Shown here piece by piece: positions 1 through 64,000 of a stretch of 64,000 nucleotides of DNA. The translations under genes and the position numbers were made by a program. Within the stretch, counting starts at the first letter, position 1, and each line of letters opens with the position of its first letter. The notes under the pieces are model-generated. The model saw only the letters and a program-made list of their open reading frames with translations, had not been told where the DNA came from and made no database searches. Origin of the DNA: Onishia taeanensis (GTDB lineage Bacteria; Pseudomonadota; Gammaproteobacteria; Pseudomonadales; Halomonadaceae); NCBI RefSeq assembly GCF_003268885.1, contig NZ_QLSX01000009.1, positions 62,001 through 126,000 on the forward strand, in the 5' to 3' direction.

Positions 1-875
1 GCCAGCACATGCGCGACGAAGTGTCGGACCTTGGCGAGTTCGCCGAGCGGTTCGGGATAGACTAAATAGTAGGCATCGTGGCTGTGCAGGGTGTGGGGCC
101 ACGCCAGACGAAGGCGGCCGGCGGCGAGTTCCTCTTCGACCAGAAAGCGCGGCACCAGGGCGAGGCCGCCCTCTGCCATCACCGTGCGGATCAGCATCTG
201 GAAGGTCTCGAAGCGGCTTCCGTGATAGCTGCGGGCGGTGGCAACACCCTGGTCGGCAAACCAGCGGTGCCAGGCATCCGGGCGGGTAGACAGGTGCAGC
301 AGGTGACATCCGGCCAGATCCGAGGCCGCCCCTAGCCGCGTACGAGCGAGATAGGCCGGCGCCCCCACCGCCACCACGTCCTCGTCGAACAGCTTGTGGC
401 ACTCCAGATTGGGCCAGCGGCCGTGGCCATGGAAGAAGGCCACGTCGATGTCCTGCTCCTCCAGGTCAAAGGCCTGGACCCGGTCGGTGATGTTCAGGCG
501 GATATGCGGATGAGCGCCGAAAAACGCCGGCAGGTGAGCACTCAGCCAATGGCTGCCGAAAGTCGGCAGGGTCGCCACCTTGAGCATCTCGCCATGACCG
601 CTGTAGGTCATGATGGCGTTCGCCGACATCTCGATCTGGGCGAGAATCTTGCGCACCTCGGTCAGGTACAGCGAGCCCTCCGGGGTGAGCACCAGCGTAC
701 GACGCACCCGCCGGAACAGCTTGTGCTGCAGATAGTCCTCCAGCTGGGCGACCTGTTTGCTGACCGCGCTCTGGGTCAGGCTCAGTTCTTCGGCGGCACG
801 GGTGAAGCTCATGTGCCGCGCCGCCGTCTCAAAGCACTGCATGGTGGTCGTCGAGGGCAGGTGGCGTGCCGTCAT
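1..875 (-). CDS. LysR-family transcriptional regulator (3' end cut by window edge)
   Basis: Reading the minus strand from an ATG gives 291 open codons with no stop before the window edge, so only the last few residues can be missing (family length about 300). The N-terminus has the LysR winged HTH: FTRAAEELSLTQSAVSKQVAQL at about residues 24-45, followed by a LysR substrate-binding domain of the GcvA/AmpR-like group (PEGSLYLTEV, then KVATLPTFGSHWL). It is divergent from the aminotransferase-hglS pair; the 241-bp gap contains an ACGGG-N10-CCCGT dyad that could be an operator. By position it probably controls that pair, perhaps in response to a lysine-derived acid. The family call is sure; the target is inferred. 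Confidence 0.9.
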   Translation of the reverse strand, partial: MTARHLPSTTTMQCFETAARHMSFTRAAEELSLTQSAVSKQVAQLEDYLQHKLFRRVRRTLVLTPEGSLYLTEVRKILAQIEMSANAIMTYSGHGEMLKVATLPTFGSHWLSAHLPAFFGAHPHIRLNITDRVQAFDLEEQDIDVAFFHGHGRWPNLECHKLFDEDVVAVGAPAYLARTRLGAASDLAGCHLLHLSTRPDAWHRWFADQGVATARSYHGSRFETFQMLIRTVMAEGGLALVPRFLVEEELAAGRLRLAWPHTLHSHDAYYLVYPEPLGELAKVRHFVAHVL

Positions 876-1116
876 GTCTCGGCTCTCGGGAAAATCGCCA
901 TTCTAGCCAATTCCAACGCCTGATGCTCCGCCAGTGAGGAAGTAAAACATTCCCCACGGGCATTCACCTACCCGTCATCGCGGCACTTTTCTTGCCGACA
1001 CCACTCAATGCATGAATTCTGGGAATGGGTTAGGCGTTTTTTTTCGTTTGAAGCCTCACCGGCGCCCTGCTTTCATCCTCGGCATATCGACTCTTGATGA
1101 ATCACAGGAACCGTCC

Positions 1117-2364
1117 ATGAATCTTCCTCACGTCAGTGGCTCGCTGGGCATCGTGCATCCCCTCTGTATCGAGCGAGGGCGCAACGCCGAGGTCTGGGAC
1201 GAACAGGGCCGGCGCTATATCGACTTCATTGGCGGTATCGGCGTGCTCAATCTGGGTCATGGCCATCCGGCCGTGGTCGAGGCGGTCAAGGCGCAGGTCG
1301 AGACGCTCATGCACTCGGCCTTCAACGCGCTGCCACATCGCGGCTATCTGCAGGTGGTCGAGGCCCTGGACCGCTTCGTGCCGGTCGACTATTCACTGTC
1401 CTGCATGCTGACCAATAGTGGCGCCGAGGCCACCGAGAACGCCCTCAAGGTGGCGCGTGCCGCCACCGGCCGGCAGGCGGTGATCGCCTTCGACGACGGC
1501 TTCCATGGGCGAACCCTGGCGGCGCTCAACCTCAACGGCAAGGTCAAGCCCTACAAGGCACGGCTCGGTGCCCTGCCGGGACCGGTGTTTCATCTGCCGT
1601 TTCCCAGCCGCGACGGCGGCGTGAAGGCAGAAGAGGCTCTGGCGGCCCTGACCCGACTGTTCGAGGTGGAGATACCCAGCGACGAGGTGGCAGCGATCAT
1701 CGTCGAGCCGGTGCAGGGAGAAGGCGGTTTCCGCCTGCTCGACGCCGACTTCGCCGCCCGACTACGGGCGCTGTGCGATGAACACGGCATCGTGCTGATC
1801 ATCGACGAGATCCAGTCCGGCTTCGGTCGCACCGGCAAGCGCTTCGCCTTTTCCCACCTGGGCATCGAGCCCGACCTGCTGCTGATGGGCAAGAGCATGG
1901 CGGCAGGCCTGCCGCTGGCCGCCGTGGTAGGCAAGCCGGCGCTGATGAACGCCCTGCCCAAGGGCGGGCTGGGTGGCACCTATTCGGGCAACGCCGTGGC
2001 CTGTACTGCCGCCAAGACGGTCATGAATCTGATGGACGAATCACGACTTCGCCAGTGGGGCGAGGCCCAGGAGGCCGCGATCGTCGAGGCCCATCAAGGC
2101 TGGTGCGAGCGCTTTGCGATGGTGGGCGCCCTGACCGGGGTTGGCGCCATGCGCGGCATCGTCTTCGAAGACACCGAGAACGCCACGGGCGCCGAGCATC
2201 TCGCGGCGCTGCTGGCCGCCGGGCGCGAGGCGGGCGTGCTGCTGATGCCTAGCGGGCGGCGGCGCAACGTGCTGCGCCTGCTGGCACCGCTGACCACCGA
2301 ACCCGAGGTGCTGGACGAGGGCCTGGCGTGTGTCACCCGCGCCCTGGAGACATTGAGCCCATAA
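1117..2364 (+). CDS. Class III PLP aminotransferase, probable 2-aminoadipate (or 4-aminobutyrate) transaminase
   Basis: A 415-residue fold-type I aminotransferase of the GabT/ArgD/acetylornithine group. Visible are the substrate-domain start GGIGVLNLGHGHP, the cofactor-binding TNSGAEATENALKVAR, the PLP Asp in IIDEIQSGFGRTG, and the Schiff-base lysine in LLMGKSMAAGLPL. The ATG used has an AGGAA ribosome site 8 bases upstream; the frame is open 35 codons further upstream, but that extension looks like leader. It is followed 121 bases later by hglS. Enzymes of this type in Pseudomonas putida convert 2-aminoadipate to 2-oxoadipate, the substrate of HglS, so 2-aminoadipate is the likely amino donor here. 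A GABA or 5-aminovalerate role cannot be excluded from sequence. Confidence 0.85.
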   Translation: MNLPHVSGSLGIVHPLCIERGRNAEVWDEQGRRYIDFIGGIGVLNLGHGHPAVVEAVKAQVETLMHSAFNALPHRGYLQVVEALDRFVPVDYSLSCMLTNSGAEATENALKVARAATGRQAVIAFDDGFHGRTLAALNLNGKVKPYKARLGALPGPVFHLPFPSRDGGVKAEEALAALTRLFEVEIPSDEVAAIIVEPVQGEGGFRLLDADFAARLRALCDEHGIVLIIDEIQSGFGRTGKRFAFSHLGIEPDLLLMGKSMAAGLPLAAVVGKPALMNALPKGGLGGTYSGNAVACTAAKTVMNLMDESRLRQWGEAQEAAIVEAHQGWCERFAMVGALTGVGAMRGIVFEDTENATGAEHLAALLAAGREAGVLLMPSGRRRNVLRLLAPLTTEPEVLDEGLACVTRALETLSP

Positions 2365-2485
2365 CCGCTCGACGAGAAGCCATTCGATCTCAACAGCTTG
2401 ATTTGTGGTTCACAGGAGGGCTGAAACGGGCCCTCTTTATCGACCTAGCTTACGATGTTCAACATATATCCACGGAGACATGAAG

Positions 2486-3859
2486 ATGTCGACTACTTCC
2501 CTCGTTTCTCCCGATGACATTCGCGACCGCTTTTCGAAGGCGATGTCGGCCATGTACCAGGCCGAGGTGCCCCAGTACGAGACGCTGCTCGAACTGGTCG
2601 AAGAGGTGAATCGCGAGACCCTCGAACGAGACAGCGCACTCGCCGAGCGGCTTGCCGCCCATGACGAGCTGAATCGTCTCGGGGTCGAACGCCATGGCGC
2701 CATTCGCGTCGGCACCGCAGAAGAGCTTGCCATGCTGCGCCGGCTGTTCGCGGTGATGGGCATGCACCCGGTCGGTTACTACGATCTCTCCGAGGCCGGG
2801 GTCCCGGTACATTCCACCGCCTTCCGTCCTATCGACGATGCCGCCCTTTCTCGTAACCCCTTCCGGGTCTTCACGTCGCTGCTGCGCCTGGAGCTGATCG
2901 AGAGCCCCACGCTTCGCGAACGGGCCGCGTCCATCCTTGCCGAGCGCGACATTTTCACCGCCGGCGCCCGGGAGTTGATCGCGCTCAGCGAATCTCAGGG
3001 CGGGCTCAGCGACGAGCAGGCCGACCGCTTCGTGGCCGAGGCACTGGAGACCTTTCGCTGGCACCGAGATGCCACCGTGGACCTAGACACCTACGAGGCG
3101 CTGCACGCCGAGCACCGGCTGATCGCCGATGTGGTCTGCTTCCGTGGCCCGCACATCAATCACCTGACACCGCGCACCCTGGATATCGATGAAGTCCAGA
3201 AGCGCATGCCGGCCGCCGGCATGAACGCCAAGGAAGTCATCGAGGGGCCGCCCCGCCGTCACTGCCCGATCCTGCTGCGCCAGACCAGTTTCAAGGCCCT
3301 CGAGGAACCGACTCATTTCAAGGGTGAGCGTCAGGGGACCCACACCGCCCGCTTCGGCGAGATCGAACAGCGCGGCGTGGCGCTGACCGGCAAGGGTCGA
3401 GCGCTCTATGATCGCCTGCTTGGCGCCTCCCGGGACAAGACCCAAGGGCTCGCCAACGAAGCCCACCAGCAGGCGCTGGCCGAGGTATTCGCCGAGTTCC
3501 CGGATGATGATGCGACCCTGCGCCGCGAGGAACTGGCTTTCTTCGAGTACCGCCTCACCGACGCCGGGCACGCCGCCGATGCAGGCCATGAAACAGACCT
3601 GGACGCGCTTATCGCCCAGGGTCTGGTCACGGCTCGGCCAATCACCTATGAGGACTTCCTGCCAGTCAGTGCGGCGGGCATCTTCCAGTCAAACCTCGGC
3701 GGCACGCAGAACGACGCCTGTGCCGGCCACGCCAACAAGGGAGCTTTCGAAGCCGCCTTGGGCGCCACCGTCACCGATGAGCTCACCCTCTACGCTGAGC
3801 GAGAGATCGCTTCCAAGGAAAGAGTGCTGAAGACCCTGGGGCGCGCCACGGCAGACTGA
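2486..3859 (+). CDS. hglS: 2-oxoadipate dioxygenase/decarboxylase (DUF1338, HglS family)
   Basis: A 457-residue protein of the DUF1338/HglS family, non-haem Fe(II) enzymes that convert 2-oxoadipate to D-2-hydroxyglutarate late in bacterial lysine catabolism. Counting from the second of two adjacent ATGs, which has GGAG 8 bases upstream, the metal ligands reported for the P. putida enzyme fall at the same numbers: His70, His226 and Glu294. Arg74, the substrate-carboxylate arginine, is also in place (ERHGAIRVGT, RGPHINHLTPR, ARFGEIEQRG). This agreement supports both function and start; the other ATG is 6 bases upstream. It lies directly after the aminotransferase that would supply its substrate. 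Confidence 0.93.
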   Translation: MSTTSLVSPDDIRDRFSKAMSAMYQAEVPQYETLLELVEEVNRETLERDSALAERLAAHDELNRLGVERHGAIRVGTAEELAMLRRLFAVMGMHPVGYYDLSEAGVPVHSTAFRPIDDAALSRNPFRVFTSLLRLELIESPTLRERAASILAERDIFTAGARELIALSESQGGLSDEQADRFVAEALETFRWHRDATVDLDTYEALHAEHRLIADVVCFRGPHINHLTPRTLDIDEVQKRMPAAGMNAKEVIEGPPRRHCPILLRQTSFKALEEPTHFKGERQGTHTARFGEIEQRGVALTGKGRALYDRLLGASRDKTQGLANEAHQQALAEVFAEFPDDDATLRREELAFFEYRLTDAGHAADAGHETDLDALIAQGLVTARPITYEDFLPVSAAGIFQSNLGGTQNDACAGHANKGAFEAALGATVTDELTLYAEREIASKERVLKTLGRATAD

Positions 3860-3924
3860 AGAAGGGTAATCTTGCCCACCAACAGTGGACACCCGTTAAG
3901 GTATTACACTCAGCGAGGTGACCC

Positions 3925-4224
3925 ATGGCAAAGCAAGCTACCCCGATGAAGAAGACCCGTGCCCGTTACTCCGATGCCTACCGCGAGGAAGCTCTTGCCC
4001 TCGCTGACCGAGTGGGCACTGCCGCTGCCGCCCGTGAGCTGGGCTTGCAGCCCAGCCAGCTCTATCAATGGCGCGCCAAGGCCCAGCAGAAGAAGAACAC
4101 CTCCGAGCGCGAGCAATCGCTGGCTGATGAGAACGCTAGACTTAAGCGGCAACTCGCTGAAATGTCAGAGGAACTGGCCATAACAAAAAACGCCGCGGTA
4201 TACTTTTCGAAGAGCCTGGAGTGA
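3925..4224 (+). CDS. IS3-family transposase OrfA
   Basis: A 99-residue protein with the IS3 OrfA layout: a basic N-terminus, a helix-turn-helix (YREEALALADRVGTAAAARELG, then PSQLYQWRAK) and a leucine-zipper-like coiled coil (ADENARLKRQLAEMSEELAITKN). Near its end, A-AAA-AAC at 4185-4191 is a classical -1 slippery heptamer in the correct phase to continue into the orfB frame (RRGILFEEPG). That is how IS3 elements make the OrfAB fusion transposase. The downstream gene is broken, so this is an inactive leftover, although orfA alone can still be made. Confidence 0.85.
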   Translation: MAKQATPMKKTRARYSDAYREEALALADRVGTAAAARELGLQPSQLYQWRAKAQQKKNTSEREQSLADENARLKRQLAEMSEELAITKNAAVYFSKSLE

Positions 4225-4681
4225 AGTCCGCCTTCCATCCAGCAGCATCGCCAGGCATTCAGCACCCAGCATATGTACACCGTGCTCGGTGTGGCACGCA
4301 GCGGCTACGACACCTGGCGACAGCGTGGTGGCAAACCGTCCCCGCGGCGCCGTCAGCAGGCCATCACCGACCAGCGTTTGGCTGAGGCCTTTAAGCACGG
4401 CAAGGAGCGCTCAGGCGCCCCTAGACTGACCCACGACCTGAACGATGCTGGGATCGCCATCTGCCGCAATACCGTGGCTGCAAGCCTCCTGCGGCAGAAT
4501 CTGCGGGCGAAAGCGGCTCGCCAGTACCAGGCCACCACAAACTCACGGCATGGACTGCCGGTGGCCCCCAACCTGCTGCTGCAGGACTTTACCGCCGGTG
4601 CGCCAAACCAGAAATGGGTCGGCGACATCACCTACCTGGCGACTGGTGAAGTCCACAATATGATCGATAGCATGGGGGCTT
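4221..4681 (+). pseudogene. IS3-family transposase OrfB, truncated and frameshifted
   Basis: The reading frame entered from orfA by -1 slippage (VKSAF) is lost after about five codons. The family sequence continues one frame over as IQQHRQAF and then MYTVLGVARSGYDTWRQRGG. One extra C near 4235 would explain this. The protein runs through the HTH_21 region and the first catalytic block (QKWVGDITYLATGE, containing the first Asp of DDE). It then stops matching at about 4650, before the second Asp and the Glu. It is therefore doubly inactivated, by an indel and by a 3' truncation next to trkA. Confidence 0.8.
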
Positions 4682-6073
4682 TTAGCCAGGCAGTCCATTG
4701 TCAAAAAAAGTCAGACCGACCTGGAACAAGCGCTCCACGTCACGTATGCGGCGCTTATCAATCATGAACAGGATCACATGGTCGCCGGATTCCACCATCA
4801 CGGCATCGTGGGCGATCAGTACGTCTTTGCCGCGCACCACAGCGCCGATGGTGGTGCCCTGGGGCAGGTTGATCTCGCCGATGGCGCGGCCAACCACCTT
4901 CGATGACTGGGTATCACCGTGGGCGATGGCCTCGATGGCCTCGGCGGCACCCCGACGCAGCGAGTGGACGTTGACGATGTCGCCCCGCCGCACGTGGGTC
5001 AGCAGGCTGCCGATGGTCGCCTGCTGGGGGGAGATGGCGATGTCGATCTCGCCGCCTTGCACCAGGTCCACGTAGGCGGCGTTGTTGATCAGCGTCAGCA
5101 CCTTCCTGGCGCCCATGCGTTTGGCCAGCATCGACGACATGATGTTGACCTCCTCGTCGTTGGTCAGGGCGCAGAAGATGTCGCAGTCCTCGATGTTCTC
5201 CTCCTCAAGCAGCCGCTTGGAGGTGGCGCTGCCGTGTAGCACCACGGTGCGGTCGAGGTGCTCGGAGAGCTGGGTGCAGCGGTGGAGGTTGTGCTCGATG
5301 ATCTTGATTTGGTGGCTGTGTTCCAGATGCTCGGCGAGGCGCTCGCCGATGCTGCCGCCGCCGGCGATCATCACTCGGCGGAAGTCACGATCAAGGCGGC
5401 GCAGTTCACTCATCACCGAGCGGATATCGCGACGAGCAGCGAGAAAGAAGACCTCGTCATCAGCCTCGATGACGGTATCGCCACGGGGGATGATCGGCCG
5501 GTCTTTCCGGTAGATGGCCGCCACTCGGGTATCGACGCTAGGCATATGGCGGCGCAGGAAGCCCAGTTCCTGGCCCACCAGCGGGCCACCGTATATCGCC
5601 CGCACCGCCACCAGTTGCACCAAGCCGCCAGCGAACTCCAGCACCTGCAGCGCGCCGGGGTGCTCGATCAACCGGCGGATATAGTCGGTGACCACCTGCT
5701 CGGGACTGATCAGCACATCGATAGGCACCGCATCGTGGGCGAACAGCCTCTTGCGGGTCAGGTAGGCGGTGGCGCGTACCCGGGCGATCTTGGTGGGGGT
5801 GTTGAAAAGGTAGTGGGCCACCTGGCAGGCGATCATGTTGACCTCGTCGGAGTTGGTCACCGCGATCAGCATGTCGGCATCCTCGCAGCCCGCCTGGCGC
5901 AACACCATTGGGTAGGAGCCGGCCCCGGAGACCGTGCGGATGTCCAGGCGGGTATGTAGCTCTTGTAGGCGCTTACCGTCGGTGTCCACCACCGTGATAT
6001 CGTTCTCTTCTCGGGCCAGATGCTCGGCTAGGGTTCCGCCGACCTGGCCGGCGCCGAGGATGATGATCTTCAT
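4682..6073 (-). CDS. trkA: Trk potassium uptake NAD-binding regulator TrkA
   Basis: A 463-residue cytoplasmic subunit that gates TrkH-type K+ channels by binding NAD(H)/nucleotides. It has the two tandem RCK units of full-length TrkA: a first Rossmann fold ([19 protein letters not shown]) and a second ([19 protein letters not shown]), each followed by a TrkA-C domain. The start ATG overlaps the kdpE stop as ATGA, so it is translationally coupled to the Kdp two-component genes. This is unusual, as in many gammaproteobacteria trkA follows rsmB. The last residues (after VGLTFF) extend slightly past the Escherichia coli end (458 aa) and abut the IS3 remnant, so the final codons may have been altered by that insertion or deletion. 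Confidence 0.95.
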
Positions 6074-6816
6074 GATAAGCGTTCCGTATTAGCGGTCGTC
6101 TCACCGGCTTCATCGGGTTCGACCAACAGGCGATAGCCTACGCCGGCTTCGGTTTGAAGGAGGTGGGCGGATTGAATGTTATCCCCCAATTTCGTCCTAA
6201 GACGACTCACGACAACCCTCAGGTAGTGAATGTCATCGGCATGGGTCGGGCCCCAAATTTCCCGCAGTAGCTGAGTTTGGGTCACCATACGGCCGGCATG
6301 ACGACAGAGACGCTCGAGAAGAGCATACTCCTTGGGAGTTAAGTGGACCTTTTCATCACCGCGCAGTACTAGGCGCTTGTTCAGGTCGATGGTCAACGAG
6401 CCCTGGCGAAACAACATGGCTAATGATTCGCCGCTTTGACTGGCTCGAAACCGCAGCAGTCTTCTGACTCTGGCCAGCAGCTCCTGGATCCCGAAAGGTT
6501 TGGTGACATAGTCATTTGCGCCATTATCTAGAGCACGTACCTTCTCATCTTCCCGCTCGCGCACTGAGACCACGATCACTGGCACGCCGCTCTGGGCACG
6601 CAGTGCTTCGAGCACCTCCTGGCCATCGAGGTCAGGAAGGCCCAAGTCCAGCAGCACCAGGTCGGGGGAGCACTGCACGGCCTTCTGCAACCCTTCGCTG
6701 CCCGTCTCGGCCTCCACCACATCGAATCCCTGGGATGCCAGACTGATACGCAGGAAACGTCTGATTTGCCGTTCATCATCAATCACTAAGATCCGACCTA
6801 TCGACCCGTTACCCAT
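6070..6816 (-). CDS. kdpE: Response regulator KdpE (OmpR family)
   Basis: A 248-residue two-domain regulator. The receiver domain has the acidic pair Asp13-Asp14 and the phospho-acceptor Asp57 ([13 protein letters not shown]), and the switch Lys in NDYVTKPFG. The C-terminal OmpR-type winged helix includes [21 protein letters not shown] and [15 protein letters not shown]. The chosen ATG (MGNGSIG) has a GGAGGG ribosome site and overlaps the kdpD stop by eight bases. An upstream in-frame ATG lies inside kdpD and has a poorer site. It is expected to activate kdpFABC on phosphorylation by KdpD, through the tandem repeat upstream of kdpF, and is followed by overlapping trkA. Confidence 0.95.
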
Positions 6817-9487
6817 CGCTTCCCTCCATGTCATTGGGCTCTATGGGTAAGCGGACCTCGATACAGGTGCCCTCTCCAGTTGGGCTGGGTAGGGCACGGA
6901 TTTGGCCACCATGGGCCCCCACCATACCGCGACAAATGGCCAGCCCCAGGCCGCTGCCATGGCGTCCTCGATCGCCTTCCCCTCCAGTGAAGAACATGTC
7001 AAATACTTCCTCCCGGCGTTCGGCAGGAATGCCTGGGCCTTGGTCGATAATCCGTATCCACAGCCATTCATCTTGCACGCCCGCTGTGATGTTCAGGCGC
7101 CCCTTCTTCGGCGAGAAGCGCACGGCGTTGTCGAGGATATTGACAAGAGCCTGCTCGATCAGGGCCGGATGCACATAGAGAAGCGGGAGGTCATGCGGCC
7201 AGTGTCTCACGAGCTCCAATCCCTCCAGTTGAGCCCCCAGACGTTTTACCGCAGCCGCTAGCAAGTCATCGAGCGCTACCCAGTCACGTTCAATCTTGAG
7301 GGTTCCGTGCCCAAGTCGCGTCATATCGAGTAGATTCTGAATATAACGGTTGAGTCGTTCACTCTCTCCAAGAATACCATCAAGCAGCTCATGGCGATCA
7401 GTATCCGTCAATTGTGCCTCCAGCTCACGCAGTGTGCTGGCTGACCCAATGATGGAGGACAGCGGGGTGCGCAAATCGTGGGAGACAGATGCCAGGAGTG
7501 CCGAACGTAGACGTTCATTTTCCTCCGACAAACGCGCGGCACCGAGGTCTTCAACCAATCGTGTGCGCACCAGCGCCATGGCTAGCTGGCTCAACAAGGT
7601 GGTAAGTAACGCCTCCTCCTCAAGCGATAGAGTGGTGTCACGCTGCTCCAGGGCCAGGGCGATGACCCCTAGGACGGCCCCGCGCTCCACAAGTGGCACC
7701 AGCCGCCACCCCTGGCCGCTGAGCGTATCGGTGCCCTTACCGCTGGGCTTGGCATGCTGCCAGCTCCAGCCGGCAGCATGCAGGGCCGTATCCGACAAGA
7801 GAACCGAGGCCGGTTCTGCCTGACTAACCTGCACGCCATTAGCGCCGGGTGTGCGCTGCAGAAAGGCTACTGGCACATTCAACCATCGCTCTAGCGTCTT
7901 GAGACCGACCTGGCGGACACTTTCATAGTCGGTGGCGACCGATAATGCCTGCACATATTCCAGCAGGCGGTGCGTCTGGTCCCGGCTTTCGCGCAAGGCC
8001 AACAGTCGGCGACGACCTCTCCCCGCAAGTTGTCCGACCGTTACCGCTACCGCCAGGAAGAAGACCACGGTCAACAGCTGGTCTTGCTCGACCATCACCA
8101 GTGTCAGCCTAGGCTCGGTAAAGAAGAAATTGAAAGCTAGAAAACCCAACAGCGCGCTGAGCATGGCCGCCCCAGTCCCCGCCAGCGCTGCGCTGACTAG
8201 GACGGCACCAAGAAACAGCAGCGACAGGTCAGCCAGCGACAGCCAGTTCTCAACGCTTAGCGCAAGCCCCAGGAAGGCCAGTGTGCTCCCGAAGGCGATT
8301 GCGCTGGCGGGAAAGCTGACGTGAAAGGGCCTATGCCGTGGATACCAGCGCGGGCGCCGCTCCGCCTCGGCCACCACCACCAGGTCGAAGACTCCGCCGC
8401 TCGTTAGAAGACGCCGGGCGAGAGGGCGACGCCAGAACCGCCAACCCGAAGGGCGCGACCGTCCAACCATCAGGGTGGTCACATTATGTTGGCGTGCGTA
8501 ATCTAGAAGCTCCTGCAGGCGATCCTGTCCGTACAGGCGGCGTGCTTCACCTCCCAGCCGGGAGACCAAGGCAAAGGCCTGTTCGGTCGCGAGACGACGT
8601 TCAGGTGCATCATGTCCGCGGTCGACATAGACGGCGCGCCAAGTCGCTCGGCGACGTTCGGCCAATCGGTGGGCGGCGCGAATCAGTGCCGCGTCCTCGC
8701 TGCCTCCGCTCAGCGCCACCAGCAGGTGCGGTCGCACCGGCCAGGGCCCCGGTTTAGCGCTGGCTCCCATGGCATCGCGCACGTCAGAGTCCACACGCTC
8801 TGCCATGGTTTGCAGCGCCAACTCTCGCAGCGCATTCAGATTGGGTTCGCTGAAATAGCCATCCATGGCTGCTCGCGCCTGCTCCGGCACATAGACCTTG
8901 CCCTGGCGGAGACGCTCCAGCAGTTCGTCCGGCGTGAGATCGACCAGCGAGATATCACGGGCCCGCTCCAGCAATGCATCAGGTACGGTTTCCCGCATCC
9001 TCACGCTAGTGATGCGCGCTACCGCATCATTGAGGCTTTCTATGTGCTGCACATTGACGGTAGTCCAGACATCGATACCGGCGTCCAGCAATTCCTCGAT
9101 GTCTTGATAGCGACGCGAATGGCGACTGCCCGGTATGTTGCGATGAGCAAGCTCGTCCACTAACAGGATCCTTGGGTGTCGTGCCAGGGCCGCGTCCAGA
9201 TCGAACTCTTCGAAGGTGCGTCCATGATGGGTCAGCTGGGCCAATGGCAAGCGCGGCAGCCCTTCGCACAGGGCTTCGGTTTGTACACGGCCATGGGATT
9301 CGGCGATGCCAATGACCACATCGTCGCCTGCGGAGGCACGCTCCCTGGCGGCGCACAACATGGTGTAAGTCTTTCCGACGCCAGGCGCGGCTCCCAGAAA
9401 AACACGCAAAGAACCGCGCGCCTCGCGCCGCGCGGTTTGTTTGAGCAGGGCATCCGGATCAGGGCGCCGCTCGGCATCAGAGCTCAT
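6809..9487 (-). CDS. kdpD: Sensor histidine kinase KdpD
   Basis: An 892-residue inner-membrane K+/turgor sensor with the full KdpD layout. There is an N-terminal cytoplasmic KdpD domain with Walker A (GAAPGVGKT, residues 32-40) and a Usp-like domain (HLLVALSGGSEDAALIRAA). Four clustered membrane helices (DUF4118) follow around FGSTLAFLGLALSVENWL to FFLAVAVTVGQLAG, then a GAF-like region, HisKA with His670 (SVSHDLRTPLSS) and HATPase_c (NILDNAVRFSP, GSGLGLAICRGMV). The ATG chosen has GGGAGGT just upstream; an ATG four codons earlier overlaps the kdpC stop. It lies between kdpC and kdpE in one operon. Confidence 0.96.
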   Translation of the reverse strand: MSSDAERRPDPDALLKQTARREARGSLRVFLGAAPGVGKTYTMLCAARERASAGDDVVIGIAESHGRVQTEALCEGLPRLPLAQLTHHGRTFEEFDLDAALARHPRILLVDELAHRNIPGSRHSRRYQDIEELLDAGIDVWTTVNVQHIESLNDAVARITSVRMRETVPDALLERARDISLVDLTPDELLERLRQGKVYVPEQARAAMDGYFSEPNLNALRELALQTMAERVDSDVRDAMGASAKPGPWPVRPHLLVALSGGSEDAALIRAAHRLAERRRATWRAVYVDRGHDAPERRLATEQAFALVSRLGGEARRLYGQDRLQELLDYARQHNVTTLMVGRSRPSGWRFWRRPLARRLLTSGGVFDLVVVAEAERRPRWYPRHRPFHVSFPASAIAFGSTLAFLGLALSVENWLSLADLSLLFLGAVLVSAALAGTGAAMLSALLGFLAFNFFFTEPRLTLVMVEQDQLLTVVFFLAVAVTVGQLAGRGRRRLLALRESRDQTHRLLEYVQALSVATDYESVRQVGLKTLERWLNVPVAFLQRTPGANGVQVSQAEPASVLLSDTALHAAGWSWQHAKPSGKGTDTLSGQGWRLVPLVERGAVLGVIALALEQRDTTLSLEEEALLTTLLSQLAMALVRTRLVEDLGAARLSEENERLRSALLASVSHDLRTPLSSIIGSASTLRELEAQLTDTDRHELLDGILGESERLNRYIQNLLDMTRLGHGTLKIERDWVALDDLLAAAVKRLGAQLEGLELVRHWPHDLPLLYVHPALIEQALVNILDNAVRFSPKKGRLNITAGVQDEWLWIRIIDQGPGIPAERREEVFDMFFTGGEGDRGRHGSGLGLAICRGMVGAHGGQIRALPSPTGEGTCIEVRLPIEPNDMEGSDG

Positions 9488-9499
9488 GGCACCTCCCAT

Positions 9500-10132
9500 T
9501 CACTCTTCCAGGTTGCCCGGTGATCCGGTTAGTTCGTCAAGCGCCAGGTTGAGGCGTAGAACATTCACGGCGGGTTGTCCGAGTATGCCGCCATATTCGG
9601 TGGCGTTATTGATTAGCGTGTTGACGGTTGCTGTCGCAAGCTCCCTTGCTTGTGCGACCCGTGGCACCTGACTGGCCGCACCCTCTGGCGTGATATGTGG
9701 ATCGATGCCGGAACCAGAGGCCGCCAGCAGCTCAACGGGGATCTCGCCGGGCGCCACGCCATCGCGAGTTGCAATGGTAGAGGCATCGGCCTGTACACGC
9801 TCGGCTAGAGCCGGGTTGTCAGGTCCGAGGTTGGAGCCGCTGACACCGAAGGCATCATACTCAGCCGCGGAGGGTCTGCCGATAAAGTAGGCGGGATCGA
9901 TAAACTGCTGTCCGACTAGCGTCGAGCCGACCACGCGACCTTGTTTGTCCATAAGCAAGCTACCAGTAGCCTGATGGGGCATCAGCCAGCCTCCCAGAGC
10001 GCTGACCAGCAGTGGGTAGCCCAGCCCCAGCAGCAGAGCCATGACCAACGCCAGCCGAAGAGGGGTTGACCATGCCATCATGTGGCGTCGTTTGTCGGGC
10101 ATTGTTACATCCGAGGCGGTATTTCTATTCAT
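9500..10132 (-). CDS. kdpC: Potassium-transporting ATPase KdpC subunit
   Basis: A 210-residue single-span subunit of the high-affinity KdpFABC K+ pump. One N-terminal transmembrane helix (LRLALVMALLLGLGYPLLVSALG) is followed by a periplasmic domain with the family signatures GSLLMDKQGRVVGSTLVGQ, YFIGRPS, SGSNLGPDNPAL, and the SGSGIDPHITPEGA block. The N-terminus is some 20 residues longer than in Escherichia coli. A strong AGGAGGA precedes the start ATG. It sits 11 bases after kdpB and abuts kdpD. Confidence 0.96.
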   Translation of the reverse strand: MNRNTASDVTMPDKRRHMMAWSTPLRLALVMALLLGLGYPLLVSALGGWLMPHQATGSLLMDKQGRVVGSTLVGQQFIDPAYFIGRPSAAEYDAFGVSGSNLGPDNPALAERVQADASTIATRDGVAPGEIPVELLAASGSGIDPHITPEGAASQVPRVAQARELATATVNTLINNATEYGGILGQPAVNVLRLNLALDELTGSPGNLEE

Positions 10133-10143
10133 GTCTCATCCTC

Positions 10144-12225
10144 CTAGATCATCACGCTCATCAGCAGGTCGAACAACTTGATAACTGGAAACGGCAGAAG
10201 CAAGCCACCCAGCCCATAGATCAGCAGATTGCGTCTCAATAGAGTCGTGGCTGAACCGGCCTTGACTCTTACTCCTCTAAGCGCAAAGGGGATCAAGGCG
10301 GGAATGATCAAGGCGTTGAACAGCACCGCGGCAAGAACCGCCGTGGTCGGCGAGTTCAAGCTCAGGATGTCGAGCGAGTCCAGCGCCGGTAGACTTGCCG
10401 CGAACAGTGCGGGAAGAATCACGAAATACTTGGCCACGTCGTTGGCCAGCGAGAAAGTGGTCAGTGCTCCACGAGTTATCAGCAATTGCTTGCCGATCTC
10501 CAACGCCTCGAGCAGTTTGCCGGGATCGGAGTCAAGGTCCACCATGTTGGCGGCCTCACGGGCTGCCTGGGTGCCCGAATTCATGGCGAGCCCGAGGTCG
10601 GCCTGTGCCAGCGCCGGGGCATCGTTCGTGCCATCCCCCATCATTGCGACCAGCCGCCCACTGGCCTGCTCCTGGCGAATAATTTCCAGTTTCCGCTCAG
10701 GAGTAGCCTCGGCCACGTAATCATCAACGCCCGCTTCCGCGGCAATGGCGCCAGCCGTAATGGGGTTGTCACCGGTGATCATCACCGTCTTGACGCCCAT
10801 CTCGCGCAATTGGGCAAAACGCTCGGCAATGCCTGGCTTGATCACGTCAGAAAGCGCGATCATGCCCAGCAACTGGTCGTTAGCGGCCACAGCCAGCGGC
10901 GTGGCGCCATTGCGTGAGATCCGTGTTACCAGTTGGGTGTAATCTTTCGGGACTTGCCCACCCTGTTCCTCGACCCACTGGGCAATGGCGTTGGGCGCCC
11001 CCTTGCGCAACCGGCGTCCGTCAATTAGGTCCACTCCTGAGAGGCGTGTCGACGCCGAGAAAGACTCAAAGGTCGCACCCTCAGTCTTTTCGGTGAGGCC
11101 CTCATCGACCTCTAGATCGCGAGCCAGGCTCAACACAGAACGTCCCTCAGGGGTCGGATCATCCAGGGACGTCAGGAAGGCCACGTCGCGGAGAGAATCC
11201 CGCTGGATGCCCTGACATGGAGCAAACTCGGTGGCTCGACGATCACCCAGGGTAATGGTACCGGTCTTGTCCAGCAGCAGGGTGTCGATGCTGCCGGCAA
11301 TTTCTACCGCTTTGCCTGACTTGGCGACCAGGTTGGCGCGCATCGACCTCTCCATCCCGGCGATGCCGATGGCGGGAAGCAACCCACCGATGGTGGTGGG
11401 AATCAGGCACACCAGAAGGGCCACCAGCATTACGGTGGAAGTTTCGACCCCCACAAAGTTCGCCAAGGGTACCAGTGTGACCACCACGATCAGAAACACC
11501 AGGGTCAGCATCGCCAGCAGCACCGACAACGCCAGTTCACTCGGCGTCTTCTGACGACTGGCACTCTCCACCAGCGCGATCATGCGATCAAGCAGCGACT
11601 CACCCGGATCGCTACTCACTTCAATGACCAGTCTATCCGACAGCAGTTTGGTACCGGCGCTTACGCCACTGTTATCGGTGCCCGCCTCTCTCAGAACCGG
11701 AGCGGATTCGCCGGTTACGGCGGACTCATTGATCGATGCAGCCCCTTCGACGATTTCCCCATCGGCGGGTATTAGCTCGCCGGCCTCGACGATCACCCGG
11801 TCGCCACGCCGCAGCGTATCGGCAGCCACCAGCGCCTCTTCGCCATCCTTGTCGAGCTTACGCGCCTTCAACTGCCCCCGGGTTTCACGCAGGCTGCCAG
11901 CGTGCGCCTTGCCCCGGGATTCGGCCAGGGTTTCCGAGGCCGTGGCAAACAACAGAGTCGCCAGGAGCATTAACGTGATAGCGATGGCGAACCCGGCCCC
12001 CTTGCCACTTACCAGCGCCTCCACGCTGAGGAAGGCGCACACGACCGTCCCGATGCCTACCATAGCCATTACAGGGTTGCGCGCTAAGCTCCTCGGAGCG
12101 AGGCGAGCAAATGCACCTTTGGCAACCGATGCCCATTGAATCGGCTGACGAGCAGCACGCCGCCCACCTCCACTCGGCCCATGCTCTGGGGGCTGCTGTG
12201 AGTCGTGTTGCGTTGATATTGCCAT
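10144..12225 (-). CDS. kdpB: Potassium-transporting ATPase ATP-binding subunit KdpB
   Basis: A 693-residue P-type ATPase, the energising subunit of KdpFABC. Key motifs are present: the TGES dephosphorylation loop (SAVTGESAPVL), the phosphorylated Asp319 in DKTGTITLG, the KGAPNAI nucleotide-binding region, and the hinge MMGDGTNDAPALAQADLGLAM. The ATG chosen has GAGGAG 7 bases upstream; a GTG five codons earlier overlaps the kdpA stop region. It is long enough and intact, although the kdpA gene upstream is frameshifted, so the subunit could be made without a working partner. Confidence 0.97.
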   Translation of the reverse strand: MAISTQHDSQQPPEHGPSGGGRRAARQPIQWASVAKGAFARLAPRSLARNPVMAMVGIGTVVCAFLSVEALVSGKGAGFAIAITLMLLATLLFATASETLAESRGKAHAGSLRETRGQLKARKLDKDGEEALVAADTLRRGDRVIVEAGELIPADGEIVEGAASINESAVTGESAPVLREAGTDNSGVSAGTKLLSDRLVIEVSSDPGESLLDRMIALVESASRQKTPSELALSVLLAMLTLVFLIVVVTLVPLANFVGVETSTVMLVALLVCLIPTTIGGLLPAIGIAGMERSMRANLVAKSGKAVEIAGSIDTLLLDKTGTITLGDRRATEFAPCQGIQRDSLRDVAFLTSLDDPTPEGRSVLSLARDLEVDEGLTEKTEGATFESFSASTRLSGVDLIDGRRLRKGAPNAIAQWVEEQGGQVPKDYTQLVTRISRNGATPLAVAANDQLLGMIALSDVIKPGIAERFAQLREMGVKTVMITGDNPITAGAIAAEAGVDDYVAEATPERKLEIIRQEQASGRLVAMMGDGTNDAPALAQADLGLAMNSGTQAAREAANMVDLDSDPGKLLEALEIGKQLLITRGALTTFSLANDVAKYFVILPALFAASLPALDSLDILSLNSPTTAVLAAVLFNALIIPALIPFALRGVRVKAGSATTLLRRNLLIYGLGGLLLPFPVIKLFDLLMSVMI

Positions 12226-12236
12226 GACGTATCTCC

Positions 12237-13932
12237 TCACTGAGCCTGGCTCAGTGCTTCGGCGATTGGCCCCAGCACCATTGCAGGCAGGAAGCCCAAC
12301 AGGTTGATGATGACGATGACCCCTGCGGTCAGCGCCATGAAAGCACCGCTGTCCAGAGCCAATGTTCCACGACCAGCCGGGGCGCTACGCTTGACAGACA
12401 GCCAGCCTGCTACAGCAAGAGGAACCAGCATGGGCAGGAAGCGACCGATCAGCAGCGCGATAACACAAGTCAAGTTCCACCAGAACGAGGCATCACCGAG
12501 CCCCTCGAAACCCGAGCCGTTATTGGCAAAGGCAGAGGTATATTCGTAGATGACCTGGCCAAGCCCGTGATGGCCGGGATTGGACGTGCCATTCAAGCCA
12601 GGTATGGCAACCGCTAGTGCGCTCAAGCCAAGGATGAGCAGCGGCTGGGCAAGAATGGCCAGGCTGACCCAACGGATTTCCCGAGTCTCCAGCGGTCGAC
12701 CGAATAGCTCCGGCGCTCGCCCTACCATCAGCGAGCCAATGAAGGCCGCCAGCATCAGATAGAGCAGAAAGCCGATCAGTCCGACGCCGACGCCGCCAAA
12801 GGTGACGTTGACCAGCATGTCCATGATCAGCACCGTGCCGCCCAGCGGGTTGAAGCTGTCGTGCATTGCATTGACAGAGCCATTGGAGGTTTGTGTCGTC
12901 CAGCTTCCCCATAAGGCTGACATGTCAGTGCCGAAGCGAACCTCCTTGCCTTCCATGTTGCCAGCTGGTGCGGCGAGCTCGGCGAAAGCCGCGTTGGGCA
13001 CTCGTTCCGATGCCACCACCAAACCAGTCGAGATCAATGAGAACGCGAGCATCACACCCCCAATACCAACCATCAGTCGACGCCGGCCGGTCATCACCGC
13101 GACAGCCACCAGCAGTGCAACAGGTATCAGCATGAGCGCAACGGTTTCGATAATATTGGAAAGAGGGGTGGGATTCTCCAACGGTACGCTGGAATTGGGT
13201 CCATACCAGCCGCCACCATTAGTCCCCAGTTGCTTGATCGCCACCATGGCCGAAACGGGTCCAAGCGGAATACGCTGTGTCTCTTCCACCTGAGCATCAA
13301 GCGGTGTGATTTCATGTGCGGCTTGGTAAGTCGCTGGCACCCCCTGCCAGGTAAGCAATAGAGCGACAATTGCTGCTAACGGCAGCAGCACTCGTATCAC
13401 GCTTCGCGTCAAATCGCGGTAGAAGTTTCCTACGCCTGGCTCACCTTCTTTCCGCTGCTTGGCCAAGAGAGAGGGTACGCACGACGGCTGCCAGTACGGC
13501 CATGCCGGTTGCAGGGGTCAGGAACTGCAACGTCACGATAGCGAATGTTTGGCTAAGATGTGAAAGCTCTGCCTGCCCGGAATAGTGCTGCTGGTTAGTA
13601 TTCGTGGCAAATGAAACTGCCGTATGCAGCGCGGTATCCCAGCGCATTCCGGCAATCCCATCTGGGTTGAGTGGCAGGTAACCTTGGAACATGAAAACAA
13701 GCCAAGTCAGCACAATCAGCCCGGCATGAAGTTTCAGCGCGGCTATCGCGTAAGCTTGCCATGTCAGGGAAACCTCGGGATTGACTCCTGAAAGGCGATA
13801 TATTGCCGCCTCGATGGGGCTAAAAACCCGGTCAAGAAACGAGCTATTCCCTTCAAGAGAACGTGCGATATGAATCCCCAATGGCAAGGCTAGCCCAATG
13901 ACCAAGGCATACGTAATCATCAAGTCATACAT
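12237..13932 (-). pseudogene. kdpA: Potassium-binding channel subunit KdpA, split by a frameshift
   Basis: The channel subunit is present in two overlapping frames totalling about 564 codons, close to the Escherichia coli length (557). The first frame (163 aa, start MYDLMITYALVIGLALPLG) carries selectivity-filter loop 1, TNTNQQHYSG, and ends RTLSLGQAAERR. The second (TTG-initiated if read alone) resumes at LAKQRKEGEPGVGNFYRDL. It carries loops GTNGGGWYGPNSS, SNGSVNAMHDSFNP and AFANNGSGFEGL. The break is in a short CT run (GA on the plus strand, about 13466-13475). Gain of one base or loss of one CT unit would produce it. Both halves are otherwise well conserved, so a recent mutation, a sequencing error or recoding are all possible. 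Confidence 0.85.
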
Positions 13933-13941
13933 GACATTCTC

Positions 13942-14022
13942 CTAGAAGTGCTCTGGCCACAGTAGGGCAACCATCAGGTATCCTCCCGCCACTAGTGCAA
14001 TTAACAACATGAAGATATTCAT
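13942..14022 (-). CDS. kdpF: Potassium-transporting ATPase small subunit KdpF
   Basis: A 26-codon gene, too short for ordinary gene calling. It encodes a single hydrophobic helix (residues 3-22, IFMLLIALVAGGYLMVALLW) ending PEHF, typical of KdpF, the lipid-like stabilising subunit. GGAGG lies 6-7 bases before the ATG, and its stop is ten bases before the kdpA start, with AGGAGA between them. Position and composition make the call firm. It is the first gene of the kdpFABCDE-trkA operon. Confidence 0.92.
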   Translation of the reverse strand: MNIFMLLIALVAGGYLMVALLWPEHF

Positions 14023-14098
14023 GGCGTGCCTCCGTTTAAGTGCACTTCCAGACTAGATAGAAGTCGCATAAAACTTCCATGTGGAAATTGCCAGATAA

Positions 14099-14120
14099 CC
14101 GTAAAAAATTCGTAAAAATG
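14099..14120 (-). promoter_or_regulatory. Candidate KdpE operator upstream of kdpF
   Basis: On the minus strand the site is two TTTTTACG units repeated at 11-base spacing, inside an AT-rich tract 77 bases before kdpF. The arrangement CATTTTTA-N4-TTTTTTAC closely follows the T-rich tandem half-sites of the Escherichia coli kdp operator, which KdpE dimers bind on one face of the helix. The match is from memory of that site; promoter boxes downstream of it are not clear. Confidence 0.55.
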
Positions 14121-14220
14121 TATGGTCAGTGACGGGTCTGGGCATGCAGATGAAAGGTTCGCTTGCCCAAGGCGATTCCGATGATGGCGGGAGTGGTCGT
14201 GGCGTAGTTCTCGAAAGGAA

Positions 14221-14295
14221 GAAGCCCAGCAAGCATAGCCTGCTGGGCTTCGAGGTCAGGCTGACCATCTCATTAAGCCCGGACAAAGCCGGGCT
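14221..14295 (-). terminator. Two tandem intrinsic-type hairpins downstream of trkH
   Basis: Two hairpins follow the stop codon of the TrkH-type gene on the minus strand. The first has a 7-bp stem AGCCCGG/CCGGGCT at 14276-14295. The second has a perfect 11-bp stem GAAGCCCAGCA/TGCTGGGCTTC at 14221-14251 followed by the T-rich TTCCTTTC. Together they would insulate trkH from the kdp promoter. Confidence 0.7.
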
Positions 14296-14313
14296 ATAGA
14301 ACATCCTTGGCTG

Positions 14314-15789
14314 TCATTGACGCCAAAACATCGGCGTCAACAGCACCAGTACGGTGAGGATCTCCAGGCGCCCCATTAGCATGCCGATGCTTAGTAGCCA
14401 CTTGGCGGCATCCGGGAGAGAGGCGAAGTTACCTGACGGGCCAATGATGTCGCCGAGTCCCGGCCCCACATTGGCCACCGCCGTAGCGGCGCCCGAGAGC
14501 GCCGTGAGGATGTCCAGCCCCATTAGGGATAGCCCGAGTGCCAGCCCGGCGATTGTCAGGAAGAAGAAAAACGAGAATGCCACTACCCCCCGCGTGACCT
14601 CATCGGTCAGCTTCTGGCCATTGTAGCGTGAGACAAACACGCCGCTTGAGTGGTTGAGAAAGCGCAGTTGACTGACCAGTAGCAGCATCGAGACTTGGAA
14701 GCGGAAGATTTTCATGCCTCCGGAGGTTGAGCCACTGCAGCCCCCGACAAAAGTGAGATAAAAGAAGGCCACCGTCGCCGCCGGGCCCCACAGCGTGTAG
14801 TCATCCGACGCATAGCCGCAGGTGGTGACCACGGAGATCACGTTGAAGACCACATGAGTGAGTGCCTCGAAGGGAGGGGTGCCCAGCCACATGCGCCACA
14901 GGGTCAGCAACAGGCATACCGTTGCCAGCAGGATCAGCAACCCCTGCACCTGCTGGTCCTGCCACAGCGACATCCGTGCCCCACGCAACACGCGTATATA
15001 GAGCACAAAGGGCAGGGCGCCCATCAACATGAACAGGGAGCCCAGCCACAGCAGCTGAGGTTGTTCTGCATAGGCTCCGAATGAGGCATCGGAATTGGCG
15101 AAGCCACCGGTTGCCAGTGAGGTCATGGCATGTACGATCGCATCCAGCGGTGCCATGCCTCCCAGCCAGTAGGACAACATGGCCAGTGAGGTGAATCCGA
15201 TGTAGATCGACAGCGTGGCCTTGGCGATGCCGCCGGTGCGGGGCATGACCTTCTCCGACCAGTCGGAGGATTCGGTATGGAATAGCCGCATGCCCCCGAC
15301 CTTCAGGAAGGGCAGAATGGCGATGCCCATGACGATGATCCCAACACCGCCCAACCACTGCATGATGCCCCGCCACAGCTTGAGACCGTCGGACAGGTTC
15401 TCGATGCCCTCGAGAATCGTCGAGCCGGTCGTTGTGATCGCAGACACGGACTCGAACACGGCATTGGTGAAGGATAGCTGAGGCGCCCCCAGCACCAGTG
15501 GTAGGCTGGAAAGTATACCGATACTCACCCAACTGAGCGTAGTGACAAGAAACATTTGCCAGGGCTTAAGGGCAATCTCGACGCGAAGGGTGGCTATAAA
15601 GCTGATAGCCACCAAAGCCAGCACGATACCGATGGACAAGCCGAAGGCCCACGCATCGGGCTCTTCCTCAATGATCAGGACCATCCAGGGCACCGCCATA
15701 AAGATAGCCAACACCAGCCAAAGTACGGAAAGTACCTTCAGGATCGGTGCCCACTTGAGCCACTGCTCCTTGATCCCGCTTGTGCGCAT
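14314..15789 (-). CDS. trkH: Trk-type potassium uptake channel TrkH (TrkH/TrkI)
   Basis: A 491-residue membrane protein with four M1-P-M2 repeats. The pore-loop signatures are visible in order: TTTGST, ATGGFANSD, TTCGYASDD and NVGPGLGD. This is the K+-translocating subunit that associates with TrkA; Halomonas has two paralogues, TrkH and TrkI, and I cannot tell which this is. The chosen ATG (MRTSGIK) has GAGG 8 bases upstream; a GTG lies three codons before. It is monocistronic between its own terminators and ktrB, but the trkA gene that would partner it ends the kdp operon nearby. Confidence 0.94.
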   Translation of the reverse strand: MRTSGIKEQWLKWAPILKVLSVLWLVLAIFMAVPWMVLIIEEEPDAWAFGLSIGIVLALVAISFIATLRVEIALKPWQMFLVTTLSWVSIGILSSLPLVLGAPQLSFTNAVFESVSAITTTGSTILEGIENLSDGLKLWRGIMQWLGGVGIIVMGIAILPFLKVGGMRLFHTESSDWSEKVMPRTGGIAKATLSIYIGFTSLAMLSYWLGGMAPLDAIVHAMTSLATGGFANSDASFGAYAEQPQLLWLGSLFMLMGALPFVLYIRVLRGARMSLWQDQQVQGLLILLATVCLLLTLWRMWLGTPPFEALTHVVFNVISVVTTCGYASDDYTLWGPAATVAFFYLTFVGGCSGSTSGGMKIFRFQVSMLLLVSQLRFLNHSSGVFVSRYNGQKLTDEVTRGVVAFSFFFFLTIAGLALGLSLMGLDILTALSGAATAVANVGPGLGDIIGPSGNFASLPDAAKWLLSIGMLMGRLEILTVLVLLTPMFWRQ

Positions 15790-15895
15790 TAAGAACACCT
15801 CAACTCATTTATGATGCCGCCATCACGAGGCATCTCGTAATGTGCCATGGAATCACAGCTTGGCTTTTGGATCTGAGTGCAAAACCTAAAAATTT

Positions 15896-15926
15896 TATAA
15901 AGCCACGCCCATGAGCCCTGGCGTGG
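15896..15926 (-). terminator. Probable terminator after ktrB
   Basis: A 7-bp stem CCACGCC/GGCGTGG with a 10-base loop lies about 85 bases after the ktrB stop. On the minus strand it is followed by CTTTATAAAATTTTT. The T tract is interrupted, so strength is uncertain. The rest of the gap between trkH and ktrB holds nothing recognisable. Confidence 0.45.
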
Positions 15927-16010
15927 TTTCGCCCTTTGTACGATCACAGGAAAGCCTTGTAGGGGCTTTGTGATGCTGTGCGCCCCCCATGGAGTAGTCG
16001 CGTGTCACGT

Positions 16011-17381
16011 TCAACCAACGGGGAACCCGGTTGTCGCATATCGCACATGCGATTTGCGTCGCACGGTCAGTGTATAGCCAAGCGTGAGGGGACCCAGGCG
16101 ACCAATCAGCATGACGGCCATTATCACCAGCTGCCCAGCAGTCTCGAGCTCACTGGTTGTGCCACGAGATAAGCCGACGGTTCCGAACGCAGACACCACT
16201 TCGAAAGCAATGTCCATGAAGTCGTCATCTACCAGAATCGTCAGCATCCACACGGCCATAAAAATCGTGGCCATTCCGATGGTCGTGGTCGCCAACGCTT
16301 TTAACAGTGCCTCCCGGCTCAGAGACCGTCCGAAGAAGTTAGTGCTCAGGCTCCCCTTGAGGAAGGAGCGCGTAGCGGTGATCAGGATGAAGAATGTCGA
16401 GATCTTTATTCCGCTAGCGGTTGAATTGGGGGCGCCGCCAATGAACATGAGAAGCAGCATCAATACAGATGTACCAGCCGTCAAAGCACCAATATCTAGT
16501 GTATTGAACCCGGCCGTTCTGGGTGTGACTCCCTGAAACCAAGCGGCCAACAACTTGTTGCCAAGTCCATCCAGCGCACCAAGCGTATTGGGGTTATTGA
16601 ACTCCAGAACCAGGAGGGCCGCGACAGCAACAGCGTTGAGCACCAGTGTAGTAATGAGGATGACCTTTACGTAGACCGAAAGCTGGGTCCAGCGTCTTTT
16701 CTCCAGCACCTCCATGATGACGATATAGCCTAGGCCTCCGGTGATAAACAGTGCCGTGACCGAGAGGCTGATGCCTGGGTGGCTGACATAAGTGGATAAG
16801 CTGTCTGAGGAAAGAGCAAACCCCGCATTGTTGAAGGCAGAAATCGTGTAAAAGAGTGCTTGGTAAAGGCCTTCCTGCCAACCCATTTCGGGCACCATGA
16901 ACGTGGCAAGTAACAGGATGCCGATGGCCTCAGTGACAAGCGCAAAGGAAGCAATGGATCTTCCCGCTCGCCTGGCGGTTTTGAGGGAGACTTCATTGAA
17001 GGCCTCCTGCGCCACGAGTTGGTGCTTGAGTCTCAACTTGAAACCGAGCGCCAGTGCCGTAAGCACAGCAAATGTCATCAGTCCCAGGCCCCCAAGCTGA
17101 ATCAAGGAGAGTATGACCAGCTGTCCAAAGGTGGTGAACTGGCTGCCAGTGTCAACGACAACCAACCCCGTCACAGTTACCGCGGAGGTTGCCGTGAAAG
17201 CTGCCTCCATCCAGCTAATGGGCGCGACCGTAGCGATGGGCAGTTTCAGCAAGCATGTGCCCATCCCAATCAGTACGATGAATGCATGAAGCAGCAGGCG
17301 TGGCGGGTTGATGCTGCGCTTCCGATTTCGCCCCCTCCCCCTTTCCGGACGAGAAATCTTGTCAATCCTTATGTCGATCAT
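16011..17381 (-). CDS. ktrB: Ktr-type potassium/sodium-coupled channel subunit KtrB
   Basis: A 456-residue membrane protein of the TrkH/KtrB superfamily, with the shorter KtrB architecture. The pore-loop signatures are TVTGLVVVD, SAFNNAGFALS, GVTPRTAGFNT and SAFGTVGLSRG. KtrB proteins of bacteria such as Vibrio take up K+ driven by Na+. The start used (MIDIRIDK) overlaps the ktrA stop as ATGA, so the two are translationally coupled; an upstream in-frame ATG lies inside ktrA. The N-terminus is very basic (RPERGRGRNRKR) before the first helix. It is distinct in sequence from the TrkH-type gene next door. Confidence 0.93.
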   Translation of the reverse strand: MIDIRIDKISRPERGRGRNRKRSINPPRLLLHAFIVLIGMGTCLLKLPIATVAPISWMEAAFTATSAVTVTGLVVVDTGSQFTTFGQLVILSLIQLGGLGLMTFAVLTALALGFKLRLKHQLVAQEAFNEVSLKTARRAGRSIASFALVTEAIGILLLATFMVPEMGWQEGLYQALFYTISAFNNAGFALSSDSLSTYVSHPGISLSVTALFITGGLGYIVIMEVLEKRRWTQLSVYVKVILITTLVLNAVAVAALLVLEFNNPNTLGALDGLGNKLLAAWFQGVTPRTAGFNTLDIGALTAGTSVLMLLLMFIGGAPNSTASGIKISTFFILITATRSFLKGSLSTNFFGRSLSREALLKALATTTIGMATIFMAVWMLTILVDDDFMDIAFEVVSAFGTVGLSRGTTSELETAGQLVIMAVMLIGRLGPLTLGYTLTVRRKSHVRYATTGFPVG

Positions 17382-18031
17382 AGGTTTTTGACTAGCTTTC
17401 TCAGTTCTTCCAGCCACCCGCCAAGCACCAGGCGGTCGCCTTCAAGCACTTTCCAGCTCTTATCCGGCGGTGCATGAATACTTTGATCTCGCTTCACCAC
17501 AAGCGCATTGACGTTGACGCCCGCCACAATCTCACCAACAGTTTTTCCGATCAGGTCTTGCGTGGTCTGGAACTCGACAACAAAGTAATCATCATTGAGC
17601 CCCAGGTAGTCATGGACCATAGGGTAGTTGAGCTCTTGGGAAATTCGAACGCCCATCTCATGTTCCGGGGCAATGATGCGGTTAGCGCCGAGACGCTCCA
17701 AGATGCGATGATGTGCAACTGTCAGCGCCTTTGCCCATATTTTTTTTACGCCAAGCTCCTTGAGTTGAAGCGTTGCCAGCATGGTGGCTTCCACATTTCG
17801 CCCGATGGCCACCACAGCCACGTCATAATGTCCGGCATTGAGCTCTACGAGCGTGTTCTCGTCCGTCACGTCGGCAATGACAGCGTGTGTGATATCGTCC
17901 GCCAGCCGATCAACGCATTGCTCGTCACTATCAATGCCAAGCACATCGTGTCCCAGCTGGGTCAGCTCGCGCGCAATGGTGGTGCCAAAAATGCCCAAGC
18001 CAATAACAATGAACTGTTGCTTTTCTATCAT
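17378..18031 (-). CDS. ktrA: Ktr potassium uptake regulatory subunit KtrA (RCK domain)
   Basis: A 217-residue cytoplasmic RCK protein: one Rossmann fold (FIVIGLGIFGTTIARELTQLGHDVLGID, GxGxxG with downstream Asp) and one TrkA-C domain (QTTQDLIGKTVGEIVAGVNV, ending GDRLVLGGWLEELRKLV). It binds nucleotides and forms the gating ring on KtrB. The ribosome site is weak (AAGG 7 bases before the ATG). Upstream, at 18060-18069, the plus strand has a run of ten G, which is C10 on the coding strand. Confidence 0.93.
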   Translation of the reverse strand: MIEKQQFIVIGLGIFGTTIARELTQLGHDVLGIDSDEQCVDRLADDITHAVIADVTDENTLVELNAGHYDVAVVAIGRNVEATMLATLQLKELGVKKIWAKALTVAHHRILERLGANRIIAPEHEMGVRISQELNYPMVHDYLGLNDDYFVVEFQTTQDLIGKTVGEIVAGVNVNALVVKRDQSIHAPPDKSWKVLEGDRLVLGGWLEELRKLVKNL

Positions 18032-18059
18032 ATGGGGCCTTGACTCATTTTTTGGGGGC

Positions 18060-18069
18060 GGGGGGGGGG
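18060..18069 (-). repeat. C10 homopolymer upstream of ktrA
   Basis: On the coding strand ten C residues, then GCCCCC and AAAAAA, lie 29 bases before the ktrA start. Such a tract is prone to slippage in replication. It lies in the likely 5' leader or promoter region of ktrAB. The remaining gap to glmS (18070-18274) shows no gene or clear signal. Confidence 0.9.
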
Positions 18070-18274
18070 TACAGGCAAGACAGGAACAAACGCTGCAACA
18101 ATAGGATGGTCACGAAAACTTGCAAGGGCCTTGGCCTTGGCCGTGTCCGTCCAGTGTCTGCGCGGGGGTGTCATTAGTGAATCAGCAACCCCATCGAACT
18201 CGTCCTGGCTTTAGGCACAAAGATCCGAGCTGCACTTGATCATTGAGGCCGGCCCTAGATCGGGTCGGATACCG

Positions 18275-20110
<1,836 letters not shown>

Positions 20111-20254
20111 GCCGTTCTCCTCTCATGCTTACCGACGGCCGGACCGTCATGTCGAGCCGTCGAGTCGACCCCGGGCGGGCACCGTTTTAGCGTCTCGCGC
20201 CCCGGGTCGGATAAATTCACTTTAGCTGATGCGCCGTCAGTCCTTGAGGCTATT

Positions 20255-21625
20255 TCAGTCCTTGGCGCTCTTGGTCGGGCGCGGCCAGTCGGCCTTGCTG
20301 ATCTGACGCGCCCGGGACACCGCCAGGGCGTTGTCAGCGACGTCCTTGCTGATGGTCGAGCCGGCACCGACGGTAGCACCCGCGCCGATGCTGACCGGTG
20401 CGACCAGGGCGGAATTGGAGCCGATGAAGGCGCCATCGCCGACCTCGGTGCGATGCTTGTTAACGCCATCGTAATTGCAGGTGATGGTGCCGGCGCCAAC
20501 GTTCACGCCCTGACCCAGCCGCGCATCGCCGACATAGCTCAGGTGATTGATCTTGCTGCCTTCGCCGACCCGGGCGTTCTTGGTCTCGACGAAGTTGCCG
20601 ACCTTGGCCTTGATGGCGAGCTGGGTGCCGGGGCGCAGCCGGGCGAAGGGGCCGATCTGGTTGTGGCCGGCGGCCACCGCCTGATCGATCACGCTGTGGG
20701 CTTCGACCACCGTCTCGGCGCCGAGGCGACTGTCGCGGATCACACAATAGGGACCGATGCGCACCCCCTCGCCAAGTTCCACGTCGCCTTCGAAGACGCA
20801 GCCGACGTCGATCTCGACGTCACGACCGCAGGTCAGCGTACCACGCACGTCGAGCCGCGACGGGTCGGCCAGGGCGACGCCTTCGGCCATCAGCCGCTCG
20901 GCAACGCTCTGTTGGAAAGCACGCTCCAGACGCGCCAGCTGCAGGCGGTTGTTGACCCCCTCCACCTCGACCGGCGTGGCCGGCTGGGCGGTGACGATCC
21001 CCACGCCTTCGGCGGCGGCCATGGCGATCACGTCGGTCAGATAATACTCGCCCTGCTGGTTGTCGGCGGATAGCTGCGGCAGCCAACGTTTCAGTTGGGC
21101 CGCGGTCATGGCCATGATGCCGGTATTGCATTCCTTGACCGCGCGCTCCGCTTCGCTGGCATCCTTGTGCTCGACGATGGCGACCACCTGGCCGTCTGCA
21201 TCGCGCAGAATGCGGCCATAACCGTTGGGCTCCTCTAGGGTCACGCTGAGCAGCCCCATATGATCCTCGTCGACCCGGGCCAGCAGCTCGCTGAGGGTTT
21301 CACGGCGAATCAGCGGCACATCACCGTAGAGCACCAGGACCTTGTCATGGCCGAGCTGATCGAGGGTCTGGGCGACAGCGTGGCCAGTGCCTAGCTGCTC
21401 TTCCTGCACGGCGAAATGCACGCCGGCATCCCCAAGTGACTGGCGCATGTCATCACCGCCGTGACCGATCACCACATGCAGTTTGTCGGCGCCGAGGCCA
21501 GCCGCCGTATCGATCACATGACGCACCATCGGCTTGCCCGCCAGGGTGTGCAGGACCTTGGGCTTACGAGAGCGCATGCGCGTTCCCTGGCCAGCGGCGA
21601 GAATCACCACGTCGAGTGTCATCAT
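20255..21625 (-). CDS. glmU: Bifunctional GlmU: glucosamine-1-phosphate acetyltransferase / UDP-GlcNAc pyrophosphorylase
   Basis: A 456-residue two-domain enzyme that makes UDP-GlcNAc for peptidoglycan and LPS. The N-terminal nucleotidyltransferase has LAAGQGTRMRSRKPKVLH, EQLGTGHAV and YGDVPLI. The C-terminal left-handed beta-helix of hexapeptide repeats includes IGPYCVIRDS, NFVETKNARVGEG, and the catalytic region HLSYVGDARLG to GAGTITCNYDGVNKHRT. The start overlaps the apbE stop as ATGATG/TGA, so it is coupled to apbE. GlmU-GlmS following the atp operon is a known enterobacterial order; here mgtE, uppP and apbE intervene. Confidence 0.98.
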   Translation of the reverse strand: MMTLDVVILAAGQGTRMRSRKPKVLHTLAGKPMVRHVIDTAAGLGADKLHVVIGHGGDDMRQSLGDAGVHFAVQEEQLGTGHAVAQTLDQLGHDKVLVLYGDVPLIRRETLSELLARVDEDHMGLLSVTLEEPNGYGRILRDADGQVVAIVEHKDASEAERAVKECNTGIMAMTAAQLKRWLPQLSADNQQGEYYLTDVIAMAAAEGVGIVTAQPATPVEVEGVNNRLQLARLERAFQQSVAERLMAEGVALADPSRLDVRGTLTCGRDVEIDVGCVFEGDVELGEGVRIGPYCVIRDSRLGAETVVEAHSVIDQAVAAGHNQIGPFARLRPGTQLAIKAKVGNFVETKNARVGEGSKINHLSYVGDARLGQGVNVGAGTITCNYDGVNKHRTEVGDGAFIGSNSALVAPVSIGAGATVGAGSTISKDVADNALAVSRARQISKADWPRPTKSAKD

Positions 21626-22731
21626 GTCCCCTCGTTGTCTTGGTCCGAGTCTTGCGCCGGGTCCTGACCCGGCCGTGGAATACCTAGCTTGTCGAGCGTG
21701 GCATCGCCGACCCGCTCAGCGAACGCCGGGCTGACCCGACTGATCCAGCCCTCGCCATCGCGCTCGAGGGTCAGCACTGCAAGGCCTTCGCGGCGCGCCG
21801 CCTCAAGGGACGCCCGGGGGCCAAGCACGCTAAGCGCGGTCGCCCAGGCATCGGCGTTGGCGGTGGTCTCCCCCAGTACCGTCACCGACGCCAGCGCATG
21901 CTCGACCGGGCGCCCGGTGCGCGGATCGATGGTATGAGAGTAGCGCTTGCCGTCTTCTTCAAAATAGTTGCGATAGTCACCCGAAGTGGCCACCGACATG
22001 TCGGTCAGGGCGAGCACATACTGCGCTACCCGGCGGCGCTCGTCCGGCACCTCAACCCCGACCCGCCAGGGATCGCGGTCATCGTCTCGATGACCGCGCA
22101 GTACCAGTTCGCCGCCGATGTCGACCAGGAAGTTTTCGATCCCCTGCGCTTCAAGATAGTCGCCGACCTGATCGACGCCGTAGCCCTTGGCCACCCCCGA
22201 GAGATCAACATAAACATCGCTCAAGCGCCGAGCCCGACCAGCCTCGGTATCCAGTTCGACCTTGTCGGGACCGATCTGGGCCAGGCGCTCTTGGAGCTGA
22301 CCCTCAGGTGGTATCTTCTCGGGGCGCGCTTCAGGACCGAAGCTCCACAGGTTCACCAGGCCCCCCACGGTGATATCGAAGGCGCCACCGCTTGCCTTGG
22401 AGACCTGCCGACTGATCTTGAGCACCTGCATGAGCTCGGGCGAGAGGCTCTGCCACTCGCCGACCGGCGAGCGATTGAAGGTGGAAAGCTCCGAATCCTC
22501 GCGATAAGTCGACATCGAGGCATCGACGGCCTCGAGCTCATCGAGAATCCCGGCTTCGATGTCGGCGACTTCGTCGCGTCTCATCGGCTTGGCCACAATC
22601 ACCTGATAGTAAGTACCGAATATCTGGCCCTTGAGCGTAATTGGGGCCTCGCGGAGGGGCTCGCTACAACCGCTCAACGACACAATGAGCAGCAGCGCGG
22701 CAAGCGCGAACAGGGAAAGGCGTCGAGTCAT
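21622..22731 (-). CDS. apbE: FAD:protein FMN transferase ApbE, lipoprotein
   Basis: A 369-residue periplasmic flavin transferase that attaches FMN to threonine of target proteins such as RnfG/NqrC subunits. The N-terminus is a lipoprotein signal (ALLLIVSLSGC, lipobox Cys near residue 22). Family motifs are VDASMSTYREDSELSTFNR, VDLSGVAKGYGVDQVGDYLE, IDIGGEL-type NFLVDIGGELVLRGHRD, and YSHTIDPRTGRPVEHALASVTV with the metal-binding residues near ANADAWATALSVLG. It overlaps glmU by the ATGA arrangement and is 10 bases after uppP, an unusual operon setting for apbE. Confidence 0.96.
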   Translation of the reverse strand: MTRRLSLFALAALLLIVSLSGCSEPLREAPITLKGQIFGTYYQVIVAKPMRRDEVADIEAGILDELEAVDASMSTYREDSELSTFNRSPVGEWQSLSPELMQVLKISRQVSKASGGAFDITVGGLVNLWSFGPEARPEKIPPEGQLQERLAQIGPDKVELDTEAGRARRLSDVYVDLSGVAKGYGVDQVGDYLEAQGIENFLVDIGGELVLRGHRDDDRDPWRVGVEVPDERRRVAQYVLALTDMSVATSGDYRNYFEEDGKRYSHTIDPRTGRPVEHALASVTVLGETTANADAWATALSVLGPRASLEAARREGLAVLTLERDGEGWISRVSPAFAERVGDATLDKLGIPRPGQDPAQDSDQDNEGT

Positions 22732-22741
22732 GATCGCTGTC

Positions 22742-23539
22742 CTACCAGAGGAACCAAACCAGCCACAGCCCGAAGATCACGCGATAGATCACGAAGGGCT
22801 GCATGCCGATACGATGAATGAATGCCAGAAAATAATGGATGCACAGATAGGCGCTGATGCCCGACAGCAGGGTGCCACCGGCCAGCGCCGCCCAATCCAC
22901 GGGCACGGGAGACTCGAGCAGATCGAGGGTCTTGAGACCGCCGGCCAGCACGATCACAGGAATCGACAGCAGGAAGGAGAAGCGCGCCGAGGCCTCGCGA
23001 CTCAGCCCCAGCATCAGGGCCGCGGTCATGGTGATGCCCGAACGCGAGGTGCCCGGAATCAGCGCCAGCGCCTGGGCGAGGCCGATCAGCAGAGCTCCCT
23101 TCCAGGTCAGGTCAAACTCGTTGCGATTCCCGCGATGGCGAAGATCGGCCCAGCCCAGCACCAGTCCGAAGAAGGCCAGACTCGCCCCGATCACCAGGGC
23201 CGAGCGCAAGCTGGCCTCGACCAGGTCCTTGAAGGCAAGACCCGCTAGGCCGACCGGGATGGTGGCAAGGATCACCCACCAGGCGAGCCGCGAGTTCTCA
23301 TCCTGGCCGCGTCCGGCAAGCGAGCCGCACCAACTGGTTATCATCTTGATCAGATCGCGACGGAAATACACTACCACCGCCGATAGGCTGCCGACGTGCA
23401 GCGCCACGTCGAAGGCCAGCCCCTGATCGGGCCAGTCGGTGAGGGCCGGGACCAGTACCAGATGAGCCGAACTCGAGACCGGCAAGAATTCAGAGATGCC
23501 CTGCACCAGGGCCAGAACGATGACCTGTAGCCAATCCAT
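22742..23539 (-). CDS. uppP: Undecaprenyl-diphosphate phosphatase UppP/BacA
   Basis: A 265-residue polytopic inner-membrane enzyme that dephosphorylates undecaprenyl diphosphate to recycle the cell-wall lipid carrier. The two conserved motifs are present: QGISEFLPVSSSAHLVL near the N-terminus with the catalytic Glu and Ser, and the PGTSRSGITMTAALMLGLSRE arginine motif. ATG (MDWLQ) is preferred; a GTG three codons upstream is possible. It groups by function with glmU/glmS. The 254 bases upstream, to mgtE, contain no recognised feature. Confidence 0.96.
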   Translation of the reverse strand: MDWLQVIVLALVQGISEFLPVSSSAHLVLVPALTDWPDQGLAFDVALHVGSLSAVVVYFRRDLIKMITSWCGSLAGRGQDENSRLAWWVILATIPVGLAGLAFKDLVEASLRSALVIGASLAFFGLVLGWADLRHRGNRNEFDLTWKGALLIGLAQALALIPGTSRSGITMTAALMLGLSREASARFSFLLSIPVIVLAGGLKTLDLLESPVPVDWAALAGGTLLSGISAYLCIHYFLAFIHRIGMQPFVIYRVIFGLWLVWFLW

Positions 23540-23793
23540 GCTGTTCACTTTCGTTGATTGGGTTAGCCCGCCAGACGCCCCTTGCGCCTGAGCTAAGTGG
23601 GGCTTGAGGATACACGTCAGGCTTTGTCTTGTCCTCGCCCCCGGCTCGGCTCATTTTCCTGAACCTTGTCTTGCCCCTAAACCTCGAGCTGGCCGGCCCG
23701 TTTGACCGAACCGTCGAGTCGGAGTGTCTAACCACGCCGCCCAGCTCAGTTGCCTAACCTCAGTCGTCGAGCCGAGCGGTTGATCTGAAATAG

Positions 23794-25167
23794 CTAGCCA
23801 AGCCCCAGCAGATGACTGGCGATGCCGAAGTAGATTACCACCCCGCAGGCATCGATTACCGTGGTCACTAGCGGCGCCGACGCCGTCGCCGGGTCCCAGC
23901 CGAGGCGGTCGAGCAGGAAAGGCAGACACATGCCGAGCAGGCTGCCGAACAGCACGATGGTAATCATGCTGATCGCCACCACCAGGGCCACCGCTTCGCC
24001 GCCGCGCATCACGCCAATCGGCGCCACGGCCAGTGCCATGGTCAGCCCCAGGGCCCCGGCCACCAGTAGCTCGCGGCCCATCAGCTTGCCCCAGTCGCGC
24101 ACGCCGACATCGCCGGTGGCCATGCCACGTACCGTCAAGGTGGCGGCCTGGGCGCCGGCATTGCCGCCGCTGCCGATCAGCAGCGGTAGGAAGAACACCA
24201 GCGCCACCTGGGCGGCGATGGTGTCCTCGAAGAAGGCGATGCCGGCCCCCGAGAAGAGGTTGCCGAACACCAGCAGCACCAGCCAGACGATGCGCTTGCG
24301 ATACAGCTTCAGCAGCGGCACTCGGCTGACGCCGGTCTCGAGCTGACCGATCGACATCCCCTTGTGGATATCTTCAGTGGCCTCGGCCTCGACGACGTCC
24401 AGGGCATCATCGTGGGTGACGATGCCCACCAGCCGGTCGGTATCATCGACTACCGGGACCGCCAACAGATCGTAGCGGGCCACCAGCTTGGCCACGTCTT
24501 CCTGCTCGGCGTCCACCCGGGTGTGGATAACGTCGCGAATCATCAGATCGGCCACCGCTGCGCCGGGGCGCGCCACCATCAGCTGACGCAGCGACAGGGT
24601 GCCGGTGAGCCGGCCGTCGTCATCGAGAACATAGATCTGGTAAACGGTCTCGGCATCCGGCGCCGTCTGGCGGACCCGCATCATCGCTTGGGAAACACTC
24701 AACCCAGCGGGGATGGCCACATAGTCGGCCGTCATCAGCGCCCCGGCGGTACCTTTCTCGTAGCTCGCCAGCAGCAGGACTTCCTCGCGTTCGTGACGCG
24801 CCATTCGCCGCAGCAGGGCCTCGCGGCGATCCTCGCCGACCAGATTGAAAAAATCGGCGCGCTCGTCCGACCCCATCTCCTCGAGCAGCTTGACCAATCG
24901 CTTGTCGGCCATGCCAGCGGCGAGCCGCTGCTGGGTCTCATCCTGCAGATAGCTGAAGACATTGCCGCTCCGCTCGAACGACAGCATCTCGAGCAGCGCA
25001 AGCGCCGTCTCCTCGTCATCGTCATCGTCGATGAACGTCTCGAGCAGCTCGGCCACATCCGCGGAGCGTCGCTTGCCAAGCAAGGCCTCGAGGGCGATCT
25101 GATCCTTCTGCGCAAGGGCGGTTTCGAGCAGCGCTTTGTCAGCCTGCAAGCTATCTGTCATTGCCAT
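23794..25167 (-). CDS. mgtE: Magnesium transporter MgtE
   Basis: A 457-residue Mg2+ channel. It has an acidic cytoplasmic MgtE-N domain (LLEEMGSDERADFFNLVGEDRREALLRRM), paired CBS domains (GALMTADYVAIPAG to LVGIVTHDDALDVVEAEATED) and a five-helix pore domain starting RIVWLVLLVFGNLFSG. The pore signature is IGSGGNAGAQAATLTVRGMATGD, with TTVIDACGVVIYFGIA near the end. The start used has AGGAGGA 4 bases upstream; the frame is open 28 codons earlier but that part runs into the atp terminator. It lies after that terminator, so it has its own transcription. Confidence 0.96.
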   Translation of the reverse strand: MAMTDSLQADKALLETALAQKDQIALEALLGKRRSADVAELLETFIDDDDDEETALALLEMLSFERSGNVFSYLQDETQQRLAAGMADKRLVKLLEEMGSDERADFFNLVGEDRREALLRRMARHEREEVLLLASYEKGTAGALMTADYVAIPAGLSVSQAMMRVRQTAPDAETVYQIYVLDDDGRLTGTLSLRQLMVARPGAAVADLMIRDVIHTRVDAEQEDVAKLVARYDLLAVPVVDDTDRLVGIVTHDDALDVVEAEATEDIHKGMSIGQLETGVSRVPLLKLYRKRIVWLVLLVFGNLFSGAGIAFFEDTIAAQVALVFFLPLLIGSGGNAGAQAATLTVRGMATGDVGVRDWGKLMGRELLVAGALGLTMALAVAPIGVMRGGEAVALVVAISMITIVLFGSLLGMCLPFLLDRLGWDPATASAPLVTTVIDACGVVIYFGIASHLLGLG

Positions 25168-25251
25168 CGCATCCTCCTGACTCCGATGCTGTCTCTGGAC
25201 AGCGGCCCAACGATACCTCGCCGGGTGTGACAAGACGGCCGGAGCCGACAC

Positions 25252-25286
25252 AAAAACGCCCCTTGAACCGAGGGTCCAAGGGGCGT
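25252..25286 (-). terminator. Intrinsic terminator of the atp operon
   Basis: On the minus strand, 22 bases after the atpC stop, a perfect 10-bp stem ACGCCCCTTG/CAAGGGGCGT with a further ACC/GGT pairing inside is followed by TTTTTG. It is a strong rho-independent terminator. Confidence 0.9.
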
Positions 25287-25308
25287 CGCGGACGGCTAAG
25301 GATAAGGC

Positions 25309-25737
25309 TTAGCCCTTGCCGGCCTTCTTGCGCAATTGCTGAATGGTCCGCAACTGGGCAACGGCCTCGGCGAGCTCGGAAGAAGCGCGCGTGTAATCAA
25401 GGTCGGCGTTGCTGTCGTTGAGTTCCTTCAGTGCATGCTGGCGGGCCTCTTCGGCAGCCGCCTCATCCAGATCGTCGGCGCGCACGGCAGTATCAGCAAG
25501 AATCGTTACTACCTCGGGCTGGACTTCGATGAAGCCGCCCGTGACGTAGTAATGATACTCCTGACCGCCGTCGTGAATGACCCGCACCGGTCCCGGCGAC
25601 AGCTCGGAAAGCAGCGGGGTGTGACCCGGGAGAATCCCCAGGTCACCCATCACGCCTGCCGCAATCACCTGCTCGACGGCACCGGAAAAGATCGAAGCCT
25701 CGGCGCTGACGATCTCGCACTTGAAGCTTTTCGCCAT
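25309..25737 (-). CDS. atpC: ATP synthase F1 epsilon subunit
   Basis: A 142-residue subunit of the central stalk. It has the N-terminal beta-sandwich (FKCEIVSAEASIFSGAVEQV, GDLGILPGHTPLLSELSPG, YVTGGFIEVQPEVVTILADTAVRA) and the C-terminal helical hairpin rich in Ala/Glu (EEARQHALKELNDS) that can inhibit rotation. It is the last gene of the operon, 39 bases after atpD, with an AGGGGAC ribosome site. Confidence 0.97.
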   Translation of the reverse strand: MAKSFKCEIVSAEASIFSGAVEQVIAAGVMGDLGILPGHTPLLSELSPGPVRVIHDGGQEYHYYVTGGFIEVQPEVVTILADTAVRADDLDEAAAEEARQHALKELNDSNADLDYTRASSELAEAVAQLRTIQQLRKKAGKG

Positions 25738-25776
25738 AGCTATGTCCCCTCTGGGGCTCCCGTAGGGTGGACGACC

Positions 25777-27234
<1,458 letters not shown>

Positions 27235-28119
27235 CTATACGGCTGCCGCGCCGCCAACGATCTCGGAGATTTCCTGTGTAATCGCAGCCTGACGGGCCTT
27301 GTTGTACACCAGTTGAAGCTCGTCGATCAGGTCGCCGGCATTGTCGGTGGCACTCTTCATCGCGATCATCCGCGCCGCCTGTTCACAGGCGACGTTCTCG
27401 ACCACGCCCTGATAGACCTGGGATTCGATGAAGCGCACCAGCAGCCGGTCCAGCAGCACCTTGGCATCCGGCTCATACAGGTAGTCCCAGTTTGCGGGAC
27501 GGCTGTGTTCTTCGTCTTGCGAGTTGTCAGCCCCCATGTCGGGAGACAGCGGCAGCAGCTGCCGCACTGCCGGCTTCTGGGTCATGGTGTTCACGAACTG
27601 GTTGTGCACCACGTAGAGCCGGTCGAGCTGGCCCGCATCGTAGGCTTCCAGCATCACCTTGACGCTGCCGATCAGGTCTTCGATCTCGGGGGCTTCGCCC
27701 ATACCACTGGTGGCCGACACCAGGCGTCCACCGTACTTGCGGAAGAAGCCGCTGGCCTTGGCGCCCAGCGCGCAGAAGTCGAGCTCGACGCCCTTGTCCT
27801 GCCACGCCTTGGCATCCTTGAGCACGGCCTTGAACAGGTTGGCGTTCAGGCCACCGCACAGGCCGCGGTCGGTGGAGACCACGATGTAGCCGACCCGCTT
27901 GACCTCGCGCTCGACCATGTAGTCATGGCGATACTCGGGGTTGGCGTTGGCGATGTGGCCAACGACATTGCGGATCTGGCGCGCATACGGCTGGCTGGCC
28001 GACATGCGCTCCTGGGCTTTACGCATTTTCGATGCAGCGACCATTTCCATGGCGCTGGTAATCTTCTGCGTATTCTTGATGCTCCCGATCTGGGTGCGTA
28101 TCTCTTTTCCAGCTGCCAT
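27235..28119 (-). CDS. atpG: ATP synthase F1 gamma subunit
   Basis: A 294-residue central rotor shaft. The N-terminal coiled helix begins [36 protein letters not shown], the Rossmann-like middle has [17 protein letters not shown], and the C-terminal helix is [43 protein letters not shown], the strongest family signature. It lies between atpA and atpD. Confidence 0.98.
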
Positions 28120-28195
28120 AGCGATCTACCTTTCGTTCGTGGCCCTCAGAACTATCCGTGGCCCGGCCGGGACACGCCCTGACCGGGCCGGGAAA

Positions 28196-29740
<1,545 letters not shown>

Positions 29741-29756
29741 GCCATGTCCCTCAGAC

Positions 29757-30296
29757 TCAGGCGGAAAGGGCCTCGTGGAGGCGATTCAGTCGACCGCGCA
29801 CCGACCCGTCGATGACGGTGTCGCCGGCGCGCAGGATGACGCCTCCCAGGAGGGTGGAATCCACCTGAGTGGTAATGGAGATTTCGCGGTTCAGACGCTT
29901 GGCCAGTGCACTCGCGAGCGTTTCCTGCTGCGCGTCGTCCAGCGCAAAGGCAGAGACGATATTCACGTCCATGCGCTTTTCTTGCTGGGCCTTGAGCAGC
30001 TCGAACTTCTCGGCAATTGCCGGCAGCGCGGCCAGGCGTCCCTTGGAGCCGACCTGGCGCAGGAAATTGCCGACCTCGTCGTTCACGGCGTCGCCGCAAA
30101 GATCGAGGAGCAGGTCCGCTTTCTGGGTGCTGGTCAACTGAGGATTACTCAGTACCCGCTCACGCACATCGCCGTCTTGGGCGACCTGCGCAAGCGTTGC
30201 CAGCATGCCGGACCAGTCGTCGAGCGCCTTCTTGCCAAGCGCGTATTCGAAGGCCGCTTTAGCGTAAGGACGTGCGACGGTAGACATTTCCGCCAT
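29757..30296 (-). CDS. atpH: ATP synthase delta subunit (OSCP)
   Basis: A 179-residue peripheral-stalk cap joining F1 to the b subunits. It begins [21 protein letters not shown], the conserved OSCP N-terminus, and has the C-terminal region [39 protein letters not shown] typical of the family. GAGGAGGTGACCC precedes the start ATG. It is 11 bases after atpF. Confidence 0.97.
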
Positions 30297-30307
30297 GGGT
30301 CACCTCC

Positions 30308-30778
30308 TCAAAGCTCTTTGGCGAGTTTGTCGACAAGTTCGCTGTGCTTCTTCTCGTCGATGGAGGATTCCAGGATGCGCTCCGCACCAGCAATGGCGAG
30401 GCGCGATACCTGCGCACGCAGCTCTTCCTTCGCGCGGTTCACTTCCTGCTCGATCTCGGACTTGGCAGAGGTGATCATGCGCTCGCCTTCTTGACGAGCC
30501 TGCTCACGTGCTTCCTCGATCATCTGGCTGGACCGCTTGTGGGCCTGGTCCAGGATTTCTGCTGCCTGTTCCTTGCTCTCACGCAGTGTCTCGTTGGCCT
30601 CTTCTTGGGCCACCTCGAGGTCGCGTGTCGCGCGGCTGGCAGCGTCCAGGCCATCGGCGATCTTCTTCTGGCGTTCCTGCAGAGCTTGCATGACCGGCGG
30701 CCAGACAAACTTCATGCAGAACCAGACGAAGACCGCAAAGGCAATGGCCTGGCCGATCAGGGTAAGGTTCAGATTCAC
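30308..30778 (-). CDS. atpF: ATP synthase Fo b subunit
   Basis: A 156-residue peripheral-stalk subunit. It has one N-terminal membrane helix ([29 protein letters not shown]) and a long charged alpha-helix ([28 protein letters not shown] onward) that dimerises and reaches the delta subunit. Length and layout match Escherichia coli AtpF (156). Confidence 0.98.
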
Positions 30779-30842
30779 GCCGGCACCTCTCGCGTCACAG
30801 GTTTGGGGTTAAGATCACGACGGGTCTTGAGACCGTCGCGAT

Positions 30843-31106
<264 letters not shown>

Positions 31107-31156
31107 TCAGTCAAGTGGTTAAGGGTTAAGGGGTTAAGGGTTATCGGTTGCGAAGC

Positions 31157-32446
<1,290 letters not shown>

Positions 32447-32649
32447 TCACGCTATCGTCTGTCCGTTTCTGCCGCTAAAACTCACGACAAACTCCGGCGC
32501 GATTATAGGGAAGGCCCTTGGCGGCTTCAACCAAAGCTATCGCGATTTTGTACGATATTGCTTCAGTAGAGGACCAATAGCCCGCTAAACGTCGACAAAT
32601 CACGTTAGCTTGCTAAAAGAAGCCAAGACGAATGTAGGGGGAATTCAGC

Positions 32650-33579
32650 CTACCTGATATGGCCAAGGATGCCGTCCAGCTCGTCGAGGCTGGTATAGCG
32701 AATGGTCAAGCGCCCCTTGCCGCTGCGGCCGTGCTGGATCTTCACCGGGGCACCCAGCAGCTCACCGAGCTGATTCTCGAGGCGCACCACATCGGTCGAG
32801 CGGGGCTGGCTGTCGGGCTTGGCCGGTGTGCCTTCAAGCAACTGCTTCACCAGGGCTTCGGTGGCGCGCACCGTCAGGTCCTTGTCGACCACCTCGTGAG
32901 CTGCCTTGCGCTGCGCGGCCCCAGACAGCGCCAGCAGGGCACGGGCATGACCCATGTCCAGATCGCCGCGCTCGAGCAGGGTCTGCACTTCCGGGTCCAG
33001 CGACAGCAGGCGCATCAGGTTGGCGACCTGGGCCCTAGACTTGCCCACGGCATCGGCGACCTGCTGCTGGGTCAGCTCGAATTCGTCCTGCAGGCGCTTG
33101 AGGGCCATCGCCTCCTCAACCGGATTGAGGTTCTCGCGCTGGATGTTCTCGATGACCGCCAGCGCCAGGGCGACCTGGTCGCTGACCTCGCGAATGACCG
33201 CGGGGATGACGTCGAGCTCGGCCAGCTGGGCGGCACGCCAGCGCCGCTCACCGGCGATGATCTCGTAGCGGTTGGTATCGATCGGGCGCACCACGATGGG
33301 CTGCATGACCCCCTGGGAGCGGATCGAGTCGGCCAGTTCCTCAAGCGCCTCGGGCTGGATATCGCGGCGCGGCTGGTACTTGCCGCGGGTCAGCTGTCCG
33401 AGCGGCAGGCGTTCGAGTCGTTCCTGATCCTGCGGGACGAGATCTTCCGCGGCATCGATCGGCACCATGACCTCGCCGTCGGCAGCGTCAAGATTCTCAT
33501 CGGGCTGAAGAGAACGATGGCGGGAACCGGCACCGATCAGGGCATCCAGGCCTCGTCCCAGGGCTCGCTTACGCGTCAT
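32650..33579 (-). CDS. parB: Chromosome-partitioning protein ParB
   Basis: A 309-residue parS-binding CTPase. The N-terminus is the usual RKRALGRGLDALIG; the ParB/Srx catalytic region is QPIVVRPIDTNRYEIIAGERRWRAAQLAELDVIPAVIR; the HTH is FELTQQQVADAVGKSRAQVANLMRLLSL; the C-terminal dimerisation domain ends RYTSLDELDGIL. It is after parA with a 128-base gap. I did not find a consensus parS site in the neighbouring gaps. Confidence 0.97.
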   Translation of the reverse strand: MTRKRALGRGLDALIGAGSRHRSLQPDENLDAADGEVMVPIDAAEDLVPQDQERLERLPLGQLTRGKYQPRRDIQPEALEELADSIRSQGVMQPIVVRPIDTNRYEIIAGERRWRAAQLAELDVIPAVIREVSDQVALALAVIENIQRENLNPVEEAMALKRLQDEFELTQQQVADAVGKSRAQVANLMRLLSLDPEVQTLLERGDLDMGHARALLALSGAAQRKAAHEVVDKDLTVRATEALVKQLLEGTPAKPDSQPRSTDVVRLENQLGELLGAPVKIQHGRSGKGRLTIRYTSLDELDGILGHIR

Positions 33580-33707
33580 CTGGCAATCCTCGAAATCGAT
33601 CCAACATTACAGTCCCCCGCGCAGCCAGCATTGGCCACTCGGGCGCGGTGTCACGCCCATGCATTACTGCCACTTAGCTGACATTACGGTCTTGTCCGTT
33701 CAGGCGG

Positions 33708-34487
33708 CTAGATCAGCTGACGACGAATCAGCTCCTTGGCCAGCACCCGATAGGCCTGGCTGCCGCGGGAGAAGCGGGCATATTTGGTCACCGGCAGACC
33801 GTGGCTCGGGGCCTCGGCGACCCGCACGTTGCGGGGGATGGTGGTCTTGAGCAGGCCATCGCCGAAGTAGTCCATCAGCTGCTTGCTGACATCCCGGGTC
33901 AGGCTGTTACGTGCATCGAACATGGTGCGCACGATACCCAGCACCTCAAGGCTCGGATTGACGCTCGCCTGCAGCTGCTCGACGGTATCGAGGAGCGCCG
34001 AGAGCCCCTCGAGGGCATAGAACTCGCACTGCAGCGGAATCAGCACGCCGTGGGCGGCGGTCAGGGCGTTGACGGTGAGCATGTTGAGCGAGGGTGGGCT
34101 GTCGATCAGCACCACGTCATATGCGCTCGCCACGCTCTGGATGGCGTTATGCAGGCAGCGCTCGCGACCCTGTTCGCGGTCGAGCAACGCCACCTCGGCG
34201 GCGGTCAGGTCACCGTTGCCGGGCAACAGCGCATAGCCGGCGACGGGGCAATCCAGGATCACCTCGGAGGCCCGCTTGTCGCCAAGCAGCACGTCCAGGA
34301 CGCTGCCGTCGAGTTCATGCTTGTCGACGCCGCTGCCCATGGTGGCATGGCCCTGAGGGTCGAGGTCGACCAGCAGCACGCGGCGGTCGAGCGCCGCCAG
34401 GCTGGCGGCGAGATTGACGGCCGTGGTGGTCTTGCCCACCCCGCCCTTCTGGTTGGTCAAGGCGATGATCTTGGTCACGAGCGGCAT
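33708..34487 (-). CDS. parA: Chromosome-partitioning ATPase ParA/Soj
   Basis: A 259-residue deviant-Walker ATPase. The P-loop is NQKGGVGKTTTAVNLAASLA with the signature lysine, followed by LLVDLDPQGHATMGSG and VLIDSPPSLNMLTVNAL. It acts with ParB to segregate origins. It is in the order rsmG-parA-parB typical for gammaproteobacteria near the origin. Confidence 0.97.
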   Translation of the reverse strand: MPLVTKIIALTNQKGGVGKTTTAVNLAASLAALDRRVLLVDLDPQGHATMGSGVDKHELDGSVLDVLLGDKRASEVILDCPVAGYALLPGNGDLTAAEVALLDREQGRERCLHNAIQSVASAYDVVLIDSPPSLNMLTVNALTAAHGVLIPLQCEFYALEGLSALLDTVEQLQASVNPSLEVLGIVRTMFDARNSLTRDVSKQLMDYFGDGLLKTTIPRNVRVAEAPSHGLPVTKYARFSRGSQAYRVLAKELIRRQLI

Positions 34488-34549
34488 CCTTCCTGGGTCC
34501 GGCTCCCTGAAAACCGGGGCAGCCTTGGTGGTCGCATTGCAGCGCTGTC

Positions 34550-35206
34550 TCAGTCAGTACGGCGAGCCAGCGTCAGCAGGTGGCGCGCGCCTTCCTCGCC
34601 GGGCACGGCCAGGGCGCGTCGCTCGACGAGGGTCACCCCGTCAGGCAGGGCGGCCAACTCTTCGTCGCTGGCCTTGCCCTTCATGGCCAACCATTCTCCG
34701 TTCTCGGCCAGCAGCGGGGCAGTCAAGCCGATGAAGTCCTCGAGACTGGCGAAAGCCCGGGAGATCACCTGATCGAAGGGCGTGGCCTCGAAGGACTCGA
34801 CCCTCGCCTGGCTGGGCGTGACGTTGGCAAGGCCCAGCTCGAATACCGCCTGGCGCTGGAAGCGGACCTTCTTGCCGTTACTGTCGAGCAGCGTGACCTG
34901 AAGCGCCGGCTTGAGAATCGCCAGCACCAGCCCCGGCAGCCCCGGGCCGGCGCCGACATCGAGCAGTCGCGGGCCATGCACATGGTCAAGCACCGAGGCG
35001 CTGTCGATCAGGTGTTTGGTGACCATCTCATCGAGCGAGCGTACCGCGGTGAGGTTATAGGCGCGATTCCACTTGTGCAACAACGCCAGCAGGCCCAGCA
35101 GACGCTCGCGCTGGCCGGCATCGGGCGAAATGTCGAGGGCCGCGAGACCGGCATCCAGTCGGTCCGCCACGGCCTCGGGTACTGCGTTGACCAGGGTCTG
35201 ATTCAT
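34550..35206 (-). CDS. rsmG: 16S rRNA m7G527 methyltransferase RsmG (GidB)
   Basis: A 218-residue SAM-dependent methyltransferase. Motif I is [17 protein letters not shown], preceded by [23 protein letters not shown], with [19 protein letters not shown] downstream. Its ATG overlaps the mnmG stop (ATGA), giving the conserved mnmG-rsmG pair. The neighbouring parA start is 62 bases on. Confidence 0.97.
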
Positions 35207-37107
35207 GCGCTCACCGCCTGACTGTCATCCAGCAGGCGGCGCTTCTTCAGGTGGATCAGCAGGATCGACACCGCCGCCGGCGTCACCCCGGAGATACGCC
35301 CAGCATGAGCCAGGGTCTCTGGGCGAGCGGCTTCGAGCTTCTGGCGGATCTCATGGGAGAGTCCCTCGACGCGCTGATAGTCCAGGTCGGCGGGCAGCGG
35401 CGTCGCCTCGTGGCGCTTGAGCTTGTCAATTTCTTCCTGCTGGCGATCGATGTAGCCCTGGTACTTGGTCTGGATCTGCACCTGCTCGGCCACCGCAGGA
35501 TCCTCGACCGGCTCGCCGGCTACTCCGGGAAGCCCGGCGACATCAGCGTACTCGAGTTCGGGCCGGCGCAGCAGCTCGGTGAGGCTGTACTCGCGGGTCA
35601 ACGGCTTCTCGACTTTTGCCTGGAGCGAGGCAGCGGCATCACTGCCCGGCTGCACGAAGCTGGTCTTGAGGCGGGTGGCCTCTTGCTCGATGGCCTCACG
35701 CTTGGTGGTGAAGGCTTCCCAACGGGCGTCATCCACCAGCCCCAGTTCGCGACCGATCTCGGTCAGGCGCAGGTCCGCGTTGTCTTCACGCAGCAGCAGG
35801 CGGTACTCGGCCCGCGAGGTGAACATGCGATAGGGCTCCTGCGTTCCCAGAGTAATCAGATCGTCGACCAGCACCCCGAGATAGGCCTGATCCCGGCGCG
35901 GCGACCAGCCATCGAGCCCTTGCGCGCGGCGTGCGGCATTGAGGCCCGCCAGCAGCCCTTGGGCGCCGGCTTCCTCGTAGCCGGTGGTGCCGTTGATCTG
36001 GCCGGCGAAGTACAGGTTGTGGACGAACTTGGTTTCCAGGGTGTGCTTCAGATCGCGGGGATCGAAGAAATCGTACTCGATGGCGTAACCCGGGCGCGTG
36101 ATGTGCGCGTTTTCCAGGCCCTTGATCGAGCGCACCACCTCGAGCTGCACGTCGAAGGGCAGCGAGGTGGAAATCCCGTTGGGATAGAGTTCGTGAGTCT
36201 CCAGGCCCTCAGGCTCGATGAAGATCTGGTGGCTCGACTTGTCGGCGAAGCGATGCACCTTGTCCTCGATGGACGGGCAGTAACGCGGGCCGACCCCTTC
36301 GATGGAACCGGAATACATCGGCGACCGATCGAGGTTGGCGAAGATGATCTCGTGAGTGCGCTCATTGGTGTGCGCGATGTGACAGCTGACCTGGTCGGGA
36401 TGCATCTCCCGGTTGCCAAGATACGACATCACTGGCACCGGGCTGTCGCCGGGTTGCTCTTCGAGATCGGTGAAGTCGACGGTACGCGCATCGATGCGCG
36501 GCGGTGTGCCGGTCTTCAGGCGCGCCACATTGAACGGCAGCGCCCGCAGGCGCTCTGCCAGGGCATTGGACGGTGCATCGCCGGCGCGACCGCCGCGGCT
36601 CTGGTTGAGGCCGATATGGATCACGCCGCCGAGGAAGGTCCCGGTGCACAGCACCACGCTCTCGCCGAGGAAGCGAATACCGGTCTCGGTGACCGCGCCG
36701 CGCACGGTGTCGCCATCGACGATCAGATCGCCGGCCGCCTGCTGGAAAATGGTCAGATTGGGCTGGTTTTCCAGCATGCCGCGAATCGCCGCCTTGTAGC
36801 GAACCCGGTCGGCCTGGGCGCGAGTGGCACGCACGGCGGGACCCTTGCGGGCATTGAGCCGGCGAAACTGGATGCCGCCAAGGTCGGTGGCCAACGCCAT
36901 GGCGCCGCCGAGCGCATCGATCTCCTTGACCAGATGACTCTTGCCGATCCCGCCGATGGCCGGATTGCAGGACATCTGGCCCAGCGTCTCGATGTTGTGG
37001 GTCAGCAGCAGGGTCTTGGCACCCATGCGAGCAGAGGCCAGAGCGGCTTCGGTTCCCGCATGGCCTCCGCCGATGACGATGACGTCAAAACGGTCGGGGT
37101 AATCCAC
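35203..37107 (-). CDS. mnmG: tRNA uridine-34 carboxymethylaminomethyl-modifying enzyme MnmG (GidA)
   Basis: A 634-residue FAD enzyme working with MnmE to make cmnm5U34 in tRNA. It has the dinucleotide-binding [57 protein letters not shown], and [14 protein letters not shown]. The C-terminus has the MnmE-binding helical domain ending [18 protein letters not shown]. The GTG start is chosen because GAGG lies 6 bases upstream and the length then matches the family (629 in Escherichia coli). The frame remains open 72 codons upstream into the oriC-like gap, but that is not conserved-looking. Confidence 0.97.
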
Positions 37108-37189
37108 GTTGCACCTCGAATGGCGCCGATGGCGCCGTGTCCATAACCGTCGTCGACCGACGGGGTGAGAAATCAGCGGCACAGTATAA

Positions 37190-37600
37190 ACCTCCTGTGG
37201 GTAACCGTCAGGGGTTTTCCACACCCGGATTCCGAGCCAGCCGCTTTTGAGAAGGGTTCTATATAAAATACAGATTAAATAAGAAAGAAGTTCTGTTGTA
37301 GTAGTAACTACTGGTGTGGACACTTTCTGTGGAAAAACAAAATATCCTTATGTTTATCATCTATTTAAAATGTTGACCGATCGTGTGAAAAACGGCGGAG
37401 GGCGTGCGTACAGCTTGTCGTGAGCCTGTGGACGAAAGAGCGCTTTGTCCACAGTCACAAATGACCCAAGGTTATCCACCGAGCCTAGTCTTGGTTGTTA
37501 CCGTAGCGGTCAACATGCGAGACCGATATCCGCGAAGACGCTGATGCCGGCGGTTGTGGAAGGATTTGAGGCCTGTGTGAAAAAAACTTGTCCACAGCCA
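37190..37600. other. Candidate replication origin (oriC-like) upstream of mnmG
   Basis: A non-coding region adjacent to mnmG, the position of oriC in Escherichia coli. It has exact TTWTNCACA DnaA boxes at 37215-37223 (plus) and 37328-37336 (minus). One-mismatch boxes lie at 37445-37453, 37472-37480 and 37588-37596, with weaker ones at 37315-37323 and 37427-37435. Two AT-rich stretches (37258-37292 and 37333-37375) could be unwinding elements, and there is a GATC at 37378. The start of the gap also carries the mnmG promoter. A competing origin site is the rpmH-dnaA gap at the window's right edge. Confidence 0.6.
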
Positions 37601-37633
37601 AAAAAAAGGGCCTGTCGAGAAGTCGACAGGCCC
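37599..37633 (-). terminator. Intrinsic terminator of the glnHPQ operon
   Basis: A perfect 11-bp stem GGGCCTGTCGA/TCGACAGGCCC with a 4-base loop is followed on the minus strand by eight T. It is 80 bases after the stop of the ATP-binding gene and separates the transporter operon from the oriC-like region. Confidence 0.93.
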
Positions 37634-37712
37634 TATGAGGTGCCACTATCAAGTCTTTTGCAGCCGTACCTGAGCGATTGCCAGGAAATTGGCAATGCGT
37701 TAAATCCGACGA

Positions 37713-38486
37713 TCAGTGCTTGAGAACGCGTCCCAGGAAGCTCTGGGTGCGTTCATTCTGCGGATTGTCGAACACGTCTTCCGGCTTGCCCTGCTCGACG
37801 ATCTGACCCTGGTGGATATAGATCACGCGGTCGGCCACTTCGCGGGCAAAGCCCATTTCGTGGGTCACGATCATCATCGTCATGCCGGCCTTGGCCAGCT
37901 CGCGCATGGCATCCAGCACCTCGCCGATCATCTCCGGGTCCAGGGCCGAGGTGGGCTCGTCGAAGAGCATCAGCCGCGGTTCCATGGCCAGCGCCCTCGC
38001 TAGCGCCACGCGCTGTTGTTGGCCGCCTGATAGCTGACCTGGCAGCTTGTCGGCCTGGTCGGCTATGTTGACCTGTTCAAGCAGCCTGTCGGCGTTTTGG
38101 GTGGCCTCTGTCTTGCTGGTGCCACGGACCTTGATCGGTGCCAGGGTGACGTTGTCGCGCACGCTAAGATGCGGAAAGAGATTGAACTGCTGGAAGACCA
38201 TACCGACCTCGGTGCGGATGGTCTGCAGCGACTTGCTGCTCTTGCCGTTTGGCAGCAGCTCGTTGCCGTCGACCTCGATATGGCCGTGTTGGAATTCCTC
38301 GAGGCCGTTGATGCAGCGGATCAGGGTGGATTTGCCAGAGCCGCTGGCCCCGATGATTACCACCACCTCGCCGTGAGTGACCGAAAGCTCGATGTCCTGC
38401 AGTACATGCAGGCTGCCGAAGAACTTGTTGACCTTCTCCATGCGCACGATCAGCTCGGCGCCGGGCTCTGTCTTGATATCTGTCAT
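37713..38486 (-). CDS. glnQ: Amino-acid ABC transporter ATP-binding protein (GlnQ type)
   Basis: A 257-residue ABC ATPase of the polar amino-acid uptake group. Walker A is [19 protein letters not shown], the Q-loop is [15 protein letters not shown], the signature is [16 protein letters not shown], Walker B is [14 protein letters not shown] and the switch His is in IVTHEMGFA. It is the third gene of the transporter operon. The substrate is probably glutamine or another polar amino acid, judged from the binding protein. Confidence 0.93.
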
Positions 38487-38540
38487 GATCGGTTCCCTCG
38501 TTGTACCGATGTGCCTTGTACCGATGCGCGTGTACCGGCG

Positions 38541-39212
38541 TTATTGACCTACCAGTCCCTTGCGCTCGAGCAGGCGCAGGGCCAGCGAGAGGCTTAGGGT
38601 GATCGCGAGATACAGCATGGCGACCATCAGGTAGACCTCCAGGGCACTGAAGGTGGTGGCGATGTAGATCTGACCCTGGCGGACCAGCTCCCCGACGCCA
38701 ATCACCGAGAACAGCGAGGTATCCTTGATGCTGATGATGCCCTGGTTGCCAAGCGAGGGGATCATGCGGCGAAAGGCCTGAGGCCAGATCACGTAGCGGA
38801 AGGATTGGGTGCGCGATAAGCCAAGTGACAGGCTGGCTTCTCGCTGGCCGCGTTCGATGGACTGCACGCCACCGCGTACGATTTCCGAGATATAGGCACC
38901 GGAGTTGACCGCAATGGCCGCGATGCCGGCCACCAGCGCATTGACCGGGCCGCCGATGATCTGCGGCAGGCCATAGAAGATGAAGAGCACCTGTACCAGC
39001 ACTGGCGTGCCGCGGAAGATCTCGATATAGGCGATGGCTGGAATGCGCAGCCAAGCGACCGGGCTGATGCGTAAAAGGCCAAACAGGATGCCGATCAGAA
39101 AGCCGATGGCGAGACCACCGAATGAGATCAGCAGGGTGTAGGGAATCCCCGTCAGCAAGTAGGGAATCGAGGATATGGCGGCCTGCCAGTCGAATTGAAA
39201 GGTGACGTCCAC
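38541..39212 (-). CDS. glnP: Amino-acid ABC transporter permease (GlnP type)
   Basis: A 223-residue inner-membrane permease of the HisMQ/GlnP family. It starts MDVTFQFDWQAAISSIPYLLTG, has the conserved YIEIFRGTPVLVQVLFIFYGLPQ, the EAA loop EASLSLGLSRTQSFRYVIWPQAFRRMIPSLGNQ, and ISIKDTSLFSVIGVGELVRQGQ. Only one permease is present, so it should act as a homodimer. It is separated from glnH by a 160-base gap with a hairpin. Confidence 0.93.
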   Translation of the reverse strand: MDVTFQFDWQAAISSIPYLLTGIPYTLLISFGGLAIGFLIGILFGLLRISPVAWLRIPAIAYIEIFRGTPVLVQVLFIFYGLPQIIGGPVNALVAGIAAIAVNSGAYISEIVRGGVQSIERGQREASLSLGLSRTQSFRYVIWPQAFRRMIPSLGNQGIISIKDTSLFSVIGVGELVRQGQIYIATTFSALEVYLMVAMLYLAITLSLSLALRLLERKGLVGQ

Positions 39213-39283
39213 GAGGGATCTCCCGTCCAGAAGCTTCGTCGGATAGATAGGGTAAAGAAGGCGTTGCCAAGGGCGCTACGCAA

Positions 39284-39311
39284 AGGGGTCGAGCCTAGTG
39301 ACTCGACCCCT
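39284..39311 (-). terminator. Intercistronic hairpin between glnH and glnP
   Basis: A perfect 10-bp stem AGGGGTCGAG/CTCGACCCCT with an 8-base loop lacks a proper T tract (only TTT). Such a hairpin after a binding-protein gene commonly stabilises its mRNA or lets only part of transcription through, giving more binding protein than permease. Confidence 0.55.
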
Positions 39312-39372
39312 CTGCGACTGAGCCATGTCTGGCCGTTCGCAAACGTCTCAGACACGGCGACAGCTGGCCGTG

Positions 39373-40137
39373 TTATTCGGCGCTACCGAACCACTTTTCG
39401 TGGATCTCGTCGTAGGTGCCGTCTTCACGCATGGCTGCGAGGGCGTCGTTGACGGGCTTGACCCACTCGCTGCCCTTGACCAGGGCAATGCCGTATTGCT
39501 GGCCTTCATAGAGCGGTCCCACGACCTTGGCCCGGCCTTCACCGCGGGTCTTGGAGAAGTAGCCGACGTTGGGGGCATCGTAGAAGACCGCATCGACGCT
39601 GCCGCCGAGCAGGGCCATGTACATGTCGGAGCTGCCTGGATAGGGCGTGATGGTTGCCTCGTCGCCGAGGTTCTCGGTGAGGTAGTCGTAGCTGGTTGAG
39701 CCGATCTTGGTGCCGATGGTCATGCCAGCCAGGTCGTCGATGGTGCTGACGCTATCGTTGTCGGCGGCGACCAGGATGCGCAGGCCGCTATCGTAGTAGG
39801 GATCGGAGAAGTCGACGATCTCGCCGCGCTCGTCGGTAATGGTGATGCCGGCGATGGCGATATCCACGTTACCGGTCTGGATCGCCGGGATGATGCCGTT
39901 GAAGTCCATGGTGTTCAGGTTGACATCAAAGCCGGCGCGATCGGCGACTTCGGTGATGATGTCGATATCGAAACCGACCATCTTGCCGGAGTCGGTATCC
40001 ATCATCTCGAAGGGCACGAAACTCGGGTCGGTGACCACATCGAGGGTCGGCTGGTCGGCGGCGCTGGCAAGGGTGGACATGCCAAGGCCGAGGGCAAGAG
40101 AGGAAAGCAGAGAGGCTTTTTTATGCAGTGTTGACAT
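39373..40137 (-). CDS. glnH: Amino-acid ABC transporter substrate-binding protein (GlnH type)
   Basis: A 254-residue periplasmic binding protein. Its Sec signal peptide ends near [12 protein letters not shown] before [19 protein letters not shown]. Family blocks are [56 protein letters not shown] and [12 protein letters not shown], closest by eye to GlnH, so glutamine is the best guess, with other polar amino acids possible. The ATG chosen has a GGGGAA site and begins the signal peptide; the frame is open 24 codons further upstream. Confidence 0.92.
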
Positions 40138-40241
40138 GAGGTTCCCCGTTTGGAAATTTTGTTTACGGAACACGCCCTTAACAATGGCGAGTTCCCGGGG
40201 AAGCGTCAAGTTGAAGAAAAATGCGCCATTTTGACGGTGAT

Positions 40242-40604
40242 TTACACCATGAAGGAGGCGCCACAGCCACAGGTGCTGGTGGCATTGGGGTTCTGAATCA
40301 CGAAGCGGGCGCCGGCAAGGCCTTCCTCGTAATCGACCGTGGAGCCGACCAGATACTGGTAGGACAGCGGGTCGACGATCATGGCGACGTCGTCGAAGGC
40401 GATCAGGGTATCGTCATCGCTGGCATCATCGGCGAAATCGAAACCGTACTGGAAGCCTGAGCAGCCACCGCCGGTGACGTAGACACGCAGCTTGAGTGCG
40501 GAGTTGCCCTCTTCGGCGATCAGCCCACGTAGGCGCCGCTGGGCGCTCTGGGACAGCTGCATCGGCTTGAGGGACCCGGGGTCAAAGGATTCGGCACCGC
40601 TCAT
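40242..40604 (-). CDS. erpA: Iron-sulfur cluster insertion protein ErpA
   Basis: A 120-residue A-type Fe-S carrier. The three conserved cysteines are in [11 protein letters not shown] and the C-terminal STCGCGASF. ErpA delivers 4Fe-4S clusters to apoproteins such as the isoprenoid enzymes IspG/IspH. It is 214 bases downstream of argC; an argC-erpA neighbourhood is also known in pseudomonads. The N-terminus extends about ten residues beyond the Escherichia coli form. Confidence 0.94.
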
Positions 40605-40818
40605 GGAGATTCTCCCGCGGTTGATGGAATGGGGTTGATGTGGGGATTATCCCCAATCCCCAGCAAAAGGGTCAACTTTGTTAGGGATTGGGCGAAGCAT
40701 ACCGGACACAAGATGCCGCAAGGGCGCTGTGAATACCTCCCTGTACGCTACTTTTTCCTTCCCTGGAAAAAGACCCTTACGGCAACTTGTACCCGTGCCT
40801 CGCCCATGGGGAGGGGAA

Positions 40819-41853
40819 TCAGGGCATCAGCGCCGGCGCCTGGAGGCCGGTCATTTCGTCGAAGCCGAACATCAGGTTGAGGTTCTGGATGGCCTGGCCG
40901 GAGGCGCCCTTGACCAGGTTGTCGATCACCGACAGTACCACCACGGTGTCGCCATCGCCGGGACGATGTACGGCCAGCCTGCAAATGTCGCTGCCCTTGA
41001 CGCTGCGGGTCTCCGGGTGGCTGCCGGCGGGCATGACATCGACGGCGGGTTCGTCCTTGAAGCGGGTCTCGAACAGTGCCTGCAGATCGTCAGGCTCCTG
41101 TGTCAGCCGTCCGTACAGGGTGGCATGGATGCCGCGAATCATCGGCGTCAGGTGGGGCACGAAGGTAAGGCCCACCGGCCTCTTGGCCGCACGACCCAGG
41201 CCCTGGCGGATCTCGGGCAGGTGGCGATGACCGCTGGCGCCATAGGCCTTCATGGATTCGCTGGCCTCGGCCAGCAGCGAGCCCACCTTGGCACCGCGCC
41301 CGGCCCCGGTGACGCCTGACTTGCAGTCGGCGATCACATGCTCGATATCGATCAGGCCGGCTTCGAGCAGCGGCAGGAGCCCCAACTGCACGGCGGTGGG
41401 GTAGCAGCCCGGCACCGCAATCAGGCGTGCCTGGCGGATTGCCTCGCGATTGACTTCGGGAAGTCCGTAGACGGCCTCGTCCAACAGCTCGGGGGCGCCG
41501 TGGGGCTGGCCGTACCACGCGGCCCACTCCTCGGCGTCTTCCAGGCGGAAGTCGGCGGACAGGTCGATCACCCGGGTACCGCGCTCGAGCAGCTCGCCGG
41601 CCAGCGCATGGGCGACACCGTGCGGGGTGGCGAAGAACACCGCATCACAGCGGCCCAGCAGCTCGGCGTCCGGGGCGGTGAAGACGAGGCCCGGATAGTG
41701 GCCGCGCAGATTGGGGTAGAGCTCATCCACGGCGAGCCCCGCTTCAGAGCGCGAGGTAATGGCCGCTACTTCGACCTGAGGATGCTGGGCCAGCAGCCGC
41801 AGCAGTTCGACGCCGGTATAGCCGGTGCCTCCGACAATGCCCACCTTGATCAC
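40819..41853 (-). CDS. argC: N-acetyl-gamma-glutamyl-phosphate reductase
   Basis: A 344-residue NADPH-dependent enzyme of arginine synthesis. The nucleotide fold is [22 protein letters not shown]; the catalytic Cys is in [19 protein letters not shown]; other blocks are [28 protein letters not shown] and [18 protein letters not shown]. The GTG start is chosen for AGGAGGG 5 bases upstream and the conserved IKVGIVGG N-terminus; an earlier ATG adds 28 unlike residues. Confidence 0.97.
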
Positions 41854-42002
41854 GATGTCCCTCCTTAGGTGCTGGCTTGGGTACTGGGTCGACCTCGATG
41901 CGGTCGAGTCTGAAGAGATGGTCCCGATATGATACACATGTCAGACAATGACAGGTGGAATCCCGGCCCCACCATGGGCCCCTTGGTCAAGGACGCGCCG
42001 AC

Positions 42003-43754
42003 GTGCCACGCCCTCATCTTCCCGATCTGAGCCTTGCGACTTTCCGTCGCAAACTGGCCAACGTCGATGCCCTTCCCCAGCTGTGCGTGCTGGGGACAAT
42101 CGCCGGGCTCGCCACCGGCAGTCTGATGGTGGGCTTTCGCCTGCTGCTGGACCTGGGGGCGCTGGCCTTCATGCCTGGGGCCGATTCGGAGGCCTTCGAG
42201 GGCTTGCCTGCCTGGTTTCGTGCGCTTCTGCCCTTGGCGGCGGTCGCGCTGATTGGGGTGGGCCTGTGGCGACAGCCCCCGGCGGCACGCAAGCTTGGTG
42301 TCGGGCATGTGATCGAGCGGCTGACCTATCATCAGGGACGCTTTCCGATGCGCAACTGGATCAACCAGTGGTGGGTCGGGGTGGCCTCGGTGCTCGGCGG
42401 GCTTTCCGCCGGTCGCGAGGGGCCGGCGATCCATCTCGGCGCGGCGGCGGTCAGCGGCATCGGCGAGCGTCTGCGCCTGCCCCACAACAGTCTGCGGGTG
42501 CTTGTCGCCTGTGGCACCGCGGCGGGCATCTCCGCCTCCTTCAATACGCCGGTCGCCGGGGTCATCTTCGCCATGGAAGTGGTGATGATGGAGTACACCA
42601 TCGCCGGCTTCATGCCGGTGATCCTGGCCTCCAGCATGGGAGCGGTCGTCGCCCAGCTGGTCTACGCCACCGAGCCGGCCTTCCAGGGCTCGAGTGTGGC
42701 GCTGGATTCCTGGTTCAACCTTTCCTGGATTCTGGTCAGCGCGCTGGGTATCGGCCTGCTGTCCGGCGGCTTCATTCGTCTGGCCAAACTCACGACAGGC
42801 TTTGCTGCCTGGCCGGTCGCGGTGCGTTTGACCCTGGTGGGGCTCGCCACGGGCCTGGTGGCCTGGTGGTACCCCGAAGTGCAGGGCATCGGCTACGACA
42901 GCCTGGCGGCCACCCTGGACGGCGAGCTGGCGGTGAGCGTGCTGGTAGCCCTGGCGCTCGCCAAGCTGGGGCTGACCGCGCTCACCGTGGCCAGCGGTAT
43001 TCCCATCGGCATCATCGGGCCGGTGCTGGTGTCTGGCGCTGCCGCCGGAGGGCTATGCGGTCTGCTCGGCCACTGGCTGTGGCCCGCGGCGGCGGCGGAC
43101 CCGTCGCTGTTTGCCATGCTTGGTATGGCGGCGATGATGGGTGCGGTGCTGCAGGCGCCACTGGCGGCACTGATGGCGCTGCTCGAACTGACCCACAACC
43201 CCAATATCATTCTGCCCGGCATGCTGGCGGTGGTCATTTCGGGGCTCACCGCCCGTCGCCTGTGCCGCTGCGAGGGGTTCTTCATCAACCTGACCCGCCA
43301 TGGCCTGCATCCTTTGCAGCAGCCGCTGGCGCAGGCGTTGTCACGGGTGTCGGTACCGGCGGTGATGGAGCGCAGCTTGGTGCGCAGCCAGCGCATGGTG
43401 AGCCGCGAGGAGGCAGAGGCGCTTTTACATGCCAAGCCGGCCTGGGTGGTCATCGTGCGCTCCCGGGATGACAAGCCGACGCTGGCGCTCAAGGCCGCGG
43501 ACCTGGCCCGGGTGCTGCTTGATGATGAGGCCTGGGCCAAGGAGCAGCAGATCGACCTGCTCGAAGTGCCCGGCCAGCGTCTGGACATGGCGCCGATTCA
43601 TCTCGAGGCAACCCTCAGCGAGGCGCTGGATCGGCTCAACGAAGCGCGCGTCGATGCGCTTTACGTGGAAACCTCGATGGGGCCGATCAAGCGGCGCATT
43701 TCCGGTATCATCACCCGTGAGAGTATCGAGAACTACTATCGCTACACGCCGTGA
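42003..43754 (+). CDS. ClC-family chloride channel/transporter with C-terminal CBS region
   Basis: About 583 residues with 10 or more hydrophobic segments. The gating-glutamate motif is intact (GGLSAGREGPAIHLGAAAV). Further ClC blocks are NTPVAGVIFAMEVVMMEYT and GIPIGIIGPVLVSGAAAGGL. The usual GSGIP anion-filter loop is replaced by KLGVGHVIERL, so ion selectivity may differ. The C-terminal ~180 residues are cytoplasmic and CBS-like. The GTG start is preferred (AAGGA 9 bases upstream); an ATG 16 codons upstream is possible. It is the first of the plus-strand genes after argC. Confidence 0.88.
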   Translation: MPRPHLPDLSLATFRRKLANVDALPQLCVLGTIAGLATGSLMVGFRLLLDLGALAFMPGADSEAFEGLPAWFRALLPLAAVALIGVGLWRQPPAARKLGVGHVIERLTYHQGRFPMRNWINQWWVGVASVLGGLSAGREGPAIHLGAAAVSGIGERLRLPHNSLRVLVACGTAAGISASFNTPVAGVIFAMEVVMMEYTIAGFMPVILASSMGAVVAQLVYATEPAFQGSSVALDSWFNLSWILVSALGIGLLSGGFIRLAKLTTGFAAWPVAVRLTLVGLATGLVAWWYPEVQGIGYDSLAATLDGELAVSVLVALALAKLGLTALTVASGIPIGIIGPVLVSGAAAGGLCGLLGHWLWPAAAADPSLFAMLGMAAMMGAVLQAPLAALMALLELTHNPNIILPGMLAVVISGLTARRLCRCEGFFINLTRHGLHPLQQPLAQALSRVSVPAVMERSLVRSQRMVSREEAEALLHAKPAWVVIVRSRDDKPTLALKAADLARVLLDDEAWAKEQQIDLLEVPGQRLDMAPIHLEATLSEALDRLNEARVDALYVETSMGPIKRRISGIITRESIENYYRYTP

Positions 43755-43801
43755 GCGGGCGTGGCCCGGCGGGCTGCTACCCCACCGATGACCTATGAGG
43801 A

Positions 43802-44239
43802 GTGGTTATGTATTTATGGATTCAGGCCCTTCACCTGATTGCCGTGGTGACCTGGTTTGCCGCGCTGTTCTACCTGCCGCGCCTGTTCGTCTATCACGCC
43901 ATGGCGCGCGATGCCGGCGATGAGCAAGCCATCGGCTACTTCACCACCATGGAGCGCAAGCTGTATCGCGGCATCATGATGCCGTCGATGATCGCCGTGA
44001 TCGTGCTTGGTGTAAGCATGCTGGCGATGGTGCCGGGCCTGATGAGCCAGGGCTGGATGCATGCCAAGCTGACCCTGGTCGTGCTGCTGATCGGCTATCA
44101 CCACGTGTGCCTGGCCTATATGAAGAAACTGGCCGCCGGCACCTGTCAGAAATCTAATGTCTTCTTCCGCTGGTTCAACGAAGCGCCGGTTGTGGTGCTG
44201 GTCCTGGTGGTGATCCTGGCGGTGGTCAAGCCATTTTGA
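43802..44239 (+). CDS. hemJ: Protoporphyrinogen oxidase HemJ
   Basis: A 145-residue protein with four membrane helices. It has the HemJ (UPF0093) pattern: an N-terminal conserved His in LWIQALHLIAVVTWFAALFYLPRLFVYH, KLYRGIMMPSMI, and MHAKLTLVVLLIGYHHVCLAYMKKL. HemJ oxidises protoporphyrinogen IX to protoporphyrin IX in bacteria lacking HemG/HemY. Its stop overlaps the thiD start. hemL is 1.6 kb downstream, so haem genes cluster here. Confidence 0.93.
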   Translation: MVMYLWIQALHLIAVVTWFAALFYLPRLFVYHAMARDAGDEQAIGYFTTMERKLYRGIMMPSMIAVIVLGVSMLAMVPGLMSQGWMHAKLTLVVLLIGYHHVCLAYMKKLAAGTCQKSNVFFRWFNEAPVVVLVLVVILAVVKPF

Positions 44240-45087
44240 TGCCCGATGCCAACGAATATGGACTGCATGACACTCGCCAGCTGCCGGTGGTGCTGGTGCT
44301 GGCCGGTCACGACCCCAGCGGCGGCGCCGGGCTAACCGCGGATGCCGAGACCATCGGCGCCTGCGGTGGCTGGCCGCTGACCATCCCCACGGCACTGACG
44401 GTGCAGAACAGTCGCGATGTCAGCGCCGTCATGCCCTGTCGCGGCGATGACATGCGTGCCATGGCCGCCGCACTGAGCGAATTCACGGTCTCCGCGATCA
44501 AGGTGGGGCTGGTGGCGGATCTCGAGAGTCTGGATGCGGTGGTCGATATCGTGCGTCGCTACCCCGGCGTGCCGGTGGTGGTCGATCCGGTGCTGCGCGC
44601 CGGCGGCGGACGCGAGCTGAGCTCCGCCGAGCTGATCGATGCCTTTCATGAACGGCTGCTGCCGCTGGTGGATATCTTGACGCCAAACCGGGGCGAGCTG
44701 ACGCGGCTTACCAACTCCTGTTGGCAGAATGATACCGATCGCGCCATCGCGCTGATGGCCGCAGGATGCCAAGCGGTGTTGGTGACCGGGACAGACACGC
44801 CGGCGGCGGTAAGCGCCGCCGACAAGGTTGTCCACACCCTGCATACGCCGGACAATGGCCGTCAGTGGCAATGGCCACGCCTGGCCGGTAGCTTTCACGG
44901 TTCTGGCTGTACCCTGGCCTCGTCCTTGGCCGCTCATCTGGCGGCCGGCGAGAGCCTGATTCAAGCCTGTGCGCTGGCTCAGGAATACACTTGGCAGACG
45001 CTGCGCCATGGCTGGCGCCCGGCCGATGGACAGACGTTGCCACGTCGCCTGTGGCGCCATCCGAGCCCTGCCATCACTTCGGAGTGA
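44239..45087 (+). CDS. thiD: Hydroxymethylpyrimidine/phosphomethylpyrimidine kinase
   Basis: A 282-residue ribokinase-fold kinase for thiamine synthesis. It starts VVLVLAGHDPSGGAGLTADAETIGACGGWPLTIPTALTVQNS, has VVVDPVLRAGGGRELSS, ILTPNRGELTRL, and the anion hole/catalytic RLAGSFHGSGCTLASSLAAHLA. The ATG is one base into the hemJ stop (TGATG), and its own stop overlaps thiE, so hemJ, thiD and thiE are translationally linked. Confidence 0.94.
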   Translation: MPDANEYGLHDTRQLPVVLVLAGHDPSGGAGLTADAETIGACGGWPLTIPTALTVQNSRDVSAVMPCRGDDMRAMAAALSEFTVSAIKVGLVADLESLDAVVDIVRRYPGVPVVVDPVLRAGGGRELSSAELIDAFHERLLPLVDILTPNRGELTRLTNSCWQNDTDRAIALMAAGCQAVLVTGTDTPAAVSAADKVVHTLHTPDNGRQWQWPRLAGSFHGSGCTLASSLAAHLAAGESLIQACALAQEYTWQTLRHGWRPADGQTLPRRLWRHPSPAITSE

Positions 45088-45752
45088 TGATGATCGAGCC
45101 TGACTGGACTCATGGCCTCTATGCCATTACCGATGCGGCCTTGCTGCCGGAGGACGAGCGCCTCTTCAGTGCCTGCGATGCTGCGCTGCGCGGTGGCTTG
45201 GCACTGCTGCAATACCGAGACAAATCCGGCGACGGCGAGAAGCGCTGGCGCCAGGCCAGCGAACTGGCGGCTCGCTGTGCGACGTTTGAGGTTCCGCTGA
45301 TCATTAACGATGACGTGGCGCTTGCCGCTCGCCTGCGCTCGGCCGGCCACCGGAGAGTCGGAGTACATCTCGGCCAGCAGGATGGCCATGTGGACGGGGC
45401 TCGCTATCGACTGGGGCCCACGGCGATCGTCGGCGTCACCTGCCATGCGCGGCTGGATCTTGCCGAGCGGGCCGCGGCCGAGGGTGCCTCTTACCTGGCC
45501 TTTGGGCGCTTCTTTGACTCCCGTACCAAACCTTCTGCGCAGCCAGCATCGCTATCGCTGCTCGGCGAGGCCGGGTGTTTCGGCCTGCCGCGGGTGGCGA
45601 TAGGTGGCATCGCGGCCGATAACATCGCGATGGCGCGCCGGGCCGGCGCTGATCTCGCAGCCGCCGTGGACGCGGTATTTGGCGGTCAGGATCCCGAGGC
45701 GCGCGTTAGTGAGCTTAACCGTCGATTGACCGCGGCAGCGCTTGATTCATAG
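45087..45752 (+). CDS. thiE: Thiamine-phosphate synthase
   Basis: A 221-residue TIM-barrel enzyme joining HMP-PP and thiazole phosphate. Visible are GLYAITDAALLPEDE, LALLQYRDKS, PLIINDDVALA, VGVHLGQQDG, IVGVTCHARLDLAERAAAEGASYLAFGRFFDS and VAIGGIAADNI. The start codon shares its A with the thiD stop (TGATG), with GGAG just upstream; the next codon is also ATG. The final gene of the hemJ-thiD-thiE run. Confidence 0.94.
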   Translation: MMIEPDWTHGLYAITDAALLPEDERLFSACDAALRGGLALLQYRDKSGDGEKRWRQASELAARCATFEVPLIINDDVALAARLRSAGHRRVGVHLGQQDGHVDGARYRLGPTAIVGVTCHARLDLAERAAAEGASYLAFGRFFDSRTKPSAQPASLSLLGEAGCFGLPRVAIGGIAADNIAMARRAGADLAAAVDAVFGGQDPEARVSELNRRLTAAALDS

Positions 45753-45753
45753 C

Positions 45754-45808
45754 TTATCCACAGGGCACTCACCGAAAGTTATCCGCAGTGTCCAGAGACT
45801 TATCCACA
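45754..45808 (+). promoter_or_regulatory. Cluster of three DnaA boxes between thiE and hemL
   Basis: TTATCCACA at 45754-45762 and 45800-45808 are perfect DnaA boxes. TTATCCGCA at 45779-45787 differs by one base. All three face the same way at 25- and 21-base spacing, filling most of the 87-base gap. They may regulate hemL or titrate DnaA. Confidence 0.6.
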
Positions 45809-45839
45809 ATATTCGCTGCATCAGACCCGAGAGGCTTCC

Positions 45840-47129
45840 ATGACCACCTCAGCAGAGCTCTTCGCACAGGCTTGTCGCCACATTCCGGGCGGCGTCAATT
45901 CGCCGGTTCGTGCCTTCAAGGGCATGGATCGTCCGCCGGTGTTCATCGAGCGCGCTCAGGGCGCCTACCTGCATGACGTCGAGGGCAAGCGCTACGTCGA
46001 CTACGTCGGCTCATGGGGGCCGATGATCACCGGGCATGCCGATCCTGACGTGCTGGGCGCGGTGCGCGAGCGCCTCGACATGGGGTTGTCCTTCGGCACC
46101 CCGACGGCCATCGAGACCCGCATGGCCGAGCTGATCTGCGAGATCATGCCGTCTATCGACATGGTGCGCATGACCAACTCGGGTACCGAGGCCACCATGT
46201 CGGCGATCCGTCTGGCGCGTGGCTATACCGGGCGTGACAAGATCGTGAAGTTCGAGGGCAACTACCATGGCCACTCCGACTCGCTGCTGGTCAAGGCTGG
46301 TTCCGGCGCCCTGACCCACGGCGTGCCGAGCTCGCCGGGCGTGCCGGCTTCGCTTGCCGAGCACACCGTGACCCTGCCCTACAACGATATCGATGCGGTG
46401 GAAGACTGCTTCGAAGAAATCGGCGACGAAGTGGCCTGTATCATCGTCGAGCCGGTGGCCGGCAACATGAACTGCATTCCCCCGCAGGAGGGCTTCCTCG
46501 AGTCGCTTCGCCAGGTCTGCGACCGTCATGCCTGCGTGCTGATCTTCGATGAGGTCATGACCGGTTTTCGGGTCGCTAAGGGTGGTGCCCAGGCGCACTT
46601 CGGGGTAACTCCGGACTTGACCTGCCTGGGCAAGATCGTCGGCGGTGGCATGCCGGTGGGGGCCTTCGGCGGCAAGCGCGAGGTGATGGAGCAGCTCTCG
46701 CCGCTGGGACCGGTCTATCAGGCTGGCACGCTGGCCGGTAACCCGCTGGCCATGGCGGCGGGCATTGCACTGCTGACCAAGATTCAGGAACCGGGCTTCC
46801 ATGACGCCCTGACCCAGCGCGTCGATACCCTCTGCGACGGCCTACAGGCCCGGGCCGATGCTGCTGGCATCGAAATGATCACCCAGCGGGCCGGCGGCAT
46901 GTTCGGGCTGTTCTTCACCGCCCAGTCACGGGTCGATAACTTCGCGCAGGCCACTGCATGCGATGCCGAGGCGTTCCGCCGCTTCTTCTCGTTGATGCTC
47001 GACGAGGGAATCTATTTGGCCCCCTCGGCCTATGAGGCCGGCTTCATGTCCAACGCTCATACCCCGGAAGACATTCAGGCTACCCTGGATGGCGCCGAGC
47101 GTGCCTTTGCCGCCATGAACAAATCCTGA
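45840..47129 (+). CDS. hemL: Glutamate-1-semialdehyde 2,1-aminomutase
   Basis: A 429-residue PLP enzyme of the C5 haem pathway. Signatures are [72 protein letters not shown] and the PLP lysine in [17 protein letters not shown]. Length equals the family (426-430). DnaA boxes occupy its upstream region. Confidence 0.98.
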
Positions 47130-47141
47130 GGAGGCATCTCG

Positions 47142-48710
47142 GTGAGCGATGTCCTGATCCAGGCCCTCCGCCAGGCGGCCTGCTATGACCATCCGGTGGG
47201 CGATATCGAGATCCATGAGACGCATATCTCATGGATCCTGCTGACCGGCGACTATGCCTACAAGATCAAGAAGCCGGTCGATTTCGGCAGCTTCCTGGAT
47301 TTTTCGACCCTGGAGAAACGCCACGCACTCTGCGAGCAGGAGGTGCGCCTCAATCGGCGCCTGGCGCCGAGTCTGTACCTGGACGTGGTGCCGATCTGCG
47401 GTTCGCCGCAGGCCCCTCGCCTCAACGGTGACGGTGTGCCTTTCGAGTATGCGGTAAAGATGCGCCAGTTCAGCAATCGTCACCTGTTCAGCAACCTGCA
47501 GGCCGAAGGTGAGCTCTCGATGGAGCTGCTCGACGACCTGGTCGATCAGCTGGTCGACTTTCACGAGCAGGCGGACAGGATCGAGACGGCGAGCCACCAT
47601 GGCAGCGCCGATTCGACCCGTGAGATCATGGCCCGAGAGTTCTCGCTGATCGGCGAGCGGCTGCCGGATCCTGACGATGGCGAGCGGCTGAAGGCGCTTA
47701 AGGAGCGGGTCAACGAGATGGAAGCGCGGCTGGCGCCGGTGTTTGCCGAGCGCCATCGTGAGGGGTTCGTGCGCGAGACCCATGGGGATATTCATCTGGG
47801 CAACGCAGTGCGCCATCAGGGTCGGGCGCTGCTGTTTGATGGTATCGAGTTCAACGATGCGCTGCGCTGGAACGATGTCGGCTGTGATCTGGCCTTCCTG
47901 TTAATGGATCTGGAGGCTCGCGGTGAGCTGATGCTGGCGCGCCATGCGCTGAATCGCTACCTGGAGCTTTCCGGCGATTACGCGCTGGTGCGGGTACTGG
48001 ATTACTACAAGATCTATCGTGCCCTGGTGCGTGCCAAGGTCGCCATGCTGCGCTATGCCGCCCCCGGCCTAGCCGACGATGAGAGGACGTCGCTATGGTC
48101 TGAGTACCAGCGCCACTTGTCGCTGGCCGAAGGCTACAGCGAGTTCCGCTTCCCCTACCTGCTGATTGGCGTCGGTGTATCGGGCAGCGGCAAGAGCCGC
48201 TTTACCGGCGAGATGGTCAGGCGTCTGGGCGGCGTGCGCCTGCGCTCAGACGTCGAACGCAAGCGTCTGTATGGATTCGCTCCACAGGCCGATAGCCAAC
48301 AAGAGGGTGTGGATATCTATACCCCGGAGGCGACCGAGCGGACCTACCTGCACCTGGCGCGTCTCAGCGGCACTCTGTTCGAGGCGGGGCTATCGGTGTG
48401 TATCGATGCCACCTGCCTGAAGCAATCACAGCGTGAACTGCTGGCGGATCAGGCCGAGGCCCGAGGACTGGCGGTGATGATCATCAGTTTCGAGGCCGAC
48501 GAGGCTACCCTGCGGTCACGCATCGAGAAGCGGGCACGACTGGGGGGCGATCCATCCGAGGCGAGCCTCTCGGTGCTCGAGCGTCAGCTTGAGCACTTCG
48601 AGCCCTTCAGCGAAGAAGAGCGCCGCCACCTGGTCCATCTGGATACGACCGCCAGAAATGCCAGCGAGACGCTGGCTGAACTGATCCATCAGCACATGAA
48701 CCACCTCTGA
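47142..48710 (+). CDS. Fused aminoglycoside-phosphotransferase-like / P-loop kinase protein
   Basis: A 522-residue two-domain protein. The N-terminal half is a protein-kinase-like APH fold (COG2187 type), with the catalytic loop HGDIHLGN at residues 214-221 and metal-binding LFDGIEFND soon after. The C-terminal half is a small P-loop kinase (COG0645 type) with Walker A GVSGSGKS at 345-352 and LSVCIDATCLKQSQRELL. GTG start, with AGGAGG 8 bases upstream, 12 bases after hemL. Substrates are unknown; despite the domain name it need not confer drug resistance. It ends before a terminator. Confidence 0.85.
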   Translation: MSDVLIQALRQAACYDHPVGDIEIHETHISWILLTGDYAYKIKKPVDFGSFLDFSTLEKRHALCEQEVRLNRRLAPSLYLDVVPICGSPQAPRLNGDGVPFEYAVKMRQFSNRHLFSNLQAEGELSMELLDDLVDQLVDFHEQADRIETASHHGSADSTREIMAREFSLIGERLPDPDDGERLKALKERVNEMEARLAPVFAERHREGFVRETHGDIHLGNAVRHQGRALLFDGIEFNDALRWNDVGCDLAFLLMDLEARGELMLARHALNRYLELSGDYALVRVLDYYKIYRALVRAKVAMLRYAAPGLADDERTSLWSEYQRHLSLAEGYSEFRFPYLLIGVGVSGSGKSRFTGEMVRRLGGVRLRSDVERKRLYGFAPQADSQQEGVDIYTPEATERTYLHLARLSGTLFEAGLSVCIDATCLKQSQRELLADQAEARGLAVMIISFEADEATLRSRIEKRARLGGDPSEASLSVLERQLEHFEPFSEEERRHLVHLDTTARNASETLAELIHQHMNHL

Positions 48711-48811
48711 AACGCCACGCCCTACGAAGACGTCGCTTGCCTATTTACAAAAGTATACGACGTTCTTCACCGCATTGTTTCCACTAGATTTTCCCCTCTC
48801 CACCTGGCTGT

Positions 48812-48845
48812 AGTCGGTGCCTGGTCTGCCAGGCGCCGACTTTTT
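48812..48845 (+). terminator. Intrinsic terminator about 100 bases after the kinase-fusion gene
   Basis: A hairpin AGTCGG-T-GCCTGG/CCAGGC-G-CCGACT with a TCTG loop and one internal mismatch is followed by TTTTT on the plus strand. It closes the hemL-kinase unit and shields the matrix locus. The rest of 48711-49061 is AT-rich with two ATTTACAAA octamers (48743-48751 and 49038-49046) and no gene. Confidence 0.85.
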
Positions 48846-49061
48846 GTATCACCAATGCATCATTGGTGGTAGCAACTTAATTTATTGAATTAAATAATAA
48901 ACTGAGATTACTCCAGCGCTCTGCCATACGTTGGGTTGCAAGGATGAAACACTTTCCAAGCCAGCTGACGCCCGCTTTGTAAGGCTGTGTCGGGGTATCC
49001 TGGCCTAGCGCGATTTTATTTCCTGATACTTACAGTGATTTACAAACCGTTTCACAAGTTC

Positions 49062-49076
49062 TGGCACGCATTATGC
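49062..49076 (+). promoter_or_regulatory. Sigma-54 type promoter of the glycine-rich protein gene
   Basis: TGGCACGCATTATGC gives the -24 GG and -12 GC doublets with exactly ten bases between, and the full TGGCAC half. Only the first base of the -12 TTGC is changed (ATGC). It lies about 116 bases before the start codon. A sigma-54 activator with GAFTGA is encoded in the same locus, which supports the call. Confidence 0.65.
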
Positions 49077-49191
49077 CCTGTGAATAACGACTGCGAATGA
49101 ATGTCGCCAGCCACTGACCGCTACAGGTTCTTTGACGAGTCATGGTTCGCAGCGAGAAGCAAGGGATCATATCCAGAGTGGAGAAACGGTC

Positions 49192-50319
49192 ATGAAGAAT
49201 TATGTAATCGCAGGTACATCAATGCTAGCCCTGGTAATGGCGATTTCCGCTGCACACGCCAACCCGAGTGCAGGTGTTGCCGAGAGAGCAGACCAGACGG
49301 TTAATTCAAATGCTACGTCAGTTGGCGGCAGCAGCGGCAGCGCCAATGGGGGGGGAGGCTTTGGAATGGGCTTTGGGGGCAGCTCCTCAGGCGGTGATTC
49401 CGATAGCAGCCTGGACTTGGACGATAGGAATAACACCTCAGGTCTGAATGCCGGCGCTGGTGGTACTGGCGGTTCAGGGTCTGGCACTGGCTTGGGTGGT
49501 GCAGGTGGTACTACCGGTCGCGGTGGTGACGCTTGGTCCATGAGCGAGTCCTACAACACTTCCACCAGCGTTATCTCGCTGCAGGATATGAGTTCTTCCG
49601 TGACAGGTTCTCGTATCAATGTCACCGGTGGCCGTGGCGCAGCTGGTGGTGCTGGCGCCGTCAGCGGTGATGCGGGTGCGATTAGCCTGGGGCTGGGTGC
49701 TGGCGGTGAAGGTGGCAACGGCACCGGTGGCAAGAGTGGCTATGCCGATGCCAATGGTGGTAACGGTGCTGCTGGCGGCGATGCCGGCGGGATGGGCGTA
49801 GGCATGGGGCTAGGCGCTAGTGGCGAAGCCGAATCTGAAGCCGGCTCTGGCTCTATGGCGGGTGGTCTTGCCTCAAGCTACAACGATGAAGATATGTCTC
49901 GCAGCACCCAGACCAGCCGGTCTGACAATGGGTCCAGCTCGGGTGCGACAGCCGGGAATGCCTCTTCTGGTGACGGCACCGGTGCTGGGACTGGTTCTGG
50001 CACAGGCACCGGTGGGGCCGGCGGTAACGGCGCTGCTGCAACTGCCTCAACCGGCGGCGGCGGTGCAGGCAACGGCGGCGGCGGCGGCGGCGGCACTGGC
50101 ACTGGCGGAGCCGCAACGGCTGCTACCGGTAACGGTGGAGCTGGTGGTGCCGGCGGCGCTGGCGGAGCGGCTCTGCTGAGCACCGGCGCAGCCAACGTGA
50201 ATGTCGCGGCTGGCAACTTCGGTGGCATCGCCAACATGAACGTCTCGACCGGGATCTACAACTCCCAGCTGGCCGGGACCAACGTGGCAGCGCACAGCAA
50301 CGTCAACATCGGCAACTGA
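49192..50319 (+). CDS. Glycine-rich secreted protein, candidate fibre/matrix subunit
   Basis: A 375-residue protein that I do not recognise as a named family. A Sec signal peptide (MKNYVIAGTSMLALVMAISAAHA, cut before NPSAG) precedes a long low-complexity mature part dominated by Gly, Ala, Ser and Thr. Four Gly-rich blocks alternate with polar segments (SDSSLDLDDRNNTSG; SESYNTSTSVISLQDMSSS; SSYNDEDMSRSTQTSRSDN). The C-terminus differs: about 45 residues of NVNVAAGNF, NMNVSTGIYNSQLAGTN and SNVNIGN, a beta-prone Asn-Val pattern shared with the next gene. No cysteine. It has a sigma-54 type promoter and GGAG before the start. A structural or adhesive fibre is inferred. The unrelated longer start lies 20 codons upstream. 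Confidence 0.75.
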   Translation: MKNYVIAGTSMLALVMAISAAHANPSAGVAERADQTVNSNATSVGGSSGSANGGGGFGMGFGGSSSGGDSDSSLDLDDRNNTSGLNAGAGGTGGSGSGTGLGGAGGTTGRGGDAWSMSESYNTSTSVISLQDMSSSVTGSRINVTGGRGAAGGAGAVSGDAGAISLGLGAGGEGGNGTGGKSGYADANGGNGAAGGDAGGMGVGMGLGASGEAESEAGSGSMAGGLASSYNDEDMSRSTQTSRSDNGSSSGATAGNASSGDGTGAGTGSGTGTGGAGGNGAAATASTGGGGAGNGGGGGGGTGTGGAATAATGNGGAGGAGGAGGAALLSTGAANVNVAAGNFGGIANMNVSTGIYNSQLAGTNVAAHSNVNIGN

Positions 50320-50378
50320 GGGTTGGGTTCGACCGGCATGACGTCGGAACGAACTCCTCCTGAGCAGTAACTGATAAC

Positions 50379-50404
50379 GGCTGGCGGGGCTTGCTCCGCC
50401 AGCC
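50379..50404 (+). terminator. Intercistronic hairpin after the glycine-rich gene
   Basis: A perfect 9-bp stem GGCTGGCGG/CCGCCAGCC with an 8-base loop is not followed by a T tract. It would stabilise the upstream message or partly attenuate the downstream genes, consistent with the glycine-rich protein being made in excess. Confidence 0.5.
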
Positions 50405-50445
50405 CATTGCTCATCAAGAGTCTTCATAGCAAGGAGTGCCAGGCC

Positions 50446-50850
50446 ATGTGCGCAGTCCGTGTTTCTTTGCCTCGGTACAAAGCAATCCTCATCGGTGTTG
50501 GGCTAGTCGCTGCTACCGGTATGAGTCAATTGAGTTATGCCGACGCCTCCGCTTCATCTACCTCTACCGGCTTCGATGATAGTAATAGTCTCGGCATGGA
50601 AGAAATGCAGGAAGCAAGAGGACGGGAAGGCATTAACCTCACCAATGTACAGAGTATCCAGAACATTGATACATCGGTGGACACGACCAGTTTCAATGTC
50701 TCCGGTGATGTCGTAACAGGTAGTGTCAACATCCAGGCAGACTCCCTGAATAGTTACAGCGGTGTCGGTGTGTTCAACATCACGACGGGCAATGCCAATG
50801 CCGTGAGTGGTGCGGTCGGTATAAGTGTTTACATCGCAAACCCCCAGTGA
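50446..50850 (+). CDS. Small Sec-exported protein with shared processing-like motif
   Basis: A 134-residue protein of unknown family. The signal peptide spans about residues 1-32 (YKAILIGVGLVAATGMSQLSYA, then DAS). Residues 51-60 read MEEMQEARGR, aligning with LDDMEELRGG in the third secreted protein of the locus. After it come beta-prone stretches, including SVDTTSFNVSGDVVTGSVNI and GVFNITTGNANAVSGAVGIS. The latter matches the pattern of the C-terminus of the glycine-rich protein (N-[IV]-[ST]-T-G). AGGAG lies 9 bases before the ATG. It is probably a minor subunit, nucleator or assembly factor; this is inference. Confidence 0.7.
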   Translation: MCAVRVSLPRYKAILIGVGLVAATGMSQLSYADASASSTSTGFDDSNSLGMEEMQEARGREGINLTNVQSIQNIDTSVDTTSFNVSGDVVTGSVNIQADSLNSYSGVGVFNITTGNANAVSGAVGISVYIANPQ

Positions 50851-50899
50851 TGGTTACGCCATTGATTGGTAGCGATGATATCAAAAGGGGGAGAGTTTG

Positions 50900-51598
50900 A
50901 TGTCGATGTTTTTTCGTTCAGCAGTGATAGCTGCTTTTTTGAGTCTAGCGGCTCAACCTGTTTTGGCTGGCCCCGTAACAATTGCCAACCCCTTCGGTTC
51001 TTTCCAGGTCAAGGCTGAAAGTCTCAATGAATTACGTTGGGAGAACGTGGTACGTCAGCAGTATGACTTCAGTTGTGGTTCCGCAGCCGTCGCGACATTG
51101 CTGACCTATCATTATGAGCGCCCTACTTCCGAAGCCGAAGTTTTCGAATCGATGATTAAGCTTGGTGATGTGGATAAGATCCGCACCTATGGCTTTTCCA
51201 TGCTTGACATGAAGCAGTACTTGGATTCACAGGGTCTTAATTCTGATGGTTTCCGTGTGAAACTTGAAGATTTTATCGGGATTGGATTACCTGCCATTAC
51301 CCTGATCAATACGGGCGGATACAAGCATTTCGTGGTGATCAAGGGAATGGACGACGGTAACGTATTGGTCGGCGATCCGGCGGTTGGCACTGTGGTGGTT
51401 CCCAAGGAACATTTCGAGACGCTATGGACGGGAACCGTGCTAGGCGCTCGCGAAGACATGCTGCTGGCAAAACAGTATTTCAATAACAGTCGTGATTGGC
51501 AGGTCAGACCTGACTCGCCTCTCCAAAGAGGTATGCAGCGCTCGGCGATCGGTTCGGCCATGTTGCCGCTGCCGGGGCGCAATGAGCTGGGGCGCTAG
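50900..51598 (+). CDS. Periplasmic C39-family cysteine peptidase (FapD-like)
   Basis: A 232-residue protein with a Sec signal peptide (SAVIAAFLSLAAQPVLA, cut before GP) and a peptidase C39 fold. The catalytic triad is visible as Cys59 (YDFSCGSAAVATLL), His143 (GGYKHFVVIKG) and Asp159 (LVGDPAVG). There is no ABC transporter or membrane domain, unlike bacteriocin exporters. The closest remembered relative is FapD of the Pseudomonas functional-amyloid operon. It lies between two genes encoding proteins with a double-glycine-like motif, its likely substrates. GGGGGAG precedes the ATG. The C-terminal tail after about residue 195 is extra and proline/arginine-rich. Confidence 0.88.
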   Translation: MSMFFRSAVIAAFLSLAAQPVLAGPVTIANPFGSFQVKAESLNELRWENVVRQQYDFSCGSAAVATLLTYHYERPTSEAEVFESMIKLGDVDKIRTYGFSMLDMKQYLDSQGLNSDGFRVKLEDFIGIGLPAITLINTGGYKHFVVIKGMDDGNVLVGDPAVGTVVVPKEHFETLWTGTVLGAREDMLLAKQYFNNSRDWQVRPDSPLQRGMQRSAIGSAMLPLPGRNELGR

Positions 51599-51675
51599 TT
51601 ATCTACGATGTAACTAGCTATTAACCAGGCCCCTTACTACTGAGCAGCGGTTTATCACTACAGGAGTGGCAAACC

Positions 51676-52329
51676 ATGGAAGCGTCAAGGAGCATCAAAA
51701 AGGGGGGCTATCGCAAGTTGCATGGAAGCGCCCTGACAGCGTTGGTATTGGCAGGCCTTGTGTTAGTGCCTGCCACAGTGGAAGCAGAGAGCTTGATTCT
51801 GCGCGAGGCAACTACGTCACCGCTTGATGAAGATATCTATACGAACTCCCATGCAGACATCATCCCCTTGGATGATATGGAAGAATTGCGTGGTGGCTTC
51901 TCGATTGGCGGTGTTGATGTGGACTTCGGTGCCACCTTGCAGACCAAAATCGATGGCATGGTTCGCATGAAGACTCAATTGGCTTTTAGCCAGTCCGGCA
52001 TCAATGTCGTCTCAGAGGAAATTTCCAACCTGTCACCCAATGTCACCAGCATCAGCCCTAATGGCACGTCCGTTACTCAGGTTGCCCCAAAGACATTCAA
52101 CCTGGCAGGGCTTGCAGACTTTTCCGGGGTGGCTTTTTCGGATGCAGGCAGTTTTACGGCGGCACTTCATAATATCACACGAAATGCCATCATCAGTGCC
52201 GTTGTCAGTAATGGTTCCGGGCAGAATATATCCCAGAGTATTGATGTCAGTGTGACGTTGAGAAATGCCGAAACACTTCAAGCCTCACAGGCTCAGGCAG
52301 CGATCATGCGGTCATTCGGGCGCTTTTAA
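51676..52329 (+). CDS. Sec-exported protein with double-glycine-like cleavage motif
   Basis: A 217-residue protein of unrecognised family. A basic N-terminus and hydrophobic helix (ALTALVLAGLVLVPATVEA, cut near residue 37) form a signal peptide. A ~37-residue acidic propeptide-like stretch then ends in LDDMEELRGG (65-74), before FSIGGVDVDFGATLQTKID. This resembles the leader end recognised by C39 peptidases, but on the far side of a Sec signal. The rest is Ser/Asn/Val-rich and probably beta-structured, ending QAQAAIMRSFGRF. CAGGAG lies upstream of the ATG. It directly follows the C39 peptidase gene and ends before a bidirectional terminator. Confidence 0.7.
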   Translation: MEASRSIKKGGYRKLHGSALTALVLAGLVLVPATVEAESLILREATTSPLDEDIYTNSHADIIPLDDMEELRGGFSIGGVDVDFGATLQTKIDGMVRMKTQLAFSQSGINVVSEEISNLSPNVTSISPNGTSVTQVAPKTFNLAGLADFSGVAFSDAGSFTAALHNITRNAIISAVVSNGSGQNISQSIDVSVTLRNAETLQASQAQAAIMRSFGRF

Positions 52330-52370
52330 TATTTAGCCTTTGATGGGAACTTTCGATTTTTTATACATGA

Positions 52371-52400
52371 AAAAGGCCTTCTTTGAAGGCCTTTTCTTTT
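52371..52400. terminator. Bidirectional terminator between convergent genes
   Basis: A 10-bp stem AAAAGGCCTT/AAGGCCTTTT with a CTTTG loop. T-rich on the plus strand (TTTTCTTTTTC) and A-rich before the stem, so it serves both the plus-strand secreted-protein genes and the minus-strand barrel gene. Confidence 0.9.
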
Positions 52401-52429
52401 TCATAAACTATCATCAAACAATTAGTTTA

Positions 52430-53506
52430 TCAGAATACATCAAAACCAAAAGGAGCACGTAGCGTCAGTGTGGTATCGGGAGCATCGTCAGTGATACCGA
52501 ATTCAAGGTTCAAGCTCAGCGCGACATCGGGGTCAAGCTGGTATGACCATCCGAGTAGCATAGACCCGATGTTTAACGATGCAGCCGTCTGAGTGGTCGT
52601 AATCCCGGTATCAGGATCGGTGAACTCTGTGTCTGTTTTTCCAATAAAATCATTCTTGTAGCCTAACGTGAAGGACGACTTTTGGTTGATAGAGTAGGCC
52701 ATCCCGAAACTCAGGCGAATGGCATCACCGGGATCCACTTCACCGATGACGAAGTCCCCGATTCTTTCATTGACGTCATCCTTGATATTAAAAAGATAAC
52801 CGATGTTAGCGAAGTAGATGGCCGGGTCTGACGGAAACAGGATGGTAAGGCTGGGTTCAATAGAATGAAACCCTGAGCCTGTGGCCAGTTCACGCTCTAT
52901 ACCATCATCGGTACGATCGATCTCGAAGGGGCTCTTGCCGGTCGTTGACTTGTAGCGCAGGTTGCCGACGTAGAAAGGTCCTCCATCGAGATTACGGTTG
53001 AGCTGGTAGTGGGCAGCGACCTCGATATCACCCAAGCCATCGCCCGAGCGCGAGTTCGTCAGGTCAAAGGTGGGGTTAACCTCTGCGATGGTAGTATTAA
53101 CCGTATCCTCACGGTAGACATAGGGTACCTTGAGTTCGAGCTCCAGTCGGTTGGTCACCCCCAGGCGTCCAGTGAGCGACGTCGTCCAGGTATCCCGATC
53201 AACATCTTCGGCATTCAAGGCGCCGACCAGCAGAGTGCTGAGGATTTCGACACCGCGGAAGGTAAGTCGATTGACGCTGGAGTGTGAGTACTGGAATTCA
53301 GGCTCTAGTACAAACCGGCCTTGAGGTGTCAGTACCCCCCCTATATCGGGAATAGACTGAATTTCTGGCTGTGTTTCCTGTGCAGGAGGCGGCTGCCCTA
53401 CCTGCTCCATGCTCTGATCGTCAGATGTCTGGGCATATGAGGATCCAGCCACCATCATTGTTAACAGACTGGGTAAAACGATCACCCTTTTGGTCATCTC
53501 GTGCAT
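52430..53506 (-). CDS. Outer-membrane beta-barrel protein (FapF/MetA-pathway type)
   Basis: A 358-residue protein with a Sec signal peptide (VIVLPSLLTMMVAGSSYA, cut before QTSDD) and a short Pro/Gln-rich linker. A barrel of alternating strands follows: GRFVLEPEFQYSHSSVNRLTFRGVEI, NRLELELKVPYVYRED, GLGDIEVAAHYQL, then strands up to a C-terminal Phe (APFGFDVF), the usual outer-membrane signature. The pattern fits the PF13557-like barrels often labelled transporter; the FapF secretion pore is similar in its barrel part. The long coiled coil of FapF is missing. It may export the secreted proteins encoded convergently. GAGGGG precedes the ATG chosen. Confidence 0.75.
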   Translation of the reverse strand: MHEMTKRVIVLPSLLTMMVAGSSYAQTSDDQSMEQVGQPPPAQETQPEIQSIPDIGGVLTPQGRFVLEPEFQYSHSSVNRLTFRGVEILSTLLVGALNAEDVDRDTWTTSLTGRLGVTNRLELELKVPYVYREDTVNTTIAEVNPTFDLTNSRSGDGLGDIEVAAHYQLNRNLDGGPFYVGNLRYKSTTGKSPFEIDRTDDGIERELATGSGFHSIEPSLTILFPSDPAIYFANIGYLFNIKDDVNERIGDFVIGEVDPGDAIRLSFGMAYSINQKSSFTLGYKNDFIGKTDTEFTDPDTGITTTQTAASLNIGSMLLGWSYQLDPDVALSLNLEFGITDDAPDTTLTLRAPFGFDVF

Positions 53507-53724
53507 AGTCGTCCCCTCGCCTTTCAGCCCTTTTGACCCCAACAACGTTTTGATCGTTTGGACTCGATCATGTTGGTTTGCTCGCGTTAGGTATGATGTG
53601 CTAGCTAATGATGAATGCTTATTTTCTTACATACCCTTAGGCAAGCTTAGTTCATCTATAGCCGGCCTCAAGGAATTTACGCCGAGGATAAAAAAATTAT
53701 TGGAAATAATGAGTTATCTAACCA

Positions 53725-55161
53725 CTATAAAGAGGATAGCTTTATTATGCTGGAAGGTTCAAAGGTGGTTTTCTTGGGATGACTTCCTTCGGAAGCATGA
53801 CGAGAAAGATGATGCTTCTCCATCAAGCGATAGAGCGTTACACGGGAAACACCAAGCTCCTTGGCTGCTTTTTGCACCTTATACTTGTTTCTGACCAAAG
53901 CGGCATTGATGACTTCATGCTCGGCCATCTCGCGGGCCTTTTCCAGGGTGAGCGGCTCTCGCCAGTCATGACTGCGTCGTTCCAGCCCCAAATCTTCAGG
54001 CGCAATTAAACGATGCTCACACATCACCGTAGCGCGCCTCACACGGTTGATGAGCTCCCTGACATTGCCTGGCCACTGATATTGCTGCATCACGGCTCTG
54101 CTATCCTGACTGAAGCCACGGGCCCTGGTGCTAGCCTCACCTGAAAATTTATCGAAGAAATGGTCGGATATAAGTCCAATATCTTGGCTGCGTTCTCTCA
54201 AGGGTGGCACTGAGATATGTAGTACATTTAATCGATGATATAAATCCTCTCGGAACTTTCCTTCTTCTATTGCCTTGTTAAGATCGACATGAGTCGCCGC
54301 TAATACCCTTACATCTACTGATATTTCAGCTGTATCACCAATGCGCTGTATCTTATGATCTTCTAAAAATCGTAAAAGATTAACCTGCATTTCGAGCGGC
54401 AGGTCCCCTATTTCATCTAGGAAAAGCGTTCCTCCTTGAGTTGCCTCGATGCGTCCAATCTTGCGTTTCACCGCTCCTGTAAAGGCCCCTTTTTCATGGC
54501 CAAAAAGCTCGGATTGAATAAGGTGGGTCGGCAAGGCACCACAATTGACAGCATTGAAAGGGCCATTTCTACGTAATGAAATCTCGTGAATGCTTCTGGC
54601 TGTCAGCTCTTTCCCTGTTCCGGACTCGCCATTAATAAACACTGGAGCATCGACTGCGGCCACTTTTTTGATGTTACAAAAAAGCCCCTGCATCGAGGCT
54701 GTGTTCCCCAACATTTGTAACATGCTACCGTGCTTCATTCCCTCGCGAGGGCTTCTTCCACTATTTGATTTCCTTAACATTGACATTGTCTTGCAGCGAA
54801 CTAATGAAACGATAATGTCTTCAGTGGAATCGTGTTGCTCGTGAAAGACGAAAAGATTGCGTAATATAAACGTCTCGAGTACAGCATTATCTTCTAAAGA
54901 AGACGATCCAGATCTCAGCCATCCGACCCATTCTACATCGGGATAGGCATTGATGGACTCTTCAATCGCAGATAGCACGCCTTCATCAGAGCTGAAGATA
55001 GGTATCAGTCCGATAGGTATGTCACTTTCATCGCTCTGTGACTTGACTGCCAGCTCAGCAGATGAAATGCCTACCCAGCCCTTTTCCTTGAGAATACGAA
55101 GCTTCTCCTGAATATGTGGAGAGCATTCCTGAGGGAAAATGAAGAACTCAGGTGAGTCCAT
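53725..55161 (-). CDS. VpsR-like sigma-54-dependent transcriptional activator
   Basis: A 478-residue regulator. Residues 1 to about 140 form a receiver-like domain without obvious phospho-acceptor context, resembling that of Vibrio VpsR (KGWVGISSAELAV, DVEWVGWLRSGSSSLED, FILRNLFVFHEQ). The AAA+ domain has Walker A GESGTGKE (178-185), GAFTGA (225-230) and FLDEIGDLPLEMQ. The C-terminal Fis HTH is NKYKVQKAAKELGVSRVTLYRLMEKH. VpsR lacks GAFTGA and uses sigma-70, so this protein should instead work with sigma-54, in line with the promoter at 49062. The ATG with AGGTG upstream is preferred over a GTG three codons earlier. Confidence 0.88.
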   Translation of the reverse strand: MDSPEFFIFPQECSPHIQEKLRILKEKGWVGISSAELAVKSQSDESDIPIGLIPIFSSDEGVLSAIEESINAYPDVEWVGWLRSGSSSLEDNAVLETFILRNLFVFHEQHDSTEDIIVSLVRCKTMSMLRKSNSGRSPREGMKHGSMLQMLGNTASMQGLFCNIKKVAAVDAPVFINGESGTGKELTARSIHEISLRRNGPFNAVNCGALPTHLIQSELFGHEKGAFTGAVKRKIGRIEATQGGTLFLDEIGDLPLEMQVNLLRFLEDHKIQRIGDTAEISVDVRVLAATHVDLNKAIEEGKFREDLYHRLNVLHISVPPLRERSQDIGLISDHFFDKFSGEASTRARGFSQDSRAVMQQYQWPGNVRELINRVRRATVMCEHRLIAPEDLGLERRSHDWREPLTLEKAREMAEHEVINAALVRNKYKVQKAAKELGVSRVTLYRLMEKHHLSRHASEGSHPKKTTFEPSSIIKLSSL

Positions 55162-55217
55162 TCGATTCACCTTTATCTTTAAAAACGAAGGTAAAGCCGG
55201 CTATTTGGGGTCTTTGC

Positions 55218-55892
55218 TCAAGCGCCTTTGAGAATTTTTTTTAATGGGGCAGGGCTGGTCGCCAGGTTCTGTCGTGCCCAGTTCATTGCCTGAATACGAT
55301 TGTGGACCTTGATTTTCTTGAAAATATTGTAAAGATGCGACTTCACGGTATGTTCGCTGACAAACAGTTTGTCGGCGATATCGGTATTAGAGGCACCAGA
55401 ACTCAGCAGGCTGATGATTTCCATTTCACGGTGCGTCAGCCCGCAAACCGGGCGATACGCATTGCGCTGCTGCTGCCGGTAGAAGTTTATCAGCCGTGCC
55501 ATCAGACTACGCGACATCCAAAGGTCGCCTTCGATGAGTCGATTGATCCCCTTGCAGGTCAACAGCAAGCTATCGTTACGGTAAAAAACGCCCTGCAGGT
55601 GGAAGGCAGCCAGTAAGTCTGCAGCGTGATCCTCGTCGCGAAGGTTCAGGGCCGCGAGTACCACGGTCTCATCCTCCAGTGACAGGTTGTGCCATTGCTG
55701 AATGGCCTCTTCGGCCACATGATTCATGTCCAGCAATACGATGTTCTTGCTACTGCCCTCTGGAATGACTTGTGCATCCGGCGGCAGGGCAGTGACCGTC
55801 TCCTCCAACTGCTCATGGATATAGTTGATGAAGAGCTGAGACTGCGGGTTGCAGTCTGTGACGAGCAGGATTGAAGTGCCTGGATGATTCAT
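55218..55892 (-). CDS. CsgD/VpsT-like LuxR-family biofilm regulator
   Basis: A 224-residue protein with a pseudo-receiver domain and a LuxR HTH (LTHREMEIISLLSSGASNTDIADKLFVSEHTVKSHLYNIFKKIKV, residues 152-196). It follows CsgD/VpsT along its whole length (SILLVTDCNPQSQ, NIVLLDMNHV, QGVFYRNDS). Residues 125-128 are WMSR, fitting the W-[FLM]-[TS]-R c-di-GMP-binding motif of VpsT; CsgD has YFTQ here. GGAG is 8 bases before the ATG. It probably activates the matrix locus when c-di-GMP is high. It lies 57 bases upstream of the sigma-54 activator gene, in the same direction. Confidence 0.9.
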   Translation of the reverse strand: MNHPGTSILLVTDCNPQSQLFINYIHEQLEETVTALPPDAQVIPEGSSKNIVLLDMNHVAEEAIQQWHNLSLEDETVVLAALNLRDEDHAADLLAAFHLQGVFYRNDSLLLTCKGINRLIEGDLWMSRSLMARLINFYRQQQRNAYRPVCGLTHREMEIISLLSSGASNTDIADKLFVSEHTVKSHLYNIFKKIKVHNRIQAMNWARQNLATSPAPLKKILKGA

Positions 55893-56297
55893 GACCTGTA
55901 CTCCGGCGAAATTTTCATCATCCGATAGGATGAAGCCTCATCTGATCTAATATATAGCTGATCTTGCACCTAAGCGTTGCTTGTTCCTGCCAATTTGTAA
56001 AGTTTAGTTACAAAAAGGGCTTTTAGCTGCCGTCCAGAACGGGGATTGCGAGCCGCCATAACTGTCTTATTAATTTATATATATCAATTACTTAGTCTAT
56101 TTCATCAGGTTCAGGATGAGTCGGCTGAAGCGTAACGCTGAGTTGATTTCCATAATGTAACTGATTGTGGATTTTTTTGGATTAGTGCTTTTCGATGGCT
56201 TTCATAATCTTCTCTGCCTATCCCCCTTCTCCGGCACTGGATGTCACTGGCGTAGCCAGGGGCGTAAAATGGTGGCATTTCCCTAGCAGGAGCCGAA
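55893..56297. other. AT-rich regulatory gap between the LuxR regulator and rdgB
   Basis: No credible gene. It is clearly AT-rich (for example TTAATTTATATATATCAATTAC near 56068-56090) against GC-rich neighbours and marks the right edge of the matrix locus. It contains the inverted repeat at 55994-56014. A reading frame on the minus strand near its right end looks spurious. Confidence 0.7.
55994..56014. promoter_or_regulatory. Inverted repeat TTTGTAA-N7-TTACAAA upstream of the LuxR regulator
   Basis: A perfect 7-bp dyad with a 7-base spacer about 100 bases before the regulator start. The TTACAAA half-site recurs twice upstream of the glycine-rich gene, so it may be an operator of one of the locus regulators. 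Confidence 0.4.
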
Positions 56298-56900
56298 ATG
56301 ATGATGACCACGCAACGACTGGTATTGGCCAGCGGAAATATCGGAAAGCTGCAGGAGTTTCATCGCCTTCTGGCCCCCCAGGGGTATGCTGTGCACCCTC
56401 AGTCAGAGTTTGAGGTGCCGGAGGTAGAGGAAACCGGCCTTACCTTCGTCGAGAATGCGCTGCTCAAGGCACGCGAAGCGTGTCGTGTTAGTGGCTTGCC
56501 GGCGCTCGCCGATGACTCTGGCTTGGCCGTGGACGCCTTGAATGGCGCCCCCGGTATCTACTCTGCTCGATATGCGGGTGAGCCGAAGAGCGATGACGCC
56601 AACAACCGCAAGCTGCTCGATGCCTTATCCGGGGTTCCCGATGGTCATCGCATGGCAAGCTATTGGTGTGTGCTGGTCTATCTGCGCCATGCCGAGGATC
56701 CGGTTCCCCTGATCGTGCAACGCAGTTGGGATGGCGAGATCCTTTCCTCGCCACGGGGTGAGGGTGGATTCGGCTATGATCCGCTTTTCTGGCTGTCATC
56801 CCTTGGCCGGTCAGCCGCCGAACTGGATGGCGATGAGAAGAACCGTGTCAGTCACCGAGGCCAGGCCATGCAGGCATTGCTGGAGCAACTGGCAATATGA
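56298..56900 (+). CDS. rdgB: Non-canonical purine NTP pyrophosphatase (RdgB/HAM1)
   Basis: A 200-residue house-cleaning enzyme that hydrolyses dITP/XTP. It has LVLASGNIGKLQEFHRLLAPQG, ETGLTFVENALLKAREACR, LPALADDSGLAVDALNGAPGIYSARYAG, GEGGFGYDPLFWL and NRVSHRGQAMQAL. The start has several adjacent ATG codons. Its stop overlaps hemW (ATGA), a conserved gammaproteobacterial rdgB-hemW pair. Confidence 0.97.
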   Translation: MMMTTQRLVLASGNIGKLQEFHRLLAPQGYAVHPQSEFEVPEVEETGLTFVENALLKAREACRVSGLPALADDSGLAVDALNGAPGIYSARYAGEPKSDDANNRKLLDALSGVPDGHRMASYWCVLVYLRHAEDPVPLIVQRSWDGEILSSPRGEGGFGYDPLFWLSSLGRSAAELDGDEKNRVSHRGQAMQALLEQLAI

Positions 56901-58063
56901 GTGCTTTGCCCCCTCTCGCGCTCTATGTCCATGTCCCCTGGTGCGTTCGCAAGTGTCCCTATTGCGATTTCAACTCCCACGGTGTGGGCTATGGAGCAGA
57001 CCTTCCGGAGGACGCCTACCTTAAGGCGTTGCTGGCGGATCTTGATGCCGATCTACCCTTGGCCGCAGGACGTGAGCTGGTCAGCATCTTTATCGGTGGG
57101 GGAACACCGAGCCTGATGTCGGCCGACTTTTATCGACGTTTCATCACTGAGCTTCGCCTCAGGTTGCCGTTGGCCGAGGACATCGAGATCACGCTCGAAG
57201 CTAACCCCGGTACCGTCGAGCACGATCGTTTCGAAGGGTATCGGGAAGCGGGGATCAATCGGCTCTCGCTTGGCATCCAGAGTTTTCAGTCAACCCAACT
57301 GGCCGCGCTGGGGCGCATTCACAGCGGCGACGATGCCAAGCGTGCCTTCGAACAGGCAAGGGCTGCAGGGTTTGATAATATCAATCTTGACCTGATGCAT
57401 GGCCTGCCGGGGCAAGATTCTGCACTGGCGGAGAATGACCTTCAGCAGGCGTTAGCGCTTGGTCCTGACCACCTGTCCTGGTACCAGCTGACGCTCGAGC
57501 CCAATACCGAATTTCATTCCCATCCGCCGGCTTTGCCCGAGGAAGAAACGCTCTGGAACATTCAGGATAAGGGCCATGCACAACTCGAAGCGGCCGGTTT
57601 CCATCGCTATGAGATTTCGGCCTACAGTCGCCCCGGACGTGAAGCCCGTCATAACCTAAACTACTGGACCTTTGGCGACTATCTGGGCATTGGTGCCGGC
57701 GCCCATGGCAAGTTGAGCCGGCCGGGGGTACAGGGTCTGGAGATCGAGCGCCGCTGGAAGAGCCGCCAGCCCGAGGCATATTTGCGCCGCCTGAATGATC
57801 CACGCGGTTTTGTCGCCGGTCACCAGCGTATCCCTGAAGAGGACCTGGTGCTTGAATTCGCGATGAACGCGCTACGCCTGGTTGATGGCGTCCCTATGGA
57901 CACCTGGATACGACATACCGGCCGCTCCCCCGATAGGTTGGAACGGTCGCTTAAGGAAGCACGTAATAAAGGATTACTTGTGGAAGATCCCTCGCATCTG
58001 CGAGCCTCTTCTCAGGGCTTGTTGTTTCTCAATGATCTCTTGGCTATGGTCAGTGACGACTAA
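56897..58063 (+). CDS. hemW: Haem chaperone HemW (radical SAM)
   Basis: A 388-residue radical-SAM protein that binds haem and was long mistaken for HemN. The 4Fe-4S motif CxxxCxxC is in VPWCVRKCPYCDFNSH. Other blocks are SIFIGGGTPSLMS, EANPGTVEHDRF, GINRLSLGIQSF, NINLDLMHGLPGQ and RYEISAYSRPG. The N-terminal extension typical of HemN is absent. It is translationally coupled to rdgB. Confidence 0.96.
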   Translation: MSALPPLALYVHVPWCVRKCPYCDFNSHGVGYGADLPEDAYLKALLADLDADLPLAAGRELVSIFIGGGTPSLMSADFYRRFITELRLRLPLAEDIEITLEANPGTVEHDRFEGYREAGINRLSLGIQSFQSTQLAALGRIHSGDDAKRAFEQARAAGFDNINLDLMHGLPGQDSALAENDLQQALALGPDHLSWYQLTLEPNTEFHSHPPALPEEETLWNIQDKGHAQLEAAGFHRYEISAYSRPGREARHNLNYWTFGDYLGIGAGAHGKLSRPGVQGLEIERRWKSRQPEAYLRRLNDPRGFVAGHQRIPEEDLVLEFAMNALRLVDGVPMDTWIRHTGRSPDRLERSLKEARNKGLLVEDPSHLRASSQGLLFLNDLLAMVSDD

Positions 58064-58104
58064 CCCAAGGTGACGAGCTCGTGACCCCAAGGAGTGTGAA
58101 CCGC

Positions 58105-58776
58105 ATGACCAAATACTTCCGCCTTGCCCTGCCGCTGGCTGCTGCCCTGACGCTTGCCGCCTGCACGACTACCAATCCCAACACCGGTGAAACCCAACGC
58201 AGCAAGACAGGTACCGGTGCCGCCATCGGTGCTGCCGTCGGTGCCATGGCAGGTATGGTCAGTGGCAGTGGTGGTTCCAGCAGCCGTGACCGTGCGTTGA
58301 TCGGTGCTGCGGTGGGCGCCGCTGCCGGTGGTGGTATCGGCGCCTACATGGATCGCCAGGAAACACAGCTGCGCGAGAGCATGCAGGGAACCGGTATCGG
58401 CGTGGAACGCCAGGGTGACAACATCATCCTCAACATGCCGAGCAGCGTGACCTTCGCCTTCGATTCCAGCGACCTTACACCTGCAGCACGCTCTGCCCTG
58501 AATGATGTCTCGAACGTGCTGCAGCAGTACCCGGAGACGCGCGTCAACATTGCCGGCCACACCGACAGCACGGGGGCTGATGACTACAATCAGCGCCTGT
58601 CCGAGCGGCGTGCCTCGGCGGTGGGCAACTACCTGTCTCAAACCGGTGTCGCCGGCATGCGCCTGTCGATGACCGGCTATGGGGAAAACCAGCCTATCGC
58701 CAGCAATGACACCGAAGAGGGTCGTGCCCAGAACCGTCGGGTCGAAATCACCCTGACCCCGATGCAACAGCAGTAA
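58105..58776 (+). CDS. OmpA-family lipoprotein (YiaD-like)
   Basis: A 223-residue outer-membrane lipoprotein. The lipobox is LTLAAC near residue 20. A glycine-zipper region follows (GAAIGAAVGAMAGMV, IGAAVGAAAGGGIGAYMD), then an OmpA peptidoglycan-binding domain (TFAFDSSDLTPAARSAL, VNIAGHTDSTGADDYNQRLSERRASAV, GRAQNRRVEITLTP). AAGGAG lies upstream of the ATG. It is monocistronic with its own terminator. Confidence 0.94.
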   Translation: MTKYFRLALPLAAALTLAACTTTNPNTGETQRSKTGTGAAIGAAVGAMAGMVSGSGGSSSRDRALIGAAVGAAAGGGIGAYMDRQETQLRESMQGTGIGVERQGDNIILNMPSSVTFAFDSSDLTPAARSALNDVSNVLQQYPETRVNIAGHTDSTGADDYNQRLSERRASAVGNYLSQTGVAGMRLSMTGYGENQPIASNDTEEGRAQNRRVEITLTPMQQQ

Positions 58777-58814
58777 TACACCATCCTGCGCCTGCCCTGG
58801 CAGGCCGCATTCTG

Positions 58815-58850
58815 ACCCGCGGGCCTGCCAGCAAGCCCGCGGGTCTTTTT
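58815..58850 (+). terminator. Intrinsic terminator of the OmpA-like gene
   Basis: A perfect 10-bp stem ACCCGCGGGC/GCCCGCGGGT with a 10-base loop is followed by CTTTTT on the plus strand. It ends 13 bases before the rlmJ start. Confidence 0.93.
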
Positions 58851-58863
58851 CATGGATTCGACT

Positions 58864-59730
58864 ATGCTTGCCTATCAGCATGCCTACCATGCCGGCAATT
58901 TCGCCGACGTTCATAAACACCTGACGCTTTTTGCCGTTACGCGACACTTATTACGTAAGAAATCACCTATTACGTATGTCGATACGCATGCCGGTCGTGG
59001 AAGCTATCCCCTAGACGCCGAGGAGACCCGAAAGCTCGAGGAGTACCGCCAAGGGGTGGCGCCGCTCTGGGAAGGACGGGAGGCCCTGAGAAAGAGTGAT
59101 GCGTTGCTCGGCGAGTGGCTCGATGCACTTGTTCTGGCCCAGCGCGAGGCACGTCCTGAAGGTGAGCCGCGTCTCGCGGTCTATCCCGGCTCGCCCTGGT
59201 GGCTGACTCATGTCCTGCGCCCGCAGGATCGGCTCAGCCTTTACGAGCTGCACCCCAAAGAGCACGATCACCTGAGCGGGCAGGCCCTGCCTAGCAACGC
59301 CTGGCGCATCCATGGCGACGGGCTGGAAGGGCTAAAGAAGCGGCTGCCGGTCGCTACACCGCGGCTGTGCGTGCTGATCGATCCCAGCTACGAGCGCAAG
59401 GACGAGTATGCCGAGGTGGCCGCCACCCTCAGCGAGATCGGCCGCAAGGCCCGTCATGCGGTAGTGATGATCTGGTATCCGCTGCTGCCGGCAGGGCGAC
59501 ACCACGTCTTGCTCGACGAGGTGAAGCGGGCGGGCCTTCGCAAGCTGTGGCGCAGTGAGTTCATCCTCCAGGATCCCGGTACCGCCTCTCATGGCATGTA
59601 CGGCAGCGGCATGCTGGTGATGAATCCCCCCTGGGGCCTCGATGAGATCCTGAATCAAACGATGTCGCTGAACCGTGCGCGTCTGGCCCCTCAGGGGCGC
59701 CACGAGAGTGGATGGTGGGTTGGTGAGTAA
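58864..59730 (+). CDS. rlmJ: 23S rRNA m6A2030 methyltransferase RlmJ
   Basis: A 288-residue SAM methyltransferase. The N-terminus MLAYQHAYHAGNFADVHKHLTLFAV is the family hallmark and fixes the start; an ATG four codons earlier is less conserved. SAM-binding TYVDTHAGRGSYPLD and catalytic LIDPSYERKDEY (usually DPPYE; here Pro to Ser) follow, then GMYGSGMLVMNPPWGL. The 121 bases after it, to mnmE, hold nothing recognisable. Confidence 0.95.
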   Translation: MLAYQHAYHAGNFADVHKHLTLFAVTRHLLRKKSPITYVDTHAGRGSYPLDAEETRKLEEYRQGVAPLWEGREALRKSDALLGEWLDALVLAQREARPEGEPRLAVYPGSPWWLTHVLRPQDRLSLYELHPKEHDHLSGQALPSNAWRIHGDGLEGLKKRLPVATPRLCVLIDPSYERKDEYAEVAATLSEIGRKARHAVVMIWYPLLPAGRHHVLLDEVKRAGLRKLWRSEFILQDPGTASHGMYGSGMLVMNPPWGLDEILNQTMSLNRARLAPQGRHESGWWVGE

Positions 59731-59851
59731 GCGGTCACTTCGGATTTGTCGTTTGTCAAAACGGGGTTCCGGCGTGCTGTTCTTCGATTAGAGCGGTCCC
59801 GGCGCGGCCGTATTGCGCGATCGCACCGGGGTCCGGCAGTGTGGCGTGTCG

Positions 59852-61225
59852 TCATTTACCGATGCAGAAACTGCCGAATATCTCGCCAAGCAAATCGTCG
59901 GCGCTGAACTCGCCGGTGATCTCGCCCAAGGACCGCTGAGCATCGCGAAGATCCTCGGCCAGGAGTTCCCCCGCCCCGTAGCCCGCCAGCTGGGCCTCAC
60001 CGTTCTCCAGTGCCGCGGTCGCACGATCCAGGGCATCCAGGTGGCGTCGGCGGGCCGAGAAGCGGCCCTCGGTGGTGGCGGAGAAGCCCATCACCGTCTT
60101 CAAGTGCTCCTTCAAGTTATCCACACCCTCTCCGGTCTTCGCCGAAAGGCGCACCACCGGTGTGGGTGTGGATAAATCGAGTCCTGGGGCTTCCTGGCTG
60201 GTGTCGACCTTGTTACGGACCAGGGTCAGGCGGGACGGATCGGCAAGTCGAGCGACGAATTCCGGCCAGATGGTCATCGGGTCGGTGGCCTCGCTGATGC
60301 TGGCATCGACCATCAGCAGCACCCGGTCGGCCTTTTCGATCTCCGCCCAGGCGCGGGCAACGCCAATCTGCTCGACGGCATCCGGCGTGTCGCGAAGCCC
60401 GGCGGTATCGATCACGTGCAGCGGCATGCCGTCGATATGGATATGCTCGCGCAAAACGTCTCGGGTGGTGCCCTCAATAGCGGTGACGATGGCGGTGTCC
60501 TGCTCGGTCAGGGCATTGAGCAGGCTCGACTTGCCGGCATTGGGTCGCCCGGCGATCACCACGCTCATGCCCTCGCGCATCAGGGCCCCCTGGCCGGCGC
60601 TGATGCGCACCTCGGCAAGTTCTTCCTTGACCGCGGTGAGCATTGCCGCGACCTTGCCGTCGGCCAGGAAGTCGATTTCCTCTTCGGGGAAGTCGATGGC
60701 CGCCTCGACGTACATCCGCAGCTCGATCAATCGCTGAACGAGAGCATCGACCCGGGTCGAAAACTCGCCCTGCAGCGAGCGCAGGGCGTTTTCGGCGGCA
60801 CTGCGAGAGCTGGCATCGATCAGGTCGGCGATGGCCTCGGCCTGGGCCAGGTCCAGCTTGTCGTTGAGGAAGGCGCGCTCAGAGAACTCGCCTGGCCGGG
60901 CCAGTCGCGCACCCTGCTGCACACAGCATTCGAGCAGCAGATCCATGATCACCGGACCGCCATGCCCCTGCAGCTCCAGCACGTCTTCGCCGGTGAAAGA
61001 ATGTGGGCCCTCGAAGTAGAGGGCGATGCCTTCATCGATCACACCCTCTTGGCCTCGGAAAGGCCCGTAGTGGGCCTGGCGCGGGCGGGGCAGGGCATCC
61101 AGCATGTGCCGAGCGATCGCTGCGCACAGCGGCCCTGAGACGCGCACAATGCCTACACCTCCGCGTCCGGGTGGGGTGGCGAGGGCGACGATGGTGTCCT
61201 GGGTATAGAGACGACTGGCGGCCAT
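59852..61225 (-). CDS. mnmE: tRNA modification GTPase MnmE (TrmE)
   Basis: A 457-residue enzyme, partner of MnmG in tRNA U34 modification. The N-terminal formyl-THF-binding domain starts [22 protein letters not shown]; the helical domain carries the inserted G domain with P-loop [15 protein letters not shown]3 DTAGLRDT and G4 NKVD; the C-terminus is the catalytic FCIGK. It lies between rlmJ and yidC. Confidence 0.98.
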
Positions 61226-61277
61226 GGTGACTCCGGTGACAAGGTCACGGGATTGTCCCGTGAAGGGTGCAGAAACG

Positions 61278-61305
61278 CCAGACCCCCGCCGGGGCGGGGG
61301 TCTGG
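61278..61305 (-). terminator. Strong GC hairpin between yidC and mnmE
   Basis: A perfect 13-bp palindrome CCAGACCCCCGCC/GGCGGGGGTCTGG with a minimal loop follows the yidC stop by 21 bases. No T tract follows on either strand, so it may act as an mRNA-end stabiliser or weak terminator. Confidence 0.5.
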
Positions 61306-61325
61306 GAGCGTGGCGGTGACCAAGA

Positions 61326-63029
61326 TCACTCTCTGGTTTTCATGCCTTTGCCAACGCTTGGGTCGTTCTCGATGTTGCGCGTGATGAACCACTGCTGAAG
61401 GATCGAGATACTGTTGTTAACCACCCAGTAGACCACCAGGCCAGCCGGGAACCACAGGAAGAAGAAGGTGAAGATCACCGGCAGCATCTTCATGATCTTC
61501 GCCTGGGTCGGATCCGGCGGCGTCGGGTTCAGCAGCTGCTGCACGAACATGGATGCACCCATCAGGATCGGCAGGATAAAGTAGGGATCCTTCACCGACA
61601 GGTCCTGCACCCAGAACATGAAGGGCGCGTGACGCAGTTCGACGGATTCCATCAGCATCCAGTACAGCGCGATGAACACCGGCATCTGGATCACGATCGG
61701 CAGACAGCCCCCCAGAGGATTGATCTTCTCCTTCTGGTAGAACTTCATCATCTCCTGGGACATCTTCTGGCGATCATCGCCGAACTGTTCCTTGAGACGC
61801 TGCATCTCGGGCCCCAGCTTGCGCATGCGGGCCATCGACTTGTAGGCCTTGGCCGACAGCGGGAACAGGGCCAGCTTGACCAGCATGGTCAGCACCACGA
61901 TCGACCAGCCCCAGTTGCCGAGCAGGTCATGGATGTGGTCGAGGAGCCAGAACAGCGGGTTGGCCAGGAACCACAGCCAGCCGAAGTCCACGGTCAGCTC
62001 CAGGTGAGGCGCCACGGCCTCGAGGCGCTCCTGCACCTTCGGTCCCATGTAGACGGTGGCGCCGAGATCGGCTTCGCCGCCCGGTGCCAGTGTCTGCAGC
62101 GGCCCGGCGAAGGCGGCGACGTTGCGCCCACGGGAGTCGGTCGCGGCGTAGTAGAGGTTCTGCTGGCTCTGCTGGGGGGCCCAGGCCGTGGTGAAGTAGT
62201 GCTGGATCATGGCAACCCAGCCGCCCTCGACGTCACGGTTATTGAAGCTGCCGTTCTGAATCTCTTCGAAATCCACCTTCTGGTAGTGGTTTTCCGGCGA
62301 GGAGTACGCCGCCCCCAGGAAGGACTTCATGCCCATGCCGGAGCCGGTGCTCGGATCGGCACTATTGTCCCGGGCCAGCTGACCGATGAAGCGCGCGCTG
62401 ACGGGCTCTTCACGGTCATTGTTGAGGAAGTAGTTGACCTTGACGGCGTAAGTATCGCGCTGGAACGTCAGGCGCTTGGTCACATCGACGCCGTTGACCG
62501 TGGCGCTGAGCTCTACCACCACACTGTCGTCGCCTTCGCTGAGGCGATAGTCGGTCTGGCTCGGCGTGAAGCCAATCCGTCCTTCGTGCCCCTCTAGCTG
62601 TAGGCCCGATTTGGCGACGAAGCTGCGATTCGCGTTGTCGGAGAGCAACACGAAGGGCTGGTCAGAAGTATTGGTCAGCTTGTGATCGAGCAGGGCGGCA
62701 TAGACGATATCGCCGCCTTGCGGATCGATGCGTACGTCGAGCACGTCGGTGGTCACGGCGACCAGTGCACGGCTGTTGTCGTTGGCAGCCGCTGGATCAC
62801 TCATGTTGCCGGTAAGATCCGATGACCCTTGCGGGTTCGAAGAAGTCGTCGGTACCGACAGGCCCGACGCCTCATCGGGGTTGTCCTGGCCAGTGGGTTC
62901 GCCACTGGTGGCAACCGAGGGCGCCTGAGTTTCTGCGGTGACCTGGCCGTAGTCCTGGTTCCACTGTACGACCAGCAGGTAGGCCAGTACGGCGAGAGGA
63001 ATCAACAGTAGGAGTCGTTTTACGTCCAT
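61326..63029 (-). CDS. yidC: Membrane protein insertase YidC
   Basis: A 567-residue inner-membrane insertase. The N-terminal helix is [21 protein letters not shown], followed by a Ser/Thr-rich linker and the large periplasmic beta-domain. The conserved core begins [44 protein letters not shown], with [27 protein letters not shown] and [20 protein letters not shown]. The ATG chosen has AGGA upstream and begins the conserved MDVKR; the frame is open 22 codons earlier. Confidence 0.98.
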
Positions 63030-63140
63030 GAGGGTCCTGCCCGATGGAAAATGAACATTCTGCAGTGCAGTGATTGTTGCCCCGTTAATACACACGAAAG
63101 CCTGCCAGGGGCAGGCTCCGAGGATCGCCGGTGTGTCCGA

Positions 63141-63524
63141 TCAGGACAGCGAGGTCGACTGCTTGCGAACGTCTTTTTCCAGACGCCGCCACATGCCATG
63201 AAGCTGGCGATGCAGAGTGTCATTATCCAGCTCATGAACGCCGCGCCGGGCCAGGACGATGATGTCCACGGCAGGTAGGCGATGCTGCTGGTGACGAATG
63301 GATTCACGCACGAGGCGCTTAAGACGGTTGCGATCGACGGCTCGTCGCACGGTCTTCTTGCTGAATACCATGCCGACTCGAGGGTGGCCAAGCGGGTTAT
63401 GACAGGCGAGAGCCAGCATCCCCTTGCCGTGAACCTTGAGTGACGCATGGTCGAAGACGTGACGGTATTCCCCGGCGTTCAGCAGGCGCAGCGACCGGGG
63501 AAAGTCCTGATGGGGCAAGTGCAA
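63141..63524 (-). CDS. rnpA: Ribonuclease P protein component
   Basis: A 127-residue basic protein that supports the catalytic RNase P RNA in tRNA 5' processing. It has FPRSLRLLNAGEYRHVFDH, RVGMVFSKKTVRRAVDRNRLKRLVRESIR (the RNR motif) and IIVLARRGVHEL. The only upstream start in frame is TTG, seven bases after rpmH, typical of coupled low-efficiency expression. The small yidD gene usually found between rnpA and yidC is absent: only 111 bases separate them. Confidence 0.95.
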   Translation of the reverse strand: MHLPHQDFPRSLRLLNAGEYRHVFDHASLKVHGKGMLALACHNPLGHPRVGMVFSKKTVRRAVDRNRLKRLVRESIRHQQHRLPAVDIIVLARRGVHELDNDTLHRQLHGMWRRLEKDVRKQSTSLS

Positions 63525-63531
63525 TCTGAGA

Positions 63532-63666
63532 TCACGCGCTCAGACGCTTGCGACCCTTGGCACGACGACGTGCGAGGACGGCGCGACCATTCTTGGTGGC
63601 CATGCGTGCACGGAAGCCATGGTTACGCTTGCGCTTGAGGACGCTGGGCTGAAAGGTGCGTTTCAT
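63532..63666 (-). CDS. rpmH: Ribosomal protein bL34
   Basis: A 44-residue highly basic protein, [22 protein letters not shown] then [19 protein letters not shown], essentially invariant in gammaproteobacteria. The true start is this internal ATG; the open frame extends 42 codons further upstream but is not conserved. It is the first gene of rpmH-rnpA-yidC-mnmE and is normally divergent from dnaA. Confidence 0.98.
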
Positions 63667-64000
63667 AACTATTGATTCCCACGTGGTTAATTGGACATGA
63701 CGTCTAATTGGCGAAGCCCTGGCTCCGACGGGGAACCCGGGTAGATTCGGCTCAAGACCGGGAATTCTAGTGAATTCGCCGTCTCGGTGCAATTTTTCCG
63801 TCGACCTCTCGTGGTCTTTTCTCCGCTATCGCCGCTGCAGTGGCATCGAGTGACCGGTCACCCGGCAAGCATCCGCAGGTGCTTAGAACACGATGACTGC
63901 TTCAACAACTATTGTTAGATCTTCTTACTGATGTTGTTACTAATAGTGGGGACAATATTTGTGGATAAGTCAGGATAAGTCATCTATTACAGTTTTTTAT
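63667..64000. other. rpmH upstream region, probable rpmH-dnaA intergenic gap
   Basis: No gene is seen in these 334 bases. The left part carries the rpmH promoter. The right 110 bases are AT-rich, with a GATC at 63918-63921 and a perfect DnaA box (TTATCCACA on the minus strand) at 63960-63968. This is the expected setting of the dnaA promoter and, in pseudomonads, of oriC. dnaA itself is not in the window. Confidence 0.65.

Follow-up and report, generated by a model that had tools for sequence, protein, structure and literature searches.

A conserved gene block in Onishia taeanensis as a probable sister lineage of Fap-type secretion systems

A block of seven genes in the genome of Onishia taeanensis raises the question of whether secreted proteins, a peptidase, an outer-membrane pore and two regulators form a new kind of extracellular fibre system put together from mixed parts, as an initial annotation had proposed, or belong to a system that is already known. 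Within the window, that is, the whole 64,000-nucleotide stretch of DNA analysed here, all seven genes were found at or very near the positions where they had been placed. The genes for GlyR, S1, a C39 peptidase and S2 follow each other on the + strand and converge with those for the pore, a sigma-54 activator and a CsgD/VpsT-like regulator on the - strand; a terminator-like hairpin, with no strand assigned, separates the two units (52370..52400; MFE -17.6 kcal/mol, z -3.7 for 52345-52420).

A conserved block with Fap-like peptidase and pore

The block had been described as AT-richer than its surroundings, which agrees with a GC content of ~46-58% over most of its length (~64% in part of GlyR) versus ~58-66% nearby. 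Recent transfer was considered and rejected, given that the genomic place is common to genus and family. A search for the same gene set elsewhere, as suggested by the initial annotation, revealed that the block is kept near hemL and rdgB in five genomes of the same genus and in five genomes from four other genera. The genes for GlyR, S1, the peptidase, S2 and the barrel were all present at 30 of 30 loci at the top of our ranking (L039-L068, hand-counted), indicating that the block is not a chance assembly, and a barrel was present at 75 loci of the full set of 80 (L039-L118; hand count). Peptidases of the cassette type occur in 64 of 275 family genomes (hand count) and in 15 of the 369 genomes sampled from the class. 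Sixteen of the 64 family genomes encode Fap-type peptidases as well (counted from the table), and in Aidingimonas a Fap-type peptidase occupies the same locus as the block. The 102 group A rows underlying the slot counts given below include seven pairs with identical or near-identical peptidases and many other close relatives.

The peptidase (50900..51598, + strand; 232 aa, Sec-type N-terminus) had been taken for a FapD-like periplasmic C39 enzyme, an assignment supported by matches to Pfam C39 (E 4e-22, above cut-off) and to NCBIfam FapD (E 4e-40, 138 bits, under the curated cut-off of 330); the FilB model scored 127 bits (E 7e-37), far under its curated cut-off, and the PDB matches were to C39 domains of bacteriocin-type transporters. 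In a midpoint-rooted tree, the group A clade, which includes the window peptidase (support 100/99), and the Fap clade (99/91) are joined with support of 97/85, the window peptidase adjoining the Fap clade rather than falling inside it. Judged from its sequence, the enzyme is a relative of FapD in a clade of its own.

The outer-membrane barrel (52430..53509, - strand; 359 aa) matched NCBIfam FapF at E 6e-45 (154 bits, cut-off not reached) and FilC at 82 bits. Its description as a FapF/MetA-type barrel was borne out by Pfam (MetA-type, E 1e-5, above cut-off) and by the PDB, where only FapF chains were matched by sequence at E <= 0.01 (best 2e-61); FapF was also the top Foldseek match (TM 0.67/0.81). 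The structural model has no helix after the signal, at the position of the coiled coil, its confidence there being low, and no coiled coil is predicted; the coiled coil and plug of FapF are critical according to passages in Rouse 2017 (PMC5557850), a point against the Fap-type reading. We regard the barrel as a predicted pore of the FapF type.

A double-glycine leader in S1, S2 and FapE

The peptidase gene is flanked by genes for two proteins with Sec-type N-termini: S1 (50446..50850, + strand; 134 aa) and S2 (51676..52329, + strand), which stands in the place of FapE. The processing-like motif that both had been noted to share proved real: it is a leader of the C39 double-glycine type, located directly after the Sec signal in S1, S2 and FapE, with hydrophobic residues at -12, -7 and -4 followed by RG-G/R/K. 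In S1, the motif LGMEEMQEARGR (residues 49-60; 50590..50625, + strand) would be cut after R60, and in S2 the predicted cut in IPLDDMEELRGG (residues 63-74; 51862..51897, + strand) follows G74; positions -12/-7/-4/-2 are occupied by L, M, A, G and by I, M, L, G, respectively. Among 32 chosen S2 proteins, the invariant columns are R72 and G74, plus M1, and no others. The S2 model shows a leader helix at low confidence and strands from residue 75 (confident from ~80), which puts the predicted cut immediately ahead of the folded part; a fold search of the PDB with S2 gave no match at E <= 0.001.

The strict leader pattern was found in 70 of 87 proteins of the S2 slot (17 lack it), in 21 of 28 of the FapE slot (21 of 22 when limited to the Fap clade of the tree) and in 34 of 93 of the S1 slot, where a looser pattern matched 80 of 93; for 15 of the 102 C39 genes of group A, the S2 slot contains no Sec-like open reading frame. 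Far controls matched the strict and loose patterns in 16 and 166 of 1367 cases, and shuffled S2 sequences the strict one in 40 of 4350. With distinct proteins only, the strict counts were 64/81 (S2), 20/27 (FapE) and 30/87 (S1). When sequences were anchored on R-[GA]-[GRK], positions -12/-7/-4 were hydrophobic in 100/100/81% of 74 S2, 100/91/77% of 22 FapE and 93/91/54% of 56 S1 proteins versus 42/41/33% of 408 controls. This hydrophobic rule stems from work on LahT/ComA, as outlined in parts of PMC10885120, and the leaders, with glycine at -2, are accordingly of the kind seen in double-glycine substrates, making S1 and S2 predicted substrates of the peptidase. The P1 residue, for which the anchor permits only G, R and K, was G in 74 of 74 S2 proteins, R (36), G (11) or K (9) in the 56 S1 proteins, and R (17), K (4) or G (1) in the 22 FapE proteins; Arg or Lys at P1 differs from the GG/GA/GS of known C39 substrates and counts against the cleavage reading.

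A position-weight matrix built from 21 FapE motifs was discarded as too narrow (above threshold in 27 of 90 S2 and 8 of 101 S1 proteins), its control set also containing true family members, and was replaced by the slot and helix-rule tests above. Within one Halomonas/Vreelandella clade, S1 and S2 show a suggestive paired Gly-to-Ala change at P2, but given a counter-example (L063) and a mismatch in Ectothiorhodospiraceae, it was not used as evidence.

Profile comparison of S2 with FapE gave 91% with the leader included, both sets having been chosen by that motif, and 2%, or 15% in a longer comparison, without it, in either case above all shuffles; the FapE model had no match in the window's genome. 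S2 can be described, from its position and motif, as a protein with FapE's place and leader. The FapD substrate was called undetermined in papers of 2017 and 2018, and the leader therefore offers a testable site. A 2025 review goes no further than stating that FapE and FapF are believed to be processed by the Fap protease, and for FapA, peptides seen throughout the protein were taken to mean no processing in the portion of Rouse 2017 (PMC5557850) dealing with it, which counts against the cleavage reading. The conserved leader suggests what this long-puzzling protease may cut.

FapB-type repeats in S1 and GlyR

The proposed main matrix subunit, GlyR (49192..50319, + strand; 375 aa), has syntenic homologues and fits its earlier description as a glycine-rich secreted protein, having 112 Gly among its 375 residues, low complexity and a Sec-type N-terminus; searches of Pfam and NCBIfam gave no match up to E 1. 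A profile termed irA detects one imperfect repeat at the C-terminus of GlyR (residues 331-373; 50182..50310, + strand; E 8e-12) and one at that of S1 (residues 91-133; 50716..50844, + strand; E 1e-13), E-values to be read with the source of the profile in mind, namely only the S1 and GlyR C-termini of relatives, including those of the same genus. The same profile matched 24 FapB-position open reading frames at Fap-type loci, each 198-267 aa long and with two or three matches (best E 2e-11), and had no match in a shuffled set of reading frames. One of the 24 (L035) is FapB by NCBIfam (E 3e-25, under the curated cut-off). Of the 26 proteins (largely FapC, judging by position) from the slot preceding Fap-type C39 genes, irA matched 1, and a reciprocal FapC-repeat HMM found no match among group A proteins.

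Alignments with hhalign, scored against column-shuffled nulls, were weak for the Fap repeat versus the S1 C-terminus (15.9; shuffled maximum 15.7) and weaker for GlyR (11.8, equalled by 1 of 100 shuffles); the irA test is the stronger evidence for likeness of these sequences. No Fap or Csg subunit model matches GlyR, S1 or S2, in line with the reported absence of FapA/B/C/E and CsgA/B/G (the FapC model had no match over the whole genome, but its controls were silent too). The further claim that the substrates look unlike known amyloids fails, as irA links the C-termini of S1 and GlyR to FapB. We describe both as carrying predicted FapB-type repeats in a layout other than the three-repeat one of FapB and FapC; two or more repeats were found in 4 of 91 proteins of the GlyR set.

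Regulation and interpretation

Upstream of GlyR lies a sigma-54 -24/-12-like element, TGGCACG-N4-ATGC (49062..49077, + strand); such elements occur in 30 of 33 chosen loci, the window among them, against a shuffle rate of 4.5-29.5% per locus. Of the two regulators, the sigma-54-dependent activator (53725..55170, - strand), putatively VpsR-like, keeps GAFTGA and has no receiver-domain match in Pfam, and the LuxR-type regulator (55218..55892, - strand) has a VpsT-like REC domain above the Pfam cut-off, with NCBIfam CsgD below cut-off. The latter contains WMSR (55509..55520, - strand), which fits the VpsT-type c-di-GMP motif W[F/L/M][T/S]R tabulated in a section of PMC10333796 and is present in 27 of 28 regulator rows, the remaining one having WISR. 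The genome encodes RpoN and has 34 GGDEF matches. Like VpsT and CsgD, the regulator combines the REC with a LuxR-type DNA-binding domain, but it is linked to a Fap-type block and its c-di-GMP binding is putative. The WMSR motif suggests c-di-GMP control, which, as with sigma-54 control, is predicted from motifs only.

What, then, is the block? The secreted fibre or matrix reading of the initial annotation, with a set of substrate, peptidase, pore and control, remains the best one, but the notion of a new kind of mixed parts does not hold: the FapF-like pore, the peptidase adjoining FapD, the FapB-type repeats and S2 with the place and leader of FapE make it a divergent Fap-type system rather than a new class. 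With Pseudomonas Fap (fapABCDEF) it shares a FapD-related C39 peptidase with a Sec-type signal, the pore, a leader-bearing protein in the FapE place and FapB-type imperfect repeats. The profile matches to FapD and FapF, the place and leader of S2 and the repeats would also fit an ordinary Fap operon that merely drifted past present models. We consider such drift unlikely, because the peptidase clade is separate and co-occurs with the Fap type in the family genomes noted above, S1 and GlyR of the window have one repeat each where Fap has three, and the pore is convergent to the other genes and lacks the predicted coiled coil. Other differences from Fap are a main protein that is Gly-rich or S/N/D-rich, RG-G in S2 where FapE mostly has RG-R/K, and linkage to sigma-54 and VpsT-like regulators.

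Two other readings fare worse. C39 domains and leaders hydrophobic at -12, -7 and -4 with glycine at -2 are shared with C39-containing ABC transporters (PCATs), and the combination of C39 and double-glycine leader characterizes many RiPP and bacteriocin export systems, so S1 and S2 could be peptide toxins or signals freed by C39 cleavage. In the block, however, the 232-aa peptidase stands alone: it has a Sec-type signal of its own and matches no ABC transporter domain. Sec-type signals also precede the leaders, and S1 bears a FapB-type repeat alongside a FapF-like pore and GlyR as a large conserved low-complexity partner, making such export highly improbable. A further difference from PCATs is that P1 can be Arg/Lys. 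Scarcely credible, too, is membership in the putative Fil pilus system of Acinetobacter, which likewise pairs a C39 peptidase with a barrel: although the FilB score of the peptidase nearly equals that for FapD, the barrel is much nearer to FapF than to FilC, and GlyR, S1 and S2 are not matched by any other Fil model at E-values up to 1.

We therefore classify the block as a predicted Fap-type system of a sort whose subunits usually carry a single repeat, and think it probable that it belongs to a separate sister clade and works as follows, the scheme adding presumed cleavage, gating, fibre formation and c-di-GMP response to the computed gene set, homologies, leader, repeats and regulatory motifs. 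A rise in c-di-GMP would be sensed by the VpsT-like regulator, which, acting with the sigma-54 activator, would turn on expression of the + strand genes at the -24/-12 element. Sec would carry GlyR, S1, S2 and the peptidase across the inner membrane. Once in the periplasm, the peptidase would recognize S1 and S2 by their amphipathic leader and cleave them after RG-R or RG-G, so that the S2 domain and the S1 repeat are released; this maturation would license passage through the FapF-like pore. Outside the cell, the C-terminal repeats of S1 and GlyR could nucleate and stack, leaving the glycine-rich chains as a fibre or matrix fringe.

More broadly, and with the balance tipping only slightly in its favour, we propose that FapD-family enzymes are periplasmic double-glycine-leader peptidases which act on FapE or its counterpart S2 in the majority of systems and, in many, on S1 or the protein in FapA position; that the leader acts as a lock, the removal of which licenses amyloid export; and that there are at least two lineages, the three-repeat Fap already known and another, widespread and mostly one-repeat, where a single amyloid repeat serves to tether long low-complexity chains. 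The conserved leader after the Sec signal and the sister branch itself both look undescribed. Fap serves as a model for biofilm amyloids, and its protease is essential; comparison with the sister family brings out a single conserved leader and predicts cleavage to the exact residue. Low-complexity glycine-rich or Ser/Asn/Asp-rich chains could serve as matrix materials, and Fap-type secretion may extend further, and vary more, than the fixed three-repeat operon described in 2025 would lead one to expect.

The gene block, its distribution and control

The seven genes flanked by the hemL-side kinase and rdgB probably constitute a Fap-type system in which most subunits contain a single repeat. The plus strand encodes the glycine-rich protein GlyR (375 aa, 112 glycines), the secreted-type protein S1 (134 aa), the FapD-like C39 peptidase (232 aa) and a second secreted-type protein, S2 (217 aa). 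The N-termini of all four are Sec-type, as judged by visual inspection and a simple hydrophobicity rule rather than a signal-peptide program. The genes for the beta-barrel (359 aa), the sigma-54 activator and the CsgD/VpsT-like regulator occupy a convergent arm on the minus strand, and a hairpin lies between the two arms. The initial annotation described the block as AT-richer, and its GC content indeed falls to about 46–50% across much of its length. Translation, read by eye, revealed an OmpA-like glycine-zipper lipoprotein downstream of hemN (window 58081-58776), and a CsgG-domain protein is encoded elsewhere in the window genome (G000:C1:478226-478861).

That these genes form a coherent set is borne out by their recurrence, with small differences, in ten further genomes, five from the same genus and five spread over four others. 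Among the compared loci, L027, L028, L030 and L031 contain a second sigma-54 activator, L028 has no kinase match at the locus, and rdgB/hemN fall outside the stretch covered for L030. Fap genes are inserted at L029; at L029 and L047, from one genome, they reside within the locus, between the block and the CsgD-like regulator. Among the best 80 of 556 loci taken from a scan of species genomes, GlyR, S1, C39, S2 and the barrel occur together at 30/30 loci (L039–L068) from Halomonas, Aidingimonas, Litchfieldella, Vreelandella, Billgrantia, Marinobacter and Modicisalibacter; at the 50 lower-ranked loci (L069–L118), Halomonas-built profiles detected the barrel at 45 and S1, S2 and GlyR at just a fraction. 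Among the named relatives are Thioalkalivibrio, Ectothiorhodospira, Photobacterium, Thauera, Aromatoleum and Alphaproteobacteria. C39 matches are present in 93 of the 275 family genomes; by hand count of the table, 64 have a cassette-type match at E 3e-72 or better, 39 have a Fap-type match and 16 have both. The cassette type was found in 15/369 sampled genomes of the class (E 1.5e-63 or better), and matches of 168 bits or more in 16/398 sampled genomes of the phylum, a sample enriched in the window's own order. One genome of the class sample (G341) contains seven C39 matches, all belonging to a more distant type.

A -24/-12-like element precedes GlyR in 30/33 chosen loci, at -130 to -162 in all 11 of the window and L022–L031, and at more scattered positions elsewhere because starts are uncertain. 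Shuffle rates at single loci are 4.5–29.5%, and support for the element therefore comes from its recurrence. The window activator carries GAFTGA, a motif found in 71/93 related activators. The window's LuxR-type regulator carries WMSR, as do 27/28 regulator rows; PMC10333796 lists this as one form of the VpsT c-di-GMP motif. The window genome encodes RpoN and has 34 GGDEF matches.

Relationship to Fap systems

In the midpoint-rooted tree of 135 C39 domains, in which bootstrap is not fully settled and some long branches are unsure, 97 rows of group A, the cassette-type clade including the window peptidase, cluster with one truncated row (L032) with support of 100/99. Adjoining group A are 24 Fap rows (99/91), the join of both being supported at 97/85. 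L036, L037, L130, L132, L135 and L158 are Fap by score, yet fall outside both clades. At L032 (6386-7834), a group A locus, the C39 and barrel frames are shortened (183 and 162 aa), perhaps through decay. FapF is the sole PDB match of the barrel profile at E <= 0.01 and the top fold match of the barrel model (pLDDT 83). The coiled coil found to be critical in work on Fap is absent from the window barrel model.

The initial view that the substrates are unlike known amyloids does not stand, because a repeat profile built solely on C-terminal ends of group A S1 and GlyR proteins matches FapB-place ORFs at Fap-type loci. Besides recovering its own families (91/93 and 85/91, training rows included), the profile matches 24 such ORFs of 198–267 aa, with two or three repeat matches apiece and a best E of 2e-11; one, at L035, matches NCBIfam FapB under the curated cut-off, and the other 23 are named FapB from place and size. 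A 77-aa ORF at L032 is also matched. All 56 matches outside known slots lie on the same strand as a C39 gene and <5 kb away, in compared loci that extend only some 5–10 kb from C39. The profile matched nothing in a shuffled ORF set. Counting against the link, it matched just 1/26 proteins in the FapC slot, and a FapC-repeat model matched no group A protein.

The repeat number is usually one. L141 and L145 have four each, and these large subunits possibly bridge one-repeat and many-repeat forms. ORFs of 2427 aa at L088 (175-7458) and L089 (165-7448) contain 19 Fap-like repeat matches, some weak, and 17, respectively; the L089 locus, from an 'Anaerolineae' bin, is nearly identical to that of L088, from an Alphaproteobacteria bin, and is probably a misbinned contig. 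Composition of the long chains ranges from Gly-rich to Ser/Asn/Asp-rich.

A leader motif shared with FapE

Known C39 substrates contain a helix with hydrophobic residues at -12, -7 and -4, followed by a double-glycine-type site (PMC10885120), and the predicted leaders of S1 (L-49 ... M-54 ... A-57, R, G, R-60) and S2 (I-63 ... M-68 ... L-71, R, G, G-74) match this pattern. Besides the start, only R72 and G74 are invariant among 32 chosen S2 proteins, with G73, G79 and G85 nearly so. The S2 model places a short helix (65–71), of low confidence (pLDDT about 54), ahead of the predicted cut and strands from residue 75, with high confidence from about residue 80. In one clade (L045, L049, L051–L053 and L055–L058), Ala replaces the P2 Gly of S1 and S2 alike; at L063 and in Ectothiorhodospiraceae the change affects S1 only.

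The strict leader pattern is present in 70/87 proteins of the S2 slot (15/102 group A C39 genes, without a Sec-like ORF in that slot, were left out of the 87), 21/28 of the FapE slot and 34/93 of the S1 slot, compared with 16/1367 far Sec-like ORFs and 10/985 on the other strand; of 26 proteins whose genes occupy the slot preceding a Fap-type C39 gene, one carries it. Inside the Fap clade of the C39 tree, 21/22 FapE-slot proteins carry it. When R-[GA]-[GRK] alone served as the anchor, counting the first site of each family protein and every control site, position -12 was hydrophobic in 74/74 S2, 22/22 FapE-slot and 93% of 56 S1 sites versus 42% of 408 control sites. FapE of L159, above the NCBIfam cut-off, has the same leader, ending RGKY; at this locus, no second leader of this kind was found on the FapE strand and fapA was not identified. 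A non-systematic count found the leader in FapA-position proteins, so named from place and size, at ten Fap loci from the window's family, one genome contributing two of the ten. The S2–FapE match, between sets both picked by leader, is mainly via the leader and weak outside it.

FapD and FapF were described as members of larger families (PMC3792158, 2013), and fapD–fapF pairs were reported in five further phyla (PMC6173800, 2018). The FapD target was unclear in 2017, with the catalytic Cys required (PMC5557850), and its substrate was yet to be determined as of 2018 (PMC6173800), as were roles in PMC6173795 (2018). The 2017 report noted that the first ~70 residues of FapE were without peptides and that FapA was apparently unprocessed (PMC5557850); the predicted cut of L159 FapE, near residue 40, is compatible with, and not specific to, this peptide gap. 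More recently, a docking study has drawn FapD modifying FapC (PMC10638192, 2023), and Fap has been presented as a fixed system with three repeats, in which FapD is thought to process FapE and FapF (PMC12822426, 2025). Among the matches listed in the open-access literature, we found no description of the sister system or its leader, although one may exist elsewhere. The main value of the findings presented here is a residue-exact hypothesis on the cleavage targets of FapD-family proteases.
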